Assembly: GCA_013822735.1 (NCBI GenBank)
Contig: PNKZ01000013.1
Span: 1-64,000 of the forward strand
Source: Pirellula sp.
GTDB taxonomy: Bacteria; Planctomycetota; Planctomycetia; Pirellulales; PNKZ01
Direction of reading: 5' to 3'
Length of the DNA: 64,000 bases
Positions 1 through 64,000 of this stretch are shown here, one piece after another. Each line of letters begins with the position of its first letter. The stretch's first letter is position 1. The notes beneath the pieces were generated by a model that had not been told where the DNA came from, did no database searches, and worked only from the letters and a program-made list of their open reading frames with translations. Both the position numbers and the translations under genes were made by a program.

Positions 1-663
1 CGAGAGGTTTCGATCGAGGGGCGCACGGTGATGTTCGTCAGCCACAATGTGGGAGCGATTCAGAACCTTTGCGATCGTGTCGTCCTACTGGATCGCGGAC
101 GAGTGCTGCTTACCGGCGACACGTCCGAAGGGCTCAACGCCTACCTTGCGACAACGCGAAATATCGACGGAAGCCTCAATCGGACGGGGCGTCATTCGCG
201 CCCGAAGCAGGTCGAGATCATAGACGCCTGGCTGGCCGCCGGAGGAAGGCAAACGGGAATCCTTCGCTACGGCGACAAGGCGACGGTATTCATGAAATTG
301 CTCATTCATGAACACGTAAAATTCAGCGTCGAACTCGTGCTGCGTCAGAAAGACGGACTTGCCGTCGCATTTGCCCCGAGCGGCCTCATTCAAAACTGGG
401 AGATCGATCGCGAGCCGGGGGAAGCGACCGTGATGTGCCATCTTCCCACGGCAAACCTCGCGGCAGGCGACTACTCGATCGATCTCATCTGCGCCGTCAC
501 CGGACTGCATTACCTGGACTACCTCGAATCAGGACTCAGCTTCGCGGTCGAGGGAGTGGCAATCGGCGAAAGAAATTGGGCGTTTAGCCAAAAGTCCGGC
601 GTCGGGCACGTAACTTGGGACGTTTGCTTTCAATTAGCGCCCGCCGACGGATCGGCAGACTAG
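1..663 (+). CDS. Polysaccharide ABC transporter ATP-binding protein, Wzt-like (3' part)
   Basis: Only the last 220 codons are in the window; the reading frame is open from base 1. The first ~45 residues are the end of an ABC ATPase: the switch (H-loop) motif VSHN and a stretch like 'CDRVVLLDRGRV' that normally precedes the end of the nucleotide-binding domain. The remaining ~150 residues resemble the C-terminal extension of Wzt-type exporters, a beta-rich domain that binds the modified glycan end in characterised members. The protein would power export of an undecaprenyl-linked polysaccharide across the inner membrane with a Wzm permease that must lie upstream. It heads the glycan genes that follow on the same strand, 7 nt before the next start. 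The Wzt reading rests on domain order; the Walker motifs are outside the window. Confidence 0.82.
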   Translation, partial: REVSIEGRTVMFVSHNVGAIQNLCDRVVLLDRGRVLLTGDTSEGLNAYLATTRNIDGSLNRTGRHSRPKQVEIIDAWLAAGGRQTGILRYGDKATVFMKLLIHEHVKFSVELVLRQKDGLAVAFAPSGLIQNWEIDREPGEATVMCHLPTANLAAGDYSIDLICAVTGLHYLDYLESGLSFAVEGVAIGERNWAFSQKSGVGHVTWDVCFQLAPADGSAD

Positions 664-670
664 TACGGCG

Positions 671-1447
671 ATGCCGATCAAAACCGTCTTAAAAGCGGCG
701 ATCCCTCAAGCGGTGCGCCAGTCAATTCGTAACTTGCTCAACTCTTGCACTCCGCATCGATCTCCGGCGTGGCCGTTGAGTCGTTGTGTTTCCCATTTGG
801 ACGGGTATCTCGAAGCAGAAGCGATGGGGCCGATCCAGCAGTCGGAGGCGTTACTGCTATTCGCAATGGCGAGGGTTACGCAGCCGCAGGTTCTGGTGGA
901 GTTTGGATTCAACCAGGGTGATAGTGCGGCAAATTTTCTGCGGGCGCTTCCGCCGTCGTCCGCGGTCCATAGTTACGACATCTCAGAAATGTCTCGCACC
1001 TTGGCCCTCAAGCTCAAGGATCGGCATCCAAACTTTCACTACCATCACAAATCGCAAATCGATTTTGTGCCGACGGATGTCGCGGATCGGTCCGTGAATT
1101 TCGTGTTCATTGATGCCGCGCACGACCTACACATCAATCAAGCTACCTGGCGCGCCGTCGAGCCCGCACTCGCTGCCGATGCAATCATCGCCGTACACGA
1201 CACGGGGACTTGGCACCGACAGCACTTTTTGCCGATTCACGAAACGATGAGCAAAGAGAATCCCGAACGTTGGCTGAATTCAAACGAGTACCAGCATCAA
1301 ATCGGAGAACGACAGTTCGTCAATTGGATTGTCGCTTCGACTAATTTCGTCGCTCTGCATTTCCACGCATCGAGCGTGCTTCGCCACGGGCTCACCATTC
1401 TTCAAAACAAATGTCTATTGCCGATCACAACGAACGAAGTGCGATAG
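671..1447 (+). CDS. Class I SAM-dependent methyltransferase (Methyltransf_24-like)
   Basis: 258 aa. The Rossmann core is visible: a glycine-rich motif I (VEFGFNQGDSAANFL, about residues 76-90), an acidic strand end (HSYD), FVFIDAAHD and AVHDTG. These match the family often found in cephalosporin-hydroxylase-like and sugar O-methyltransferases of glycan clusters. It probably methylates a sugar or a glycan terminus, which would fit the Wzt-like transporter next door, since Wzt C-terminal domains recognise methylated ends. The acceptor cannot be told from sequence. A 111-nt gap separates it from the next gene. Confidence 0.8.
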   Translation: MPIKTVLKAAIPQAVRQSIRNLLNSCTPHRSPAWPLSRCVSHLDGYLEAEAMGPIQQSEALLLFAMARVTQPQVLVEFGFNQGDSAANFLRALPPSSAVHSYDISEMSRTLALKLKDRHPNFHYHHKSQIDFVPTDVADRSVNFVFIDAAHDLHINQATWRAVEPALAADAIIAVHDTGTWHRQHFLPIHETMSKENPERWLNSNEYQHQIGERQFVNWIVASTNFVALHFHASSVLRHGLTILQNKCLLPITTNEVR

Positions 1448-1558
1448 GCGACGGCCGTCGATGCTCCGAGCGTCGATACGGATGCCCCGGCCTTCAGGCC
1501 TTTTATCATCGTTCCGACGAATCCGCGACACGCGCAATGAACCGGTTAACAAAGTCTG

Positions 1559-2470
1559 ATGCCTAGAATTGCCGCGATCGTGGTAACGTTCAACCGCGTT
1601 GCACTTCTGCAAGAATGCGTCCAAGCGGTGCGAAGTCAAACACGTCGTCCGGACGAAATCATCGTCGTCGACAATTCAAGTACCGACGGAACGCGCGAGT
1701 GGCTCGATGTTCAGCCGGATTTGACCGTGGTCCGCCAGGAAAACCTCGGTTCAAGCGGCGGCCAGCAAACGGGGATCAAGACCGCATTTCAAAAGGGACA
1801 CGACTGGTTTTGGTGCATGGACGACGACACGATTCCTTGCTCGGACGCACTCGAGCAAATGATGGCTGCACCTTATTTCCAAGCCGCAGACACGGGATGC
1901 CTTTCAAGCTTGGTACTTGGTCGCGACGGCAAGATCTTCGGTTCCGATTACCTCCAACCTGCCGCGTCTGCGAATTGGGCGCTTTCCGTCCTTCACGATC
2001 AATGTATTCGGGTGCGGATCGCTACGTTCGTATCGCTGCTTGTTCGACGCGAAGCCGTGGAGAAAATGGGGTTGCCCATCAAGGAGCTGTTCTTGATGCG
2101 CGACGACTGGGAGTTTACGGATCGGATAGCGCGCCAGTTTAAGAACTATTGCGTGCTCACAAGTCGCGTGATTCACAAGGTGCCTCCCGCGTCGTCATCG
2201 GACAAATGGTACAACTCAAACAAGCAGCTGTATTGCGCCCGAAATCAGATCGCTTGGATCAGAAACAAGGATCTGACGCCGTTGCAAAAGGGGCGAGATA
2301 TTACTGCCGCGTTCATAACCGTGGCTTGGATGATCGTTCGCGGGCGGATGCCTTTGCGATCGATGGTCTGGTTTTTCGAGGGATTGGTCATGCGCTTGCC
2401 GATCGAATTTCCGACTTCGACGCAGATTGACGCCAAGTCCGCCGAAGCATGCTCGACGATCAGTGACTGA
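1559..2470 (+). CDS. Glycosyltransferase family 2
   Basis: 303 aa, cytoplasmic GT-A fold enzyme. The N-terminus IAAIVVTFNR is the usual first strand of family 2. It is followed by DEIIVVDNSSTDGT (nucleotide binding) and by CMDDDT near residue 90, the metal-binding DxD equivalent. A later MRDDWEF segment fits the general-base region. The layout resembles rhamnosyl- or galactofuranosyl-transferases (WcaA/GlfT-like). It should add one sugar from a nucleotide donor to the lipid-linked glycan. Donor and acceptor are unknown. The next ~480 bases carry no confident gene. Confidence 0.85.
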   Translation: MPRIAAIVVTFNRVALLQECVQAVRSQTRRPDEIIVVDNSSTDGTREWLDVQPDLTVVRQENLGSSGGQQTGIKTAFQKGHDWFWCMDDDTIPCSDALEQMMAAPYFQAADTGCLSSLVLGRDGKIFGSDYLQPAASANWALSVLHDQCIRVRIATFVSLLVRREAVEKMGLPIKELFLMRDDWEFTDRIARQFKNYCVLTSRVIHKVPPASSSDKWYNSNKQLYCARNQIAWIRNKDLTPLQKGRDITAAFITVAWMIVRGRMPLRSMVWFFEGLVMRLPIEFPTSTQIDAKSAEACSTISD

Positions 2471-2952
2471 TTTCGTTTGTCGCCGCTTGAAGCACCCTCG
2501 ACCATGAACAATCGACCCGTCAAAGCACGTCACTGCATTCATCGCTCACGGCGCACTCGGTTGATTTCAGCCGATCGCGCGCGAAATTGCTTAGCGCAAC
2601 CGGGGACGTTTCACGCATGGTTCCGTCTTGCTCGTAGACGCCGCCACTCTTGCGGACCGCCGCTAAGGGGGGCATTCTTCCTTGGTCCACGTTTCGCCTA
2701 CATGGGAAACCCGCTAATTGTGGTCGCATTGGAGCCCGAGCAACTAGACGTCGATGTAAAGGAGGTCGAATTCCGAAAACACGGATTCGTGCCAAGCAAA
2801 CACATGTTAGGTTTGGCACATGGGGCCGCGGGCGTTCAGGCCGATCTTCCCGCCGGAAATATGAATCCTCAGATCGATCAACAGGACCGCTCGTCGAAGT
2901 AGCTTGAGATCGGAAGCGTCTACTCTCGTTGGATTACCCGGCACCCAAGGCA
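2471..2952 (+). other. Intergenic stretch, possible gene remnant
   Basis: No confident gene. An open frame from 2477 to 2902 on the + strand has arginine-rich, shadow-like composition in its first half. From about 2701 to 2902 it looks more protein-like, with many GNN codons and an even residue mix (for example the stretch around VDVKEVEFRKHGF). I do not recognise a family, and no ribosome site supports the internal ATG at 2701. It could be the decayed end of a lost glycan gene or chance. No hairpin terminator was found. Confidence 0.25.
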
Positions 2953-3894
2953 ATGCCTTACTTGTCCGCACACAAACTTAGCGTAGTTATCTGCGCGCAT
3001 AATCCGTCAACGTCGCATCTGACGCGCGCGCTGGAAGGATTGCGCCGACAAACGCTGCCGCTCGATCAGTGGGAACTGCTTTTATTGGACAATGCCAGTC
3101 GCGACCTGCTCGCGAATAGCATCGACATAAGCTGGCATTCTCACGGGCGACACGTTCGTGAAGAAAAGGTCGGACTAGTCGAAGCGCGACTGCGGGCAAT
3201 TCGCGAAACAGATTCGGAAATCCTGGTTTTCGTCGATGTCGATAACGTATTGGCGCCCGACTATCTTGAAGCCGCGTTGAAGATCGCGATCGAGCGGCCT
3301 GAACTTGGCGCCTGGGGCGGGCAATGTATTGCGGAGTTTGAGGAGCAACCGCCGCCGCACTTGTCCAAGTACATCAATGGACTGGCATTGCGAACTTGCC
3401 GTCGGGATTCCTGGTCGAACTTTATCGAGTGGACCGACTCCCACCCTTTTGGCGCGGGAATGTGCCTTCGTCGGGTCGTCGTCACGACTTTTGCCGAAAA
3501 GCTACAGAACGATCCGCGAAGGCTTATGCTGGGTCACCGAGGAACTACCTTAGGCGCCGCGGAAGACTTCGACATGATTCGGACGGGAATCCGATTGGGG
3601 CTCGGGTGCGGCGTGTTCCAATCTCTGAAATTAACGCACCTGATTCCGGCCGACCACGTGCGTGAAGAGTATTTCAGACGACTTTGGAGAGGGATCGCTT
3701 TCTCGAATAATCTCTTGTTTCGCCTCGACGGCGATTCGCCCAAGGATCCGCTGCGGTCGCCGTTCGTTGCCGCCATGCAAATGCTCCGAATCCTGATCCA
3801 CAACGGCTGGTCGCTCTCTTGCTTGCGAATTGAATGGGAGATCTTGAAAGGGCTGCGCGACGCGGTCCGATTCCCATTGGACGGGACAAAGTGA
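2953..3894 (+). CDS. Glycosyltransferase family 2
   Basis: 313 aa from the ATG at 2953; an in-frame TTG at 2929 would add 8 residues. Family-2 signatures: LSVVICAHN at the N-terminus, LLLLDNAS, and VFVDVDN near residue 95 as the metal-binding acidic cluster. The segment HPFGAGMCLRR and a following AAEDFDM match the acceptor side and catalytic base region. It should transfer a sugar to the growing glycan on the cytoplasmic face. Neighbours are glycan genes on both sides. Donor sugar unknown. Confidence 0.83.
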   Translation: MPYLSAHKLSVVICAHNPSTSHLTRALEGLRRQTLPLDQWELLLLDNASRDLLANSIDISWHSHGRHVREEKVGLVEARLRAIRETDSEILVFVDVDNVLAPDYLEAALKIAIERPELGAWGGQCIAEFEEQPPPHLSKYINGLALRTCRRDSWSNFIEWTDSHPFGAGMCLRRVVVTTFAEKLQNDPRRLMLGHRGTTLGAAEDFDMIRTGIRLGLGCGVFQSLKLTHLIPADHVREEYFRRLWRGIAFSNNLLFRLDGDSPKDPLRSPFVAAMQMLRILIHNGWSLSCLRIEWEILKGLRDAVRFPLDGTK

Positions 3895-3985
3895 AGATCC
3901 CGTCGCGAGCAAACATGAAGCACGCAAATCCACGACAATCATCGCGATCTCGTCTCGTGAAGTCGCGAAAGGCACGAGAATTTAA

Positions 3986-4732
3986 GTGAACTGGTTCAAA
4001 GAGGTTGTCAAGCGGATCCCCGGCGCTCGGTTCGCATACGGGGAGTTTCGCCGGATGCGAGAGCGGCGACGTCTGAAATCGCTGCCCATGGAAGAAGTGT
4101 TCGGAAGTATCTTCCAGGCGAATTCATGGGGCGGCATTCAATCGGTTTCAGGACGAGGTTCCGATACCGACCAAACGGAGTTCCTCGTTCAATCGCTCCC
4201 CGGCTTCCTGAAGCATTTACAGGTTTCCACTTTGTTGGATGTTCCCTGTGGAGACTTCCACTGGATGAAAGACGTGGCAATCCCCGACATCTCTTACGTC
4301 GGAGCGGATCTACTGCCTCAAATCATTCAGCGAAACAACGCCGAGTTTGCATCACCGCGGCGACGTTTCATCGTCGCGGACCTCACGAAAGACGCATTGC
4401 CCAAGTGCGACTTGATACTTTGTCGCGACTGCCTGGTTCATCTGTCGTTCGAAGCCGTCTTTCGCGCATTGGAAAACATCTGCCGCAGTGAAGCCGAATA
4501 CTTGCTCACGACGACGTTTCTCAATCGAAGCACGCATCAGGACATTCTCATTGGAGAATGGCGCCCGCTCAATCTTCAGCTTCCGCCGTTTCAGCTTCGC
4601 CCTCCCATCTCCACGCTGCTTGAAAACTGCACGGAGGGGAGCGGTAACTACTCCGACAAGGCCTTGGCGCTTTGGCGCATCCAAGACATCGCAGCGGACT
4701 TGAAGGTTGCACGATCTCGGTTGGAGATCTGA
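3986..4732 (+). CDS. Class I SAM-dependent methyltransferase
   Basis: 248 aa with a GTG start. The core is recognisable: LLDVPCGDFHWM (motif I, near residue 85), YVGADLLP, then LILCRDCLVHL (motif IV region) and LLTTTF. The CRDCLVH form is typical of small-molecule or sugar methyltransferases of glycan clusters, often annotated only as methyltransferase-domain protein. It probably decorates a sugar residue. The downstream glycosyltransferase frame can be extended back into this gene through a TTG at 4707, but its likely ATG lies 52 nt past this stop. Confidence 0.8.
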   Translation: MNWFKEVVKRIPGARFAYGEFRRMRERRRLKSLPMEEVFGSIFQANSWGGIQSVSGRGSDTDQTEFLVQSLPGFLKHLQVSTLLDVPCGDFHWMKDVAIPDISYVGADLLPQIIQRNNAEFASPRRRFIVADLTKDALPKCDLILCRDCLVHLSFEAVFRALENICRSEAEYLLTTTFLNRSTHQDILIGEWRPLNLQLPPFQLRPPISTLLENCTEGSGNYSDKALALWRIQDIAADLKVARSRLEI

Positions 4733-4784
4733 CAGCTTGCCGGGAACTTCTTCCATACCGACTGCCGCAAATTCTCAGCCGTTG

Positions 4785-6002
4785 ATGACATCGTCGGAGG
4801 AAATTCGCGAATGTGCGCCGCAATCGCTGAACATTCACTATTTCGCCAATTTCTGTCATGAAGCGGGAACATATTTCAGGTTTCATAACCTAGCGGCCGG
4901 ACTTGTTAAACACGGTCATCGCGTAACGGTGTTCACTTGCGATTTCTTTGATAAAGGCTGGAAAACCCGAACCGAGTTGCGCAACGGCGTCACCTACGTC
5001 ATTCAACCGCAACATTTCCTGGCCATATACCTGTTCAATGCGTGCGACCCAGTAACCGTATCGCGACGCCTTTTATCGAAAACACCGTCCTGCGACATTG
5101 CACATCTCTTCCAGCCGTTCCCGGGCGCGGCGCTACCTTGGTTACGCGCGCCGTGTAGAGCGAGGTTCTATGACTGGGACGATTTGTGGATTGGCGGGCT
5201 GATGTCGGGACCCGTTGACCGTTGGCGAGATTACTGGCCGCGGACCTGTGTCGGTTATCTAGAGCAGCGATTACCGCGCTGGGCCGACCACGTCACCGCG
5301 ATCAGCCGCTACTTGGCTGCGCTCGCACGAGAACGAGGAGCCCGAGCCGTTTCCGTTGTAAACAGCGGATCTTGGCCGCTCGAAGCCTCGGACAAGTTGG
5401 CGACTAGGCGCGAATTAGGCCTTCAATCAGATGCGTTCTATGTCGGCTTCATGGGTCGAACGACGGCGGAGCTACCGTGGTGCGTCTCAGCGCTCGCCGC
5501 CAACGCCGAAAGCATGCCCAAACTCAGACTGGCACTGTGCGGAATGCCGACGTCCGATCTCAACGACATTCCGGAGCACCTTCGAAGTCGAATCGATTAC
5601 CTCGGTCAACTCACTCCCACCCAGGCACAGGCGTTTTCAAGTTGCCTCGATCTCGCTCTGCTTCCCATGCAAGCAAGCAATTTTAATCAGAGCCGGCTTC
5701 CCCAAAAGTTTGCAGACTATCTCGCTACCGGAGTGCCGCTATTGTGCTCGGCTGTGGGTGAGTGCGCCGAACTCATTCCGAAGTTCCCCTGGGTGCGTCC
5801 GGCAGGCGCGACTCAACAGGAATGGGAGCAGTCTTTTACATCGGCTATCGACCACGTTCGTCGCAATGCCGTGCCTAAATTCGATCGCGAACTATTCGAG
5901 CGGAACATGTCTTGGGTCGGGCTAAGCAAAACGCTCGCTCAAATCTATCTACAAGTGCTTGAGTCGAAAAAGTCTTCACCAGTCATCAAAGGCCGCGAAT
6001 GA
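4785..6002 (+). CDS. Glycosyltransferase, family 4-like (GT-B)
   Basis: 405 aa from the ATG at 4785. The frame is open further upstream to a TTG at 4707, but the extra 26 residues look unstructured, so the ATG is preferred. The N-domain has FHNLAAGLVKHGHRVTVFT, the acceptor-binding start of GT-B enzymes. The C-domain has FMGRTT at the donor-domain start and FADYLATGVPLL near the nucleotide-sugar site. The usual EPFG/EGFG motif is not obvious, so it may be a divergent member. The stop overlaps the next start as ATGA, implying translational coupling. Confidence 0.78.
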   Translation: MTSSEEIRECAPQSLNIHYFANFCHEAGTYFRFHNLAAGLVKHGHRVTVFTCDFFDKGWKTRTELRNGVTYVIQPQHFLAIYLFNACDPVTVSRRLLSKTPSCDIAHLFQPFPGAALPWLRAPCRARFYDWDDLWIGGLMSGPVDRWRDYWPRTCVGYLEQRLPRWADHVTAISRYLAALARERGARAVSVVNSGSWPLEASDKLATRRELGLQSDAFYVGFMGRTTAELPWCVSALAANAESMPKLRLALCGMPTSDLNDIPEHLRSRIDYLGQLTPTQAQAFSSCLDLALLPMQASNFNQSRLPQKFADYLATGVPLLCSAVGECAELIPKFPWVRPAGATQQEWEQSFTSAIDHVRRNAVPKFDRELFERNMSWVGLSKTLAQIYLQVLESKKSSPVIKGRE

Positions 6003-7186
6003 CGTCCGCCGCGCCCACGACCGCGCGCCGTACGAAAGTGTTCTTGGCATGCTCGGGGCTGGGACATGTGGCCCGCGGATTCGAGACATTCACGCAAGAA
6101 TGTTTCGATGCGCTGCGTCGCGAGTCGTGTCTTGACGTTTATCTATTCAAAGGCGCCGGACCGGCGGGGCCGAACGAATACGTGGCCCGCAGTCTTCTAC
6201 GTGACAGCAAATTTGCCAAATGGATCGAGCGACGATTGTGGAGCGTCGTTTACGACGGCTATTACTTTGAGCAGACGACCTTCGCCCTCTCTTTGATCCC
6301 TCACATTATCAAGCAGCGCCCGGACGTAGTCTACCTCAGCGACGGCGTGGTCGGAAACATTCTCTGGCGTTGGAAACAGCTGACTCGATCGCGTTTCAAA
6401 CTTCTGCTGTGCAACGGCGGGCAACTCGGGCCGCACGACTTTCCGCGTTACGACCACGTACACCACGGCCTTGCGGTCGGGCTTGAGCAGTCGTCGCGAG
6501 CGGGAAGGTCGATGGAAACGCAGACACTTATTCCTCAAGGGTTTCAAATCGATCGGAATTTTTCGCGCCCCACCGCCGACGAGAAAAAAGGACTTCGCGA
6601 ACGACTAGGGCTGCCCGCTAATCGCCCGGTTATTCTATCGATCGGCGTGGTGAATAGTTCCATCAAGCGAATGGACGTGTTAATCCGAGCAGTCGCCCAA
6701 CTTCCGGAACCTCGTCCCGTGTTAGTAGTTCTCGGTCAGCGGGACGCCGAGACGCCGAGCATTTTGCAACTCGCCTCGGAGCAGCTATCCCCCGACGGTT
6801 TCATCTGCCGCACGGTCCCGGCAAACTCTATTGAGCAGTATGTTGACGCCGCCGACGTGTTCGCGCTCGCCTCTCCGAAAGAAGGATTCGGCAGGGTGCT
6901 CGTCGAAGCGCTCGCGCGCGGATTGTGCTGCGTTGTTCCGGATCGCCCTTACGCACATGAAATCCTCCACGATTTCGGCTGCTATTTCGACATTCATTCA
7001 CCTACGGATCTGCCGAGGATATTAGCCGATGCAGTAAGTCGCGGATTGGACGATACGTCGGCTCGTGCCAGGCATGCCGCCGCCTACGAGCGATTTAGCT
7101 GGGATCGTCTTGCACCGAAGTATGTGGAAATGATTGAACGCTGTGCCGCCGGAACTTCGGAAGGACGCGCTCTAAGTGCAGGCTGA
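5999..7186 (+). CDS. Glycosyltransferase family 4
   Basis: 395 aa. N-domain begins KVFLACSGLGHVARGFE. The Rossmann-like C-domain has VILSIGVVNSSIKRMD (donor-phosphate lysine region) and SPKEGFGRVLVEALARG, the EGFG-type motif that binds the nucleotide sugar in retaining GT4 enzymes. It should act in the cytoplasm on the lipid-linked glycan. The start ATG overlaps the previous stop by 4 nt, and the next gene begins 11 nt before this stop, so three glycosyltransferases are coupled here. Substrates unknown. Confidence 0.87.
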   Translation: MTSAAPTTARRTKVFLACSGLGHVARGFETFTQECFDALRRESCLDVYLFKGAGPAGPNEYVARSLLRDSKFAKWIERRLWSVVYDGYYFEQTTFALSLIPHIIKQRPDVVYLSDGVVGNILWRWKQLTRSRFKLLLCNGGQLGPHDFPRYDHVHHGLAVGLEQSSRAGRSMETQTLIPQGFQIDRNFSRPTADEKKGLRERLGLPANRPVILSIGVVNSSIKRMDVLIRAVAQLPEPRPVLVVLGQRDAETPSILQLASEQLSPDGFICRTVPANSIEQYVDAADVFALASPKEGFGRVLVEALARGLCCVVPDRPYAHEILHDFGCYFDIHSPTDLPRILADAVSRGLDDTSARARHAAAYERFSWDRLAPKYVEMIERCAAGTSEGRALSAG

Positions 7187-8045
7187 GCGACAACCGACAA
7201 TCAGCGTGATTGTTCCGACTCGCAATCGAAACGATCTTCTGTCGCAGTGCCTGGAACGTCTCTCTCCCGAATCGCAGACGGCACCGGCCGAATTGTACGA
7301 AGTGATCGTGACCGACGACGGCGACGGTCACGCGCCCCCCGAGATCTTGGCCGAATTTCCGTGGGTAAAGTGGGTAGCGGGTCCTCGGCGCGGACCGGCC
7401 GCGAATAGAAACAACGGAGCGAAGAATGCGGCCGGACAGTGGCTCGCATTCGTAGACGACGACTGCCTACCCGATGCGGCTTGGTTGTCGTCTTTTGCCT
7501 CCGCAATCCACCCCGACTGCGACGTCTACGAGGGAAAAACGACCTGCGCTTCAGGCATCGATTCGCCGCTGAAACATGCACCGGTGAACCTGCAGGGCGG
7601 ATGTCTTTGGTCCTGTAATTTCCTCATTGCGAAACAGTTGTTTTTCAAAGTGGGCGGATTCGATGAAGAGTACCCCTACCCGTACATGGAAGACGCCGAT
7701 CTACGCGACCAATTGGTGCGGGCGGGCAACCACTACGAGTTTGTTCCCGAGGCGATCGTCGATCATCCTCCTCGCCCCACCACGCCAGGGGGACGACTTG
7801 CAAAGTACCACGAGTCCTGGCTTTACCACTGGTACAAGAACGGCCACCGAAAGTTGGGCGCGCCACGACTTATTCTTCTGATTTTTCGAACTCGTCTCGC
7901 GAACGCACTTCAATATCCTTTGAGCCTCGATACACTCCGAGCATTCGCGTCGCTTACCTCCGAGCTTTGGGGATTATTGCTGCGAACACCCGGCTGGGAA
8001 TGGAAGTATCGCCGGCGATTTCTCTCGAGTTCAAGCGATTTCTAG
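7176..8045 (+). CDS. Glycosyltransferase family 2
   Basis: 289 aa, GTG start inside the end of the previous gene. Motifs in order: ISVIVPTRNR, VIVTDDGDG, AFVDDDCLPD (metal-binding acidic cluster near residue 92) and YMEDADLRDQL (ED general-base motif). The C-terminal quarter carries hydrophobic and basic stretches without a clear membrane helix. This is the WcaA/chondroitin-synthase-like layout of inverting GT-A enzymes. It works in the glycan pathway with the surrounding coupled genes. Sugar specificity cannot be read. Confidence 0.86.
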   Translation: MQAERQPTISVIVPTRNRNDLLSQCLERLSPESQTAPAELYEVIVTDDGDGHAPPEILAEFPWVKWVAGPRRGPAANRNNGAKNAAGQWLAFVDDDCLPDAAWLSSFASAIHPDCDVYEGKTTCASGIDSPLKHAPVNLQGGCLWSCNFLIAKQLFFKVGGFDEEYPYPYMEDADLRDQLVRAGNHYEFVPEAIVDHPPRPTTPGGRLAKYHESWLYHWYKNGHRKLGAPRLILLIFRTRLANALQYPLSLDTLRAFASLTSELWGLLLRTPGWEWKYRRRFLSSSSDF

Positions 8046-8070
8046 TCCCAACGACGTTCGCAATCGGCCC

Positions 8071-8769
8071 ATGAAGTCACTCGGAAAAATTGCCGCCGGA
8101 ATCCTCCGTCGATCCCTCGGGAAGCTGGTTCCGAATCGTCGCCGACTCGCGTTCAACTATCGCCTCGCGCGATTGGCCGGCGTCTGCGAACCGGAGTTGT
8201 TGGCGATCGAGCGAATTGGGCCCAATTGCAAAACCGCCGTCGACATCGGAGCGAACGAAGGCCTATTCACTTATCGCTTAGCCGGACTCTACGAAAGCGT
8301 CCAGGCGTTTGAGATTAATCCGGTTTTAGCCGATCGTTTGCGTGAGGTGGCGCCGAAGCACGTAACGGTTCATTCCGTCGGGCTTTCCGCGCAGGAGGGC
8401 GCCGGCACGCTTCGAGTCCCCCATGTGCGCAATCGTCAACTCCACGGTTGGGCGAGCTTGGAAGCGGACAATTGCACATTCGCCGATTATTTCACCGAAG
8501 TCCCGGTGAGTCTTCGCAATCTCGACTCGTTCGAGTTCGATAACGTCGCCTTTCTCAAAGTCGATATTGAAGGGCACGAACTTTCATTTCTTGAAGGTGC
8601 GAAGCAAACGATCCTGAGGAATCGGCCTATCGTTTTAATTGAGACGCGCGATGCGAATGTCGAGGCGGTGCGAACTATCTTTGCGGAACTTGGTTACGCG
8701 GAACGCACGGCCGCGGAACTCATCGGGACCGCAGGCGGTCCCGGGAACTATATTTTTGTTCCGACCTAA
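8071..8769 (+). CDS. FkbM family methyltransferase
   Basis: 232 aa. FkbM signatures: TAVDIGANEGLF (SAM-binding motif I near residue 52), AFEINPVLADRL (acidic strand), FLKVDIEGHELSFLEGA (the most diagnostic FkbM segment) and PIVLIETR. These enzymes O-methylate sugars or polyketides; inside a glycosyltransferase run the acceptor is likely a sugar hydroxyl. One of four FkbM genes in the window. It sits 25 nt after the upstream glycosyltransferase and 69 nt before the next. Confidence 0.9.
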   Translation: MKSLGKIAAGILRRSLGKLVPNRRRLAFNYRLARLAGVCEPELLAIERIGPNCKTAVDIGANEGLFTYRLAGLYESVQAFEINPVLADRLREVAPKHVTVHSVGLSAQEGAGTLRVPHVRNRQLHGWASLEADNCTFADYFTEVPVSLRNLDSFEFDNVAFLKVDIEGHELSFLEGAKQTILRNRPIVLIETRDANVEAVRTIFAELGYAERTAAELIGTAGGPGNYIFVPT

Positions 8770-8838
8770 TCAAGTGCGCCGCAACTCCGCTACGGCACGC
8801 ATCACGCTGTCGTTCCAATCGCCGCGTTCGCGCGATTC

Positions 8839-10002
8839 ATGACGCGTTGGGCAATCATCACGGGCGAGTACCCGCCGCGGCCGGGCGGTGTCGCCGACTA
8901 CACGCGATTGGTCGCCCAGGCCCTTGTGGCGGAAGGTGAAGCGGTTCGAGTCTACACCTCGGCCGAAACACGGGCAATTCAACCGGACCTCGATGTGCCC
9001 GTTGTTCGGTTACCCGATCAATTCGGCATTCGCGGCCTCGCCGAGCTAGATCGGCAACTACGTTCGGTCGACCGCCCGGAGCGAATCTTGATTCAGTACG
9101 TTCCCCACGCTTACGGCCATAAGGCGATGAACGTCGCCTTTGCCGCTTGGGTGTCGGCGCGGGCAAGTAAGATCGCACCGGTGTGGTCCATGTTTCATGA
9201 AGTGGCCTACCCATTGGAAGCGGGTCAGTCGCTGCGTCATCGGGTTCTGGCAAAGGTAAATCAAGCCATGGCGAGGCGAATCGCCAATGCCTCCGAGCGA
9301 GTATTGGTTTCGATTCCGGCTTGGAGCGATACTCTGCAGAACCTTGCGCCGAAAGCGCCAGGCGGCGAATGGCTGCCGGTTCCAAGTAATATTCCCGGCA
9401 TCGCCGATGCCGAAACCGTCTCGTCGATTCGCGCACGTTTTGGAACGGGCGTGAAGCAGATCATCGGGCATTTTGGGTCTTATGGCGCGACGACCGTCAA
9501 TCTACTACGACCGCTCGCAGCCCAAGCCCTGAGGCAACTCCCAAACGCGGCGGGGCTATTCATTGGACGCGGCAGTACGGAGTTTCGCGCGGAATTCGGA
9601 TATAAGTTTCCGGATCTCAGTGAACGCACGCATGCCAGCGGCGACGTTCCGGCAACGGAGATCGCCGAACACATTTCCGCTTGCGATGTGTTAGTGCAGC
9701 CCTATCCCGACGGGGTTAGTTGCCGGCGAGGGAGCGCCATGGCCGGCCTCGCACTTGGTCGTCCAATCGTGACCAACCGAGGCTTTCTTAGCGAAACCAT
9801 TTGGGAATCGGAGGACACCGGCGTCACCGTGACGGAATCTGCCGCTTCCGACACATTATCTCAAGCAATCGTCGAGTTGCTCCAATTGTCGTCGCAAGCA
9901 CGCTTGCAACTCGGGGCTCTATCCGCGGATTGGTACCGCCGGCGATTCTCTATTGAGCATACCGTTCGCGGTCTGACTCAAAGAATACCGAGCGCCTCGT
10001 GA
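8839..10002 (+). CDS. Glycosyltransferase family 4
   Basis: 387 aa. The N-terminus AIITGEYPPRPGGVADYTR is the classic glycine-rich acceptor loop of GT4 enzymes. The C-domain has IIGHFGSYG and CDVLVQPYPDGVSCRRGS, where the usual EPFG acidic motif is replaced by a PDGVS loop, followed by AMAGLALGRPIVT. It resembles glycosyltransferases that use uncommon donors. The stop overlaps the next start (GTGA). Confident as GT-B, less so about retaining GT4 chemistry. Confidence 0.84.
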   Translation: MTRWAIITGEYPPRPGGVADYTRLVAQALVAEGEAVRVYTSAETRAIQPDLDVPVVRLPDQFGIRGLAELDRQLRSVDRPERILIQYVPHAYGHKAMNVAFAAWVSARASKIAPVWSMFHEVAYPLEAGQSLRHRVLAKVNQAMARRIANASERVLVSIPAWSDTLQNLAPKAPGGEWLPVPSNIPGIADAETVSSIRARFGTGVKQIIGHFGSYGATTVNLLRPLAAQALRQLPNAAGLFIGRGSTEFRAEFGYKFPDLSERTHASGDVPATEIAEHISACDVLVQPYPDGVSCRRGSAMAGLALGRPIVTNRGFLSETIWESEDTGVTVTESAASDTLSQAIVELLQLSSQARLQLGALSADWYRRRFSIEHTVRGLTQRIPSAS

Positions 10003-11153
10003 ACAGCCGCGTCCCGTGGGTCCTCGTTTCGACCTGGATTAACCAAACGGCAGGGCAGGGTCGCGCCGTCGCCGCGCTGGCGGAACATCTGGCCCGTCAC
10101 GGAGTTCCGCTCCATCTCGTCGGCAGCGAAATCGACCCTGTGTTCAAATCGCTTCCTGAGGTAACGATCCATCATTCGCCCAAGGTACGCGGCGCCGACG
10201 TGGTGGGAAATCTACTACTCCGTCGACAAGGTCGTCGGGTCGCTAAGGACATTTGTGAGCGTCATCCAGGAGCCCGAGTTGTCGTCAACGGAGGCAATTG
10301 CCGATGGGCCGATATTAACTGGGTGCACTATTTACATCACGCTTGGCAAACGACGCCGGCAGGAGCGCCCGGGTGGTATCGAGTCAAAGAACGCGCCGTG
10401 GGGGCGCTCTATCGTACGCTTGAGCGTAGCACGATTCGATCGGCGCGCATCGTCATCACCAACTCGGATCGCACGACCCAAGACGTCGTCGAACGACTCA
10501 ACGTCGCGTCTGAACGCGTACGCACCGTTTATTACGGAACCGATCCCTCCTGGGCGCCGCCCAACGACGAAGAACGCATGCTCGCACGACGGAACTTTGG
10601 GATAACCGGTTCGCGTCCTGCCGTCGTGTTCGTCGGCGGATTCGGCTACGACCGTCGCAAGGGCTTCGATACGCTGTTGAAAGCGTGGGGGATTCTCTGT
10701 CGCGATCCCGCTTGGGACGCCGATCTCCTGATGGCGGGTTCCGGCAAGGCTACGAGCGCGTTTCAGCGAGAAGTCGGCCAAGTCGGGCTTTCTGAGCGCG
10801 TCCGCCTCTTGGGCTTTGTCGAACACGTCGACCGACTGCTGGCGGCGGCAGACCTGTTAGTCAGCCCGGTGCGTTACGAGCCGTTTGGTTTGAACGTGCA
10901 AGAGGCCGTCGTGCGGGGCGTTCCGGCAATGGTTTCCGCCGTGGCAGGCGTCGCCGAGCGCTATCCGGAAGCGCTAAACGACTTCGTATTGACTGATGCC
11001 GACAGCATCACGGAGCTTGTCGACAAGCTCCGCAAGTGGCGTAGAAGCACTTTTGAAGCGCGAAGTCGATTCGAGCCGTTCGGTGTGGAGCTTCGTCGTC
11101 GCCGCTGGGAAGACATGGCCGAAGAGTTCGTTGCAGCGGTGAGCGAGCGGTGA
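9999..11153 (+). CDS. Glycosyltransferase family 4
   Basis: 384 aa, GTG start overlapping the previous stop. N-domain: a GQGRAVAALAEHLARHGVPLHL-type acceptor region. C-domain: VVFVGGFGYDRRKGFDTLL (donor-binding glycine and lysine region) and RYEPFGLNVQEAVVRGVPAMVS, the EPFG motif of retaining GT4 enzymes. Part of the coupled glycosyltransferase chain; its stop again overlaps the next start as GTGA. Confidence 0.88.
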   Translation: MNSRVPWVLVSTWINQTAGQGRAVAALAEHLARHGVPLHLVGSEIDPVFKSLPEVTIHHSPKVRGADVVGNLLLRRQGRRVAKDICERHPGARVVVNGGNCRWADINWVHYLHHAWQTTPAGAPGWYRVKERAVGALYRTLERSTIRSARIVITNSDRTTQDVVERLNVASERVRTVYYGTDPSWAPPNDEERMLARRNFGITGSRPAVVFVGGFGYDRRKGFDTLLKAWGILCRDPAWDADLLMAGSGKATSAFQREVGQVGLSERVRLLGFVEHVDRLLAAADLLVSPVRYEPFGLNVQEAVVRGVPAMVSAVAGVAERYPEALNDFVLTDADSITELVDKLRKWRRSTFEARSRFEPFGVELRRRRWEDMAEEFVAAVSER

Positions 11154-12280
11154 GCGAGAGCAACATTCGGCTCGCCGTACTTCGCGACTATCCCGCGGAA
11201 CATTGGCCCAGCATGGACCTTTGCGCGGACATGCTCCTTGCGAATTTGCCGAAGACGCATCCTCAATTTATTGCCGCCGACGCTTGCCCTCCGTTTCACG
11301 CTCGATTTTCAAGGCTTCCGATCGCTTTACCGCGTTCGTTCGCGAGAAACGCGGATCGCCTCATCAATCGCATGCGCGATTACCCGCGCGTGGTGAAGAG
11401 ATCCGTCGACAAGTTCGACTGCTTTCATATCGTGGATCACAGTTACGCGCATCTCGTCCACTCGCTCCCTGCAAATCGCACGGGCGTATATTGCCACGAT
11501 CTCGATACATTTCGCTGCATTCTTGAGCCTTCACAAGATCGCCGTCCGGCTTGGATGCGGCATATCGCCCGAAAAATCTTGACGGGGCTTCAAAAGGCCG
11601 CGGTGGTTTTTCATACGACGGATACGATTCGGCGACAGATACTGGATTATCGCCTGCTCCCGGCCGAGAAACTTGTTCATGCGCCGAACGGCGTGGCCGC
11701 GGAGTTTCATAGCAGCCTCCCATCCGACGCCGCTCCGCCGAGCGACGGCATTCCCTACTTGCTGCATGTGGGTAGTTGCATCCCTCGCAAACGCGTCGAT
11801 TTTCTCCTCGATGTATTTCGCCGAGTTTCGCCGACCAGAAACCTGAATCTCATTCAAGTTGGAGGCGCATGGACGCCGTCGCAACAAGAGATCATCCAAC
11901 GCCATCAAATCGAGGATCGCGTGCGGCAAATCCGCAACTTGGGTCGGTCGGAGTTGGCGAATCTCTATCGTCATGCGTCGCTCGTACTTCTGCCCAGCGA
12001 TGCCGAAGGTTTCGGCCTTCCGCTCGTCGAAGCCCTGGCTTCAGGTGCGATCGTCGTCGCTAGCGACATCCCGACGTTGCGCGAGGTCGGCGGCAATGCG
12101 ACCGTCTTCAGTCCGGTTGGAGACCTCGAAGCCTGGGTGAGCACGGTCGAATCGCTCTTGAGCGATCCTAACTCGGCGCCGCCACCGGAGCTACGACGTA
12201 ATTGGGCAGGCCAATTCACATGGAGCCGGCAAGCGCAAACGATCGGCGACGCTTATCTCCGTATTGCGGAGCAAACCTAA
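11150..12280 (+). CDS. Glycosyltransferase family 4
   Basis: 376 aa, GTG start overlapping the previous stop by 4 nt. The C-domain is very clear: LLHVGSCIPRKRVDFLLDVF, then LLPSDAEGFGLPLVEALASG and SDIPTLREVGG. These are the donor-phosphate, EGFG and ribose-side motifs of mannosyl-/glucosyl-transferase-like GT4 enzymes. The N-domain is more divergent but has the expected length. The next gene starts 1 nt after this stop. Confidence 0.88.
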   Translation: MSESNIRLAVLRDYPAEHWPSMDLCADMLLANLPKTHPQFIAADACPPFHARFSRLPIALPRSFARNADRLINRMRDYPRVVKRSVDKFDCFHIVDHSYAHLVHSLPANRTGVYCHDLDTFRCILEPSQDRRPAWMRHIARKILTGLQKAAVVFHTTDTIRRQILDYRLLPAEKLVHAPNGVAAEFHSSLPSDAAPPSDGIPYLLHVGSCIPRKRVDFLLDVFRRVSPTRNLNLIQVGGAWTPSQQEIIQRHQIEDRVRQIRNLGRSELANLYRHASLVLLPSDAEGFGLPLVEALASGAIVVASDIPTLREVGGNATVFSPVGDLEAWVSTVESLLSDPNSAPPPELRRNWAGQFTWSRQAQTIGDAYLRIAEQT

Positions 12281-12281
12281 C

Positions 12282-14204
12282 GTGTGTGGAATTGCCGGAT
12301 TCATCGGTATACGTCAAGAAGTCGCGGAACGGGCGGCGCCACAAATGCTTGAGGCGTTGGCCCATCGCGGACCTGATGGAAACGGCATCCAGTCGATTCC
12401 AACCGATAACTCTCATCCGGTCGTGCTCGTGCACTCACGACTCGCCATCTTGGATACGTCGTCCGCAGGCCGCCAACCGATGTCGGAAGGTAGTGCGTCT
12501 GACGGATCATTGAACTGGCTCACGTTCAACGGAGAGATTTACAACTTTCGCGAGCTCCGCTCAGAGCTGGCAACACTTGGCCTTCACGCGAGGTCGAATA
12601 CCGACACGGAGGTGCTACTTCTCGCGTATCGAGCGTGGGGCGAAAAGGCAGTCGAAAAGCTTTGCGGAATGTTTGCGTTTTGTCTCGTTGATATGCAAAA
12701 GCGGCGGATCTGGTTGGTCCGCGATCGTCTGGGCATCAAACCGCTGTACGTGGCGCGACCTTCCACCGGCGGCTTGCTGTTTGCGTCGGAAGTTCGCGCG
12801 CTCCTCGCGGCGGGCTCGGAACTCGTCCCGAGGCGGCTTTCACGGTCAGCTGTAGAGTCGTTCTTGGCTCAAGGAGTCGTGTATGGCAAGGACTCGCACA
12901 TTGAAGGGATTAGCTCGCTTAGCCCCGGCGAAAGCTTAGTTGTCGACTGGGAAGGCAACACGGTTGCCGCGCGCAAGTACTGGATTACCGATTTCAGGCC
13001 AAACGACACTCCGCCCAAGCGAGTCGATGCAGTGGCCGAGCTTGGAGCGATTGCGCGAGACGCCGTTCGGCAACATCTCATTTCGGACGTACCAATCGGC
13101 GTATTCCTTTCCGGAGGAATCGATTCCGCGGCGATCGCAACACTCGCGACGGAAAGTGGTACCGAACGCATTCGAACAATCAGCGTGGGATTTGATCAAC
13201 CCGAATTTGACGAGACATCGATTGCCGCGGAAGTCGCCCAAGAATTGGGTACTGACCATTATTCGGTGCGGGTGACGGCGGCTGAAATGCTCGGCAGCTT
13301 TGAGCGAGTGCTCGCCGCCATCGACCAACCGACGGTCGACGGCTTCAATACCTTCACCGTTTCGCAGGCGGCCCGAGCGGCCGGCGTTAAAGTCGCGTTG
13401 AGCGGGCTAGGAGGGGATGAGTGCTTCGGCGGCTACGCCAGCTTTCGCGACGTGCCGCGCGCCGTACGATTCGCCCCAGTCCTGAAAGTGCTCCGACCGA
13501 TCGCCTCCGCCTTGCGACGATGCGGCATTCAAGCCGGCTCACGCGGCTTACTCAAGTTTGCCGAAGCCGCGGTTCGGACCCATACGCCGTTGCAGCTTTA
13601 CTTGCTTCGTCGAGAGCTTTTTCTACCGAGCGAACGGCGATCGTTGCAGGCGCTGCCGCACTCGTCCGACCCATGCAACGGCATTGCGGCGAACTCGCTG
13701 AATGAATTGCAATCGATGATCACAGGCCTCGATCCGCAGAATACGGTTTCAGCGCTGGAGCTTGGCGGATATATGCGCAACATGCTGTTGCGCGATGCCG
13801 ACGTCTTCAGTATGGCGCACGGGCTCGAGATTCGGGTCCCGTTCTTGGATCATCGGTTGGTGGATCAGGTAACGCGCCTTCCCGGCGCGTGGAAGCAATT
13901 TTGCCGGCCGCCCAAGCCGCTACTGACGGAGGCCGTCGGCCGACGACTTCCTGCACTGGTTCGAAATCTCTCCAAACGCGGGTTTACGTTTCCCTGGTCG
14001 CAGTGGTTTCGCAAAGACCTGGCGACCATTGCCGCAGACCGGCTCAACGATCGAGGAACGTGGAATTCGATCGGATTTCATCCCTCGACGCCCGCCACTC
14101 TATGGCAACGGTTTCTCCAGGGAGATCCTTCGGTCGGCGGGCTTCAGATCCTGGGATTGATCGTACTCGCCGACGTCGTGGCACGACAAAGGCTCGTGAC
14201 GTGA
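12282..14204 (+). CDS. asnB: Asparagine synthase-type amidotransferase (glutamine-hydrolysing)
   Basis: 640 aa. The frame is open from a TTG at 12264, but the GTG at 12282 gives Met-Cys-Gly-Ile, placing the catalytic cysteine at position 2 as the GATase class II domain requires. Residues 1 to about 200 are the glutaminase (RGPDGNG, NGEIYN, NTDTEVLL). From about 235 lies the ATP-pyrophosphatase domain with its P-loop SGGIDS at 277-282. The enzyme moves ammonia from glutamine to an adenylated carboxylate. Inside a glycan or exosortase-type locus such paralogs are thought to amidate a sugar acid rather than make asparagine; that is inference. The stop overlaps the next start as GTGA. Confidence 0.88.
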   Translation: MCGIAGFIGIRQEVAERAAPQMLEALAHRGPDGNGIQSIPTDNSHPVVLVHSRLAILDTSSAGRQPMSEGSASDGSLNWLTFNGEIYNFRELRSELATLGLHARSNTDTEVLLLAYRAWGEKAVEKLCGMFAFCLVDMQKRRIWLVRDRLGIKPLYVARPSTGGLLFASEVRALLAAGSELVPRRLSRSAVESFLAQGVVYGKDSHIEGISSLSPGESLVVDWEGNTVAARKYWITDFRPNDTPPKRVDAVAELGAIARDAVRQHLISDVPIGVFLSGGIDSAAIATLATESGTERIRTISVGFDQPEFDETSIAAEVAQELGTDHYSVRVTAAEMLGSFERVLAAIDQPTVDGFNTFTVSQAARAAGVKVALSGLGGDECFGGYASFRDVPRAVRFAPVLKVLRPIASALRRCGIQAGSRGLLKFAEAAVRTHTPLQLYLLRRELFLPSERRSLQALPHSSDPCNGIAANSLNELQSMITGLDPQNTVSALELGGYMRNMLLRDADVFSMAHGLEIRVPFLDHRLVDQVTRLPGAWKQFCRPPKPLLTEAVGRRLPALVRNLSKRGFTFPWSQWFRKDLATIAADRLNDRGTWNSIGFHPSTPATLWQRFLQGDPSVGGLQILGLIVLADVVARQRLVT

Positions 14205-15436
14205 GCATTGTGTTTTTGACTCCCGTTGCGACTTTGGGAGGCGCGGAACGGAGCCTCCTAGATATTCTTGCTCAACTCCGCGAAAGATGCCCCACCTTGC
14301 CCCTGCGCATCGTCTCCGGATCGGAAGGTCCGCTCCGAGATGAAGCCGAGAAATTAGGTGTCGACTTCGAAACGGTGGAGATTCCCGCACAAATTAGCCG
14401 ACTGGGAGACTCGGGACTACGCGGCGCTGTTACGCGATCTGCTTGGCATAAGGTGCGCTGGTGTTTGCAGGCGGCGATGGCCGGCTGCTACTTTCCCGCT
14501 TATTGGTTTCGCCTGCGCGCTGCAATCCGGAAGGCTCGCCCAAGCTTGATTCACTCCAACGGCCTCAAATGCCACTTCCTTGCAGGCTACGTCGCCCCGC
14601 GCGGCGTTCCCGTCGTGTGGCATATCCGCGACTTCATATCGACTCGCCGTTTGGCTCCGCTCGGATTAAGGCTTTTCACGCGTCGCCCCGATGCCGCCGT
14701 CGCCAATTCTCAGGCAACCTGCGAGGACTTCCATCGTATATTGCCGCCGGTGCGCGCGGTGACGATTTACAACGGAATCGACACGACATTCTTCTCGCCG
14801 GGAGCGACCGACACGGGCGAATTGGATCGCCTCGCAGGTTTACCGCAAGCCCCGCCGAATTGCGTCCGCGTCGGCCTGGTCGCCACCTATGCGCGATGGA
14901 AAGGGCAAGGCGCGTTCATTGACGCCGCCGCTAAGATTCTGGCGGCGCATCGCGAACCGATACGGTTTTACATCATCGGCGGACCCACCTACCAAACCGC
15001 CGGCTCACAGTACTCGGTCGATGAACTCCGCGATCGAATCAACGGCCATGGAATATCGAACAGCGTCGGATTGATTCCGTTTCAGATCGACCTACGCGCC
15101 ATTTATCGAGGGCTCGATATCGTGGTGCACGCCAGCACACAGCCGGAGCCCTTCGGCCGGACGATTGTCGAAGCGATGGCGTGCGGCCGCGCGGTTGTGG
15201 TGGCCTTGGCCGGAGGCGCCGCGGAAATCGCAACCGATGAGCATGATGCAATCGGCCTGCGGAAGGGCGATGTCGATACACTTTCGTCGGCGGTCGTTCG
15301 CCTGGCGCGCGATCCGGCACTGCGGCAATTCCTTGCACAAAATGCCATCCACACGGCGAGGTCGCGATTCGATCACCGCGAAATGGTCGGAAAAATACTC
15401 GAACTCTATCAAAGCCTCGGCGTTAAGCTCTCATGA
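14201..15436 (+). CDS. Glycosyltransferase family 4
   Basis: 411 aa from the GTG at 14201, which overlaps the asnB stop. The open frame extends far upstream inside asnB, but that part is a shadow. N-domain: FLTPVATLGGAERSLLDIL, the GGAE acceptor loop typical of GT4. C-domain: GLVATYARWKGQGAFI, then TQPEPFGRTIVEAMACGRAVV with the EPFG motif. A retaining transferase acting on the same lipid-linked glycan. It is followed by a 217-nt gap in which I see no gene. Confidence 0.9.
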   Translation: MSIVFLTPVATLGGAERSLLDILAQLRERCPTLPLRIVSGSEGPLRDEAEKLGVDFETVEIPAQISRLGDSGLRGAVTRSAWHKVRWCLQAAMAGCYFPAYWFRLRAAIRKARPSLIHSNGLKCHFLAGYVAPRGVPVVWHIRDFISTRRLAPLGLRLFTRRPDAAVANSQATCEDFHRILPPVRAVTIYNGIDTTFFSPGATDTGELDRLAGLPQAPPNCVRVGLVATYARWKGQGAFIDAAAKILAAHREPIRFYIIGGPTYQTAGSQYSVDELRDRINGHGISNSVGLIPFQIDLRAIYRGLDIVVHASTQPEPFGRTIVEAMACGRAVVVALAGGAAEIATDEHDAIGLRKGDVDTLSSAVVRLARDPALRQFLAQNAIHTARSRFDHREMVGKILELYQSLGVKLS

Positions 15437-15653
15437 AGGACTGCAATCGCCGGTGAGCCATTTGGCACGCCCAAACTTGAATTAATGCCGACCCCGTCAC
15501 AATTCGCATCCGGTTCAAGCGGTCAAGAATCGTTGCAGTTATTATTGGCATACTTCCATTGAGCGCCCCGTCGCCTCGCATCATTTAAACCCACGCCTGA
15601 ACTAGCGCCGCGCCGTCTCATTCAACGCGTGCCTCGGACTTCGGACATTCTCT

Positions 15654-16613
15654 ATGCAACCTGTCACAACTAGCGCCCCTTCGGGCCCTATGATCCCCCT
15701 TGATTCGTGCTGGATTTGCGGCGGGAAGCAACTCGTCCGCGTCAACGAAGAGTACTACGACATGACCTGGCACACGGACCCGGTACTTGTCTCGTACCAT
15801 CAGCAGCGCTTCTGGCTCGTCGAATGCCAAGCGTGCGGATTCCTCCAGCCCGATTTGCTCCCGGCGGCCCCCGACTACTTCGACCGTCTGTACGCGAAAG
15901 ATCGCGGTACCGACTGGATGGAGCTCGACTTCAGCACGCCGTACAAGGACTTCATCTTCGAAGGAATTCTGCAGGCGCTCGCCGCGAAACTGCCGGAGGA
16001 TCGTCGCTCACTGCTCGACGTCGGAACTCACGTCGGCCGAATGCCCTACTTGGCCGCGCGTCGAGGTTGGTCGGTGGAAGCGATCGAGCTCAATCCGCAC
16101 GTCGCCGCATTTGCCGCGCAGCGTACCGGCCTCCCGATCCATCAGCTGAACGCCCATCTGCTTGCGGATACCGGGCGCCGCTACGATGCGGTGACGCTGA
16201 CCGACGTTCTCGAACACATTCCCGACCCCATGAAGGTGCTTCCGGAACTTCGAAACCTTCTGCGCCCCGGCGGCTGGCTGTCCGTCAAAGTACCAAACGG
16301 CCGTAATCAACTGCGAAAACAGCGACTTCGATCGCGTCTCCGATTGGCGAAGGACGCATCCATTGCCGACAGCCTAGGACACATCAATCACTTCTCGCCG
16401 AAATCACTGCGATCTGCATTGGAAAAGGCCGGCTTCCGCCGTATCGAGATTACTACCGCGGCCCCGGAATTGCCGACGTTCAGCTTTCATCCGAAGGTTT
16501 TGCTTTCACGAGCGTCGCGGCTGGGCGTGTACTATCTCGCCCGCATGCTGCCGGGAGGAATTCACACTCCGCTCGCACTCAATCTTCAGGCGTTTGCCAT
16601 GCGCGACGAATGA
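15654..16613 (+). CDS. SAM-dependent methyltransferase with N-terminal zinc-ribbon-like cysteines
   Basis: 319 aa. Near residues 18-65 two CxxC pairs (CWIC and CQAC) can form a zinc site, as in sugar C-methyltransferases and related Methyltransf_23 proteins. The catalytic core follows: LLDVGTHVGRM (motif I), AIELNP, DVLEHIPDP and LRPGGWLSVKVPN. After the Rossmann core comes a segment like HINHFSPKSLRSALEKAGF, the usual C-terminal cap. It probably modifies a nucleotide sugar or glycan residue. It overlaps the following acyltransferase by ATGA. It starts a second transcription block after a 217-nt gap. Confidence 0.83.
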   Translation: MQPVTTSAPSGPMIPLDSCWICGGKQLVRVNEEYYDMTWHTDPVLVSYHQQRFWLVECQACGFLQPDLLPAAPDYFDRLYAKDRGTDWMELDFSTPYKDFIFEGILQALAAKLPEDRRSLLDVGTHVGRMPYLAARRGWSVEAIELNPHVAAFAAQRTGLPIHQLNAHLLADTGRRYDAVTLTDVLEHIPDPMKVLPELRNLLRPGGWLSVKVPNGRNQLRKQRLRSRLRLAKDASIADSLGHINHFSPKSLRSALEKAGFRRIEITTAAPELPTFSFHPKVLLSRASRLGVYYLARMLPGGIHTPLALNLQAFAMRDE

Positions 16614-17719
16614 GCAATCGCACCGACGATCAGGTGCCGAGCACGCATCCCCCGAGTCTAACGACGGATGCCCCCACGATCTCGAAAGCTTCGTGCGAAC
16701 GATCGAACGACCGACTGAACTGGGCAGATTGCGCACGCGGCATTGGGATTATTCTCGTCGTTTTGGGGCACGTAAACGCAGGGCTCATCGGCGCCCACAT
16801 GACCGGCGAATACGGTCCGGCGCTATCGGCCGCCAATAAGTTCATCTACACGTTTCACATGGCGCTTTTCTTCGTGGCTGCCGGACTTTTCGCTCCGCGA
16901 TCCGTCCGGAAAGCGCCGCGAGAATATTGGTCGGATAAGCTTGGCGGATTGCTTTATCCGTATTTGATTTGGTCCGTCATTCAGCTCGGCTTTCAACGAG
17001 CCTTCTCTGGTCAAACGAACACGGCGCCGAACGCGAGCGGTTTTGCAGCCATACTCTACGAGCCGACCATGCAGTTTTGGTTTCTGTATTGCTTGCTCAT
17101 CGCTCAAGTACTCTATCGCGTGCTGACAAGACTCGGCGGAACGCAGCTCCAATTCTTGATCCTCACCGTTTCTCTCTCCTTGCTGCTGGCCGGATTTGAG
17201 CTCTCGGCAACCTCCGTCCTTGGACGATGTCGCGACAATCTCCCCCTGTTTGCGATCGGGGTCGTACTCTCACGCCAACTCGCACACGTCGCGAAAGTGC
17301 CCAACTATGCTCTTGGTGCCGTAGTGACCGGGGGCATCGCATTTTCCGCGGTTGTAAGCAGGGCCGTCTCAGGCCATCCGGGCGTAGTCGCCGCAGTTCT
17401 TTTTCCTCTCCCGGGCACGGCGGCCGTATTTGCGCTTTCGATGTTGATTGCAAATCGCAAATCGACGTCGGCACTCGCAACATTGGGCAAGTATTCACTG
17501 GAAATATATCTTGCCCATGTAATTGCATACGCCGGCACTCGGATCATGCTGAAGCAATTGGGCGTCACTTCGATACCCGCGCACATCATTGCCGGTACCG
17601 TCATGGGAATCGCCGGGCCCTTGTTGCTTGTAAAGTTCACGCAAATGGTTGGCGCTACTTTCGTATTTCGCTGTCCGTCTCTTCAACATCGAAACACCTT
17701 GGAAAATCGCTCTAAGTGA
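16610..17719 (+). CDS. Membrane acyltransferase, family 3 (sugar O-acetylase-like)
   Basis: 369 aa with about ten hydrophobic helices. The first helix carries NWADCARGIGIILVVLGHV, with the conserved arginine and histidine of acyltransferase-3 proteins (OafA/fucose acetylase group). After it comes FHMALFFVAAGLF, also typical. Such proteins move acetyl groups across the inner membrane onto glycans. It probably acetylates the polysaccharide made by this locus. Start ATG overlaps the previous stop; a 199-nt gap follows. Confidence 0.86.
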   Translation: MSNRTDDQVPSTHPPSLTTDAPTISKASCERSNDRLNWADCARGIGIILVVLGHVNAGLIGAHMTGEYGPALSAANKFIYTFHMALFFVAAGLFAPRSVRKAPREYWSDKLGGLLYPYLIWSVIQLGFQRAFSGQTNTAPNASGFAAILYEPTMQFWFLYCLLIAQVLYRVLTRLGGTQLQFLILTVSLSLLLAGFELSATSVLGRCRDNLPLFAIGVVLSRQLAHVAKVPNYALGAVVTGGIAFSAVVSRAVSGHPGVVAAVLFPLPGTAAVFALSMLIANRKSTSALATLGKYSLEIYLAHVIAYAGTRIMLKQLGVTSIPAHIIAGTVMGIAGPLLLVKFTQMVGATFVFRCPSLQHRNTLENRSK

Positions 17720-17918
17720 GCCAGGGTTAGACGTGGTCGCTAAAGCTTCTTCGAACTTCCGGACCATCCAGATGTTGATGCATCCTCATTGATCTACGAC
17801 GCGACGAGAAACCCGACTTGGTCACTTCGACCAAGCTCATCAAGGACATTTATCGTCACGACAACCGGTGCGTTTTGTACTAGATATCACACGGCCGCTC
17901 CAAAACTAGCGGTTTCCG

Positions 17919-19442
17919 ATGAAGCTCTTAATCATCGACACCGACATTAGTCCCGACAAATACACGCGACGGCAGAATACCGTCTACGTGTTCATATTCT
18001 TCCTAAGTGCATATTGGCTATTGAATAACGGCTTCGACACCTCCGAAGCGTGTTACCACTATGCAATCGCCGAACAAATCGTGAATCACGGAACGCTTGG
18101 AATCGACGAACCTCGCGAAGGCATCTTTACAATTGGTCCGGACGGTCGCACTTACGCGTCTCATGAGTTCGGCAATACGTTGGCGCTGATCCCAACCGCG
18201 TTCATCAATTTCGGCATCGAACGCCTGCTGTCGCGCGCTCAGGTTCCTCACGAGCGAATCGAACAATTAAAGCAATTCATAATGTCGTTCCAAGCAGGCG
18301 TCTATGCCGCACTAACGCTTTCGGTGTTGTTTCGAATTCTCTTGCAATACAGAATGCCGACGCAACATGCGTTCTTGGGATGCTGCGCTGTCGGATTTGG
18401 AACTTTTTTCGCGTCCTATGGCAGGAATTTATTCGACGGGCTGCTTTGCGCTTTGCTGCTCACTTCGGCCATTTTTGCGCTGATGCGATATCGGGAAACA
18501 AATGCGATGAGTCTAGTGGTTATCGCGTTTGCTCTACTTGGCTACTCGGTGACGACACGACTCTCGATGGTGATTCCCACCGCAATAGCCCTAGCATTCG
18601 TATGCTTGGCGAGCAACCGTCGGCTATCTCCAGTCGCCTTGGCAATCCTCACTCTCGTACCGTTTGCCATGTGGCAACTATGGTACAATCAGCTTCGTAC
18701 CGGCAACTATCTAATCTCCCCCGTTCAAACCGCTCAGTATGCCGATAATAACGCGTTTGATGGAGATCTTCGTATCGGTTTATTAGGGCTACTCATTAGT
18801 CCCGGCAAGAGCCTCTTCGTTTATGCGCCCATCTTACTTCTGTCGATAGCGGCAATGCCGAAGTTTTGGCGACGCGATAAGCTGATGGCCGTACTTGTCG
18901 GCGCGACATTCGTACTTTGGCTTCTTTTGCACGGAAAACTTCGCTCATGGTACGGTGCTTGGGGATGGGGACCGCGTCATTTCGTGACCATCGTTCCCCT
19001 ACTAGCGCTACCCGGTTTGGTGTCGTTCGGCATCCATCCCGCAAGACGATGGCAACGGCTCATCTTCAGCTTTCTTGTCGCGTCCGGGCTGACGTTGTCA
19101 CTTGCGGCAACCATCGGCAACTGGCACTATCGAATGGTGCTAGCGACGCAAGAGATGCGGCTTGACGATAGAAATTTTATCTGGGGTTGGCGAAGTCAAG
19201 CTGCGGACATGGTTACAGGAGCGGTTCACAATATCGGCGTCCTATTTGGAATCGCCGAACCGGAGTTCGTACCGACCATTTCCAGTCTTAACAATACCGC
19301 CTCAAACGGACTCAATCTTTGGTGGTATACCCTTCCTCACGCCGGAGCGCCTTGGTGGCTCGTTCTCATCGGCGTTGTGATCTTGCTTATCACTCTCATC
19401 TGGTCCGCTAGCCGCATTATGGCCGGGGTTCCATGCCGTTAA
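17919..19442 (+). CDS. Multi-pass membrane protein, GT-C glycosyltransferase-like
   Basis: 507 aa with roughly ten to twelve membrane helices. After the first helix the loop has GFDTSEACYHY, an acidic pair in the place where GT-C enzymes (ArnT, PMT, arabinosyltransferase type) hold their catalytic aspartate or glutamate. The protein ends with a short helix and basic tail. GT-C enzymes use polyprenyl-phosphate sugars on the outer face of the membrane. This role fits because the next two genes look like polyprenyl-phospho-pentose makers. No specific family motif was recognised, so the assignment rests on topology, the acidic loop and neighbours. It overlaps the next gene by 10 nt. Confidence 0.6.
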   Translation: MKLLIIDTDISPDKYTRRQNTVYVFIFFLSAYWLLNNGFDTSEACYHYAIAEQIVNHGTLGIDEPREGIFTIGPDGRTYASHEFGNTLALIPTAFINFGIERLLSRAQVPHERIEQLKQFIMSFQAGVYAALTLSVLFRILLQYRMPTQHAFLGCCAVGFGTFFASYGRNLFDGLLCALLLTSAIFALMRYRETNAMSLVVIAFALLGYSVTTRLSMVIPTAIALAFVCLASNRRLSPVALAILTLVPFAMWQLWYNQLRTGNYLISPVQTAQYADNNAFDGDLRIGLLGLLISPGKSLFVYAPILLLSIAAMPKFWRRDKLMAVLVGATFVLWLLLHGKLRSWYGAWGWGPRHFVTIVPLLALPGLVSFGIHPARRWQRLIFSFLVASGLTLSLAATIGNWHYRMVLATQEMRLDDRNFIWGWRSQAADMVTGAVHNIGVLFGIAEPEFVPTISSLNNTASNGLNLWWYTLPHAGAPWWLVLIGVVILLITLIWSASRIMAGVPCR

Positions 19443-20365
19443 AGGATCGCGCCTCGATCAGAGCCGCAAGAGTGGCGAATACGCTAGTCGCGATCGCGCA
19501 GGCGATGCGGCCGCAGCATTGGATCAAGAATCTAACTTGCTTAGCGGGTCTCGTCTTTTCAGGACAGCTATTCTCACCGCTCATGCAGCTTCGCGCGGCG
19601 AGCGCATTTATCTCATTCTCAGCCATCGCCTCGGCCGTTTATCTATTTAACGACATCGTCGATCGGCGGCGCGATACGCTAAGTAAGCGTACGTCGCAGC
19701 GCCCGATCGCCTCGGGACGACTCCCGGTTCCGTACGCGGCCGCTGCCGCTGCAATGCTTACTACCGCTGCCGCCGTCGCATCAGCACTGATTGCGCCCGC
19801 GTGCTTAGTAGTCCTGCTGTCCTATATGTTTCTCAATATTGCCTATTCGCTAAGAATTAAGCGTACGGTTATCGCCGACGTGATTTGCATCGCTTTGGGA
19901 TTCATATTTAGAGTGCTTTACGGCGTGTATGCGGTTGCCGTGCTGCCGAGCTCTTGGATAGTTTTATGCGTATTCTTTTTGGCTCTTTTCTTAGGTTTTG
20001 GAAAACGTCGCGGGGAGTTCGACGCTCTCGCCAGTGATGCCGCGGACGCACGTCCCGTGCTGAAGAAATACACAACCGATTTTCTCAACATGGCGATCGG
20101 AATCACCGCTTCGCTCACAATCACGACCTACAGCCTTTACTGCGTGCTTTCCAGCCATGCCTCCTCGCTTGTCGTGACCGTACTTCCCGTCTTCTACTGC
20201 GTGCTGCGATATGCACACCAAATTCTCTTTGAAGGTCGCGGTGAATCTCCGGAAAAGCTTCTTTACGCTGACAAAATGCTTTGGATCGGAATTCTGACAT
20301 GGTGCCTGCTTTCGGTGGTAGCGATCTACGGCAACCTCGACTGGCTTGAGTTCGCAGGGAGATAA
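19433..20365 (+). CDS. UbiA-type prenyltransferase, decaprenyl-phosphate phosphoribosyltransferase-like
   Basis: 310 aa with about eight to nine membrane helices. RPQHWIKN near residues 26-33 and NDIVDRRRD at 73-81 (first Asp-rich motif), followed by SQRPIASG, match the branch that includes mycobacterial Rv3806c. That enzyme transfers 5-phosphoribose from PRPP to polyprenyl phosphate. Respiratory-quinone UbiA enzymes have a different sequence around the motif. The product would be polyprenyl-P-ribose-5-P, which a phosphatase must trim. Such a phosphatase is encoded 3 nt downstream. Function is inferred from motif likeness and context. Confidence 0.85.
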   Translation: MPLKDRASIRAARVANTLVAIAQAMRPQHWIKNLTCLAGLVFSGQLFSPLMQLRAASAFISFSAIASAVYLFNDIVDRRRDTLSKRTSQRPIASGRLPVPYAAAAAAMLTTAAAVASALIAPACLVVLLSYMFLNIAYSLRIKRTVIADVICIALGFIFRVLYGVYAVAVLPSSWIVLCVFFLALFLGFGKRRGEFDALASDAADARPVLKKYTTDFLNMAIGITASLTITTYSLYCVLSSHASSLVVTVLPVFYCVLRYAHQILFEGRGESPEKLLYADKMLWIGILTWCLLSVVAIYGNLDWLEFAGR

Positions 20366-20368
20366 TCT

Positions 20369-20773
20369 GTGTACTGGGGTTTTGTGCTTGCTCCGTTTGT
20401 AAGCTGGCTGTGTTCGGGCTTGCTTAAGTTTCTAATAAACTCGGTACGCGCTCGGAGCTTCGCATTCTCGGAAATCGGCTATGGCGGTTTCCCAAGCACG
20501 CATACTGCAATCGTCACGGCTCCTGCAGCGACGATTGCTTTTCGCGAATCAGTCGCTCACCCTGCTTTTGCAGTTGCAATGGCACTCGTGATGATTGTCA
20601 TATTAGACGCAATGAGCCTCAGACGCCGCATTGGAGAACACGCGTCACTGCTCAACCTCTTATCAGATCGACACAACAGACTAAGAGAGCGCCTTGGGCA
20701 CCGGCCTCACGAGGTCGTTGGAGGCATTTGCGTTGGAATCGTGTGCGGCTACTTACTTGCAAATCTTCCATAA
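20369..20773 (+). CDS. Divergent PAP2 family phosphatase (DUF212)
   Basis: 134 aa, GTG start with GGGAG about 8 nt upstream. It is a small membrane protein with the divergent PAP2 layout: GGFPSTHT at 39-46 (phosphate-binding PSxH), then DAMSLRRRIGEHA and GHRPHEV around 110-116 with the catalytic-type histidines. It lies 3 nt after the UbiA gene, as Rv3807c follows Rv3806c in mycobacteria. There the pair is proposed to make and dephosphorylate decaprenyl-phospho-ribose. I infer the same step here. It is the last gene of the + strand glycan block. Confidence 0.82.
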   Translation: MYWGFVLAPFVSWLCSGLLKFLINSVRARSFAFSEIGYGGFPSTHTAIVTAPAATIAFRESVAHPAFAVAMALVMIVILDAMSLRRRIGEHASLLNLLSDRHNRLRERLGHRPHEVVGGICVGIVCGYLLANLP

Positions 20774-21184
20774 CGCCGACGATTGAAGTACTTGAGCGTG
20801 AACGGTTCTCCATAGGGTGAGGTACTCGCCCTGTTTGCTACTGTTTGACGCACCTGTTGCCGCGCTATTATGAAAGGCATCAAACTCCGAGAGCTACTGA
20901 CGTCGTCCGCAGCATCTATGTCTACAGAAGGTAACGCTGAATCGTGATCGAGAGGGATTACAATAACCTGCAATTCGTTGAGAGCTGGAAACCCGAACTG
21001 TGCGGGCTACACAAACTCGAGTCGAAGGCGGAAGACCTTGAAGGAGAGGAGGCTCAAGCAGATCGCGGCAGGTACACATCTTGTCGGCACGGCATCGCAA
21101 AAAGCGATAATTCCTTCCTCCCGAGCGTCCGCCAACGAGCATTCAGGCTGGGCACACGACATCACGTTTCAACACTTCTGACCA
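20774..21184. other. Intergenic region between convergent gene blocks
   Basis: Holds the candidate hairpin at 20815-20831. Otherwise I see no supported gene. A short + frame from 20944 has composition unlike its neighbours, no ribosome site, and runs on as a shadow of the opposite-strand ligase gene. Confidence 0.5.
20815..20831 (+). terminator. Possible intrinsic terminator after the glycan locus
   Basis: A 7-bp hairpin (GGGTGAG, loop GTA, CTCGCCC, one G-U pair) lies 42 nt past the PAP2 stop. It is followed by TGTTTGCTACTGTTTG, a broken T-rich run. The loop is tight and the T-run imperfect, so this is only a candidate. Confidence 0.4.
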
Positions 21185-24067
21185 TTACTGCGGCCGCTTT
21201 GGCTGCGACATTTTTTCTGCCGCCTGAGCGCGGCCGCGCAATTCCCGTAGATCGTTGCGCGTCGGGGCCAGGTCCACGGCCCGAATCGCGGCTTGTACCG
21301 CCTCGTCGACCTTGCCGATCTTGAGCATGGCCTCGGCCATGCCGGCGTAGGCGTCCGCCATCGCCGAATTCAATTCTGCGGCGCGTCGGAACTCCGCGAG
21401 GGCTTGCGACGGCTCGTTTGCGCGCAGAAGAACCAGTCCGCAGCGGTAGCGCAAAAGCGCATCGGGGTTCGGTTGGCTGCGTATCTGATCCGCAGCGCGC
21501 AGGAGGTAGTCCCTCGCGGATTCACTTCCGCCCACGAGCAGTCGATATCGCTCGAAGGCAACTTCCGCCAACTCGAATCTCCCTAACGCGGCTCGCACCA
21601 CCGCGAGGTCGAAATACCACTGCTCCTCGGCATTTACCTCGCGTAGCGCCGCGGATAGTGTTTCATCGGCATCTTCCCATTTGCCCAACTCGGCGAGTGC
21701 ATAACCGTGCAAGTACTCTCGCTCCGCGGTGCGCTTCCGATACTTTAAAAGCAGCTGAATTATTTTGCGACAGTACGCTTGGCGAATGTCGGAAAATTCG
21801 CGATCGGGCAGCTTTCGTCGTATCACTTGATAGATGATTTGCGGGTCGTTGGGGATGACGTTGTCCAACAGTTCTTGCGGCGTCAGGTACGCGAGCCCTT
21901 GCGTGGCAATCTGCTCGCCTAGCAAAGGAGAAAGCGTCCACGCTTGTCTCCACACTCGCCAAGCGTCCGTCAGACGCGCCGCATCGAGATGCATAGCGCC
22001 GATTTCCAGCAACCACAAAGCGTGTCCTTGAGCAAGCCGCTCCGCACAAGCGAGGTATACGGCATTCGCTGAGGGCTTTTCATCGAGGAAGCAAAGTTGA
22101 GCCGTGAGGCGTTGGGCGAAAAAGCTAAATGGGCAGAGCTCACGCGCTTGCCGAGCCTCATGGAGAGCGGGCTTCAAATATTGCACCACCAAGGGATCAT
22201 TGCGTAGTGCGGCGAGACCGGCATCGTTGCCGATACGTTCGAAGAGTTGAGCCGCGGCATGCAAATCGAGTACTTGCTTACCGGATTTTAGGCGAAATTG
22301 CTCCACCAAGACCTCGGCAAAGCGAACGCGAACCTCACCGTCGTCCGGCGCAACGTCTAAAGCGGCTCTCTGAAGATCCGCCGCGACATCGACGTCGCCC
22401 GCAGAATGCTCCTCTTTGCTCTGAAACAACCGTCGGGTCGCATGTTCGGATTTTTCCACAATTCGCGTCACCCCGTTCTCGACGAGCGACCAGCCGATTC
22501 CCGCCGCGAGTAATGCGGCGATGCCGCCGAACAAGGCCCATGAAATCGTCGGCGACGCCTCACGCGGCTTCGAGGCTTCGTCGGGCACGAGAGCAGGCAC
22601 AGGAGCCGGCGTGGGCACCGAGGACTTTGCGGCAACAATCGGCCCGTCGACGGAGTCGGGGGCATCCGCAACGCGCCGTCGTTTGGTTCGACGATGCCTA
22701 AGACTGCTTACTCGCCGAACGAGCCCGCCTGCCCAAACGCAAAGCGGTATGTATAACGCGGGAATGTACCAACCAAAATCGAAGCACGCGCAAACGCCCT
22801 GAGTAAACAATAGCGCGACACCGCCGGCGGCGACGGCGACACGCTCCGGTTCGTCGGCTCCGCGAACCAAACGCGCAGCGGCGCGTAGGCATACGCCGCC
22901 CAATAACAATAAAAGAAAAAATCCGAGATAGCCGCCGACAACCAAAGACTCGACGTACTGATTTTCCCCGTTGCGATAGAGCCCTAGATTAACGTGATTC
23001 TCAAACGGAGCATGACCGTAGTAGAAGGTGCCCAGTCCCGATCCAAACCAGCCGTACACCTTCGCCGCATCCATCGACTCCAACCAAAGTAGCGGTCGGG
23101 ATTCTTCGGACAAGTTGGAATCGAAAATTCGCACGCCGACGGCGTCTCCCTGTCCGATCCAGACGACAATCGCCAATGAGACGACCATTCCGAGACCTAT
23201 GAGCCAGAACAGGAATTGCCGCTGGCTTACGACGCCGATGATCACAAGCGTAGCAATTCCTCCCATCGCGGCCGCCAACATTGCGCCGCGCGAAAATGAC
23301 AGAACAATTCCCGACAGAATGCAAACGACGGCCACACCCGCGGCAAAAAGCGCGGGATTCAAGTTCTGTAAGAACCAGGAGAAGAAGGGGTCGTAGTCGT
23401 GGCGTCCCAGGCGAGGAGAAAACTTTTGTATCCGCCAGACGAGAACTCCGATCGCCGCGGCAAAGGCGATGTTAAGAAATCCGCCGGCATTATTTCGCGC
23501 GACGAATGGACCGAACGGCCACGCATTCATCGGGAAATCGAATCCCGCGTATCGCCACTCCAACGATGAAGCCCGTTGGATCAGTCCGCAACAGGCAACC
23601 GCCGTTCCCGCGGCGGCTAATGCGGTCATGAGTTGCAGAAGCGGCTTCGACTCATAAAACAGTGCAGCCCCTACGGCGAAAGCCGCCGCCGCCGCAATGA
23701 GATGCACTAAGTCCCGTCGCGTCCCCGGCGGATAGACGCTGATGGCGGCCGAAGCGTTTTGGCCCTCCGAAGTTGCCGTGAATTGCTCACGCAACTGAGC
23801 CGCCGCAGGGCTCCACTTCTCAACGGGTGCGTGGAGCTGAAACACTGCGAGAGCGCATCCCAGGCCCAGGCACAGTATCGGAAGCTTGACGGCTCGCCAA
23901 GAATCCCTAGTCGGCTTGAACGCAAAGAGCGCGCATGCCAACGCTAGGCCAAGTCCGCCAAGTGCAAGAAATCTTCCGGCGGCATACACGCCGCCGAAGA
24001 ACCATGGCAGGGCAACGACAAGTGCAATCAGTAAGAGCTGTCCGGCGCGGCGAAAAAATGACTCCAC
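21185..24067 (-). CDS. O-antigen ligase-like membrane protein with C-terminal TPR domain
   Basis: 960 aa. The first ~460 residues hold about ten to twelve membrane helices with a large outer loop. RNNAGGFLNIAF and FSRGAMLAAAMGG match the Wzy_C/WaaL segment that carries catalytic arginine and histidine residues. Residues ~460-560 are a Pro/Ala-rich linker and one more helix. The last ~400 residues are tetratricopeptide repeats, for example ALAEFRRAAELNSAMADAYAGMAEAMLKIG. This combination, about twice the usual ligase length, is common in planctomycetes. It should join or polymerise glycan outside the inner membrane, with TPRs recruiting partners. It is transcribed towards the glycan operon. 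Confidence 0.84.
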   Translation of the reverse strand: MESFFRRAGQLLLIALVVALPWFFGGVYAAGRFLALGGLGLALACALFAFKPTRDSWRAVKLPILCLGLGCALAVFQLHAPVEKWSPAAAQLREQFTATSEGQNASAAISVYPPGTRRDLVHLIAAAAAFAVGAALFYESKPLLQLMTALAAAGTAVACCGLIQRASSLEWRYAGFDFPMNAWPFGPFVARNNAGGFLNIAFAAAIGVLVWRIQKFSPRLGRHDYDPFFSWFLQNLNPALFAAGVAVVCILSGIVLSFSRGAMLAAAMGGIATLVIIGVVSQRQFLFWLIGLGMVVSLAIVVWIGQGDAVGVRIFDSNLSEESRPLLWLESMDAAKVYGWFGSGLGTFYYGHAPFENHVNLGLYRNGENQYVESLVVGGYLGFFLLLLLGGVCLRAAARLVRGADEPERVAVAAGGVALLFTQGVCACFDFGWYIPALYIPLCVWAGGLVRRVSSLRHRRTKRRRVADAPDSVDGPIVAAKSSVPTPAPVPALVPDEASKPREASPTISWALFGGIAALLAAGIGWSLVENGVTRIVEKSEHATRRLFQSKEEHSAGDVDVAADLQRAALDVAPDDGEVRVRFAEVLVEQFRLKSGKQVLDLHAAAQLFERIGNDAGLAALRNDPLVVQYLKPALHEARQARELCPFSFFAQRLTAQLCFLDEKPSANAVYLACAERLAQGHALWLLEIGAMHLDAARLTDAWRVWRQAWTLSPLLGEQIATQGLAYLTPQELLDNVIPNDPQIIYQVIRRKLPDREFSDIRQAYCRKIIQLLLKYRKRTAEREYLHGYALAELGKWEDADETLSAALREVNAEEQWYFDLAVVRAALGRFELAEVAFERYRLLVGGSESARDYLLRAADQIRSQPNPDALLRYRCGLVLLRANEPSQALAEFRRAAELNSAMADAYAGMAEAMLKIGKVDEAVQAAIRAVDLAPTRNDLRELRGRAQAAEKMSQPKRPQ

Positions 24068-24156
24068 GCGGCATCTTTACCTTGGGAATGCGAATCCGAA
24101 CGTGGGGCGATGCTTCAGTTTAAAGTAAGAGATTCACTCCCAACTCGCAACGTGGG

Positions 24157-25479
24157 CTAGTTGCTCGTGGTGTTACTCGTCGTGCTGCCTTGGTTATTGT
24201 TGCTTTGGCCGATTGCCGCGGCACCCGCGACCATCGCCCCGGCAGCGGCCAAACCGCCCAATCCGCCGCCGATACCTCCGGCACCGCCGCCGGCTGCGCC
24301 GCCACCACCTGCCGTTCCACCGCCCGCACCAGCACCGGCACCCGCGCCGGCTCCGGCACCACCACTGGCTCCACCGGTTCCCGCGTTAGCGTCATCGCTC
24401 GGCGAGCCGCCCGTATTCGGTCCCGGAGGACCGCCCGGCTGCCGTTCGTTGAGACGGAAACTTACGGACTTGGCCTTGGGAGCCGGGATCTGTTCCACGG
24501 CCGGAGGAGGCATCACGGTAATCCCCTGCGCCCCGAGCTTTTGTTGGCCTGCAACTACGAACGAATAGTAGCCGGGAGGCAAGACGACGCTGTACATCGC
24601 GTCGGCACCGCTGCGAGTTTGGGCGACGACACGTCCGTCGCGAAGGAAGAAAATGGGCATGTTCGGCGAGGGAACCAATTCCGCGGCATCGTTGAACGTC
24701 ATCAAACGAGCCGAGAGCTTACCGTCGGTTCCGAGCCAATAGGCGTTGCGTTCATAGGCGCCGATGATCATCTCATCGACGTATTCGGGAGCGACATCTT
24801 CGGCAGCCAAGTTCGGATCGGCGGCATCCGCCTTCTTCGTTTCCGAAACAACGGCGATGTTCATACCTTGCGACGAGTTGGGAGCAAGCGACAACGACAT
24901 GTTCGGCCCGTTCATCATTTGCGACAAACCGAAGGCGGCAGAAACGTCACTCGGCTTGATGAGCGTGATGTGCAACGAATCAGCACCGACGGGTGTTGAT
25001 GTCTTTGTCATTGCAATCTCGCGAGTGCGACCAATCGTATTGGCCTTCGGCGGTTCAGACTTTTCCGGCGGAGCGACGACCTTGACTCCGCTTGAAGCGA
25101 AGCCGCTTTGGCCGTAGGAAATCACCGAATAGTAACCGGGAGCCAAACCGTTGGCTTGGAACTCGCCGTCGATATTCGGCGATGCTTGCGAAATGATCTC
25201 GCCGTGGCGAACGAAGAAGAGCTTCACGCGCGCCGGAGTCAGCGTGCCGGTCGAATCAACCGCACGCACGCGGCCGCGAAGATTACCATCGGGCTGCAGT
25301 GCATACTCTTGCCGCGTGTACGACGCGTAAGCCGCGCTGCGCAAACGCTCGAGGTTGGCATCCGAGGCGTTCTCGGCGAACGCGTCCGCGGCGCCGGTCA
25401 GCGCCTGGGCTCGCGACGACGAAACGTCGCCAAGCATCACGGAAAGAACGGCAGCACACCACCACGAAATCTTACGCAT
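24157..25479 (-). CDS. Secreted protein with carboxypeptidase-regulatory-like repeats and Gly/Ala-rich tail
   Basis: 440 aa from the ATG at 25479, which has GGAG 9 nt upstream; a GTG 15 nt earlier is also in frame. Residues 1 to ~25 are a signal peptide (basic start, hydrophobic core, then SSSRAQA). Two similar beta-sandwich-like units follow: one near 40-110 (LRGRVRAVDSTGTLTPARVKLFF...ISQ...GYYSVISYGQSG) and one near 250-320 (LSARLMTF...PIFFLRDGRVVAQ...GYYSFVVAGQQ). These resemble CarboxypepD_reg/SpaA-like folds. The last ~75 residues are almost only Gly, Ala, Ser and Asn. Probably exported; function unknown. It is 89 nt upstream of the ligase gene on the same strand. Confidence 0.75.
   Translation of the reverse strand: MRKISWWCAAVLSVMLGDVSSSRAQALTGAADAFAENASDANLERLRSAAYASYTRQEYALQPDGNLRGRVRAVDSTGTLTPARVKLFFVRHGEIISQASPNIDGEFQANGLAPGYYSVISYGQSGFASSGVKVVAPPEKSEPPKANTIGRTREIAMTKTSTPVGADSLHITLIKPSDVSAAFGLSQMMNGPNMSLSLAPNSSQGMNIAVVSETKKADAADPNLAAEDVAPEYVDEMIIGAYERNAYWLGTDGKLSARLMTFNDAAELVPSPNMPIFFLRDGRVVAQTRSGADAMYSVVLPPGYYSFVVAGQQKLGAQGITVMPPPAVEQIPAPKAKSVSFRLNERQPGGPPGPNTGGSPSDDANAGTGGASGGAGAGAGAGAGAGGGTAGGGGAAGGGAGGIGGGLGGLAAAGAMVAGAAAIGQSNNNQGSTTSNTTSN
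24225..24395 (-). repeat. Low-complexity Gly/Ala coding repeat
   Basis: An imperfect GC-rich repeat of short GGN-GCN units read on the - strand as GAGAGAGAGAG followed by mixed G/A blocks. It sits inside the C-terminal tail of the secreted protein gene. Such tracts can expand or contract by slippage. Confidence 0.7.
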
Positions 25480-25840
25480 AGCTACCAACTCCACGTTAAG
25501 GCGATAGACGCCTGCGGATTAAGTTCGTCCATTGCTCGGCAAACTAATTCTACCGGACCGATTCTAGAAAAGCAGAACCATTCAGAGCGGTCAGGCAACA
25601 TCGGTGGAAAATAGCGGTCCAACCAACTATGCCGAGCCACTCTGTGATGATATTTGGCTGTGCGGGTATTGCAACAGATTTTATGGCCGGCGGGCAAATT
25701 GCGCCCCCACCTTCAGGCGGAAGAGCTCACCTGCGCGAAACACTCGATGGTTACGCCTTAAATTATTGCGATTTTAACGGCAAAACCGGTCGTATTGTCG
25801 CGGCGGTCGGCGGATACGACTGGGCTGCAACCGTTGTGGG
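25480..25840. other. Intergenic region, 361 nt
   Basis: Lies between two - strand genes. The part next to 25479 holds the GGAG ribosome site of the secreted protein. An AT-richer patch near 25757-25775 (TTAAATTATTGCGATTTTAA) may hold a promoter, but no clear -35/-10 pair was found. A 71-codon + frame at 25629 has no support. Confidence 0.4.
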
Positions 25841-26911
25841 CTAATAGCGTTGCATGCCGGTGGATGCCCTAACCATCGGCGTCGGAGACTGGCCGGGGGT
25901 GCCAAGACCCGATGGGCCGGTCGACGCGGGAGCCATGGCCGGAGGACCGGGAGCGAAGCCGATTAGATCGGCGGTCGGACGCGGAGCGCCCCCGAGCGTT
26001 GGAGCAGTTCCGCCGGGTGCCGCGGGACTCTGGAAGTTCGGATCGCTCAAGTCGACGACCGCCCAGCCCGGGTAGTTGGGCATCGTGAATAGTTGCACCG
26101 GGTCGGCGGGAATATTGTTGACCTGCCACTGCTTCACGTCGAACTCCAACGAGAATTGCGTGGCCGGCCAGTTGATTTTCACCTGTTGCGGCACAATGGC
26201 GCCGGTACCAGGATCGCGCCAGTGTCGCCCGGCAATGGCACTGGCGACGAGCGTACCGCGCGCGTCGAACAGGTGTTGCTCCAAGATAAATCCACGGCTG
26301 GCATCGACGATCGTGGCTTTCGTCATCGGCCCCTGAGGCCCGGTGAACGTTGTGCGAATTTCCAAGTTGCCGTTGGTCGTTCGCGTGGGATTCGAGTGCT
26401 GTTGATAGGGATCGAATGTCGCGAGGCCGAGCGCGTCGAGGAGCCATTCGGGATCGACGGGCACGATCTGCCTCGCGGCGCTTGTGGCGAATTTTTCGTG
26501 TCGGCAGTAGTACAACGTCGGCGGCGGATTGCGTCGCACCCAAAACCAGAAGAGTTCGTCATTACTTCCCATGTCGACCTCCGCGCCGGTGATCGCCGTT
26601 TCTGCGCGGAGGCGGAGTTTCTTTTGGCGTTCCAACGCAAGATTGGCGCGCAGCGAGGGTGCGCCGGGGACGCTCATGGTCGCGTCGGTCGTGTAGAGCG
26701 AACGAATGAGCGCGCTGTTGGCGTTGACGACCTGAATGACATCGCCCAAAGACGGATTGTCCGTCAGTACACGCGGACCATAGACCGCCGTTTGGTTGTA
26801 CTGCGGACGATGGAGGCATTGCGCGCCGCAGCATACGACCAGCAAGATCGCGGTCGTGAGCAGGGTCACGGTCGGCGACGAAGTTCGCACTTGCCCATCC
26901 ATGGGTTGCAT
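25841..26911 (-). CDS. Conserved hypothetical secreted protein or lipoprotein
   Basis: 356 aa. The N-terminal hydrophobic segment (TLLTTAILLVVCCGAQC) looks like a signal peptide with cysteines that could serve as a lipid anchor. A second ATG three codons in is an equally good start. The middle (about 60-290) is a soluble domain with alternating strands. Phrases such as YYCRHEKFAT, TKATIVDASRGFILEQ and QVKINWPATQFSLEFDV suggest a LolA-like half-barrel, though I cannot confirm it. The end is Pro/Gly/Ala-rich. It follows the 161-aa gene by 10 nt and probably shares an mRNA with it. Confidence 0.7.
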   Translation of the reverse strand: MQPMDGQVRTSSPTVTLLTTAILLVVCCGAQCLHRPQYNQTAVYGPRVLTDNPSLGDVIQVVNANSALIRSLYTTDATMSVPGAPSLRANLALERQKKLRLRAETAITGAEVDMGSNDELFWFWVRRNPPPTLYYCRHEKFATSAARQIVPVDPEWLLDALGLATFDPYQQHSNPTRTTNGNLEIRTTFTGPQGPMTKATIVDASRGFILEQHLFDARGTLVASAIAGRHWRDPGTGAIVPQQVKINWPATQFSLEFDVKQWQVNNIPADPVQLFTMPNYPGWAVVDLSDPNFQSPAAPGGTAPTLGGAPRPTADLIGFAPGPPAMAPASTGPSGLGTPGQSPTPMVRASTGMQRY

Positions 26912-26921
26912 TCGACTTTCG

Positions 26922-27407
26922 CTAGCCCGCGGGGGCGAAGAGAAGGCTGGTCAGATAGTCTTGAATCTGTTGCACGCGCGGCTCGGCGGGCATCGCAACG
27001 GTAACTTCATAAGTTTGTTCGTCCCGCGGGCAGTAGAGCACCAGCGTGTCGTTGCCGTCGCTTGATTTGGTCTCTTCTAAACGAAGAAGTCGCCGGCGAA
27101 TGAGCATCAGCGTCAGTACATACCGCAAATCGTGTTGCGAGGGATCGTCGGCTAGTTCGTTGAAGAGTCGCAGCAAGACTTCGCTCGGCGCCAACTTCGG
27201 TTTGTTCGAACCTTCACGATCGGGCATGACGGAAGTCCAGGCCGCCAATGCTTCCGGCGGCGCTCCGGTCCACGCGTCGTGGGCATAGTCGAGTCGTTTC
27301 ACTTCGGCGCCGTCGCGCAGCAATACGGAGTGAAACGTCTCGCCGGCGAGAATTTCGCGACCGGAGACGGCACAAACTCGCGTCGATTTGCCGACTTCAA
27401 AATCCAT
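26922..27407 (-). CDS. Conserved hypothetical protein
   Basis: 161 aa from the ATG at 27407. The frame is open to 27521, but the upstream part is arginine-rich and overlaps nothing useful. Near the N-terminus CAVSGREILAGETFHSVLL may be half of a metal site with only one clear cysteine. The centre has LFNELADDPSQHDLRYVLTLMLIRRR, a predicted helix pair, then LVLYCPRDEQTYEVTV. I recognise no characterised family. It sits between the zinc-ribbon gene (150 nt upstream) and the lipoprotein gene (10 nt downstream). Confidence 0.72.
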   Translation of the reverse strand: MDFEVGKSTRVCAVSGREILAGETFHSVLLRDGAEVKRLDYAHDAWTGAPPEALAAWTSVMPDREGSNKPKLAPSEVLLRLFNELADDPSQHDLRYVLTLMLIRRRLLRLEETKSSDGNDTLVLYCPRDEQTYEVTVAMPAEPRVQQIQDYLTSLLFAPAG

Positions 27408-27557
27408 GAACTGCTGAGGGGAAAGGCGGCGCGCACGGCGGGAACATACCGCTATCTTGCGGCTTGGAGCGGCGGAAAGGTACTGGAAACCGCGTTTTCC
27501 GGCAAGGTGATGCCGGCTCATGGGGCCGAGGTTGCGTGCCGTCGCCGGCAGGTGATG

Positions 27558-27797
27558 CTAGCCGGCCTCGAAGAAGCGTGAGTCGCTGCCGTTGGGCCCG
27601 ATCTTCACCAACAGCGGTCGCGAGCATCGTGGGCAATGCCCCTGATATGCCGCACGGTCGCGGGCGAGGTAAATACGTGCGTAGACGTCGCAACAACGAA
27701 AGTGCACCCCTAGAAACGGGCGAGCACCAGACGTGCCGTCCTGGCGTTGGGTGTTGTCATCGGCGGAACTGGATAAATCGAGCTGCTCTCCGGCCAT
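27558..27797 (-). CDS. Small zinc-ribbon-like protein
   Basis: 79 aa. FRCCDVYARIY followed ~15 residues later by GHCPRCSRPLLVKIG gives two cysteine pairs, enough for a rubredoxin- or zinc-ribbon-like knuckle. The end is rich in Gly and Phe. The N-terminal ~25 residues are acidic and disordered-looking. Role unknown; it could bind nucleic acid or a partner protein. It is first in a - strand trio and faces proS across a 160-nt divergent promoter region. Confidence 0.68.
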   Translation of the reverse strand: MAGEQLDLSSSADDNTQRQDGTSGARPFLGVHFRCCDVYARIYLARDRAAYQGHCPRCSRPLLVKIGPNGSDSRFFEAG

Positions 27798-27957
27798 GGC
27801 GCGCTCCTTCGGCGTTTTCGCTGCGGGCCTTATAGCAGGGCGGAAGGGTCGGAGCGATGCAGCTTCGACGTCGGTTGACCTTCCGCCTCATGGTCCGGTT
27901 CCCTAAAATGCCGGCTTCCTGTGATAGCAACCGCTCTTCTTGTGAAGGATCGACGCC

Positions 27958-29694
27958 GTGCGCTGGAGCCAAACGCTCATCCCGACGATGAAAGAAACCC
28001 CGGAAGGGGCCGAGATTCCCAGCCACGTGCTCATGCTACGAGCGGGCATGATCCACCAACTCATGGCGGGGGCCTATACCTATTTGCCGCTCGGGTATCG
28101 CGCGTTGCGCAAGGCCGAGCAGATCATCCGCCAAGAAATGGATAAGGCCGGCGCCGTCGAAGTGCACATGCCTGCGCTCACGCCGATTCAGCTCTGGGAG
28201 CAGACGGGTCGCGTGGAGGCGTTTGGCGACGTGCTCATCAAGTTCGATGTGCGACGCCAGGGAAAGAAAGTGCCGATGGCGCTCGGGCCGACGCACGAAG
28301 AGATCGTCACCGACTTAGTGAAGAAGTTTGTTTCCAGCTACCGGCAGCTGCCGCTCACGCTGTACCAAATTCAAACCAAGTTTCGCAACGAGGAGCGGCC
28401 TCGCTTCGGCGTGCTCCGTACGAGCGAATTTCTCATGAAGGACGCTTACAGCTTCGATTCGACGGTCGAAGGACTGAATGCCAACTACGATCGCATGTAT
28501 GCGGCCTACTGCACGATCTTCCGTCGTTGCGGCGTCGATTACTTGGCCGTGGAAGCCGAAAGCGGACCGATCGGCGGCGATGCCAGCCACGAGTTCATGG
28601 CCATTGCCGACAACGGCGAAGACTCGGTGCTCTACGATCCGAAGAGCGGGTACGCAGCAAACCAAGAACGTGCCGAAACGGGCAAGCGTACCGTGGCGAA
28701 ATCGACGGTTGAGCCGAAGCCGCTTACGAAGCTGCATACGCCGGGCGTCGGCAGCATAGAGGCGGTGAGCAAGTTCTTGAAGTGCAAGCCGCACCAGATG
28801 CTCAAGACGCTCATCTACACGGCCGACGACAAGCCGTTGGCGGTGCTCATTCGCGGCGATCACGAAGCCAATGAAAACAAGATTCGTCGGGCCGTGGGAG
28901 CTAAAAAACTGGCGCTGGCGGATGCGGCACTCGTCGAAGCAATCACCGGCGCTCCGGTCGGATTCGCGGGCCCGGTAGGCTTGAAGCAGCCTGTCCCGAT
29001 CTGGGCCGACGACGATGTGGCAGGCATGGCCAACATGATCATCGGCGCCAACGAAGCCGATCAGCATTACGTCGGGGCGAACCTGGAACGCGATTTCCAA
29101 GTTGAAAAGTTCGCCGACTTGCGCAACGCGACGGCCGGCGATCCGTCGCCGCGCAGCGACGGCAAGCTCGAGCTGCGCCACGCCATCGAAATCGGCCACG
29201 TATTCAAGCTCGGCACAAAATATTCCGAGGCGATGGGAGCTAAGTTTCTCGACGACAAGGAACAGCAACACACGATCATCATGGGCTGTTACGGTATCGG
29301 CGTGAACCGCATTCTGGCCTCGCTCATCGAAACCAAGAGCGACGCCAACGGCGTCGTCTGGCCAATGTCGATCGCTCCCTACGAAGTGATCGTTTCGTCG
29401 GTGAATGCCGCAGATGCCGAGGTATCGGCCGCCGCCGACAAGCTGTACGGCGAACTGCAGGCCGCGGGCGTCGATACTTTGTACGACGACCGCGACCAAC
29501 GCCCAGGCGTGAAGTTTAAGGATGCCGATCTCATCGGCATCCCGTTGCGCGTGGTCGTCGGCGGACGCGGACTCAAAGAAGGCAATTTGGAATTGAAATG
29601 GCGCACGAAAGAAGCGCCGGAAATGATTCCGCTCGCCGGAGCCGCGGAAGCGATCGCCAAGCTCGTGGCCGGCGAACGGGACCGATACCGCTAG
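27958..29694 (+). CDS. proS: Proline--tRNA ligase
   Basis: 578 aa, GTG start; [15 protein letters not shown] is the standard bacterial N-terminus. It charges tRNA-Pro in the cytoplasm. Class II synthetase motifs: [20 protein letters not shown] (motif 1 region), [13 protein letters not shown] (motif 2) and [12 protein letters not shown] (motif 3). An inserted YbaK-like editing domain lies at about 225-385, with [12 protein letters not shown], and removes misacylated alanine. The anticodon-binding domain closes the protein ([20 protein letters not shown]). Length and order match the long bacterial ProRS form. A DUF4416 gene follows 32 nt downstream. Confidence 0.96.
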
Positions 29695-29726
29695 CTTTCG
29701 TCACCTTCTTCGAAGGAAGGCCGGTC

Positions 29727-30260
29727 ATGGGCGAAGTTCGCGCGCAACATCCGCCGACGCTGCCGCTCGTGGCCGTCATCACCAAATATCTCGAAGCTTT
29801 GGAATGGGCGCGCGAGCGGTGCGCCGAGCATTGGGGCGCGCCCTTGCTCGAAAGTCCGACGTTTACATTCAACGAAACGTCGTATTACGACGCCACGATG
29901 GGTGCCGGGCTCGGCAAAACGTTCCTCGCCTTCGGCTGCGAATACGATCCCGGAGAGCTCGCTTCGATCAAGCATCTCACCAATGCCTGGGAAGCGGAAT
30001 ATGCAGCACTCGGCCGGCACCCAGAGCCGCGTCCGCTGAACCTCGATCCCGGGTATCTCACGGCCGCGAAGCTCGTGCTGGCATCCACGAAAGACCATGC
30101 CCATCGGATTTACCTCGGGCACGGAATGTTTGCCGAAATCACGCTGTTTTACCGTCATGGCACTTGGCAATCGCACGAATTCACGTTCCCCGACTATCGC
30201 CGCGCCGATTTCCACGCATTCTTTCAAACTTGCCGAGAGCGGCTCAAAGGTCGTGGATAG
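29727..30260 (+). CDS. DUF4416 family protein
   Basis: 177 aa from the ATG at 29727; the frame runs back into proS but that part is a shadow. Family features: FNETSYYDATMGAGLGKTF, then LASIKHLTNAWE, LNLDPGYLTAAKLVLAST, HRIYLGHGMFAE and FPDYRR. These match DUF4416, a family with no known activity found in planctomycetes and deltaproteobacteria. Being 32 nt after proS it is probably co-transcribed with it. Confidence 0.85.
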   Translation: MGEVRAQHPPTLPLVAVITKYLEALEWARERCAEHWGAPLLESPTFTFNETSYYDATMGAGLGKTFLAFGCEYDPGELASIKHLTNAWEAEYAALGRHPEPRPLNLDPGYLTAAKLVLASTKDHAHRIYLGHGMFAEITLFYRHGTWQSHEFTFPDYRRADFHAFFQTCRERLKGRG

Positions 30261-30378
30261 CCGAGCGGGCCGACGTCGAAATCGCCAAATCCACGTTGCC
30301 ATATCTCACGTTCCCCCCGACAATTCCGCGTCACTACCATTGTCGGTATTGGGTTGTTCACGGATGGGAAGACCACGC

Positions 30379-32205
30379 ATGCCTGGGAAGTTCGTGTCGG
30401 CGTTGATCGGACTGAGTCTCGTCGTCGGCGGGGCGGGATGTTCGCAAGAACAGGCCCAAGCTCCTGCGCAGGGCAGTTCCGCATACGTCGCGCCTCGCGC
30501 TCCTTCAACTCGCGACACCGCGCCTCCACCGTCAGCGCAGCCGGCGATTACCGCACCCATTCGGCCGCGAACGTCGGCGGAGGTCGCGTTTCCGACTGTT
30601 CGTCCCCCGGCTGCCGAAGCCGCTCCGAAGTTGCCCCCGCAGCCTTCGGCGACCATGCCGGTGGCCGTGGCGCCGCCGATGGGACCGCGACTTCTCAACC
30701 CGGCCGTCGCCGATCGCCCCACCGCGGAGGCACCGGCATTTCGCGTCGCCATGCAAAACACAAATGCTCGCCCCTTGCATGACGCGGGCGACTATGCCGC
30801 TGCGGCGGCCGCCGCCGTCGAACGCAACGGGCCGATCTTCCACGACTGGCCCGCTCCGAAATACGCGCTGATCTTCACCGGAGATCTGACCGGATACATC
30901 GAACCTTGCGGCTGTTCCGGCTTAGAGAATCTCAAGGGAGGGCTCAGCCGTCGCTATTCGCTGTTTGCGCAGTTGTCGAAACAAGGCTGGCCGTACTTGG
31001 CGTTCGACCTCGGCGGACTGGTGCGGCGCGTCGGTGCGCAACAGTCGGAAGTCAAGTTTCAACAAACGGTCAAGGGCCTCATCGAAATGAGCTACGCGGC
31101 CGTCGGCTTCGGCGCCGACGACCTTCGAATGCCCGCCGCCGCATTGCTCGGCGCAGCGACGGAGCCGCACGACGACAAAACCGCGACGTTCACTTCGGCC
31201 AACGTGGCGTTATTTGCATTCGATTCCGGCGCGACGTCGCGTTACCGCATCGCAACGGTCGCCGGCAAGAAAATCGGCGTCACGGCGGTGCTCGGCGAGT
31301 CGTTTCGTCAAACCATCAATAACGACGGCATCGTGACCATGCCCGCCGAGCAGGCCTTGGCCGAAGTCGTACCGCAACTCCTAGCAGAACGTTGCGACCA
31401 GCTGATTCTGCTGAGCTACGCGCCGCCTACGGAAACCGACGCCCTGGTGAAGAAATTCCCTCAATTCACTTTTGCCGTAACGACCGGCGGGGCTGACGAA
31501 CCGCCGGGCGAGCTACGCGTGTTTCCCGGTACGCGCACCGGCGCCATCGAGGTCGGCAAAAAAGGGCAACACGCAATCGTGCTCGGCTTGTACGACGATG
31601 CGACGAATCCCATTCGCTGGCAACGCGTGCCGCTCGATGCGCGGTTTCCGGAATCGCCGTCCATGAAGAAGTTGCTGGTCGAGTATCAAGATCAGCTGCG
31701 CGTTGCCGGCCGCGAGAACCTGGGGATCGTCGAAAAAATCCACCCGCGATTCGACTCGTCGAATCCTACGGCGGCGAGCTTTCTTGGCAGCGAGAGCTGC
31801 GCTAAATGTCACGCCGCGGCATACGACGTCTGGAAAGATTCAGGGCACGCCCATGCCACGGAAACCCTTACACGGCTCGATCCGCCCCGGCAGTTCGATC
31901 CCGAGTGCCTCAGCTGCCACGTAACCGGCTGGGACCCGCAGCAATACGTTCCGTTTCAAACCGGCTTTAGCGACTTGTTGAAGTCGCCCAAACTCGTCGG
32001 CAACGGCTGCGAGAATTGCCACGGCCCCGGCGGCGGCCACGTCGCCGCGGAAGCCGGCTCCGACCTCAAACTCCGCGACGCGATGCGCGCCCTGATGCAC
32101 GTCTCACGCGACACGGTCGAACGCAACACCTGCATCAAGTGCCACGACCACGACAACAGCCCGGCATTTAAGTTCGACGAGTATTGGTCGCAGATCGAGC
32201 ACTGA
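30379..32205 (+). CDS. Tetraheme cytochrome c lipoprotein with metallophosphatase-like domain
   Basis: 608 aa from the ATG at 30379, which has GGGAAG about 8 nt upstream. Signal peptide ending VVGGAGC, a possible lipobox. Residues ~20-150 are Pro/Ala-rich. From ~155 to ~440 lies a domain like the 5'-nucleotidase/metallophosphatase fold (IFTGDLTGYIEPCGCSGLENLKGG). It keeps the CGCS/GG signature of the cytochrome-linked group but lacks most phosphatase metal ligands. Four heme sites follow: CAKCH at 474, CLSCH at 510, CENCH at 544 and CIKCH at 585, with nearby histidines as likely axial ligands. It probably carries electrons in the periplasm; donor and acceptor unknown. Confidence 0.85.
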   Translation: MPGKFVSALIGLSLVVGGAGCSQEQAQAPAQGSSAYVAPRAPSTRDTAPPPSAQPAITAPIRPRTSAEVAFPTVRPPAAEAAPKLPPQPSATMPVAVAPPMGPRLLNPAVADRPTAEAPAFRVAMQNTNARPLHDAGDYAAAAAAAVERNGPIFHDWPAPKYALIFTGDLTGYIEPCGCSGLENLKGGLSRRYSLFAQLSKQGWPYLAFDLGGLVRRVGAQQSEVKFQQTVKGLIEMSYAAVGFGADDLRMPAAALLGAATEPHDDKTATFTSANVALFAFDSGATSRYRIATVAGKKIGVTAVLGESFRQTINNDGIVTMPAEQALAEVVPQLLAERCDQLILLSYAPPTETDALVKKFPQFTFAVTTGGADEPPGELRVFPGTRTGAIEVGKKGQHAIVLGLYDDATNPIRWQRVPLDARFPESPSMKKLLVEYQDQLRVAGRENLGIVEKIHPRFDSSNPTAASFLGSESCAKCHAAAYDVWKDSGHAHATETLTRLDPPRQFDPECLSCHVTGWDPQQYVPFQTGFSDLLKSPKLVGNGCENCHGPGGGHVAAEAGSDLKLRDAMRALMHVSRDTVERNTCIKCHDHDNSPAFKFDEYWSQIEH

Positions 32206-32253
32206 GACGGCTTTGCCGTTTCACGATCGCCGTGCAACTCCCGTTTATGCATC

Positions 32254-33138
32254 ATGCTACACCGACTTTTGAAGCCCTGGTTCATCTGGCGACCACGCCA
32301 AATCCTGGTTCGCATGGCGCGCGCATGGACGCCTACTCCCAGCGGGTACCGACCGCTCCGTACCGCCTGGGGCGCCACGGTCGTCGCCGACCCGACAAAA
32401 GCAATTGGCCACTGCATCTGGACGACGGGAATCTTTGATCTCAGCGTCTCCGAGACCCTGGCTCGCCTGGTGCGGCCAGGCGACTTGGTAATCGATGCCG
32501 GTGCGAACGTCGGCTATATGTCGCTACTCGCCGCCGCCGCGGCCGGTCCGACCGGGCGCGTACTCTCCTTCGAACCGAATCGCGAGCTTCTTCAAGTCCT
32601 CAGTAAGAACTTAGGGGGAGCCGGCAAAGACTACGCCCCGATCGAACGATTCGACAGCGCACTCGGAAGCGCGATCGGCACGGCGGAACTCATTCTTCCG
32701 TCCGAAATGTCGAACAACGACGGTCTTGCGCGTATCGGGCAACCATCGACGGCGTCCGATCGACGGCAAGAAGTTCCGATCACGACGCTCGACTCCGTCG
32801 TCCAACAACGCGAAGTCGGCGTGCTCAAGCTCGACGTCGAAGGATTTGAATTGCACGTCCTCCAAGGCGCCAGCCGGTGCCTGTCGGAGGGGCGCATACG
32901 CGACATCGTCTTCGAAGATCACAAGGGAGCACAAAGCGAGGTTTGCTTGTTCCTACGGCAACAAGGCTACAAACTCTTCTCCATCAGCTGGCGCGTACTG
33001 CGACTGAGTCTCCAACCGGCCGAGCAGGGAGAATCGACTTCGGCCTACGAAGCGCAAAGCTTTCTCGCTACGCGCTCGCCGCAGGATGCGCTGGCGCGAT
33101 GCGGCAGCCCCGGCTGGCGCGTTCTCAGGACTATTTGA
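32254..33138 (+). CDS. FkbM family methyltransferase
   Basis: 294 aa. Motifs: LVIDAGANVGYMSLLAA (SAM-binding), LSFEPNRELLQVL, GVLKLDVEGFELHVLQGA (diagnostic) and DIVFEDH. An N-terminal ~60 residues precede the core. Probable O-methyltransferase acting on a glycan or lipid. It lies 48 nt after the cytochrome gene and converges with the next gene, leaving only 15 nt between stops. Confidence 0.88.
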   Translation: MLHRLLKPWFIWRPRQILVRMARAWTPTPSGYRPLRTAWGATVVADPTKAIGHCIWTTGIFDLSVSETLARLVRPGDLVIDAGANVGYMSLLAAAAAGPTGRVLSFEPNRELLQVLSKNLGGAGKDYAPIERFDSALGSAIGTAELILPSEMSNNDGLARIGQPSTASDRRQEVPITTLDSVVQQREVGVLKLDVEGFELHVLQGASRCLSEGRIRDIVFEDHKGAQSEVCLFLRQQGYKLFSISWRVLRLSLQPAEQGESTSAYEAQSFLATRSPQDALARCGSPGWRVLRTI

Positions 33139-33153
33139 CGCAGAGTCTTGGTC

Positions 33154-33822
33154 CTACACTTTGCGGCCCGACACGCAAATATTGTCGGAAAATGCCCGTG
33201 GGAGAACTCGCGACATCCATCTTGGCCAGTGGTGGCCCGTCCCCGGAATTCGGCCGCTCTCCGTGAAGCGAATCGTCGTCTCTTGCCAACCGCATTCGGC
33301 CGCGATGCGACGAAGGTCGGTTTCCAACAAGGCCGTGATATGCGCAGGGTAACTTGTGTCGGTAAAGGCGTTGAAGGAATTCTTGACGAGCAGCGTCAGC
33401 TTGCTGAGAAAACTCAACTGATTCGGCGTCGTGATGATGATCCAGCCGCCGGGCTTGCAAAGTCGCGTCAGTTCGCGGGCAAACGCGCGCGGGTTCTCCA
33501 GATGCTCGATCGTTTCCACGGCGACCACGACGTCCGCAGCGCCGTCGGGAAGGGGCACACGTCCCGAGTCGAGATCGATACGATGAAAAGTCGCTTCTTC
33601 GGAGAGGCCGTCGTAACGGACGACGTCCGCGCCGATGTATTGCCCGAATTTGTCGCGAACAAACGGCCATAGCAAGCCCTGGCCGCATCCCACGTCCAGC
33701 AAAATGCCGCCGTCAGGACGGCAATTGGCGATCGCGGCCGCGACCATTTCGTAGATCGGCCCGGAGCTTGAGCCTTTACTTTGAAGCGCGCGACGCTCCG
33801 TGGCTGCGGAATCGGTCGTCAT
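33154..33822 (-). CDS. Class I SAM-dependent methyltransferase (Methyltransf_11-like)
   Basis: 222 aa. LLDVGCGQGLLWPFV (motif I near residue 43), IGADVVRYDG, VVVAVETIEHLENP and CKPGGWIIITTPN define the fold. The VETIEHLENP form is common in sugar and quinone methylases. Substrate not known. It is the last of a - strand set after yebC, 48 nt upstream, and may be read on the same transcript. Confidence 0.83.
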   Translation of the reverse strand: MTTDSAATERRALQSKGSSSGPIYEMVAAAIANCRPDGGILLDVGCGQGLLWPFVRDKFGQYIGADVVRYDGLSEEATFHRIDLDSGRVPLPDGAADVVVAVETIEHLENPRAFARELTRLCKPGGWIIITTPNQLSFLSKLTLLVKNSFNAFTDTSYPAHITALLETDLRRIAAECGWQETTIRFTESGRIPGTGHHWPRWMSRVLPRAFSDNICVSGRKV

Positions 33823-33870
33823 TCCGTCGCCGACTTTCTCAGGAGATTGCCGATACCGCGCAGCACATGG

Positions 33871-34620
33871 CTAATCTGCATTGATCTCCGCCATCGCTTC
33901 GTTGGGGATGTTGAAATTGGCGGAGACATTTTGCACATCATCGTGATCGTCGAGAGCTTCCATCAGTTTCAGTACCGTTCGGCCCGTGTCGGCGTCGAGA
34001 TCGACGGTCGCCTTCGGAATGCGTGACACTTGCGCCACGTCGGCCTTGATACCAGCCAGGGTAATCACCTCGGAAACGGCTTGAAAGCTGCCGGGGTCGC
34101 AGGTTACTTCCAAACTTTCGCCATTCTGCCGTACGTCGTCGGCCCCGGCCTCGAGCGCCAACTCCATCAGCTGATCTTCGGTCGTCTGCGAAGCGGGAAT
34201 GATGAACAAGCCCTTGCGGTCGAAGAGGTACGCAACGCACCCGGTCGTGCCGAGCTGGCCGCCGTTGAGCTCAAATATCTTGCGAACCTCGGCTGCCGTG
34301 CGATGGCGGTTGTCGGTGAGGATTTCGCAAAGCACGGCGACGCCGTGGGGGCCGTAACCCTCGTAGAGCGTTTCTTCCAGCGCGTCGGCCTTCAGTTCCC
34401 CGGTTCCCGTCTTGATGGCCCGCTCGATGTTGTCTTTCGGCAAGCTGACCGCTTTCGCCGCATCGATGGCGCAGCGAAGTTTCAAGTTAATCTTCGGGTC
34501 GCCGCCGGCACGGGCCGCCACGATGATGGCGCGCGCCAACTTGCTCCAGAGCTTCCCCCGCTTCTTGTCGATGATCGCCTTTTTTACGGCGATATTGGAC
34601 CAATGAGAATGTCCGGCCAT
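33871..34620 (-). CDS. yebC: YebC/PmpR family protein
   Basis: 249 aa, full length. The N-terminus MAGHSHWSNI and then KGTGE-like SLPKDNIERAIKTGTGE are family hallmarks; EGYGPHGVAVLCE marks the second domain. Members are cytoplasmic and were long treated as DNA-binding regulators; recent work on YebC-type proteins links them to translation of proline-rich stretches. Which applies here is not shown. It lies 63 nt downstream of the TPR gene on the same strand. Confidence 0.94.
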   Translation of the reverse strand: MAGHSHWSNIAVKKAIIDKKRGKLWSKLARAIIVAARAGGDPKINLKLRCAIDAAKAVSLPKDNIERAIKTGTGELKADALEETLYEGYGPHGVAVLCEILTDNRHRTAAEVRKIFELNGGQLGTTGCVAYLFDRKGLFIIPASQTTEDQLMELALEAGADDVRQNGESLEVTCDPGSFQAVSEVITLAGIKADVAQVSRIPKATVDLDADTGRTVLKLMEALDDHDDVQNVSANFNIPNEAMAEINAD

Positions 34621-34683
34621 GACGCTTAGATCAATGAAGAGAGAACGAATGAATGAACGGAGCCGTCGCCGCGGCGGCGAAAC

Positions 34684-36930
34684 CTACTTCGTCGACGCGG
34701 GCGTATCGGTAATTTTCTTCCGCACCGCGGCGAGCTTGACTTGGTCGTCGTCTTTAAGGAACGACGCTTCAGCAAGCTTCCAAACGCGGAGCGCGTCCGC
34801 GGAGCGGCCGGCCGCGCGATAGGCATCGCCTAAATGGTCGAGAATCACGCCGTCGGGCGGTTCGTCTCCCGGTTGGCCTTTGACGGCCAACTCCAATTCG
34901 GCGACCGCCTCGGTGTGGCGACCAAGGCGGTAATATACCCAGCCCAAGCTGTCGCGGTAGGCTCGATTCGTCGGCTCGGCGGCGACGGCCTTTTGCACCA
35001 TCTCTAGGGCGCGGGCGAGGTTCTTTCCTTGATCGGCCCACAGGTAGCCGAGGTCGTTGAGTGCGCCGATGTCGTCGGGGAACTCATCGAGAATTTCCTC
35101 GAGCGGTTGTTCGGCCTTTTCCACGGCGTCGAGCAGAACGTAGATGTTGGAAAGCGCCAGCCGCGCTTCGCGAAGCTGTTCGCGATCGTCGTCCGACTTG
35201 TGATCTCCGTCGAACTTCTTGATCAGCTCCAAATAGGCATCGGCGGCCGCTTGGTACCGTTTGGCATGGTACAGAATCCAAGGAATGCGGCTCTCGTAAC
35301 GGATAGCGCCGTCGCCGAGTTCGGCGGCTTGGCGAGCGATCTTAAGCGCCTGCTCGGTCTTACCGTCGAATTCCAACGCCAGGGCGAGGTAGGTATGGAA
35401 CGCCGGATTGTCGGGCGTGACTTCATCGTCGACGGCGCGTTGAAAGACTTTTACGGCATCGCCGTACCGGTCGTCGCCGAACAACCCGAGCCCCCAGGAA
35501 AGGAGAACGGCAGGCGCATTCTTCGGATCGTGCAGCAGCGCCAACTCAAAGAACTCCGCGGCCGCTTCATACTTCTTGCCTTCGAGACAAGCGAGACCGA
35601 CGGCGAACGCCACGGGCCGACCATCTTCCGGCTCGGATTTCGCGGCCGCCTTACGGCCCGCGGCGATGAGAGCATCAAACTCCTTCGAGTCGGCGATGAG
35701 CCTTGCTACCGGCTTTGCTACGGCCTCGAGACTGTTCGTCTTACCGACGACCTCGGTAAGGACGTCGATCTGCTTCAACGCATCTCCGGTCTTTCCGCCG
35801 CACTCCAGTAGCCCTTCATAAGCTTCCGTCGTCGGAGATCGACGCACCAATTCGTCGAACAGCGGCTTGGCCTCGGCGTATTTTTTCTCGGCTCGCAGTT
35901 CGCGAGCCAAGAAATATTTGAGCGGCACGTTCTTGGGATCGGCCTTGACGAGTTTCTGCAACTCGGGCAACAAATCCTGTTCGCGTTTTTCCGTAACGAG
36001 CAGACGCTTGAACAATTCGTACGCATCGGTGCCGGCCTCGTCGCTCTCGGCGGCAAAGTAGCCCGTGAGCTTTTCCAGGGCCGACTTCGCCTCGCCGCGC
36101 TTTTCGGCAAGGCGAGCTTCGTAGAACGCGTGCAGCGCGTCGTTGCTCGAAACTTTGTAGCCGCGTTCGACGGCATCCGCGGCCGGCTTGAGACGATCGG
36201 CACGGAGCATCGTCTCGGCGATCAAGTAGTACGTCCGTCCCTTTTCCCCTTCGAGTGCCGTTTTGACACGGCCTCGAAGTCCGTACTTCTCCGGATCGCT
36301 TAAGGCGCCCAGGACAAACTCAAACGCATCGGCGGCGTGCGGAAAGTCGTTGAGACGAGCATAGAGTTGGCCGATCAGCATTTTCAGCCGTACGTAACCG
36401 GCCGACTTCTCTTCCCCTTGTTTGATGGCCGCCGCCTTCTCATACAACTCCACGGCTTGCTTCAGTTTGTCGTCGTCGGCCAAAAACGCCGCCAGACGCT
36501 CGAGCAACTCCGGATTGGCAGGCCCCACTTCGGCCGCCTTAAGCGCATAGCGAATCGCCTCTTGGTGTCGTTCCAACGCCCAAGCGACTTCGACGATCTG
36601 CCGTAAAACCGCCGGCGAATTCGGATCGTATCGCAAGGCCCGTTGATAATGCTTCAGCGCTTCGACACGGTTACCCTGCTGCTCGTACATCATCCCGGCG
36701 CCGTAGTAACTCAGCGCCTGACGTCGATCGCGTTCGACTTCGGTTTCGACCTTCTTCGGAACAAAGAGCTCGACGGGATCGTCGAGTTCATTTCCGACCG
36801 CCGGCGGCGCGGAAAGCGCCGACGGAAGGCAGGGCAGGGCCGAAAAGAGCGTCGCAAGTGCGAGGCTTGCCGCGACGATGCCGGTTAGGGCGTAGATTCG
36901 ACGCACGTTGTCACTCCATAGGAACGTCAT
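34684..36930 (-). CDS. Large TPR-repeat secreted protein
   Basis: 748 aa. Residues ~10-40 form a signal peptide or membrane anchor (IVAASLALATLFSALPCLPSALS). The rest is almost wholly tetratricopeptide repeats, with units such as ALKHYQRALRYDPNSPAVLRQ near the start and AVAELELAVKGQPGDEPPDG near the end, broken by an irregular middle. It is probably periplasmic and a scaffold for protein-protein contacts. No enzymatic domain seen. First of a - strand group (TPR, yebC, methyltransferase). Confidence 0.85.
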   Translation of the reverse strand: MTFLWSDNVRRIYALTGIVAASLALATLFSALPCLPSALSAPPAVGNELDDPVELFVPKKVETEVERDRRQALSYYGAGMMYEQQGNRVEALKHYQRALRYDPNSPAVLRQIVEVAWALERHQEAIRYALKAAEVGPANPELLERLAAFLADDDKLKQAVELYEKAAAIKQGEEKSAGYVRLKMLIGQLYARLNDFPHAADAFEFVLGALSDPEKYGLRGRVKTALEGEKGRTYYLIAETMLRADRLKPAADAVERGYKVSSNDALHAFYEARLAEKRGEAKSALEKLTGYFAAESDEAGTDAYELFKRLLVTEKREQDLLPELQKLVKADPKNVPLKYFLARELRAEKKYAEAKPLFDELVRRSPTTEAYEGLLECGGKTGDALKQIDVLTEVVGKTNSLEAVAKPVARLIADSKEFDALIAAGRKAAAKSEPEDGRPVAFAVGLACLEGKKYEAAAEFFELALLHDPKNAPAVLLSWGLGLFGDDRYGDAVKVFQRAVDDEVTPDNPAFHTYLALALEFDGKTEQALKIARQAAELGDGAIRYESRIPWILYHAKRYQAAADAYLELIKKFDGDHKSDDDREQLREARLALSNIYVLLDAVEKAEQPLEEILDEFPDDIGALNDLGYLWADQGKNLARALEMVQKAVAAEPTNRAYRDSLGWVYYRLGRHTEAVAELELAVKGQPGDEPPDGVILDHLGDAYRAAGRSADALRVWKLAEASFLKDDDQVKLAAVRKKITDTPASTK

Positions 36931-37099
36931 AATCTCGCGCCGTTCGACCTACAGTGGGCTGAAAGCGGCCGATCGAGGGAAAATCATCGACGACGGGAAA
37001 GTTCCGAATTCCGGAGAACATTTAGCAAAAACGGAAACACCTTCCCACGAGCGAATCCGGCGGCTCCCCACGCATGTCGATGAAGATGCCGTCGGACGC

Positions 37100-37969
37100 T
37101 TACGAATAGGTCACTAGCGACTTACTTGGACTTGTTTGTGCCCGAGCTAACAGAAAGAACCGCTCGCGAAATACCTCGTCGTTAGACGCCGCGGGACGAA
37201 AGCTCCCCTCGTCGGATCCCCGAACGAGGAAAGTGTACCTATCGTGCGGAAAACTCGCCAAGAGCTGCGCGACGCCGGAGCCGAGTTGCTCCAGCCCGCA
37301 ACCGACATGAACTTCGACGAAGAAGTCGGCGCCCGACGCCAAGACCTCCTGCGCACCGGCTAACGCCATGCTTTCGGCGCCCTCCACGTCAAGAAAGACG
37401 ACATCCGGCATCCCGAATCGTTGCGCCAAGGTATCGATGGTGACGGACTCCACCTCCTGCCGGCCCAACGAGCCGGTGCCGTCGTCAATACGGCAGTTCA
37501 ATGCTTCACTGATGCATAACCGACCGTCGAAATTGGAAACGGCGCAATGCAGCACTTCGATCTGCGGAAGATCGTTCAAATCGACGTTCCTGCGAGCGAC
37601 TTCCGCGTTGTGCTTACTTGCTTCCACGGCGATCACGCGTCCCGTCGATCCCACCTCGCGCGCCAACATCATCGCGACGACCGCTTGATGCGCACCGAGG
37701 TTGAAGACCATCGCTCCGGCACGAAGTCGCGATTGCTTCATTTCCTTGATTTCGGGGAGCTGCTCCCAATCGGCGTCGTACCAACCCTGCGATAATGGAT
37801 CGGCGATATAAACTTTAAGCGGCCCTCCGCCATAGACATGTTCTACGACGCGCGGAACGAACGCGCGAACCATGCGCCGATGTCTCCAGGCGCGCAGCTT
37901 GCCGGCCGTTGCGGGGGATACCGTTTGCAACGCAAACTGCTTGATCTTTTCGAGAAGCCGTTGAATCAC
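37100..37969 (-). CDS. FkbM family methyltransferase, altered SAM motif
   Basis: 289 aa. The diagnostic FkbM block is present (VVFLDVEGAESMALAGA), as are VIAVEASKHNAEVARRN and a VFNLGAHQAVVAM segment. In that last segment the usual D-x-GAN of motif I reads N-L-GAH, so the glycine turn is kept but the acidic residue and asparagine are changed. It may still bind SAM weakly or have changed ligand. The N-terminal ~75 residues hold a basic stretch. It lies alone, with gaps of 169 nt and 304 nt around it. Confidence 0.82.
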   Translation of the reverse strand: MIQRLLEKIKQFALQTVSPATAGKLRAWRHRRMVRAFVPRVVEHVYGGGPLKVYIADPLSQGWYDADWEQLPEIKEMKQSRLRAGAMVFNLGAHQAVVAMMLAREVGSTGRVIAVEASKHNAEVARRNVDLNDLPQIEVLHCAVSNFDGRLCISEALNCRIDDGTGSLGRQEVESVTIDTLAQRFGMPDVVFLDVEGAESMALAGAQEVLASGADFFVEVHVGCGLEQLGSGVAQLLASFPHDRYTFLVRGSDEGSFRPAASNDEVFRERFFLLARAQTSPSKSLVTYS

Positions 37970-38273
37970 GTCGTTCTATCCGCCTTGTACGGTCTTCCCG
38001 AATATCTCATGACGGCATACGACCGCGAAGGCAGTCATTTCGTAGGCCACGGATATTGTAGTTCAACGAACAGGCAGCCGCCACGCGCGACCTTGCAAAC
38101 GTGATGGCCCGTGGACGGAAATTGCGTAACGCAAGCTACCCTTAAGTGGTATCTCGTTACACGCCTCGCCGTTGCCCTGGAAGAAGCGGGGACAACCTGA
38201 AGCTTCGGTATTTTCGAGAAGGAACGGCATCGCCGGAGGCAAGTCGCACGCAGTCTTGAGTGCGAAAATCACG
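37970..38273. other. Intergenic region, 304 nt
   Basis: Between two - strand genes. A short palindrome TTGCGTAACGCAA lies at about 38122-38134. No supported gene; the small frames here are poor in coding character. Confidence 0.4.
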
Positions 38274-39452
38274 TCAGCGAGCGTGCGAAGAAACCGCGTG
38301 GTCAGTGAAGCTACCCAAATCCAAGCCGTTTTCCGACGCCAAGCGTCGAAAGAATTCTCCTTCATCTTCCGCTACGTCATCCCAACTTCGCCGCCTCGCT
38401 TGTTCCGAAGCGCGTCGGGACACGTCGGCGAAATCAACTCTGCCTTGGAGCAATTCACGAAGCAGTTGATTAAAGGCTGCTCTGTCGCCGACCGGACAGG
38501 TGAGAGCGCCGCAGTCCTTCAGATCGAGCAAGGCGCCTTCCGTAAAACCGACGGGAACGCATCCCATTGCCATCGCTTCTACGACGATTTTGCCGAACCC
38601 TTCAAAATGACTCGGAAACAGCAGAATATCCTGCTTGGCAAGCTTCTGATACAGGGCCTCTTTGGGCAACCATGGCTGCACCAGTAGTCGATCGCCCCAG
38701 GCGTGCTCGAAGACGGCTTTCACCAACGCGACTTCGGATTGCGGGACGATGAACGTCAATTTTGTTTCGGGAAAATCGGCCGCCAGACGCGGCAAGACCT
38801 CCTCGAGTACGCGTGAGCCCTTACGCTCTCGATACTGGCCGGCAAAAATAAGCCGCTGCGGCAGACGACCGGCGATGCGAGTAGGAGCCTGGGGAAATCT
38901 GTCGTTCATAATGCCGTAGGGGATACAAGCCACACGCTGCGGCGTGAGATTATATGTGGATCGAATCCACGCGGCATCCTGGCTGCAAACCGCAATCACT
39001 CCGTGCGCCGCCAAGACGGTTCTTCGACACATATGCTCTCTTAGCCGACGAGCAACCCAACGAAAGAGCCGTCCTCCGACTCTTGTCGGTGAATCCCAGC
39101 CAAATTGGTCCTGACTCGCCGAGTATCGCGGCTCCCAGCCATGCGTACGATTGACAAAGAGCGTTCGAGGATGCTTTTTCGTTAATCTCTCGAAGGCGCG
39201 AAAAGCGAAAGGCTGACTAACGACGACGACATCCGTCGACGCCTTGTGATTTAGATATTCGCCGATTTGACGCGCTTGCTGCCACGGCGTGAGAAACGGC
39301 TCTTCGATAAGTCGCGTTCTGCGAGACTTCGGCATCCAGAGCCAGTCGACTTCGCGCCCCTGACGCTGATGAGCCTCGCCGATTTCCAACAAGCTGCCGG
39401 CCGCACCGCTATGCCGTTCCGGTTTGAAATTGCTGGCGATGAGAATTCGCAT
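38274..39452 (-). CDS. Glycosyltransferase family 4
   Basis: 392 aa from the ATG at 39452; the frame is open 51 codons further but those lack domain sense. N-domain: RILIASNFKPERHSGAAGS. C-domain: LIFAGQYRERKGSRVL (donor region with Arg-Lys) and PSHFEGFGKIVVEAMAMGCVPV, the EGFG motif of retaining GT4 enzymes. Lies in a - strand group of two FkbM methyltransferases, so it may serve a second, smaller glycan set. Substrate unknown. Confidence 0.87.
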   Translation of the reverse strand: MRILIASNFKPERHSGAAGSLLEIGEAHQRQGREVDWLWMPKSRRTRLIEEPFLTPWQQARQIGEYLNHKASTDVVVVSQPFAFRAFERLTKKHPRTLFVNRTHGWEPRYSASQDQFGWDSPTRVGGRLFRWVARRLREHMCRRTVLAAHGVIAVCSQDAAWIRSTYNLTPQRVACIPYGIMNDRFPQAPTRIAGRLPQRLIFAGQYRERKGSRVLEEVLPRLAADFPETKLTFIVPQSEVALVKAVFEHAWGDRLLVQPWLPKEALYQKLAKQDILLFPSHFEGFGKIVVEAMAMGCVPVGFTEGALLDLKDCGALTCPVGDRAAFNQLLRELLQGRVDFADVSRRASEQARRRSWDDVAEDEGEFFRRLASENGLDLGSFTDHAVSSHAR

Positions 39453-39730
39453 AGTTCGACGGGCGAATCGCGATTCGTTCTGTCCCCAAAACGAGCGGGG
39501 GCAATGACAGACGAAACTAGGCGGGGAGCAACCAAAGCGAGGGTGGGAGAAAAATTGACCAACATTACGACTTCGAAAGGCTGCTAATCTGATGATATCA
39601 CACATCGTGACGTCGTCAGAAGATTGCCTACCTCTTTTTCACAATTCCCCGGTCTACCACCCAGCAGGCGAGCGGAACCGCACGCACCCGAGGTTCCGTT
39701 CCCGAAGGCGCGAACGCGAGCTCCTCACTA
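39453..39730. other. Intergenic region upstream of the - strand glycosyltransferase
   Basis: Between the coding-like tail and the glycosyltransferase start. Nothing recognisable apart from arginine-rich shadow frames; the promoter of the downstream gene may be here. Confidence 0.35.
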
Positions 39731-39925
39731 TTATCCCGCCAAGATTTCCGCGTCTAAGCCAAACGCGCGGTCGATCGGCTGATCCATATCAAGATACTTG
39801 CGTTCTCCCAAGCTTCCGCAGATCAGCGCACCGTCGAGCGCATTGGCGCGGCGGCGATATTCGTTGTAGCGCCGGGCATTGAAGTCGTCGGGGAACAAGT
39901 GGCGCGCGTGCACACGATCCAGCAT
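39731..39925 (-). pseudogene. Coding-like tail in another frame, probable frameshifted end of the FkbM gene
   Basis: 64 codons starting with ATG at 39925 inside the FkbM frame. Third positions are mostly G or C (for example CGC CGC CGC GCC and GAC GAC TTC), as in real genes here, and the text is protein-like (FPDDFNARRYNEYRRRAN, ERKYLDMDQP). It has no ribosome site. Best explanation: the native C-terminus of the upstream methyltransferase after a one-base shift, real or a sequencing error. A separate small gene or a remnant of another gene is possible. Confidence 0.5.
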
Positions 39926-40848
39926 GTCCCTAGGGCGTCTGAATCGACAAAGGGCCGCTCTGATCTAACCACCGGATCGGCGTGGAAGTAACGTTCCGCG
40001 ACTTTCTTGATCAACGACGGCGAGCGACGAACTGCGTAACACTCGATATTCGACAAACCATAGATTGGCGCCAAAATCGATCGCATCGTCTCAAAGGAGT
40101 GGCCGAACTTTCCAACCAAATGCGGATGGAACTCCAAGAACAAAACGGGGCGGTCTCGTTTTAAAACCTCGATTGCTCCTTGGAGGGCATACCCTTCGAA
40201 CCCTTCCACATCAATTTTCAGGAAGTCGACACGGCTTTTTAGCAGCGTGTCTAGAGTAACGATCGGCACGGTGTAAGCACCTTCGTCCGCGACTCCGCCG
40301 TTGATTCCCGAAAGGAAAGCGACATTCCCGGCCTCAGCGCCAACGGCAGCTTCAACAAGACGCACGTTGTCCCAACGATTGTTCGCAATGTTCGCCCGCA
40401 GTTCCGGCAGGTTTTCCGGCGACGGTTCAATCGCGATAATGTCGCAAGCATCTCCGCCCATTTGGCGCAGCATCAGGACATAACAACCGACGTTCGCGCC
40501 GACGTCAACGATTCTCATGCCGGGCTTCACCAATTCCTTCAATAGGAATCGCTCACCGACAAAGCGTTCGCCTTCCAGATAGAGCGAGCCTTGAGCCGTG
40601 GAACGCGATACGTCGACGTACAGTTCTGCGCCTGCAAACGGCCTCTGCGCTATGCAAGGCGAGGGACTGCCGCGCATGAGACATTTAACGATGTGCAGTG
40701 TTTGAAAACGCCACACTACGAAGATTAGTCGCGCAAGTCGCCAATAAAGACGGTACACGCTTGCCTCAATAGTTTGCTCGTCGACGAAAGGGGCGAGGCC
40801 GGCGGCTGATGCCCGCCGCAGGTCACGATTATCGCCTGCGCAAACCAT
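39823..40848 (-). CDS. FkbM family methyltransferase, 3' end possibly frameshifted
   Basis: 341 aa from the ATG at 40848; a GTG nine bases earlier is in frame too. Core motifs: RIVDVGANVGCYVLML, IIAIEPSPENLPEL, VDFLKIDVEGFEGYALQGA and VLFLEFHPH. Up to about 39940 the codons have the G/C-rich third positions of neighbours. Beyond that the frame reads into Ser/Thr/Pro-rich sequence (CSPTTSMPGATTN) while another frame becomes coding-like. One inserted or deleted base near 39930 would join this protein to the tail at 39731-39925. Enzymatic role: probable sugar O-methyltransferase. The catalytic core is intact either way. Confidence 0.82.
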   Translation of the reverse strand: MVCAGDNRDLRRASAAGLAPFVDEQTIEASVYRLYWRLARLIFVVWRFQTLHIVKCLMRGSPSPCIAQRPFAGAELYVDVSRSTAQGSLYLEGERFVGERFLLKELVKPGMRIVDVGANVGCYVLMLRQMGGDACDIIAIEPSPENLPELRANIANNRWDNVRLVEAAVGAEAGNVAFLSGINGGVADEGAYTVPIVTLDTLLKSRVDFLKIDVEGFEGYALQGAIEVLKRDRPVLFLEFHPHLVGKFGHSFETMRSILAPIYGLSNIECYAVRRSPSLIKKVAERYFHADPVVRSERPFVDSDALGTCWIVCTRATCSPTTSMPGATTNIAAAPMRSTVR

Positions 40849-41004
40849 GTCAGGCACGGCTCACGAGAGTCCTCAAACAGACAATTTACCGGATCGCGTG
40901 AAGGAAGTGCCAGGTGACTTCCTTCGCTAGCCCCGACCACCGCTTTTAGAGGGACATCAATCGTCGGGATTGCGAATCGATGGATCGTCGACGCCCTGGG
41001 AAGT

Positions 41005-41646
41005 TTATTCCTTCGACGGCTTCAAATAGATCTCGCACAAATGGTCAATAAGTTCATTCGCAGTATGAACCTTTCCAGTGGGAAGTCGGAAGTTTTGCCC
41101 ACGGGGATCTTTGGCGAGAAGTCCCTCCACAAGCTTCGCTCCCTCGTCCGACAGAATGTGCTCTACGGCCTTCCTACCTTCACCGGAAGCGATCATTTCC
41201 TCCAATAACGCCCGGCCCGTGCTGCTCCACGAGAGGCGTTCGAGCCGATCGTACGCTCCCGGCAACTTCGCCACGCTGCGCATGAACATGCGTCCTTCCG
41301 GAGTGCGCATGGACTTGATGAACTTGTCGTTCGCCGAGAGAAACGAATCGTAAAGCCCTTCGTTATCGGCCGAACGATAGCCGCGTTCGATCAGTTCGTT
41401 GAAAATCGGTTCGACATCGCTTTGGCAGATCGCATCGCCCGGCATATAGAGCGGATCGTTGCGCAGATTTCGACTCACGATCTCTTCGATGGTTTTTCGC
41501 GTGAGCGGAGCAGGGGGCTTGCTCGGCGCGGCTTCCTCCGCTTGGCTCGGGTTCAGCGCAATCAACGTCGCCTCCGCCGAGACGACGGCGACGACCGATA
41601 TCCGAAAGGCAAAGCCCAGGCGATTCAAACCAGGAATTCGATGCAT
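41005..41646 (-). CDS. Hypothetical exported protein
   Basis: 213 aa from the ATG at 41646. Residues ~10-40 form a signal peptide (a basic start, FRISVVAVVSAEATLIAL, then SQAEE). The mature part is mainly helical: an RKTIEEIVSRNLRNDPLY segment, a CQSDVEPIFNELIERG helix, then RLSWSSTGRALLEEMI and AVEHILSDEGAKLVEGLL. No family recognised. The frame runs further upstream but without domain sense. It stands alone between the FkbM gene and the divergent TadG-like gene. Confidence 0.72.
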   Translation of the reverse strand: MHRIPGLNRLGFAFRISVVAVVSAEATLIALNPSQAEEAAPSKPPAPLTRKTIEEIVSRNLRNDPLYMPGDAICQSDVEPIFNELIERGYRSADNEGLYDSFLSANDKFIKSMRTPEGRMFMRSVAKLPGAYDRLERLSWSSTGRALLEEMIASGEGRKAVEHILSDEGAKLVEGLLAKDPRGQNFRLPTGKVHTANELIDHLCEIYLKPSKE

Positions 41647-41934
41647 GGTCTTGAGCTCTTGTGAGTACGAAATACGTGCGGCGGCGGCAGACAATCGTGC
41701 GACGATCCGCGAAACAAGCGAATATCGCTTGTCGGTGCACGGCCGATACAACCGTTACCACTAGGGAATCGCCCGCTGGTCTCCACCGAAGAATAGGTCG
41801 CAAAAAGCCGTCTCCAACAAAGTTTTTTGCCCGATTGTGGATTTCGACCTACGTTTACGTTGAGGATCGCTGCGCGGTCCGGTCGGTAGGCTCACACCTT
41901 TGCTTCACACCCATCCGTCCCTCTAGGTATCGCC

Positions 41935-43368
41935 ATGACCAGCCTTCTTATTGCAGGCGCTTCGGTACGGCGTCGCCGCTCGCGGCCACAGCGACGCGGC
42001 ATTATCATCGTGCTGACCGCCATCTTGCTCGTGTTCCTACTCGGTATGATCGCTTTCGCGGTCGACATCGGCTACATCGCCAACGCCAAGACGGAGATCC
42101 AACGCGCCACCGACTCGGCCGCTTACGCGGGTGCCGGCGCGCTGATCAACGGAACTGCCGCCGCTACGACGGAAGCCCAGAACTTCCTTGTGGCCAACAA
42201 AGTTGCCGGCAACCCGCTCAACACTTCCAACGCGACGATGGAATACGGGTTCTGGGACACCAACAACCGGACGTTTACCGTCACGAACAACAGCCCGAAT
42301 GCCATTCGTGTTATAGCGAACGCCAATCAGCAACCGCTCTTTTTCGGCAACGCCATCGGGAGCTCGAACTTTAGCGTTCGAGGCACTTCGATCGCCACGT
42401 ACCAACCGCGCGATATCGGTATGGTACTCGACTATTCCGGCTCGATGGCGTACGACAGCCAATTCCGCAACATCAATCTGCTCGGTCAATCGGCGATCGA
42501 AGCAAATCTACTTCAGATCTATCAGGAACTCGGCTCGCCGGTATATGGGACATTGACGTTCGCACCGGTCACCTTCGGAAACAGCAGCACGAACAACAGT
42601 AACGTCATTAAGAACTTCAAACTCGACAAGGTCGCGTACCCTTATCCAGGCGGCTCCTGGAGCGAATACGTCGACTATGTCCAGACGGACAACGACATTT
42701 ATTCCGCCGGCTATCGCAATAAGTACGGCTACCTAACGTGGCTGAACTACATCTTAGAAAAGCGTTGCGGAGCGTATGACACGCCGGGCCTCGACAATGT
42801 CAGCGAGCAACCGGTGACCGCATTGAAGGACGCGGTCGACGTGTTCCTCTCGTACCTCACCGCCCACAGCACCGATGATCGCGTCAGCGTGTCAATTTAC
42901 ACCTACAGCGACGGCACGGCCATTTTGGAGCAAACCCTCACCAAAACCTATACGCTGATTTCGAACGTCACGCGTAACCGCCAAGCCGGGCATTACATCG
43001 GCGGTACCAATATCTCGGCGGGCATGACCAAGGCGCGTGTCGACCTGCAAAACAACGCTCGCGTCGGAGCTAAAAAGATGATGCTCCTGATGACCGACGG
43101 CGTGGTGAACATGCCCAGCGGGAATTCGACCAGCGATAAAAATGCGGTCCTTAACGAGGCCCAACTCGCCGCGAACGCAAAAATTCCGATCGTGACTATC
43201 GCGCTGGGGGCCTATGCCGACACGGCGTTGATGCAACAAGTCGCCGACATTACCGGCGGCGCGGCGTTCGTCGTGCCCGGCGGTCAACCGATCGCCCAGG
43301 TGAAAGCCCAACTCGAGGCGGTGTTCGCGCAAGTGGCGGCCGATCGACCGCTGAAGCTAGTCCAGTAG
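41935..43368 (+). CDS. TadG-like pilus-associated protein with vWA domain
   Basis: 477 aa. Basic N-terminus and one membrane helix at ~23-45, then DIGYIANAKTEIQRATDSAAYAGAGAL, the TadE/TadG (Flp pilus) signature. From ~160 lies a von Willebrand A domain with a complete MIDAS: D166-x-S168-x-S170, a later GGTNIS threonine and LMTDGVV. It should bind a divalent metal and a partner outside the membrane, in pilus or surface assembly. No other tad genes are nearby. The stop is 104 nt from the convergent ABC transporter. Confidence 0.86.
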   Translation: MTSLLIAGASVRRRRSRPQRRGIIIVLTAILLVFLLGMIAFAVDIGYIANAKTEIQRATDSAAYAGAGALINGTAAATTEAQNFLVANKVAGNPLNTSNATMEYGFWDTNNRTFTVTNNSPNAIRVIANANQQPLFFGNAIGSSNFSVRGTSIATYQPRDIGMVLDYSGSMAYDSQFRNINLLGQSAIEANLLQIYQELGSPVYGTLTFAPVTFGNSSTNNSNVIKNFKLDKVAYPYPGGSWSEYVDYVQTDNDIYSAGYRNKYGYLTWLNYILEKRCGAYDTPGLDNVSEQPVTALKDAVDVFLSYLTAHSTDDRVSVSIYTYSDGTAILEQTLTKTYTLISNVTRNRQAGHYIGGTNISAGMTKARVDLQNNARVGAKKMMLLMTDGVVNMPSGNSTSDKNAVLNEAQLAANAKIPIVTIALGAYADTALMQQVADITGGAAFVVPGGQPIAQVKAQLEAVFAQVAADRPLKLVQ

Positions 43369-43407
43369 TCGGCGGCCCCATTCTCTCTTCGGAACGAATC
43401 GACGGCT

Positions 43408-43428
43408 CGGTAAGCCTCGTGCTTGCCG
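43408..43428 (+). terminator. Possible intrinsic terminator after the vWA gene
   Basis: Hairpin CGGTAAGC / loop CTCGT / GCTTGCCG with one G-U pair, 39 nt past the stop, followed by GGCTGCTTTCGTTT. The T-run is interrupted, so the call is tentative. Confidence 0.35.
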
Positions 43429-43472
43429 GGCTGCTTTCGTTTGGCAATGGCCGACGAAACTCACGACTTCTG

Positions 43473-45200
43473 CTAGGCGGCGGCCGACGAGAGCGCAAGC
43501 CCCATCCGCGGCGACTGAGCCGGACTTAGTCGACCGTTCTCAATTTCAACGACGCGATCACAGACCCGCAGCAGAGCAGGGCGGTGCGTCACGACGACGA
43601 CCAGCATCTCGCCGCGTAAGTTCTCCAAGGTGCGAACGAAGCGCTCTTCTGATTCGTAGTCGAGGGCCGCCGTCGGCTCGTCGAGCACCAACAAATCGGG
43701 CTCTCCCGCCAAGGCCCTCGCCAAACAAACACGTTGTCGCTGACCGAAAGACAATGACGTGCCGCGCTCGCCGACAAGCGTCTGCAATCCGGCGGGCATT
43801 CCGGCCACATCTTCCTGCAAGCCCGCTGCATGGATGCTGCGGTGCACTGCGGCGTCGGTAATGTCCGCGCGGCCGAAGCGAACGCACTCGGCGATCGTGT
43901 CGTGAAAAAGCCCGGGCTCTTGCGGCAAGAAGGCGACGCGTCGATACCAAGCAGCGGCGGCAAACGACTCTGCGGACCGATCGTTGACGAGCAGCCGGCC
44001 CGAGGTGGGCGTGAGTAATCGGACCAAAAGATGAGCCAAAGTCGACTTACCGCATCCGGAGGCCCCCACAACGGCGACCACTTCGCCGCGCCGCGCTGAA
44101 AAGTGCACATCTTTTAGCAGCGTCGGCGCGTCGTCGTAGGCGAATGCCGCGCCTTGCAGGCGAATGGTTTCGATCTGCGGAAGGGGTTCGCCGCCGCAAG
44201 GCGCCGCGGCTGCGTCGTTCTCCGCAACCGACCGGACGACTTCTTCCAAGAACGGCCGGACGTCTTGAAGCTGGTGCAATGTCGAATGCAGATGCTGGGC
44301 GGCCGTCGCGGCTCGCAACAAGAGCGCCAGGCTGACGACCGCCGCCGCTCCCGCGGCGCCATCGGCGTAGGCCCACCCAAGTCCTCCGACCAAGAGAAAA
44401 CCTGCCGCCGTTTGATGCAAAGCCGGCAACGTTGAGCCGATGATATTCTGAACGCGGCGCGTCACACCGACCTCGGCAGCCGACGCCTGGGCCCGAACTT
44501 CCAACAACTCCGCCACGTTGAAAACCCGTAGCTCGCGTAATAGGCCGAGTGATTGGCCGATTAGGTGAACGTAGCGCCCCAGCGCCTGAGCACGAAGCGC
44601 CGCAGCTGCGCGACTTCGCTTCGCCAACGGCTTGAGCAACGCTTGAAACCCGGCCAGCAGCGCCGCGCCGCCGACGGCGATCCATGGTTGCGCGTAGAGC
44701 GCGCCGGCCAGCAGCACTGCGGCGGTGATTACATGAATCCAACTCCAGGCCAGCGCAGTGAACGCCTTGCTAATGCACTCCGCGTGGTGCGTGAGCATCT
44801 GCTGCATTCGACCGACCGGCTCCCGGCTCTGACGGCTCCATTCGGCGCGCAAGAGGCTTGCCAAGAGTCGGCCGCGATGTTGCCGTTCATAGGCTTCGAC
44901 GCCGTAGGCCCACAGCCCGACGCCGCAAGATTGAGCCGCCAACCGCACTATCAATAGCAGGCCGGCCACTGACAAAGCCGACGCCGGCGTAAGCGACATC
45001 GCACTGCCTAATAAATTCGCGGCCCGGAACACACCGGTCGACGGGGCGGAACTACCGAGAGATGCAATGAGCCGGACGGTCAGACCGATGAATGCCATCT
45101 CGGCGGCGGTGGCCGTGAGCTGCGCGATGCCGAGCAACGTCAGCCGACGTGGCAAGCCGGGCAGCAGTTCTAGCAGTAGTCGGCGCATGAAAGACATCAT
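43473..45200 (-). CDS. ABC exporter, fused permease and ATPase
   Basis: 575 aa from the ATG at 45200; ATGs at 45197 and 45188 are alternatives, and upstream codons to 45419 are a shadow. Residues 1 to ~310 are the six-helix type-1 exporter membrane domain. The ATPase follows: GASGCGKST (Walker A), LPQEPGLFHDTIAE (Q-loop), LSFGQRQRVCLARALAG (signature), LLVLDEPTAAL (Walker B) and THRPALL (switch). It works as a dimer to move lipid, peptide or drug outward. No partner gene suggests the cargo. It is divergent from the cytochrome c'-like gene. Confidence 0.9.
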   Translation of the reverse strand: MMSFMRRLLLELLPGLPRRLTLLGIAQLTATAAEMAFIGLTVRLIASLGSSAPSTGVFRAANLLGSAMSLTPASALSVAGLLLIVRLAAQSCGVGLWAYGVEAYERQHRGRLLASLLRAEWSRQSREPVGRMQQMLTHHAECISKAFTALAWSWIHVITAAVLLAGALYAQPWIAVGGAALLAGFQALLKPLAKRSRAAAALRAQALGRYVHLIGQSLGLLRELRVFNVAELLEVRAQASAAEVGVTRRVQNIIGSTLPALHQTAAGFLLVGGLGWAYADGAAGAAAVVSLALLLRAATAAQHLHSTLHQLQDVRPFLEEVVRSVAENDAAAAPCGGEPLPQIETIRLQGAAFAYDDAPTLLKDVHFSARRGEVVAVVGASGCGKSTLAHLLVRLLTPTSGRLLVNDRSAESFAAAAWYRRVAFLPQEPGLFHDTIAECVRFGRADITDAAVHRSIHAAGLQEDVAGMPAGLQTLVGERGTSLSFGQRQRVCLARALAGEPDLLVLDEPTAALDYESEERFVRTLENLRGEMLVVVVTHRPALLRVCDRVVEIENGRLSPAQSPRMGLALSSAAA

Positions 45201-45455
45201 CTCGAAGGACGTCGCCGGTGCGATGCAAATCGTCGCACGCTTGATTCCGTTGATTCCGTGCGGAGACGAGGTATAGCAAAGAAATGCCCGGCGGGCCATG
45301 GAAGCCGGTTGGCCGGCAACGCCGGCGACCCCACCGACACATTCCGCCCTAGGCGCGACGTAGGGGGGCGGTGCTACATTGACCTCCGCTGCGAGCCTGG
45401 AGCGGTTCCAGATGCTCACGCACAGGAACGAGAAACGGTCCGGGAAGGATCCCTC

Positions 45456-45932
45456 ATGAAAACGGGAACGTATTTGTTCGTCGGAACGCTGATCGCCGGC
45501 GCACTAATCACAACGTGGCAACTCGGCGCAGCGGATCCCGCCGCCCGACCTAACGAAGATGCGATTCTCATGCGGGCCAAACTCGCGGCGTCGCAACAAG
45601 CGCTCGAAGGATTGATGGCCGGCGATTGCGACCTCATCGGCCGCGGCGCTCGTCAACTCCGCGACATCGAGCACTGGAGCACATCGAAGCGCGACGCCGT
45701 CTACGACCACTACAGCGCGGAATTTCGGCGATTGTCGGAAAAGCTCGTGCATCTCGCGGAAGAAGAGAACCTGGAGGGGGCGCTTTTCACCTACCAGTAC
45801 CTGACTTCGACGTGCGTCAACTGTCACCAATACGTGCGCGACGTTCCGCAAGCTCTCCCCAAGGCCGACGGCGGGCCGCTTCCGACGGACGCCGGCACTG
45901 TCGTACCCGCCGGCGCCGAACTTCGTAATTGA
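45456..45932 (+). CDS. Cytochrome c'-like heme protein
   Basis: 158 aa from the ATG at 45456, with a strong GGGAAGGA 7 nt upstream. N-terminal helix (YLFVGTLIAGALITTW) as signal or anchor. Four amphipathic helices follow, and CVNCH at 120-124 is the single heme site near the C-terminus, as in cytochrome c' and related bundles. Such proteins carry electrons or bind NO/CO. The tail after the heme site is Pro/Gly-rich and shorter than in classical members. It converges with the ABC ATPase gene 29 nt away. Confidence 0.82.
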   Translation: MKTGTYLFVGTLIAGALITTWQLGAADPAARPNEDAILMRAKLAASQQALEGLMAGDCDLIGRGARQLRDIEHWSTSKRDAVYDHYSAEFRRLSEKLVHLAEEENLEGALFTYQYLTSTCVNCHQYVRDVPQALPKADGGPLPTDAGTVVPAGAELRN

Positions 45933-45961
45933 CGTGGAGCGGCCGCGCGCCGCCAGCGACG

Positions 45962-46774
45962 CTAGACGTACTGCCGACGGAGCATTTCCGCCGCGGTCTC
46001 GTCGAGCAATTCCGCGCGACGCACCTCCTCAAATCTGGCGAGAAGGTCTTCGGGCGTCAGGCGTTGCTTCTCTACGCCGCGAATATCGTGAAGCACGCGT
46101 CCGCGCACCATCATGATCAGGCGATCGCCAAGGTGTGCCGCTTGATGCATCGAATGCGTGACCATGAGCGTGGTAAGCCGGTCACGGCGGATGACTTCGT
46201 CCGTCAGCCGAATTACCTGATCGGCGCTTTTTGGATCGAGCGCCGCAGTATGTTCATCGAGCAATAGCAGATCAGGCTTACGCAGCGTAGCCATCAGCAG
46301 GGTGATCGACTGTCGCTGGCCGCCGGAAAGGCTGCCGATGGCGTTGTCGAGTCGTCCTTCCAAGCCGAGCCCCATGTGCCGAATATCATCGTGAAACGTT
46401 GCCTTCATCGAAGAACTGAGCGCGCGCCCAAGGCCGCGTACCTGTCCGCGTTTACCGGCCATCGCCAAGTTTTCCGCCACGGTCATCGATGGAGCCGTGC
46501 CTGCAAAGGGATTTTGAAATACTCTCCCGATGAGTTGCGCGCGGCGATGCTCGGGCCAGCGCGTGACGTCGCGACCGCGCAATTCAATTCGTCCGCGATC
46601 GACCAAAAACGAACCGGCCACCGCATTCAACAACGTCGACTTACCCGAGCCGTTAGTGCCGATGACGATGACGAACGATCCGTCGTCGATCGTCAGATCG
46701 ACCCCTTGAAGCGCGCGCACCTCGTTGGCGGTGCCCGGATGAAACGTCTTCGCGATGTCGTGGATATTCAGCAT
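45962..46774 (-). CDS. ABC importer ATPase, TrpZ/COG1101-like
   Basis: 270 aa from the ATG at 46774; the open frame upstream overlaps the permease end and is not used. GTNGSGKST at 39-47 is Walker A, LSGGQRQ the signature, and LLLLDEHTAALDP the Walker B. The DEHTAALDP form, with His in place of Pro, is characteristic of the COG1101 group that works with COG2984 binding proteins. It should drive import of a small solute, in known cases possibly tryptophan or tyrosine. Last gene of a four-gene - strand operon; 25 nt follow the permease. Confidence 0.9.
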   Translation of the reverse strand: MLNIHDIAKTFHPGTANEVRALQGVDLTIDDGSFVIVIGTNGSGKSTLLNAVAGSFLVDRGRIELRGRDVTRWPEHRRAQLIGRVFQNPFAGTAPSMTVAENLAMAGKRGQVRGLGRALSSSMKATFHDDIRHMGLGLEGRLDNAIGSLSGGQRQSITLLMATLRKPDLLLLDEHTAALDPKSADQVIRLTDEVIRRDRLTTLMVTHSMHQAAHLGDRLIMMVRGRVLHDIRGVEKQRLTPEDLLARFEEVRRAELLDETAAEMLRRQYV

Positions 46775-46799
46775 GAAATTTAGGCGGGGCCGACCGTCT

Positions 46800-47717
46800 T
46801 TACAATTTCCGGGACCTTTGTGCTTGTAGTTTTCCCAGGACATTGGGCAGCACGAGCGCCGCGAATACAAACAACGCCGTCACCAGCTTCAGATCGTTGG
46901 CGTTCAACCCCCAACGTAATGCGATCGCCACCAACAATCGAAAGAGAATCGACCCCATGACGGCACCGACGATTAGGAGGCCGACTTGTCGGGAGCCTAC
47001 GAGCGATTCGCCGATGATGACGCTGGCGAATCCCCACACGACCATGCCGATCCCCATCTGCACGTCGGCAAAGCCCTGATACTGCACGAGTAGTGCCCCG
47101 GCCAGCGCCACAAGCGCGTTGGAAAGCGCGAGCCCAAACGTCGTCATCCAGCCGGTATCGACGCCCAAGGCGCGGATCATTTGTTCATTGTCGCCGACGG
47201 CGCGCATGGCCAAACCGAGGTTCGTACGGAAGAAGGCGTACATGGCTGCGCCGACCAGCGCAATGATGCCTGCCATCGTGACGTCGACCAAGACGTCTTG
47301 CACCGGGAGGTCCCAACGGCCGATGCTCCAACTCGCTCCGGGCGAGGCCAAGCTCGCCGCTTGTTCGACGATGGTATGTTCCGGCAGGGGCAGATTCGCG
47401 CGCCCCATGACTCGCAAATTCACTGAGTAAAGCGCGGTCATCACGAGAATGCCGGCCAGCAGACCGTTGATGCCGCAGCGTGTAGCGAGCACGCCGGTCG
47501 TCGCCCCCGCCGCGGCGCCGGCCAAACAAGCGGCGGCCGTGGCCAACCAAGGGTTGACGCCGTTGACGATGAGAATCGCCGCCATGGAGCCGCCGAGCGT
47601 GATCGAGCCGTCGACCGTAAGATCACGAAACGTGAGAATGCGAAAGCTGATCAACACTCCCAACGCCAGGAGTGAGAGCACCAACCCCATGGTAAATGCG
47701 CCGACGAGGAGCGTCAT
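46800..47717 (-). CDS. ABC importer permease, TrpY-like (BPD_transp_2 family)
   Basis: 305 aa with eight to ten membrane helices. The N-terminal LLALGVLISFRILTFRDLTVDGSITLGG is diagnostic of the permease that pairs with COG2984 binding proteins. It forms the membrane channel of the importer. A strong AGGAGG site (47728-47735 read on the - strand) sits inside the end of the STAS gene about 9 nt before this ATG. The STAS stop ends 1 nt upstream, so translation is coupled. Confidence 0.9.
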   Translation of the reverse strand: MTLLVGAFTMGLVLSLLALGVLISFRILTFRDLTVDGSITLGGSMAAILIVNGVNPWLATAAACLAGAAAGATTGVLATRCGINGLLAGILVMTALYSVNLRVMGRANLPLPEHTIVEQAASLASPGASWSIGRWDLPVQDVLVDVTMAGIIALVGAAMYAFFRTNLGLAMRAVGDNEQMIRALGVDTGWMTTFGLALSNALVALAGALLVQYQGFADVQMGIGMVVWGFASVIIGESLVGSRQVGLLIVGAVMGSILFRLLVAIALRWGLNANDLKLVTALFVFAALVLPNVLGKLQAQRSRKL

Positions 47718-47718
47718 T

Positions 47719-48996
47719 TTACCGGCCCTCCTCGGCGACTACGGAACGGATCGGCCCAAGCCAGCAGGCGCCGCTGACAAACTCGCTTTCGCCGCCGCCG
47801 GAGATCTCGCGGTCATCATTCAGCAGATGCAATACGCACTGGAGATTCTCGTTCTCATACAGCGATGCGACGGTCTCCTTCAGATCGAGCTTGCGTTTTT
47901 TAAACGGCCGGTAAGTAAACACCGCGGCGTGAAAGTGTCCCCAAACGTCTTCCTGCGGTCGCAGCGGACGCAACAGCGGCGCCAACGCGGCAGCTTCACC
48001 ACAAGGCACGCCGCGCGACGCAACGCCGACGACTAGCGCCAACGTGCGTGGGTAGGTCCGTTCCGGCGTGAACGACAACCAGCGGCGAATTTCCGGATGC
48101 ATGAGCCGCGCGCTGCTTGACTCCTCCGCGGCGGCCGGTGAGCGTTGCAGTCGGGCGCCGACCAACCCGGCCGACTCCGCCAAGAACACCAGCGCAGCCT
48201 GAGGCTCGTCAACCTGAGCGAGACATTGTTCCACCAACTCGGAAAACCGCACGCGGTGCACTGCGTTGACCGACTCGAACCGGATCATCTGTGCCGGCGT
48301 TCCCGAACAAGTCAGCCCGTAAAGCATTTGGACGTCGGGAACGTAATCGCCTGCAATCAACTGATAGTCGGGCTTATCCAACCCCTGCGGCGGCTGCTGG
48401 GCAACACTTCCCGCGACTGCAAGAAACTCACCGAAGTGCGGCGAGCATTCGGCGAAGTCGCGACCGAACGCGCCGAGCCCTAAGCCGAGCATATCGACCG
48501 GACAGGGGATAGCTCGACAGTCGTCTCGCGAATAACCGGCTTCAACACGACGCGGGTCGCCGTACGTGCGGCATTCCAACTTCGCCCCCGGCGCGAGATC
48601 GTAGATCTCGAACTCCATGTCGGCCGCCGTCGCGACGCGAAACGTCGGCATGACCGTGACATCGTGACTCGGAATCGCTTTCTGCACCGAGTCGAGTTTA
48701 CACATCAACAGATTGGCAAGCCCGGTCAGGCGAATCGTCTCGGCGACCTCCGGCGAAGCGGAGCCGACGCCGAAGAATCCGCGTACGGCCTTGAACTGCT
48801 TGTACGCACGCACCAACGCCCCAAGTCCCGCGGAGCTGACGTACTTCACTTCGTCCAAATGCATGACGACGGAGTGTTGCCCCTGGCGCACGGCATCATT
48901 AACAGCCGCGGTCAGATGTTCGGCCGACTCATTATCGAGCCGCCCTTCGACGCGCATCTCCACGTGGTCGTCGACGGTTTGGATGGTGATCTGCAT
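47719..48996 (-). CDS. STAS-domain protein with uncharacterised C-terminal region
   Basis: 425 aa. Residues 1 to ~105 are a STAS domain of the anti-sigma-factor-antagonist type: MRVEGRLDNESA, VVMHLDEVKYVSSAGLGALV with the serine that is phosphorylated in SpoIIAA-like proteins. The ~310-residue remainder is not a family I recognise; it has FEIYDLAPGAKLECRTYGDP and a region with scattered cysteines. It sits inside an ABC importer operon, between the binding protein (47 nt) and permease (1 nt). It may regulate the transporter or couple it to a kinase/phosphatase switch; that is inference. Confidence 0.82.
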   Translation of the reverse strand: MQITIQTVDDHVEMRVEGRLDNESAEHLTAAVNDAVRQGQHSVVMHLDEVKYVSSAGLGALVRAYKQFKAVRGFFGVGSASPEVAETIRLTGLANLLMCKLDSVQKAIPSHDVTVMPTFRVATAADMEFEIYDLAPGAKLECRTYGDPRRVEAGYSRDDCRAIPCPVDMLGLGLGAFGRDFAECSPHFGEFLAVAGSVAQQPPQGLDKPDYQLIAGDYVPDVQMLYGLTCSGTPAQMIRFESVNAVHRVRFSELVEQCLAQVDEPQAALVFLAESAGLVGARLQRSPAAAEESSSARLMHPEIRRWLSFTPERTYPRTLALVVGVASRGVPCGEAAALAPLLRPLRPQEDVWGHFHAAVFTYRPFKKRKLDLKETVASLYENENLQCVLHLLNDDREISGGGESEFVSGACWLGPIRSVVAEEGR

Positions 48997-49043
48997 AGGT
49001 TATCGACGTCGGCGACTCACACTTCGCATCGTGGAGAACGGAA

Positions 49044-51035
49044 TTACTTCACAACTTCGTCGGCGGTTTGAATGAAACTCTCCGGCAACTTGAGCCCGCA
49101 AGCCGCGGCGGCGGCGGGATTCACCAACAATCGATTCTTCTGCGCTTGATGCAGAGGAATCTTGAACGGCGCCTCCCCTCGAATGACGCGCGCCGCCAAT
49201 TGTCCGGCATCGAGCGCCATATCGTAATAGTCGCGCGAGAGCACGACGGCGGCGCCTTGCGGCGCAATTGCGCCAAGGAAGCCGAATACGGGTACCTTCG
49301 CTCGTTGCGCAGCCTTAGCAATGCTCGGAAAGCTCGACCCGGCCAGATTGGAGTTCGACAAGCAAACCAAGTCGATCCCTTGGCCGCACAACGAATCCGC
49401 GGCGTCGGGCACGTCGGACGGAGAGTTGATCGGCAACGACACCAACTCGTATCCCGCTTTCGCTGCGGCTTTTACCAGCAGTTCATAGGAATAGGCCGAG
49501 TTCGTCTCCGCCGGAGCGTACAGCGTTCCAAGCTTGCGCGCCTGGGGCATCAGCCGGCGAATGATCGGCATCATCGCGTCGACATCGTTAGCGCCGTAAG
49601 CACCGGTGAGTTGCGGAAGGTGCACTTCGTCGCTCGTGGCGACACCGGCCAAAAACGGATTAGCGACCATCGTGAACACCAAAGGCGTATCCTTCGCACG
49701 GCGCGTCGTCGCTTGCAAGGCTTGCGTCGAAATCGTCACCAGCAAGTCGACGTGCCGCGAAAGCGCCGAATCGACGAGCGTGTTGAGCGTCGCCATATCT
49801 CCTTGCGCATTGGAAAACTGAATCTGAAAGTCGGCCCCTTCGACGAGCCCGGCCTTCTTCAGGCCGTCGACCAATCCGCGCTGCGAGTCTTCGATATCGA
49901 GCGTATTCACATAGCCGAGAACCTGAATGTTCCAAAGCTTCTTGGCCGGCGACATCGAGGCGCGCGAAGCGCTCGCAGCGGGGGCACGATCGTGTTGCCC
50001 TTGGGCGTCGAACACGGTGTCGGCCTTGGCTAGGAGTTCGGCCGGAATCTTCCAAGGGTCGCGCAGGCCCGACAATACGGTTTGGTTCAACAGCAGCTTT
50101 GGAGGAACAGACAGCTTCACCGGGATCTGTGCGATGCTCTCGCCCGCCAAGGCACGCGCCGCCAGTTGGCCGGTTTCCCGACCGACTTCGTAGTAGTTGG
50201 CGCCGAGATCGAACAACGTTCCTTTTGCCGCGTTGCCGGGAATGCAAGTGACCACGGGAATACGCGCCTGCTTGGCCGCACGCACGACGACGTCGACGGC
50301 GGCCAGGACCGTGACGTCGCCCCCGATCCACAGGGCCTCGACCTCGCGCCCCACTAAGGACGCCACGGCCTCTTTCACGGCGGCCGTGCTCTCGGCATTC
50401 GCTTCCAGCAGTTCAACCTTCAGGTCAAGGCAAGCATCGCGAGCCAGGCGTGTATTGATCTCCGAATTGACCTCGGCCGGATTCCAAACGATCCCGACGC
50501 GTGCGAGGCCCGGAAAGATCTCCTTCGCCATTCGCAACGATTGGGCGACGGGCTGCATCGTGCCGAGTCCCGTCATGTAGGGCGGATGATCGAGCGGCCC
50601 GGCGCCGATTCCCACGCCCGACTGCCGCGGATCGGTCACCATGCCGAACACGTGGGGCACCTGTCGCTGCTTGTTGGCGTTCGCGACCGCCTGCAGACAA
50701 GGGGTGCTGAGCGTGACGACCAAGTCGTAGGCGCCCCCGGTCAGCTCTTGCGCCATTGCGTTGACGGTCGCCGTGTCCCCCTCGGCGTTAAACCGCTTGA
50801 TCGATAGATTGTGATCTTCGGCAAAGCCGTGCTCGCGGAGGCCGTCAATCACTCCCCGAGCGCCATCTTCCATGATCGGCTGCGAAGCCATCTGCAGGAC
50901 GGCGACGCGAAATATCCTGCCTTCGTTATTGGTCGTCGAAGACGTGCGCCGCGGCGGATCCGACAGCAAGAGAATTGCCGCCGCCACAACGATCAGCGTC
51001 ACTCCCAAGGAGAGTCGTTTCGCAGTATGCCACAT
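49044..51035 (-). CDS. ABC importer substrate-binding protein, tandem COG2984/PF04392 fusion
   Basis: 663 aa from the ATG at 51035; a TTG at 51071 is possible but less likely. N-terminal helix as membrane anchor or signal. Two homologous binding domains follow, about 40-330 and 370-663. Each has the same landmarks: a RVAVLQM or IQVLGYV start, DGLREHGF / DGLKKAGL, GDTATVNA / GDMATLNT, DLVVTLSTPCLQA / DLLVTISTQALQA, and YYEVGRETGQLAARAL / YYDMALDAGQLAARVI. Single-domain versions are the norm. First gene of the importer operon; cognate solute unknown. Confidence 0.9.
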   Translation of the reverse strand: MWHTAKRLSLGVTLIVVAAAILLLSDPPRRTSSTTNNEGRIFRVAVLQMASQPIMEDGARGVIDGLREHGFAEDHNLSIKRFNAEGDTATVNAMAQELTGGAYDLVVTLSTPCLQAVANANKQRQVPHVFGMVTDPRQSGVGIGAGPLDHPPYMTGLGTMQPVAQSLRMAKEIFPGLARVGIVWNPAEVNSEINTRLARDACLDLKVELLEANAESTAAVKEAVASLVGREVEALWIGGDVTVLAAVDVVVRAAKQARIPVVTCIPGNAAKGTLFDLGANYYEVGRETGQLAARALAGESIAQIPVKLSVPPKLLLNQTVLSGLRDPWKIPAELLAKADTVFDAQGQHDRAPAASASRASMSPAKKLWNIQVLGYVNTLDIEDSQRGLVDGLKKAGLVEGADFQIQFSNAQGDMATLNTLVDSALSRHVDLLVTISTQALQATTRRAKDTPLVFTMVANPFLAGVATSDEVHLPQLTGAYGANDVDAMMPIIRRLMPQARKLGTLYAPAETNSAYSYELLVKAAAKAGYELVSLPINSPSDVPDAADSLCGQGIDLVCLSNSNLAGSSFPSIAKAAQRAKVPVFGFLGAIAPQGAAVVLSRDYYDMALDAGQLAARVIRGEAPFKIPLHQAQKNRLLVNPAAAAACGLKLPESFIQTADEVVK

Positions 51036-51161
51036 AGCTCGCAGTCTCAGTCGGAGTGCCAAGGCGCTCAACTGTAAACTGTTCGCGTCCGCGCGAAAAG
51101 GGTTGCCTTGGACGAGCGTAACGGCTCGGCCGATAAACGGCGGCGAACGCGAACTCCCACG

Positions 51162-51722
51162 CTAAATGCGTTCGACTTCGTAGTCGCCGAGTTCGACCGA
51201 TGCCCCTTGCTGCAAGAAGCGAACGGCTACCAGCAAGCGCGACACGCCCCGCCGCGAAATCACGATTCCTTCCAGTTCGCGAAACGGCCCGGTACGAATG
51301 CGGACCGGCGTGCCGGCTTCGAGCTTTGCTTCGAGCGTCACCGCTGCGCCTCCGGCGATGAGGCTGCGCAGGTTGCGCAGATCGTGCCACAATTCGCCGC
51401 CGTCCGGCACTTCGATACAGCGGCTGACGCAGTTCGTGGTCAGGGCCGAGCGGCGATGCTCGTCGTCGCCGTACATGAAGACGTAACCGGAGAACAGCGG
51501 CGCGTGCGAGACCCTTTCGCGCCCCGAAGGGGAGCGTGAGCGTTTGGTGACGACCGGGCCGTAGTGGGCGATTCCTAACGTACGGAGCCGACGCATGAAC
51601 TGCTTCTCTTGCCGGGCGCGCAAGTAGAACGTCCACCAACAACGCGACGCTTCCTGGCCGAGTTTCGGCGATTCCAGCAGGTCGGCCGGAAAGAGGTCGG
51701 GTTCGTAATCTAAAATGGGCAT
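51162..51722 (-). CDS. Specialised NusG-family transcription elongation factor
   Basis: 186 aa from the ATG at 51722; the frame runs far upstream but without protein sense. The NGN domain spans ~28-110 (WWTFYLRARQEKQFMRRL, PLFSGYVFMYG). A KOW domain follows (VRIRTGPFRELEGIV). Housekeeping NusG is usually beside secE and rplK, which are absent here. This is therefore a NusG paralog of the RfaH/UpxY/LoaP kind, which attach to RNA polymerase and help it read long operons, often for polysaccharides. Its target here is unknown. Confidence 0.82.
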   Translation of the reverse strand: MPILDYEPDLFPADLLESPKLGQEASRCWWTFYLRARQEKQFMRRLRTLGIAHYGPVVTKRSRSPSGRERVSHAPLFSGYVFMYGDDEHRRSALTTNCVSRCIEVPDGGELWHDLRNLRSLIAGGAAVTLEAKLEAGTPVRIRTGPFRELEGIVISRRGVSRLLVAVRFLQQGASVELGDYEVERI

Positions 51723-51892
51723 CGGATCGGCGGTCAAGAAGTCAAGAATTTGCGAGGACGAACAAGCGTCATCGATCGGTGAATTATACCTCGCCAGGGT
51801 ATCTCGGAACCGCGCATACGCGACGGCAAGCCGATTTTTCCGGCTAGTAGAGAATTGCCGCACGTGTGAAACCGCGGCGACACCAACGAAAA

Positions 51893-51920
51893 GAGCCCCG
51901 CAACTTTCGTTACAGGGCTC
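51893..51920 (-). terminator. Intrinsic terminator after the BON-domain gene
   Basis: Read on the - strand: a 12-bp stem with two G-U pairs and a GAAA tetraloop, followed at once by TTTTC. It lies 34 nt past the BON gene stop, and is one of the best terminators in the window. Confidence 0.8.
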
Positions 51921-51954
51921 GGCAGATAACAAGACGTGCAGGGCAGGGAGGCTG

Positions 51955-52170
51955 TTAGCCCCAATGCACTTGCAGGTGATTTTCAATCTCTTCCACGCCG
52001 TCGATCTTGCGCAACGTTTCTTGGGCCATTTGCTTCTGATAATAAGAAGCGACCGTCCCTCGCAGAATGATCCTTCCTTGGCGAGCTTCCAGCCGCAATT
52101 GCTTCCGAGCCAAGTGCGGGCTCCGTTCCAGCGCCGTGCGAGCACGATCAACAAGCTGGGCATCCACCAT
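51955..52170 (-). CDS. BON-domain protein
   Basis: 71 aa from the ATG at 52170, which has GGAAGG 8 nt upstream; the open frame to 52254 is a shadow. The protein is a single BON domain: a helix with VDRARTALERSPHL, then LRLEARQGRIILRGTV and a KIDGVEEIENHLQV end, matching the OsmY/BON repeat. BON domains bind phospholipid or glycan surfaces. There is no signal peptide, so it may be cytoplasmic. Function in the cell unknown. A strong terminator follows. Confidence 0.84.
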   Translation of the reverse strand: MVDAQLVDRARTALERSPHLARKQLRLEARQGRIILRGTVASYYQKQMAQETLRKIDGVEEIENHLQVHWG

Positions 52171-52385
52171 AAGCCAAACCTTCCAATAGCAGGAGGGAGA
52201 GGAAGGAACATGGGAACCGAGCAGCGCCCGCGCGTCGGCGACTCGCCGCGGCACAACAAGGCCCCTTGATATCTACACCGCAATTAGCCGATAGGACGGT
52301 CAGTTTGCGGTATGCGCAGCGCGACTTCGGGAACCACGCAGACGTGAATTCCGAAGATGCCGGTAATGACGAGCGCGGCAAGTTT

Positions 52386-54023
52386 TTAGCCCGCGCTCGT
52401 GCCCAAGAGCCATGCCGGCAAATACCCGGCGGCGGGCAGTTCGATAACCTTGACGCTGATGATAGCCGGATTGTCGGCGACTTCCTTGAGCGCCTCGGCG
52501 CTCGGACGATTGTCGAGGTTCAAGATCCCGACGGCTTCGCCTCCCGGTTCTTCGCGGCCGACGGTCATCTGGGCGATATTCACGCCGTGCTTACCGAACA
52601 CGGTGCCGACCTTGCCGATTATGCCCGGCACGTCCTTGTGCTTGAATACGAGCATGATGCCGTCGAGGTACGACTCCAGGCGGAAATCACCCAATTGCAC
52701 GAGCCGCGCCATGCCGTGCCCCAACACCGTGGCGGCAACCTTATGCGTTTGGTCTTCGGTCGTAAGTTCCGCGACGATGACGGAGCTAAAAGCCCCCATA
52801 TCGGTGCGGCTCTGCTCGACGAGTTCGATGCCCCGTTCTTTCAGCAGGATATCGGCGTTTACGATGTTCGCTTGGTTGTCCATCGCGTGTTCGAGCAACC
52901 CCGCTGCGAAGGCCGACGTAATGAGCTTCGTTTCTTGCCCAGCGACTTCGCCCCGGTAAGTGAGCTTGCAACCCTTGGCCGGCTTTTCGGCAAGTTGCGC
53001 GAGCATCACGCCGAGCCGGTAACCGAGATTTAGGTAGCCGCGCACGGCGTCGAGCTTTGCCGGATCAATCGTCGACATGTTTACGGCGCAACGAATGGCG
53101 CCAGTCGACAGATAATCGGTCAGCAATTGGCACCCCTCGACGGCGACCTGCGTTTGTGCCTCTTCGGTGCTTGCCCCGAGGTGCGGCGTGCACAAGACGC
53201 CGGGCATGCCGAATAGCGGGTGTTGCGTGCAGGGCTCCGTCGCAAAGACATCCAGTGCGACGCCCGCGATTTGCCCGCTCTTGAGCCCTTCGACCAAGGC
53301 ATCTTCGTCGTAGATCCCGCCGCGAGCGCAGTTAATGAGCCGCACCCCCTTCTTAAGAATCGCAAGTTCTTTTTTGCCGACGAGGCCTTTGGTTTCAGGC
53401 GTCAGCGGCGTATGCACGGTGACGTAATCGCAATGCGGCAGCATCTCGGGAACGGTGGCATAGAGTTCGATGCCGAGTTGCGTGGCCCGTTCTTTGGTAA
53501 GGAAAGGATCATAGCCCAAGACGCGCATTTCCATCGCTCGGGCACGCGCGGCGACGGTCAGGCCGATACGTCCGAGGCCGACGACGCCGATCGTCTTCCC
53601 GGCCAATTGCGCACCCATGTACTTGTTGCGATCCCACTTCCCTTCGATAAGACTTTGATAGGCCGGGGCCACGTTGCGCGACAGGGCGAGCATCAAGGCG
53701 ATGGCGTGCTCGGCCGTGCTGATGGTGTTGCCGGCCGGAGTATTCATGACGACGATGCCGAGCCGCTTGGCGGCGATCGTATCGATGTTGTCGGTGCCGA
53801 CGCCCGCACGGACGATCGCCTTGAGCCGCTTGTTCCCTTCTAATGCCTCGGCCGTAATTTTCACGCCGCTGCGAAGGATGGCGCCGTCGAATTCGTTCAG
53901 CGCTTCGCGGAGCTTCGCCACGTCTTTCAACCCGGTGCGCACCTCAAACTGAATGCCCGGGGCATTCTTCAGGAGCGTGAGACCTTCTTCGGCGATCGTG
54001 TCGAGAACGATGATGCGGGGCAT
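52386..54023 (-). CDS. serA: D-3-phosphoglycerate dehydrogenase
   Basis: 545 aa from the ATG at 54023 (MPRIIVLDTIAEEG); the frame runs 57 codons further without homology. It makes 3-phosphohydroxypyruvate, the first step of serine synthesis. NAD site: VGLGRIGLTVAARA with the GxGxxG turn. Active-site residues: INCARGGIYDE (Arg), the following acidic residue, and PHLGAS (His). After the catalytic domain come the intervening allosteric substrate-binding domain and a C-terminal ACT domain (VPGIIGKVGTVFGKHGVNIAQMT), so this is the long type I form. ACT implies feedback control by serine. Confidence 0.95.
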   Translation of the reverse strand: MPRIIVLDTIAEEGLTLLKNAPGIQFEVRTGLKDVAKLREALNEFDGAILRSGVKITAEALEGNKRLKAIVRAGVGTDNIDTIAAKRLGIVVMNTPAGNTISTAEHAIALMLALSRNVAPAYQSLIEGKWDRNKYMGAQLAGKTIGVVGLGRIGLTVAARARAMEMRVLGYDPFLTKERATQLGIELYATVPEMLPHCDYVTVHTPLTPETKGLVGKKELAILKKGVRLINCARGGIYDEDALVEGLKSGQIAGVALDVFATEPCTQHPLFGMPGVLCTPHLGASTEEAQTQVAVEGCQLLTDYLSTGAIRCAVNMSTIDPAKLDAVRGYLNLGYRLGVMLAQLAEKPAKGCKLTYRGEVAGQETKLITSAFAAGLLEHAMDNQANIVNADILLKERGIELVEQSRTDMGAFSSVIVAELTTEDQTHKVAATVLGHGMARLVQLGDFRLESYLDGIMLVFKHKDVPGIIGKVGTVFGKHGVNIAQMTVGREEPGGEAVGILNLDNRPSAEALKEVADNPAIISVKVIELPAAGYLPAWLLGTSAG

Positions 54024-54236
54024 GGCGGCGACTTCGGTTGCTAGAGGTTTCCGGCGGAACAGAACGACAATCGGCCGCCTGGGAGAAACCCGAAGGATAG
54101 GGTTCGCGGGAAAAAGTTTCAAGGACGTTGCCGACGCGGAAAAACGCGGAATTCCCGTCCGAAGTATGGCGGAGACGCTTAGCCGGGGACGCAATTTCCC
54201 GAATGGGGACGATTTGCGAAAGATGCCGCCGACACG

Positions 54237-54992
54237 CTAGCGAATCGTGTTGGGGGGCGCAACTACGGTGCGGGTACCGCCCGGAGGCGTGCCTTGTCCG
54301 GCCGCATTCACGGCCGTTTGCAGCGAGGCAACGCGCGAAGCCAGTTCCGGTTGGAACTGGTTCTTGTAGAGCGAACGTTGGTAGTTCGCCAAGGCTTGCG
54401 CCGCGTTCCCCTCACTCTCTTGGATGCGCCCCAGCGCCGCGAGGGCGCGTGGTTCGTAGGCATCAATCGTGAGGGCCTGTTGCAAATAGTCCTTGGCCCC
54501 TTGGCGATCTCCGAATTCTTCACGGAGCCGAGCAAGTTCGATTTTTGCGCCGGGGTTCGTCGGATTCTGCGCGTACCAGCCTTCCAACAGCCGCTGAGCC
54601 TTGTCCGGCTGATTCTTATCAACCAGCAACACGGCCAGGGAGCGGTAACATTCTTGATGGTTCGGGTTGTAGTCGAGGCACTTGTTATAAAGCACTTCGG
54701 CCTGATCGAGCTCGGTCGAACTACGATTCAGCTTGCCGACTTGATAGTAGGCCGATGCCAGGTTGTAGTAAGCGTCGGCGTTCGTCGGATCCTTTTTCAG
54801 GGCTTCCTGAAAATACGGCGCCGACTGCTGATACTGGCCCGTCTGGAAAAGTGCGACGCCCTGAGCGTTCTGCCCGCGCGCCGTGTATTGGCAACCCGCG
54901 AAGGCGACGACCAGAAGCAGCGCACTCCAACGCACTGACGCTCGCGCAGGGCGAGCGACGTGGACATGTGCGGCGGTATCAAATGGTTTCAC
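54237..54992 (-). CDS. TPR lipoprotein
   Basis: 251 aa. Signal peptide ending VVAFAGC, a good lipobox, with the mature start at about residue 34. TPR units follow, for example APYFQEALKKDPTNADAYYNLASAYYQVG and AKDYLQQALTIDAYEPRALAALG. It ends in a Pro/Gly/Thr-rich tail. Probably a lipid-anchored scaffold in the periplasm. Partner not known. It lies 213 nt upstream of serA on the same strand. Confidence 0.84.
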   Translation of the reverse strand: MKPFDTAAHVHVARPARASVRWSALLLVVAFAGCQYTARGQNAQGVALFQTGQYQQSAPYFQEALKKDPTNADAYYNLASAYYQVGKLNRSSTELDQAEVLYNKCLDYNPNHQECYRSLAVLLVDKNQPDKAQRLLEGWYAQNPTNPGAKIELARLREEFGDRQGAKDYLQQALTIDAYEPRALAALGRIQESEGNAAQALANYQRSLYKNQFQPELASRVASLQTAVNAAGQGTPPGGTRTVVAPPNTIR

Positions 54993-55148
54993 GGACCGTC
55001 AGCCCGAGAAGTGCACGGGATTGCAGGGCGCGCATCGCGGCCCTAAAAGGCGGCGGGATAGTACCGGCCGTGCAGATTCGTCGCAAGCTCAATGCGAGTA
55101 GCCGCAAGCGTAGCAGCGGTCCGCTTACGAGGGAGTAACAAAGAAAAC

Positions 55149-55180
55149 AGCCGCGGGAACCCAAGTAGGCTCCCACGGCT
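55149..55180 (-). terminator. Intrinsic terminator after the small charged protein gene
   Basis: Read on the - strand: AGCCGTGGGA, a 12-nt loop, TCCCGCGGCT, then GTTTTCTTTG. A 10-bp stem with one mismatch and a T-run, 71 nt past the stop of the gene at 55252-55623. Confidence 0.7.
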
Positions 55181-55251
55181 GAACTTTTCGGCGGAGGCGT
55201 TGCCGGCAACTCACGCCGGCATGCCCATGAATCGCGAATGGTCTTGGCTCG

Positions 55252-55623
55252 TTATTGGGCGGCGGCGTCCGAAGCCGACACGTCCGCGGCTTGCTCCGGG
55301 TTCAAGCTCACGGGGGCGGACAGGGCCTTGATGTATCCGAGGTCGCGAATCACTTCGAGGATCTCGCTGCAGGTCGGGAACATGCGGCCGTTCTTCCGCT
55401 TGTATTGGTCTAAGGCGCTCATGAATTCGACTTCGGCGTCGGTGTAATCCCGTTCGCAAGTCGTCGGATCGATTTGACGGCGGCGGCTTACCTTCTCGCG
55501 ACGCGGACCGGTGCGGCGCTCGACATCGACGGGCATGGAAGCCTTGCGGCGATCATCAGACTTACGGCGATCGTTACCACGGCGTTCCATCGTCAGCTGA
55601 GCGTCTTCGATTTTCTTGGCCAC
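55252..55623 (-). CDS. Small charged conserved hypothetical protein
   Basis: 123 aa. The first half is very basic with repeated ERR/DRR pairs (ERRGNDRRKSDDRRK, VERRTGPRREKVSRRR). The second half is a folded-looking helical segment (DAEVEFMSALDQYKRKNGRMFP, EILEVIRDLGYIK) ending in an Ala-rich tail. That folded part resembles a small helix-turn-helix-like module, with no sure family. The basic half could bind nucleic acid. It has its own terminator, so it is probably a single-gene unit. Confidence 0.75.
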   Translation of the reverse strand: MAKKIEDAQLTMERRGNDRRKSDDRRKASMPVDVERRTGPRREKVSRRRQIDPTTCERDYTDAEVEFMSALDQYKRKNGRMFPTCSEILEVIRDLGYIKALSAPVSLNPEQAADVSASDAAAQ

Positions 55624-55915
55624 GTGAAAGGTCCTCGTTTTAAGGATTCCACCGCATGGGGAAGAGCGGCGTTGAGAAAATATACACGCTAGTTAAGAAC
55701 TGGCGGTTCCGTAGAGATTTATTTTCAGGCAATCTGTAACGACGTGCAATCGGGCGTGATTGCGACAGATTAACGCCGCTTGCCAACTCCATGACGGTGG
55801 TAACGGTTGTAGCGGCCGGCCGTCCCGTGAGACTTTTACGCCGGGCCGGTGGCGATCCGTCGCTACTCGAATAGGCAAAGACCATGCGCGCCGGCCGGCG
55901 TTTAAGAAAGCTGCA

Positions 55916-57802
55916 TTAGCTCAATAAATCGAGATAGGGATTCAGCCCTAAAGTGCGCGCCGATTCGACGCGACGATCTTCCGACAAGCACAACTGCTTG
56001 CGTAGTTGAAAGCGGCGCCGCTCCACAAATTGCTGAGCGCGGGAAAAGAACCTCTCCCAGCGCTGCGGGAGTCGCTTGCCTTCAGCGGCATGTCGCTTGA
56101 GCAAGGCCTCGTAACGTCGGATGCCCAGCGCCTCTTTCAGGAGCTCGTCTTCCAACGATAGAAAGGTCTGATAACTGCCGGGATCCCCCTGCCGTGCGCC
56201 GCGCCCGACTAACTGCCGATCGATGCGCGCCGCTTCGTGCAGTTCGGTAAGAATCACATGCAATCCGCCCAACTCTGCAACGCCTGCGCCGAGCTTGATA
56301 TCGGTTCCGCGCCCCGCCATATTCGTCGCCACCGTGACCCGCCCGCGAATGCCTGCTTCTGCGACGATCGCGGCCTCGCGAGCGATCTCGCGAGCATTGA
56401 GGACGACGTGGTTCACGCCCGCTTCCTGCAGATACCGGGATACCGTTTCCGAGGCCCCAATTGATCGCGTACCGATGAGTACCGGCCGCCCGGCTTCCGA
56501 GAGCGCGGCGACATCGATTGCGAGGGCGCGCCACTTAGCGTCGGCCCGCGTATATACCTGCGTGGGCAAGCGGCGACGTTGCGACGGGCGATGCGTCGGC
56601 ACGACGAACGTCGGCATCTTGTAAATGGAGGCGAATTCGCGAGCCGACGTAGCGGCCGTGCCGGTCATACCCGCCAAATGCTTAAAACGCCGGAAGAAGT
56701 CTTGTACGGTCACGCGCGCGTCGGTACCGCCGCCGTCGCGAATCGTCACCCCTTCTTGCGCTTCCACGGCTTGGTGCAAACCTTTGCTCCACTTGCGGCC
56801 GTCGGCGATGCGCCCGGTGAACTCGTCGACGATCAGCACCTCATCGTCCTTTACCACGTAGTGCACGCCGGGGCGAAAGTTCCGACGGGCCAAGAGCGCC
56901 CGCTCGACGTCTTCATACAGATGGTTCCAACCGAGCGCCCCTAATCCCGCCGGTTGAGGCAGTTCGCGCACGAGCTTCCGCCCGGCGGTCGTGAGTTGAA
57001 TCTGTCTGGTCTCTTCGTCGTAGCCGTAATGTTCGGCGAGTTGGAACTGTTCCGCGTAAGCCGCGGCCCAACGAAATCGGGCCGCAGGCGACGTGCTGAG
57101 TTTGCGCGGCGGGGCGCTGATGATCAGCGGCGTTCCGGCGTCGTCGAGCAGAACCTGATCCGCCTCGTCGACGAGCATCGAAAACGGCGATCGCTGAACC
57201 GTGCCGGGGCTCTGCAGCGCCGCTTCTTCACCGACTTCCGCCGCGTGCATCTGGTCGCGCAGGAAGTCGAAGCCAAATTCCTTACCGGTGCCGTACGTTA
57301 CGTCGCTATGGTATGCCGAGCGGCGACGGGCGGGGGGACTCGACGCAGTAATCACGCCGACTGAAATGCCGAGCAACGCAAACGCCGGGCGCAGCCAGGC
57401 AGAGTCGCGCTCGGCAAGATAATCATTGCTCGTCGCCAGCCACGCACCTTCGCCGCGCAGTCCGAAGTAGTAAAGCGGTAGTCCGGCCGTAAGGGTTTTG
57501 CCTTCGCCCGTCTGCATCTCGACGACGCATCGCTCGCACAACGCGGCGGCGGCCACCAATTGCACGTCGTACGGACGGAGGCCGACGGTTCGACGACAGG
57601 CCTCGCTCATTAGCGCAAAGGCTTCACAAACCAGACGAGAATCGACGGAATCGTCGTACATCTGCGCACGCAGCGCGACGCTCAGACGTCTCAATTCGGA
57701 TTCGCTCACAGACTGCAGCGCGGCTTCGCGGGCGCGAACGGCCGCCACCATCCGCCGATGGCGTACGCGGCGCAGCCACTGGGAAAGCCTCGACCATACC
57801 AT
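55916..57802 (-). CDS. SecA-like preprotein translocase ATPase, C-terminally shortened
   Basis: 628 aa against ~850-950 for housekeeping SecA. Motor motifs are kept: MQTGEGKT at 96-103 (Walker A), DEAD at 212-215, ATNMAGRGTDIKLG and GRGARQGDPGS, with a preprotein cross-linking region between. The long C-terminal helical scaffold and the zinc-binding tail (CxCxxxxxxCH) are missing. It should hydrolyse ATP and push polypeptide, but may need a different partner than SecB or lipids. Last gene of the - strand operon with the M50-HlyD chimera, HlyD adaptor and GAF-HlyD protein; only 12 nt separate it from the chimera. Probably a dedicated SecA paralog. Confidence 0.88.
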   Translation of the reverse strand: MVWSRLSQWLRRVRHRRMVAAVRAREAALQSVSESELRRLSVALRAQMYDDSVDSRLVCEAFALMSEACRRTVGLRPYDVQLVAAAALCERCVVEMQTGEGKTLTAGLPLYYFGLRGEGAWLATSNDYLAERDSAWLRPAFALLGISVGVITASSPPARRRSAYHSDVTYGTGKEFGFDFLRDQMHAAEVGEEAALQSPGTVQRSPFSMLVDEADQVLLDDAGTPLIISAPPRKLSTSPAARFRWAAAYAEQFQLAEHYGYDEETRQIQLTTAGRKLVRELPQPAGLGALGWNHLYEDVERALLARRNFRPGVHYVVKDDEVLIVDEFTGRIADGRKWSKGLHQAVEAQEGVTIRDGGGTDARVTVQDFFRRFKHLAGMTGTAATSAREFASIYKMPTFVVPTHRPSQRRRLPTQVYTRADAKWRALAIDVAALSEAGRPVLIGTRSIGASETVSRYLQEAGVNHVVLNAREIAREAAIVAEAGIRGRVTVATNMAGRGTDIKLGAGVAELGGLHVILTELHEAARIDRQLVGRGARQGDPGSYQTFLSLEDELLKEALGIRRYEALLKRHAAEGKRLPQRWERFFSRAQQFVERRRFQLRKQLCLSEDRRVESARTLGLNPYLDLLS

Positions 57803-57814
57803 GCGGCGAACCGT

Positions 57815-60073
57815 TTACAGATGGAAGTGGAACGTTCGCGCCGCCCAGCGACCGACCCGCGAGGCGAGCGTTGCCGGCGCCAAATCAATCCTCGCCGTAC
57901 CTCGCCACCCGACTCGAAATTGCCCCTTCTCATCCGTGAGCCGCACCCGCACCGAATACGCGGTCGAAACAGGCCGTTCGCTCTGACCAGACCCGGGCTG
58001 CGTAGCCAGTTCGCCGCCGACCTTGTTCGAAAGTCGCTGCGGCGACTCGGCCAACTCCCCGACGGAAATCTCGTCGATGCGTCCTTGGAGCGGAAGATCG
58101 CGGGCCGAATCGAGCAGCACGTCCACATGATCGCCGACGTGAACAAACTCGACGTCTTCCTGATCGATAACGATCCAAGCGTCCCATGCACGCGGATCGG
58201 CCACTTCCCCAATGAGCGTGCCGGGCTCCAATGTCGAACCGATATTATCGGCATCCAACGGCCGGCCCGACCAATTCGGCAATTCGTCGCCGGACGGCGG
58301 TTTCGGAACGTTGAAAGGGGGATAGAGCACCCCGTCACGCGACGCGCGCAGCGTAAGTCGTTGCCGCTCTCTCTCTTTCTCTTTCAGCCGCGTCTCCACG
58401 GATGCGAGCAACTGCTCGGTCTGGGGAATAATCGCCGCCGCCGTGGAACTTTGAAATTGTTCGAGCCGCAGCGAATCGAGCCGGGCACGGTGGCGATCGC
58501 GTTCCGACGCGAGTTCTTCCACGGCAAGTTCCAAATCCGGACTATTCAGGCGAAGCAGCAAGTCGCCGGCGTGAACTTCTTGACCGAAACGCACTGGGGC
58601 CTCGGCCACCACGCCGCGCACCTCGACGAACACCCGCTCGGGTCGATACGGCTGCAACTCCAACGGACCGACGACGCGATGCGGAAGGGGCGCGAAGCAG
58701 AATACGCCGATAAGCGACGCCAAAACTACCGACGCCGCAGCGGCGCGTCCGAGGCGAAGATCGCGGCGGCGGCCGGGTACGTTCATAAAGGAAAAAAACC
58801 GACGGATAGGCGGTGCGATGAGCGACACGACCGCCGCCAGACCTAAGAGCCGTGCGACATTCTCCAGCTTGTAGGGCCGCGCCAACTCGATGAAGAGCAT
58901 CACGATAGCGCAGGTCACCGCCACGCGGTACGCGGTCGACGCCACGGCATACGCCGCATACCAACCTCGGTGACGCCGCGGCAGAAAAGGGTCTCCCTCG
59001 ACGTAATTCTTGGCGAAGAATCGCAAGAAGCCCGCACGCAGTACGCTCGCCGAGCGCTCCGCCAAGTTCGGTGTTTCGACGACGTCGCAGAGGATGTAGT
59101 AGCCGTCATAACGCATCAGCGGATTGCCGTTGAACATCAACGTGCTCACGGAACAAAGCGCCGTGACGCCGAGGCAGATCTGATTCAAGAGCCCCGGCTC
59201 GGTATACCACCAGAGATACATGGCGGCGGATGCGAGCAGCAATTCCACGTAAATGCCCGCCGCTCCGACCGCCGCACGATGCCACTTGTTCGGAAACCGG
59301 TACGCGTCGCTGACGTTGCAATACAGGCAGGGCGTAAACACCAAGAACATCACGCCCAACTCATGGCAGCGGCCGCCGAAGTGCAGGCAAGTCAAGCCGT
59401 GGCCGAACTCATGCAGCACCTTCACGACGCCCAACACTCCCATGAGGATCAGGATATTCGTCGGCGTAAAGTAAGCTTGAAAGTCCGGTAGCCGGGCGGC
59501 AAGCGTGCGCCACTGAACCGCGGCCAGCCCGACCGCCGAAAGAATAAACAAACAGCCGCAGACCAATGCCGTGCGCGACATGAAAGGGCGCACGAACGGA
59601 TACATCACCTGAAACAACGTTTCCGGATTGATGCCGCGGAATCGCACGGCGAGCGGACTCAGCCAGCGTTTGCGAAACTCTTCGCGACGACGCTTCTCGC
59701 TCCGCTCGTGGAGCGACTCTCCCTGACCTGCGCGTTCCGCCAGCAATAAGCCGGAGCTATGCAGCATATTCACGAAGCGAGCCGCTTCTTCAGGATGCAA
59801 ACGCTGCGGCGCGAAACGGGCCTCATAGAAGTTCACAAGGTCGTCAAGACTATGCTCCCCGTCGAGCAATTCGAACAGGGCGTACTCGTCGTCGCGCAGT
59901 CGTGTGAACTTAAGCGACAACGGATCGTGAATCACCCAATACCGTTCGGCGCCGAAGCGCTGGGACGCGATCTGCAGATCGGGCCGCCGACGAAAGGTAA
60001 TAGGGCGATCGGAAGTGCGCATCGAAACGGAGTCGTGAAACGGCGAGGTCGGAGAAACAACGGAGGGCGGCAC
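57815..60073 (-). CDS. PqqD-like / M50 site-2 peptidase / HlyD chimera
   Basis: 752 aa from a GTG; an ATG 51 nt later is an alternative start. Order of parts: ~30-115 a PqqD-like winged helix (YWVIHDPLSLKFTRLRDDEY, LLDGEHSLDDLV), as used to hold peptides in RiPP systems; ~155-465 an M50 membrane peptidase with HEFGH at 221-225 and NGNPLMRYDGYY at 315-326; ~480-750 a biotinyl-lipoyl/HlyD-like adaptor (VVAEAPVRFGQEVHAGDLLLRL) with a coiled coil. It may cut or gate an exported protein in the membrane and pass it to an outer channel. 21 nt from the HlyD gene upstream. Confidence 0.86.
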   Translation of the reverse strand: MPPSVVSPTSPFHDSVSMRTSDRPITFRRRPDLQIASQRFGAERYWVIHDPLSLKFTRLRDDEYALFELLDGEHSLDDLVNFYEARFAPQRLHPEEAARFVNMLHSSGLLLAERAGQGESLHERSEKRRREEFRKRWLSPLAVRFRGINPETLFQVMYPFVRPFMSRTALVCGCLFILSAVGLAAVQWRTLAARLPDFQAYFTPTNILILMGVLGVVKVLHEFGHGLTCLHFGGRCHELGVMFLVFTPCLYCNVSDAYRFPNKWHRAAVGAAGIYVELLLASAAMYLWWYTEPGLLNQICLGVTALCSVSTLMFNGNPLMRYDGYYILCDVVETPNLAERSASVLRAGFLRFFAKNYVEGDPFLPRRHRGWYAAYAVASTAYRVAVTCAIVMLFIELARPYKLENVARLLGLAAVVSLIAPPIRRFFSFMNVPGRRRDLRLGRAAAASVVLASLIGVFCFAPLPHRVVGPLELQPYRPERVFVEVRGVVAEAPVRFGQEVHAGDLLLRLNSPDLELAVEELASERDRHRARLDSLRLEQFQSSTAAAIIPQTEQLLASVETRLKEKERERQRLTLRASRDGVLYPPFNVPKPPSGDELPNWSGRPLDADNIGSTLEPGTLIGEVADPRAWDAWIVIDQEDVEFVHVGDHVDVLLDSARDLPLQGRIDEISVGELAESPQRLSNKVGGELATQPGSGQSERPVSTAYSVRVRLTDEKGQFRVGWRGTARIDLAPATLASRVGRWAARTFHFHL

Positions 60074-60094
60074 GCTGGCAGGTTGAGAGCGCCG

Positions 60095-61021
60095 CTAGCG
60101 GACAATCGTCATTTCGGCCTGCATGCCCGGACGCAGCAGCCATTGGCCGTGTTCTTGACGATTCTCTACTTCGGCCCAAATGCGATACTGGCTGCCGGCA
60201 TCGATCAACGGGCTCACAAAGGTGACCACTCCGTCGAAGACAAAACGCTTGGCGTCGGCGAGTTCGACGACAACCTTCACCGGCTTGCCGAACACGTCTC
60301 CCGGCAACATGTCGCGAACCTTGATGAACCCGTCAACACGCAGACGATCGACGCGCACGACGCGCACGACCGGCGCACCGGACTCGACCCACTCGCCGGG
60401 TCGCGCGAAAATTTCGGCAACCTCGCCGGCCAAGGGAGCTTCGACGCGGCGCAGTCGAACGTCCGCCGCGGCCAGAGAAGCCTTCGCATCGGTCGTGCCG
60501 AGCTCGACTTCCAGAACTTCACGGTTGAAGCGGCTCAGGTCGACGCGAAGCGCCGCCTGCTTGGTTGCCAGCTCCAATTTGAGCACTTCGATATCTGAGA
60601 CGCTGTTGGCAAATTTCCGATTCGCTTCCACGGCCGCCTCGTGCTCGGCGACCGAAACGTCGAGCGTGGCCTTGGCAAACCTTTCTTCCAACGGCGAATC
60701 GGCCTTTTTATGCGCAGCGGCCTTTTCCGAAGAGGCCGCCTGCAACTGAAGATTCGATTCCTCATCATCGATTTGGGCCAGCAAATCGCCGGCGACGACG
60801 CGAGACCCCTCCTTGGCCTGCAACTTGACGAGCCGACCGGTTCTCAAGGCGGGGACTTGGATGTCGTCGATCGCCGTAACGAGGCAGTGCTGCAGCAGTA
60901 CTCCGGTCGTCGTCTTGTCGGCGGCTGCGCTCGGCTCGGCGGCCCCAACGGGCGCGCGACCGCAGCACAACAACACGCCGAGAACAACTCCGACGAGACG
61001 ACCTAAGAAAGAAGATTTCAT
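60095..61021 (-). CDS. HlyD/RND-type periplasmic adaptor
   Basis: 308 aa. Signal peptide (FLGRLVGVVLGVLLCC...APVGAAEP). The adaptor follows: a lipoyl half (VPALRTGRLVKLQAKEGSRVVAGDLLAQID), a hairpin coiled coil at ~85-165, the second lipoyl half (VEAPLAGEVAEIFARPGEWVESGAPVV), and a beta-barrel domain. No membrane permease or TolC gene lies next to it, so its inner-membrane partner is probably the M50 chimera or the GAF-HlyD protein. 16 nt after the GAF-HlyD gene. Confidence 0.88.
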   Translation of the reverse strand: MKSSFLGRLVGVVLGVLLCCGRAPVGAAEPSAAADKTTTGVLLQHCLVTAIDDIQVPALRTGRLVKLQAKEGSRVVAGDLLAQIDDEESNLQLQAASSEKAAAHKKADSPLEERFAKATLDVSVAEHEAAVEANRKFANSVSDIEVLKLELATKQAALRVDLSRFNREVLEVELGTTDAKASLAAADVRLRRVEAPLAGEVAEIFARPGEWVESGAPVVRVVRVDRLRVDGFIKVRDMLPGDVFGKPVKVVVELADAKRFVFDGVVTFVSPLIDAGSQYRIWAEVENRQEHGQWLLRPGMQAEMTIVR

Positions 61022-61037
61022 GGGGTGCGAACGTTTC

Positions 61038-63062
61038 TCAAAACCAACGGAACAGAACCTTGGCGCGGAAGAAATCCGTTATGTCGCGAGACCAAACATA
61101 GCCGAGCGATCGGGTGCCGCATTGGATCTGTGCGGCCACTTCGGCGCCGGGGCGCCATTCTGTCGCATCTTGCGGCGAGACGGCCGCACGCACCAAAACC
61201 GTGCTTCCTTCCGTGCCGCGAAGTTCCGCCGAGTTTTGGATTTCCACCACCTCGGCGTCGTGCACCAACGCGGGATCGAGTGCAGGGCTGAAGCGCACGA
61301 CGAGCGGCGAAGAATTGTCGGCCGCCGCGCGAATCACACGACCGCTCCGATCGTCCGGCACGGCGAGTTCCAACTCCCAATCGCCTCCCACGGCCGCAAG
61401 CGTCAGCAACACCTGCCCCTGCCGCACCGGGCGATTCTCCAGCAGATGATCGGCGTTCCACGTCGTCACTTCGCCGTCGACCGGGCTAACAACCGTCAGG
61501 TGACGGCGTTTTTCCGCAAATAGTTCCGCTTGGCGAGACAACGATCGAAGTTGCTCGCGAATTTGGCTCTGTTCACTCGAGAGTCGAGCTCGTTCTTGGG
61601 GAGGCAATTCGCCCCGATCGTCCAACAGAGCGCGCTCGACGGAGATTTTCTGCTCGGCCAGCGAAGTGCGCCGGCCTTCAATATCGGCGGCTGCGATATC
61701 AAGATCGGTATTGCGCAATTCCAAGAGGGGCTGCCCCTTAACTACGCGGTCGCCGTGCTTGACGAACATCCGCCGTACGGTCCCGTCAAGCGGCGCAAAG
61801 ACGTTACGACGAGCGGCGGGCTGCAACGTTCCTCGGCAGTAGGTAGTGTCGGCAATCGGAACGAACACCAGCGCGGCAATGGCCGCGGTCAGCGCTATTC
61901 CGATCAGCGCCGTGCGCCGCCGAGTTCCCGGCTCGAGAACCAATCGGTGCGCGCGACCGAGGCGCTTCCACAACCCGTGCAGGAACAGCGACTCGTGCGT
62001 CACGGAGTTGCCGATCGCCGTCGATGCACAACGCACAACCGTCTCCAATCGACGTTGATCCGGGACCGACACTTCGGCGCCGCGGAAATATTCGGCGATG
62101 ATCGTTCCGATGATGCGCTGCACGTCGCGACCCTGGCGATCCTTCTCGACCGGCGACTTCACAGGCATGACGACGACCCGCTTGACGTCGTGTTCGTCGA
62201 CGTAGCGCTCGAGCACTTCCGTCGTCGCATCGTCGACCACATGCTCGGGGTCGGGAAACGTGAAGTCCTTTTTCTGTCGCATGGCGCGCGTGGCGAGGTC
62301 GCTGAGCGCGCGTACCACTCCCGAGCGCGAATCAACGTCCTGCTGAGCGCTCACGGCGACGACGCGCTGCCGGCGACCGCGCCGAACCAAGACCGTGAGG
62401 CGGTCGCAGCCGGTCAGTGCGCGACCGTCGTCGGCCAAAGTACGCGCCATTCGATTAAGTTCGAGATGGCGATGCACGGCGATGAACAATCGCCGCTCTT
62501 GTTCGGCGAGCGCCGCCATATCCGACAACTCGCGGCGGTCGGCCAGCAAATGGAAGCGCTCGGCAAGCACGCCGGCCTGCCCCATGAATTTGAGAATTCC
62601 CTCTTGGGCCGCGCGCGTCACTACGGGCACACGCACTTCGATGACGCCGCGTAAAGCACCGGCCACGGTCACCGGATGCCAAAATGCCGAACCGGTCGGC
62701 TGCGCGCCGCCGTCTGGCAGGCTGGCGACGTCGTTCAGCTGGGTCACGAGCGTGGCGACGGATTGGCCGCCTTTAGCCACGTCGTTCAACAGCTGTTCGC
62801 GGCGAGCTTGGGTGTCGGCGTCCTCCGTCGGGCGAAGTGCCCCGAGGGCTAGAGCGGGCTCCCATCGTCCGGAAGGTTCCAGGCACCAGACGCGGGCCGT
62901 ATCGCCCCCCACCGCTTTGGAAACGCGCACCAGCCATTCGCCGTAGAAGCGGCGCACATCAATCGGGCTTTCCGCCAAAGCGCGGAGGCTTTCCAGCCAT
63001 TCGCGTAAGCGATCTTGTCTTTCGGCGTTTTCCGGAACCGCATGCAAGGAGGAAAGTGTCAT
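61038..63062 (-). CDS. GAF-domain sensor fused to HlyD-like adaptor
   Basis: 674 aa from the ATG at 63062. The N-terminal ~390 residues are cytoplasmic with one or two GAF-like domains (VWCLEPSGRWEPAL; a second at ~210-370 with LTGCDRLTVLVRRGRRQRVVAVSA and VKRVVVMPVKSP). A membrane helix at ~400-420 (ALIGIALTAAIAALVFVP) leads to a periplasmic HlyD part: APLDGTVRRMFVKHGDRVVKGQPLLELRN, a coiled coil at ~480-560, then VVSPVDGEVTTWN. The layout suggests that a cytoplasmic signal is passed to an export adaptor. First gene of the four-gene operon. Confidence 0.86.
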   Translation of the reverse strand: MTLSSLHAVPENAERQDRLREWLESLRALAESPIDVRRFYGEWLVRVSKAVGGDTARVWCLEPSGRWEPALALGALRPTEDADTQARREQLLNDVAKGGQSVATLVTQLNDVASLPDGGAQPTGSAFWHPVTVAGALRGVIEVRVPVVTRAAQEGILKFMGQAGVLAERFHLLADRRELSDMAALAEQERRLFIAVHRHLELNRMARTLADDGRALTGCDRLTVLVRRGRRQRVVAVSAQQDVDSRSGVVRALSDLATRAMRQKKDFTFPDPEHVVDDATTEVLERYVDEHDVKRVVVMPVKSPVEKDRQGRDVQRIIGTIIAEYFRGAEVSVPDQRRLETVVRCASTAIGNSVTHESLFLHGLWKRLGRAHRLVLEPGTRRRTALIGIALTAAIAALVFVPIADTTYCRGTLQPAARRNVFAPLDGTVRRMFVKHGDRVVKGQPLLELRNTDLDIAAADIEGRRTSLAEQKISVERALLDDRGELPPQERARLSSEQSQIREQLRSLSRQAELFAEKRRHLTVVSPVDGEVTTWNADHLLENRPVRQGQVLLTLAAVGGDWELELAVPDDRSGRVIRAAADNSSPLVVRFSPALDPALVHDAEVVEIQNSAELRGTEGSTVLVRAAVSPQDATEWRPGAEVAAQIQCGTRSLGYVWSRDITDFFRAKVLFRWF

Positions 63063-63413
63063 AGACGTTCTCGCTCGGGTCACCCACGGGCGAGCCCAGC
63101 GGCTCGCATACTCAATGCACTGTCCATGCTCAAACCAAGCTCAAATATACCACCCGACCTGGTTGCCCCCAAAGGAATAGCCGCTTGGTCGGAGGAAATT
63201 CCGGCCGCCACCGAAGCGGAACCCCCTACCAGAAGCCGCACGGTGAGCAAATCATGCCGTCCGGACGCCTAAGCGTTTAAACGGACCGCGAGGCCGAAAG
63301 CTACAGGCAAACGGCCCGTGAACTCAGAAGTTCACGGGCCGTCACAAGATAATTCTTACGGCCCTGGTCCCCCTCTCAACGAAGAACGAACCGAGGGTGC
63401 TGAAGAATTCCGT
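63063..63413. other. Intergenic region upstream of the export operon
   Basis: 351 nt between the repeat-protein stop and the GAF-HlyD start. Holds the perfect hairpin at 63311-63342. The rest probably holds the promoter of the export operon; no clear -35/-10 could be named. No gene seen. Confidence 0.45.
63311..63342 (-). terminator. Strong hairpin after the repeat-protein gene
   Basis: A perfect 14-bp inverted repeat (ACGGCCCGTGAACT, loop CAGA, AGTTCACGGGCCGT), 71 nt beyond the repeat-protein stop on the - strand. It is followed there by TTTGCCTGTAG, a short T-run. It likely ends the upstream transcript before the export operon begins. Confidence 0.65.
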
Positions 63414-64000
63414 TTAGATCAATGTGATGCTGGTCAGCACCGGTGCGGCGAGGGCCGCTCCGGAGTTGCCGTTCGTGAGCGCATCCAGCACGTCGGTTCC
63501 TCCTTCACCGTTGATCTTGACCAACGTGTTAAACGTCGAGGTGGCCGCCACGACGAAATCGTCGCCCGCGCCCAACTTCACGTCCACCGTATCCGCCTCA
63601 AAAGTCGTGAGGTTCACAAGGTCGGTCCCCTTACCGGAGACGAACGTCAACTTCCCGAACGTCGAGCCGGTGCTGTTAACGGTATTGTCACCGTCGCCGA
63701 CTTTTACATTCGCCGTGGTCGCCAACAAACTGTTCAACACGAGAATGTCGCGGCCGGAACCGGTCTCGATAATGAGGCTCGTCAACGCCGTCGTACCGGC
63801 TACTTTCGCGACGGTGTCGAGGTTGATGTAGTTATCACCATTGCCGAGTTTCAAGGTCAGCTTATCCGCGGTGACCCCGGTAGCGGTAACACCGTCGTTG
63901 CCCTTGCCGGACGTGACCGAAATGTCCTTCGCGACATTAACGGTATCCAAGCTCAAGTTGCCGTTGTATTCGCCAAGATCCACGGACAGACTTCCCGCGC
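63414..64000 (-). CDS. GxGxD-repeat protein, 3' end (partial)
   Basis: The frame is open to the window edge; ~195 residues are seen. They form about seven imperfect ~21-residue units, each with hydrophobic strand residues, then G-x-G-x-D/N and another strand: TSGKGNDGV, LGNGDNYI, TGSGRDIL, VGDGDNTV, VSGKGTDLV, LGAGDDFVV, NGEGGTDVL. This resembles RTX-like or beta-roll/beta-helix calcium-binding repeats. It ends in a short non-repeat tail (ALAAPVLTSITLI). Planctomycetes make very large surface proteins of this kind. As the neighbour of the export operon it is a candidate cargo; a separate terminator lies between them. Confidence 0.8.
   Translation of the reverse strand, partial: AGSLSVDLGEYNGNLSLDTVNVAKDISVTSGKGNDGVTATGVTADKLTLKLGNGDNYINLDTVAKVAGTTALTSLIIETGSGRDILVLNSLLATTANVKVGDGDNTVNSTGSTFGKLTFVSGKGTDLVNLTTFEADTVDVKLGAGDDFVVAATSTFNTLVKINGEGGTDVLDALTNGNSGAALAAPVLTSITLI

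Follow-up and report, generated by a model that had tools for sequence, protein, structure and literature searches.

The 64,000-nucleotide stretch of Pirellula DNA analyzed here (the window) raises the question of what function could be served by a single protein, encoded at 57815..60073 on the minus strand, in which a PqqD-like domain, an M50 peptidase and a HlyD-type adaptor appear to be joined. A first-pass annotation had proposed that such a fusion would let recognition, cleavage and export take place in one polypeptide. The evidence considered below suggests that the fusion is likely to be the subunit that receives and processes the substrates of a dedicated secretion machine, these being mostly large proteins with a LEPR tag at the N-terminus (consensus ExLExRxLL[SA]xD).

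The three-part architecture itself is confirmed. The 752-aa open reading frame opens with GTG; an in-frame ATG at 60022 (residue 18) appears to be the likelier start because the alignment of the relatives begins about there. A PqqD/RRE-like leader-peptide reader (59735..60001, minus strand as for all features of this locus; model residues 8-96) precedes a site-2-type (S2P) M50 protease and a MacA/HlyD-type periplasmic adaptor (57878..58684; model residues 447-715). The motifs HEFGH (59399..59413; model residues 204-208) and NGNPLMRYDGYY, the latter containing the Asp that provides the third zinc ligand (59105..59107; model residue 306), are both present as originally reported, so that the protein combines HExxH with a conserved downstream Asp ligand in the manner of M50 (site-2) proteases. 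In all 21 aligned relatives, which come from Planctomycetota, Alpha- and Betaproteobacteria and include some whose operons lack SecA, the two His residues and the Glu of HExxH and the Asp of NxxPxxxxD are invariant, as they are in 57 of 57 Planctomycetota sequences; this conservation agrees with the view of the first-pass annotation that the peptidase is probably active. In Pfam searches, HlyD_3 and HlyD_D23 are found in the C-terminal half, and the M50 match falls just under the cut-off (26.7 vs 27.2 bits). The Pfam PqqD domain is matched by 22 of 25 members of the fusion family (best E 1e-7), the window's own protein scoring below the cut-off (E 0.039). When compared with the PDB, a profile of the N-terminal region built from these 25 members retrieves PqqD (3g2b, E 7e-7) and the lasso-peptide RRE TfuB1 (6jx3, E 2e-4), which supports the PqqD/RRE assignment independently of any structure model. 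Beyond this locus, contigs C3, C15 and C30 of the genome each carry a further copy of the fusion.

A full-length AlphaFold2 model built with 57 sequences (pLDDT 84, pTM 0.63) is consistent with this layout. According to VIA-align, residues 8-96 match TfuB1 and TbiB1, both solved with leader peptide (Z 10.5-10.6), and residues 447-715 match MacA (Z 17.1, rmsd 3.6). Stretches within residues 134-381 match RseP and SpoIVFB with Z 9.8-10.1, and since helical folds with Z below approximately 13 can merely share a common arrangement, the M50 assignment leans on the motifs as well. Foldseek retrieved only adaptors among the best 50 matches of the full model; the N-terminal domain was therefore modelled separately (AlphaFold2, pLDDT 86). 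This model matches leader-bound RREs best (6jx3_B, Z 10.1; 5v1u and 5v1v, Z 10.0), with rmsd of 2.6-2.9 over 83-86 residues, and a Foldseek search leaves the top order unchanged (best E 1.5e-3). In RRE structures, the peptide is taken up by the third strand of the sheet, and all three strands are present in the model, together with the winged-helix bundle. Hence, in both model and profile, the N-terminus has the PqqD-like fold that had been predicted. Its sequence profile and fold are common to TfuB1, TbiB1 and PqqD, but here the domain shares a polypeptide with a membrane protease and an adaptor, and its probable clients are large proteins. Hydropathy analysis delineates six separate segments, to which the model adds a long helix (278-298), yielding about seven in all; this arrangement would leave the RRE domain on the cytosolic side and the adaptor on the periplasmic side.

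The fusion gene lies in a cluster transcribed from one strand in an order that is conserved in the relatives: a GAF-HlyD protein (61038..63083; 681 aa, one hydrophobic segment, with a weak GAF match below the Pfam cut-off), a HlyD/RND-type adaptor with a hydrophobic N-terminus detected by domain and hydropathy scans (60095..61021; 308 aa), the RRE-M50-HlyD fusion, and a short SecA paralogue (55916..57802; 628 aa). No Rfam family matched at gathering thresholds in 50000-64000. The same set of SecA_DEAD, M50-HlyD, HlyD and GAF-HlyD genes, all four of which are found together here, has been reported as a type I secretion-related (T1SS-like) module, and that report proposes SecA as the ATPase, considers that M50 could form a pore, and calls the broader role of the module "completely unknown" (Kamneva, Poudel and Ward, 2015; PMC4452313). 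The operon is also recorded there for Methylobacterium extorquens AM1. The main text of the report contains none of the words LEPR, giant, cargo and PqqD, and neither a substrate nor the PqqD domain is named in it; the former is proposed and the latter found here.

The short SecA retains the Walker A motif TGEGKT and the VDEAD motif; Pfam detects nothing in it that corresponds to the C-terminal region of SecA, the part that works with SecY. All 15 short SecAs that were checked (628-699 aa) keep TGEGKT and [VI]DE[AV]D. The window SecA scores below the cut-offs of the accessory SecA2 models (TIGR03714, 491 of the required 930 bits; TIGR04397, 555 of 1085; TIGR04221, 434 of 725), and an arginine-finger pattern proved uninformative, matching 4 of 16 SecAs with the housekeeping SecA not among them. 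The genome encodes one housekeeping SecA and two further short copies, one directly 3' of the C30 fusion gene and the other, the third short SecA, on contig C29 (L162:7911-9893), where no M50-HlyD gene occurs in the surrounding 19 kb. A short SecA was also seen in 18 of 40 further Planctomycetota neighbourhoods. In a plasmid search with SecA, the matches were swamped by housekeeping SecA. The module shares with type I secretion (HlyB-HlyD-TolC) the HlyD-type adaptors, TolC in some operons, and giant repeat proteins as probable clients. In contrast to type I systems, in which an ABC exporter accompanies the adaptor, a domain scan of the four module genes and the adjacent repeat protein detected no ABC exporter, and none is annotated within the plasmid operons described below; a SecA-like ATPase is usually present instead. 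Type I secretion signals are typically C-terminal, whereas the tag shared by the probable clients of this module is N-terminal.

This tag corresponds to the LEPR-XLL domain (NCBIfam NF012209, LEPR-8K, 24 positions), which is found at the N-termini of very large proteins. Next to the window module, 330 bp upstream of the GAF-HlyD gene, is the gene for a 562-aa repeat protein that starts with MRNTKKSSFKRLNVESLEDRLNLAGN. Only its C-terminal part is within the window (63414..64000); the gene extends to contig position 65102, which puts the LEPR-like N-terminus outside. This protein was not among the NF012209 matches up to E 10 (cut-off 17 bits) and scores 26.2 bits with a wider, 35-row LEPR model, but is itself a training row of that model; a protein from another genome outside the training set (G168) starts in much the same way (KRLNVERLEERVLLAGNV). 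Beside the C15 copy of the fusion, a protein starts with ...IRRLEERRVLSVD, and a frame of approximately 4,550 aa containing MDALEQRVVLNAD starts divergently from the C30 module; no LEPR protein was seen in the 20 kb read around the C3 copy. Apart from these proteins, the genome has a second class of giants: PEP-CTERM matches occur in very long frames on contigs C11, C13 and C1 (e.g., 12,608, 8,905, 7,330 and 4,817 aa).

The association is clearest on plasmids. A tblastn search with the fusion yielded 79 plasmid records, of which 14 were opened; the N-terminus of the large protein could be read in 13, the start of the protein in the fourteenth (Cupriavidus CH34) being outside the stretch. In all 13, a large protein of the same cluster has LEPRxLL or LExRx[ML]F at its N-terminus, in the form ExLEPRxLLSAD or a variant thereof. 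Ten are from Alphaproteobacteria and carry LEPRxLL (e.g., VEPIEPRILLSADP, MEALEPRFLLSADP and FESLEPRLLLSADF; that of Pseudohalocynthiibacter, ETYEPRLLLSAD, was found by eye), and three carry a sister tag, namely ALEPRFMFDAA in Azospirillum, ALEARLMFDAA in Eleftheria and ALESRQLFDGA in E. coli. Alisedimentitalea and M382 count as one event because their motif stretches are identical; in M382, the tagged frame stops after 3,472 aa and a different large frame adjoins the module, and in Azospirillum another large ORF separates the tagged ORF from the module. Shuffling of the first 120 residues reproduces the motif pattern in 0.02-0.5% of trials (11 proteins scored). Four of the plasmid proteins are annotated as LEPR-XLL. 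In Rhizobium and Alisedimentitalea, the annotated start falls downstream of the in-frame motif (giant genes near 315687 in NZ_CP140822.1 and near 183300 in NZ_CP123586.1), and the tag is accordingly missing from these two deposited proteins. The likely clients range from 562 aa (window) to 12,918 aa (Pseudosulfitobacter); no useful family emerged when the first two of these putative substrates were scanned against NCBIfam. Of the 13 operons, 9 include a SecA-like ORF, and the stretches of Thalassospira, Azospirillum, Eleftheria and E. coli have none; the ATPase is therefore not universal.

Conceivably, the module could serve the LEPR proteins as a sorting, release or anchoring protease after their export by another route such as Sec. 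M50 proteases typically act on membrane-inserted substrates, the module includes no obvious pore-forming translocase, and its SecA gives no match for the C-terminal region, all of which would be compatible with such a role. Nevertheless, this alternative is unlikely: 11 substrates show no Sec-type hydrophobic segment in 19-residue windows starting in the first 80 positions (mean hydropathy below 1.3, compared to more than 1.6 for the adaptor's own signal-like N-terminus with the same script), a conduit is suggested by the three adaptors and, in some operons, TolC, and the predicted topology has the RRE facing the cytosol.

The second alternative, namely that this is a system for maturation and export of RiPP-type peptides in which the RRE binds a small precursor, the M50 protease removes the leader and the adaptor exports the product, with the large proteins being neighbours for some other reason, is quite unlikely. 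The best NCBIfam match of the fusion is indeed the daptide protease (NF041824, E 4e-53), which has the M50 core in common with it and whose model covers residues 41-399, PqqD part included; moreover, RiPP pathways are where RRE folds are best known, and the related M50 protein EpeP is thought to cleave and export a peptide (PMC10885120). Yet three fusion copies score only 181, 154 and 187 bits against the daptide cut-off of 300 bits, and 36, 31 and 44 bits against the 225-bit cut-off of the YydH/LiaK model (NF058609), neither model matching over the HlyD half. The comparison with YydH suggested in the first-pass annotation thus reveals a relationship to YydH/EpeP at the level of model scores, with the fusion nonetheless far under the curated cut-off. 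Furthermore, no RiPP-modifying enzyme is present among the annotations of the plasmid operons or the domains of the window operon, in contrast to the LEPR protein found in every plasmid case that was read. On the strength of the model cut-offs and the neighbourhood, the reading of the fusion as a RiPP protease was rejected. The N-terminal domain thus retains the fold of a peptide holder, as initially proposed, but its likely clients are mostly large LEPR proteins rather than small precursor peptides.

Among 195 Planctomycetota genomes (at least 90% complete), the fusion profile separates module carriers cleanly, with 57 genomes matched at E below 1e-80 and the strongest match elsewhere, of the adaptor type, at 4.7e-22. 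NF012209 matches were found in 26 of the 57 module genomes and in 1 of the 138 others (Fisher p 1.8e-15), and the association persists when labels are permuted within families (p 0.001; 168 genomes, the 27 without a listed family being set aside), as exemplified by family f25 (2/2 vs 0/9 among the genomes listed). The wider model matches 43/57 vs 14/138 genomes (p 4.5e-19) or, upon removal of the ten genomes that supplied rows, 33/47 vs 14/138 (p 8e-15), although some of the Planctomycetota loci behind its rows may come from species closely related to genomes in the set of 195; a column-permuted decoy of this model matched 1 genome of 195. Two or more LEPR matches occur in 29/57 module genomes and 1/138 others, and 13 of the 57 show no match by either model. 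When the NF012209 limit is relaxed to E 10, 7 of 14 control genomes are matched, one of them over the cut-off, compared to none of the 14 at 0.02. The possibility that any tagged or giant protein would show such an association was considered and rejected, given that PEP-CTERM shows at most a weak link to the module (30/57 vs 52/138, p 0.058) and LEPR is not linked to C39 exporters (LEPR vs C39, 10/75 vs 17/120, p 1).

The position of the matches follows the same division. In 20 module genomes, chosen (not at random) from outside the training set and represented by one match each (the first listed in 19 cases, another in G114), the match lies at the start of the frame in all 20, within 160 residues of the upstream stop in 19 and, in G101, 28 residues after the first start codon. 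Inspection of eight matches in six of the 14 module-less genomes with a match showed that seven, among them the sole NF012209 exception (G087), are internal, 229-553 residues into the frame, and look like chance or antisense readings. The eighth, in G094, is a real LEPR protein with the tag at its N-terminus, encoded on a 6-kb contig. Two of ten fetched stretches (G014 and G171) covered no LEPR match and were left out. A LEPR-like stretch identical or nearly identical to ARRLAVEALEDRAVLAVDRQDA is found deep in frames of G087:C11 (L204) and G040:C10 (L205), where it is probably antisense to a conserved gene; such stretches are a source of false matches for short LEPR models.

Most of the LEPR genes of Planctomycetota are scattered rather than located beside the module, with a LEPR neighbour seen in 9 of 80 loci (many of them short) and in 9 of 40 further neighbourhoods; chance-like matches obtained with a loose pattern (L187, L193) are not counted. 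Still, among the other ORFs that lie no more than 5 kb from the fusion gene, the motif is present in 7 of 290 (0.5 expected by shuffling), compared to 2 of 218 farther away (0.45 expected), in a count of ORFs of at least 150 aa that leaves out three own-genome loci and those lacking an M50-HlyD ORF. In 10 of 12 rows found with a pattern that ignores this position, a Glu occurs two residues before LE, which argues for the motif being real. Taken together, synteny and co-occurrence make for a strong link between the module and the LEPR proteins as its partners and probable substrates. That shared ancestry and large genomes alone bring together LEPR proteins and an unrelated module is highly improbable: both are common in the same Planctomycetota families and most of the LEPR genes in this phylum are away from the module, but the same-cluster arrangement recurs in distant Proteobacteria, the association holds within families, and PEP-CTERM and C39 exporters show little or none of it.

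For the proposed secretion machine, the data presented here support the three domains and the operon, the conservation of the zinc site, and LEPR proteins as partners. Its mode of action can be outlined as follows. By analogy with the binding of RiPP leaders by RRE domains, the cytosolic RRE would bind the LEPR tag as an added beta strand. The tag would then be passed to the membrane M50 site, where its front end is probably trimmed, a step suggested by the invariant zinc site. The short SecA-like ATPase, where present, would drive the unfolded chain outward, and the three HlyD-type adaptors, including the C-terminal half of the fusion, could together build a conduit that crosses the periplasm to a TolC-type channel. 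A combination of recognition, cleavage and export fits, as first suggested, but "in one polypeptide" is too strong: the C-terminal half serves as an adaptor in the periplasm rather than as a translocase, and partner proteins (the SecA-like ATPase, GAF-HlyD, the third HlyD protein and, in some operons, TolC) would supply the energy and the remainder of the conduit. Counting against the secretion-machine interpretation are the scattered LEPR genes, the LEPR-less module genomes, G094, the operons without SecA, the failure of NF012209 to detect the LEPR protein of the window, and the control matches at the loose limit.

The operon has been known since 2015 and the LEPR-XLL domain is defined by NCBI; the new element is the probable substrate that joins the two. 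In the earlier literature searched, LEPR-XLL serves as a label on a protein; here it is tied to a machine. Kamneva et al. was the one relevant article on the components of the module, and no publication was found that joins the module with LEPR-XLL or gives either a function, in a search that was thin on subscription papers and bioRxiv. The module of 2015 had no known cargo and the tag no assigned machinery in the literature searched, and joining them makes both testable. If correct, this connection would add an N-terminal, non-Sec export signal and would extend the RRE fold from peptide natural products to the secretion of large proteins. More broadly, with about an even chance of being right, this could be a distinct secretion pathway of diderm bacteria, in which a non-hydrophobic N-terminal LEPR tag is read by the RRE-protease-adaptor and a SecA-derived ATPase, rather than an ABC exporter, drives giant proteins out, with a SecA-less branch (the E. 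coli, Azospirillum and Eleftheria plasmids) that reads the sister tag LExRx[ML]FD[AG]A.

Several features of the plasmid clusters deserve a separate mention. The SecA-less form on the IncF-type E. coli plasmid NZ_CP081687.1 (L150, 2010-21761) consists of a 13.4-kb gene for an Ig-like protein, which starts with the E. coli sister tag given above, followed by TolC, two adaptors and RRE-M50-HlyD; the fusion protein is matched by 18 Escherichia records. In 6 of 9 annotated alphaproteobacterial clusters (L101, L103, L105, L106, L116 and L154), a DUF3467 gene of about 100 codons is located directly 3' of the giant gene, and its product is possibly a further component. A SapC-family gene is annotated in or beside the clusters of Pseudosulfitobacter, Alisedimentitalea and M382 (L104, L109 and L153), and in Ensifer (L107, 22208-23029) an unannotated ORF of SapC-like size lies between the fusion and SecA genes, in the same place as in L104.
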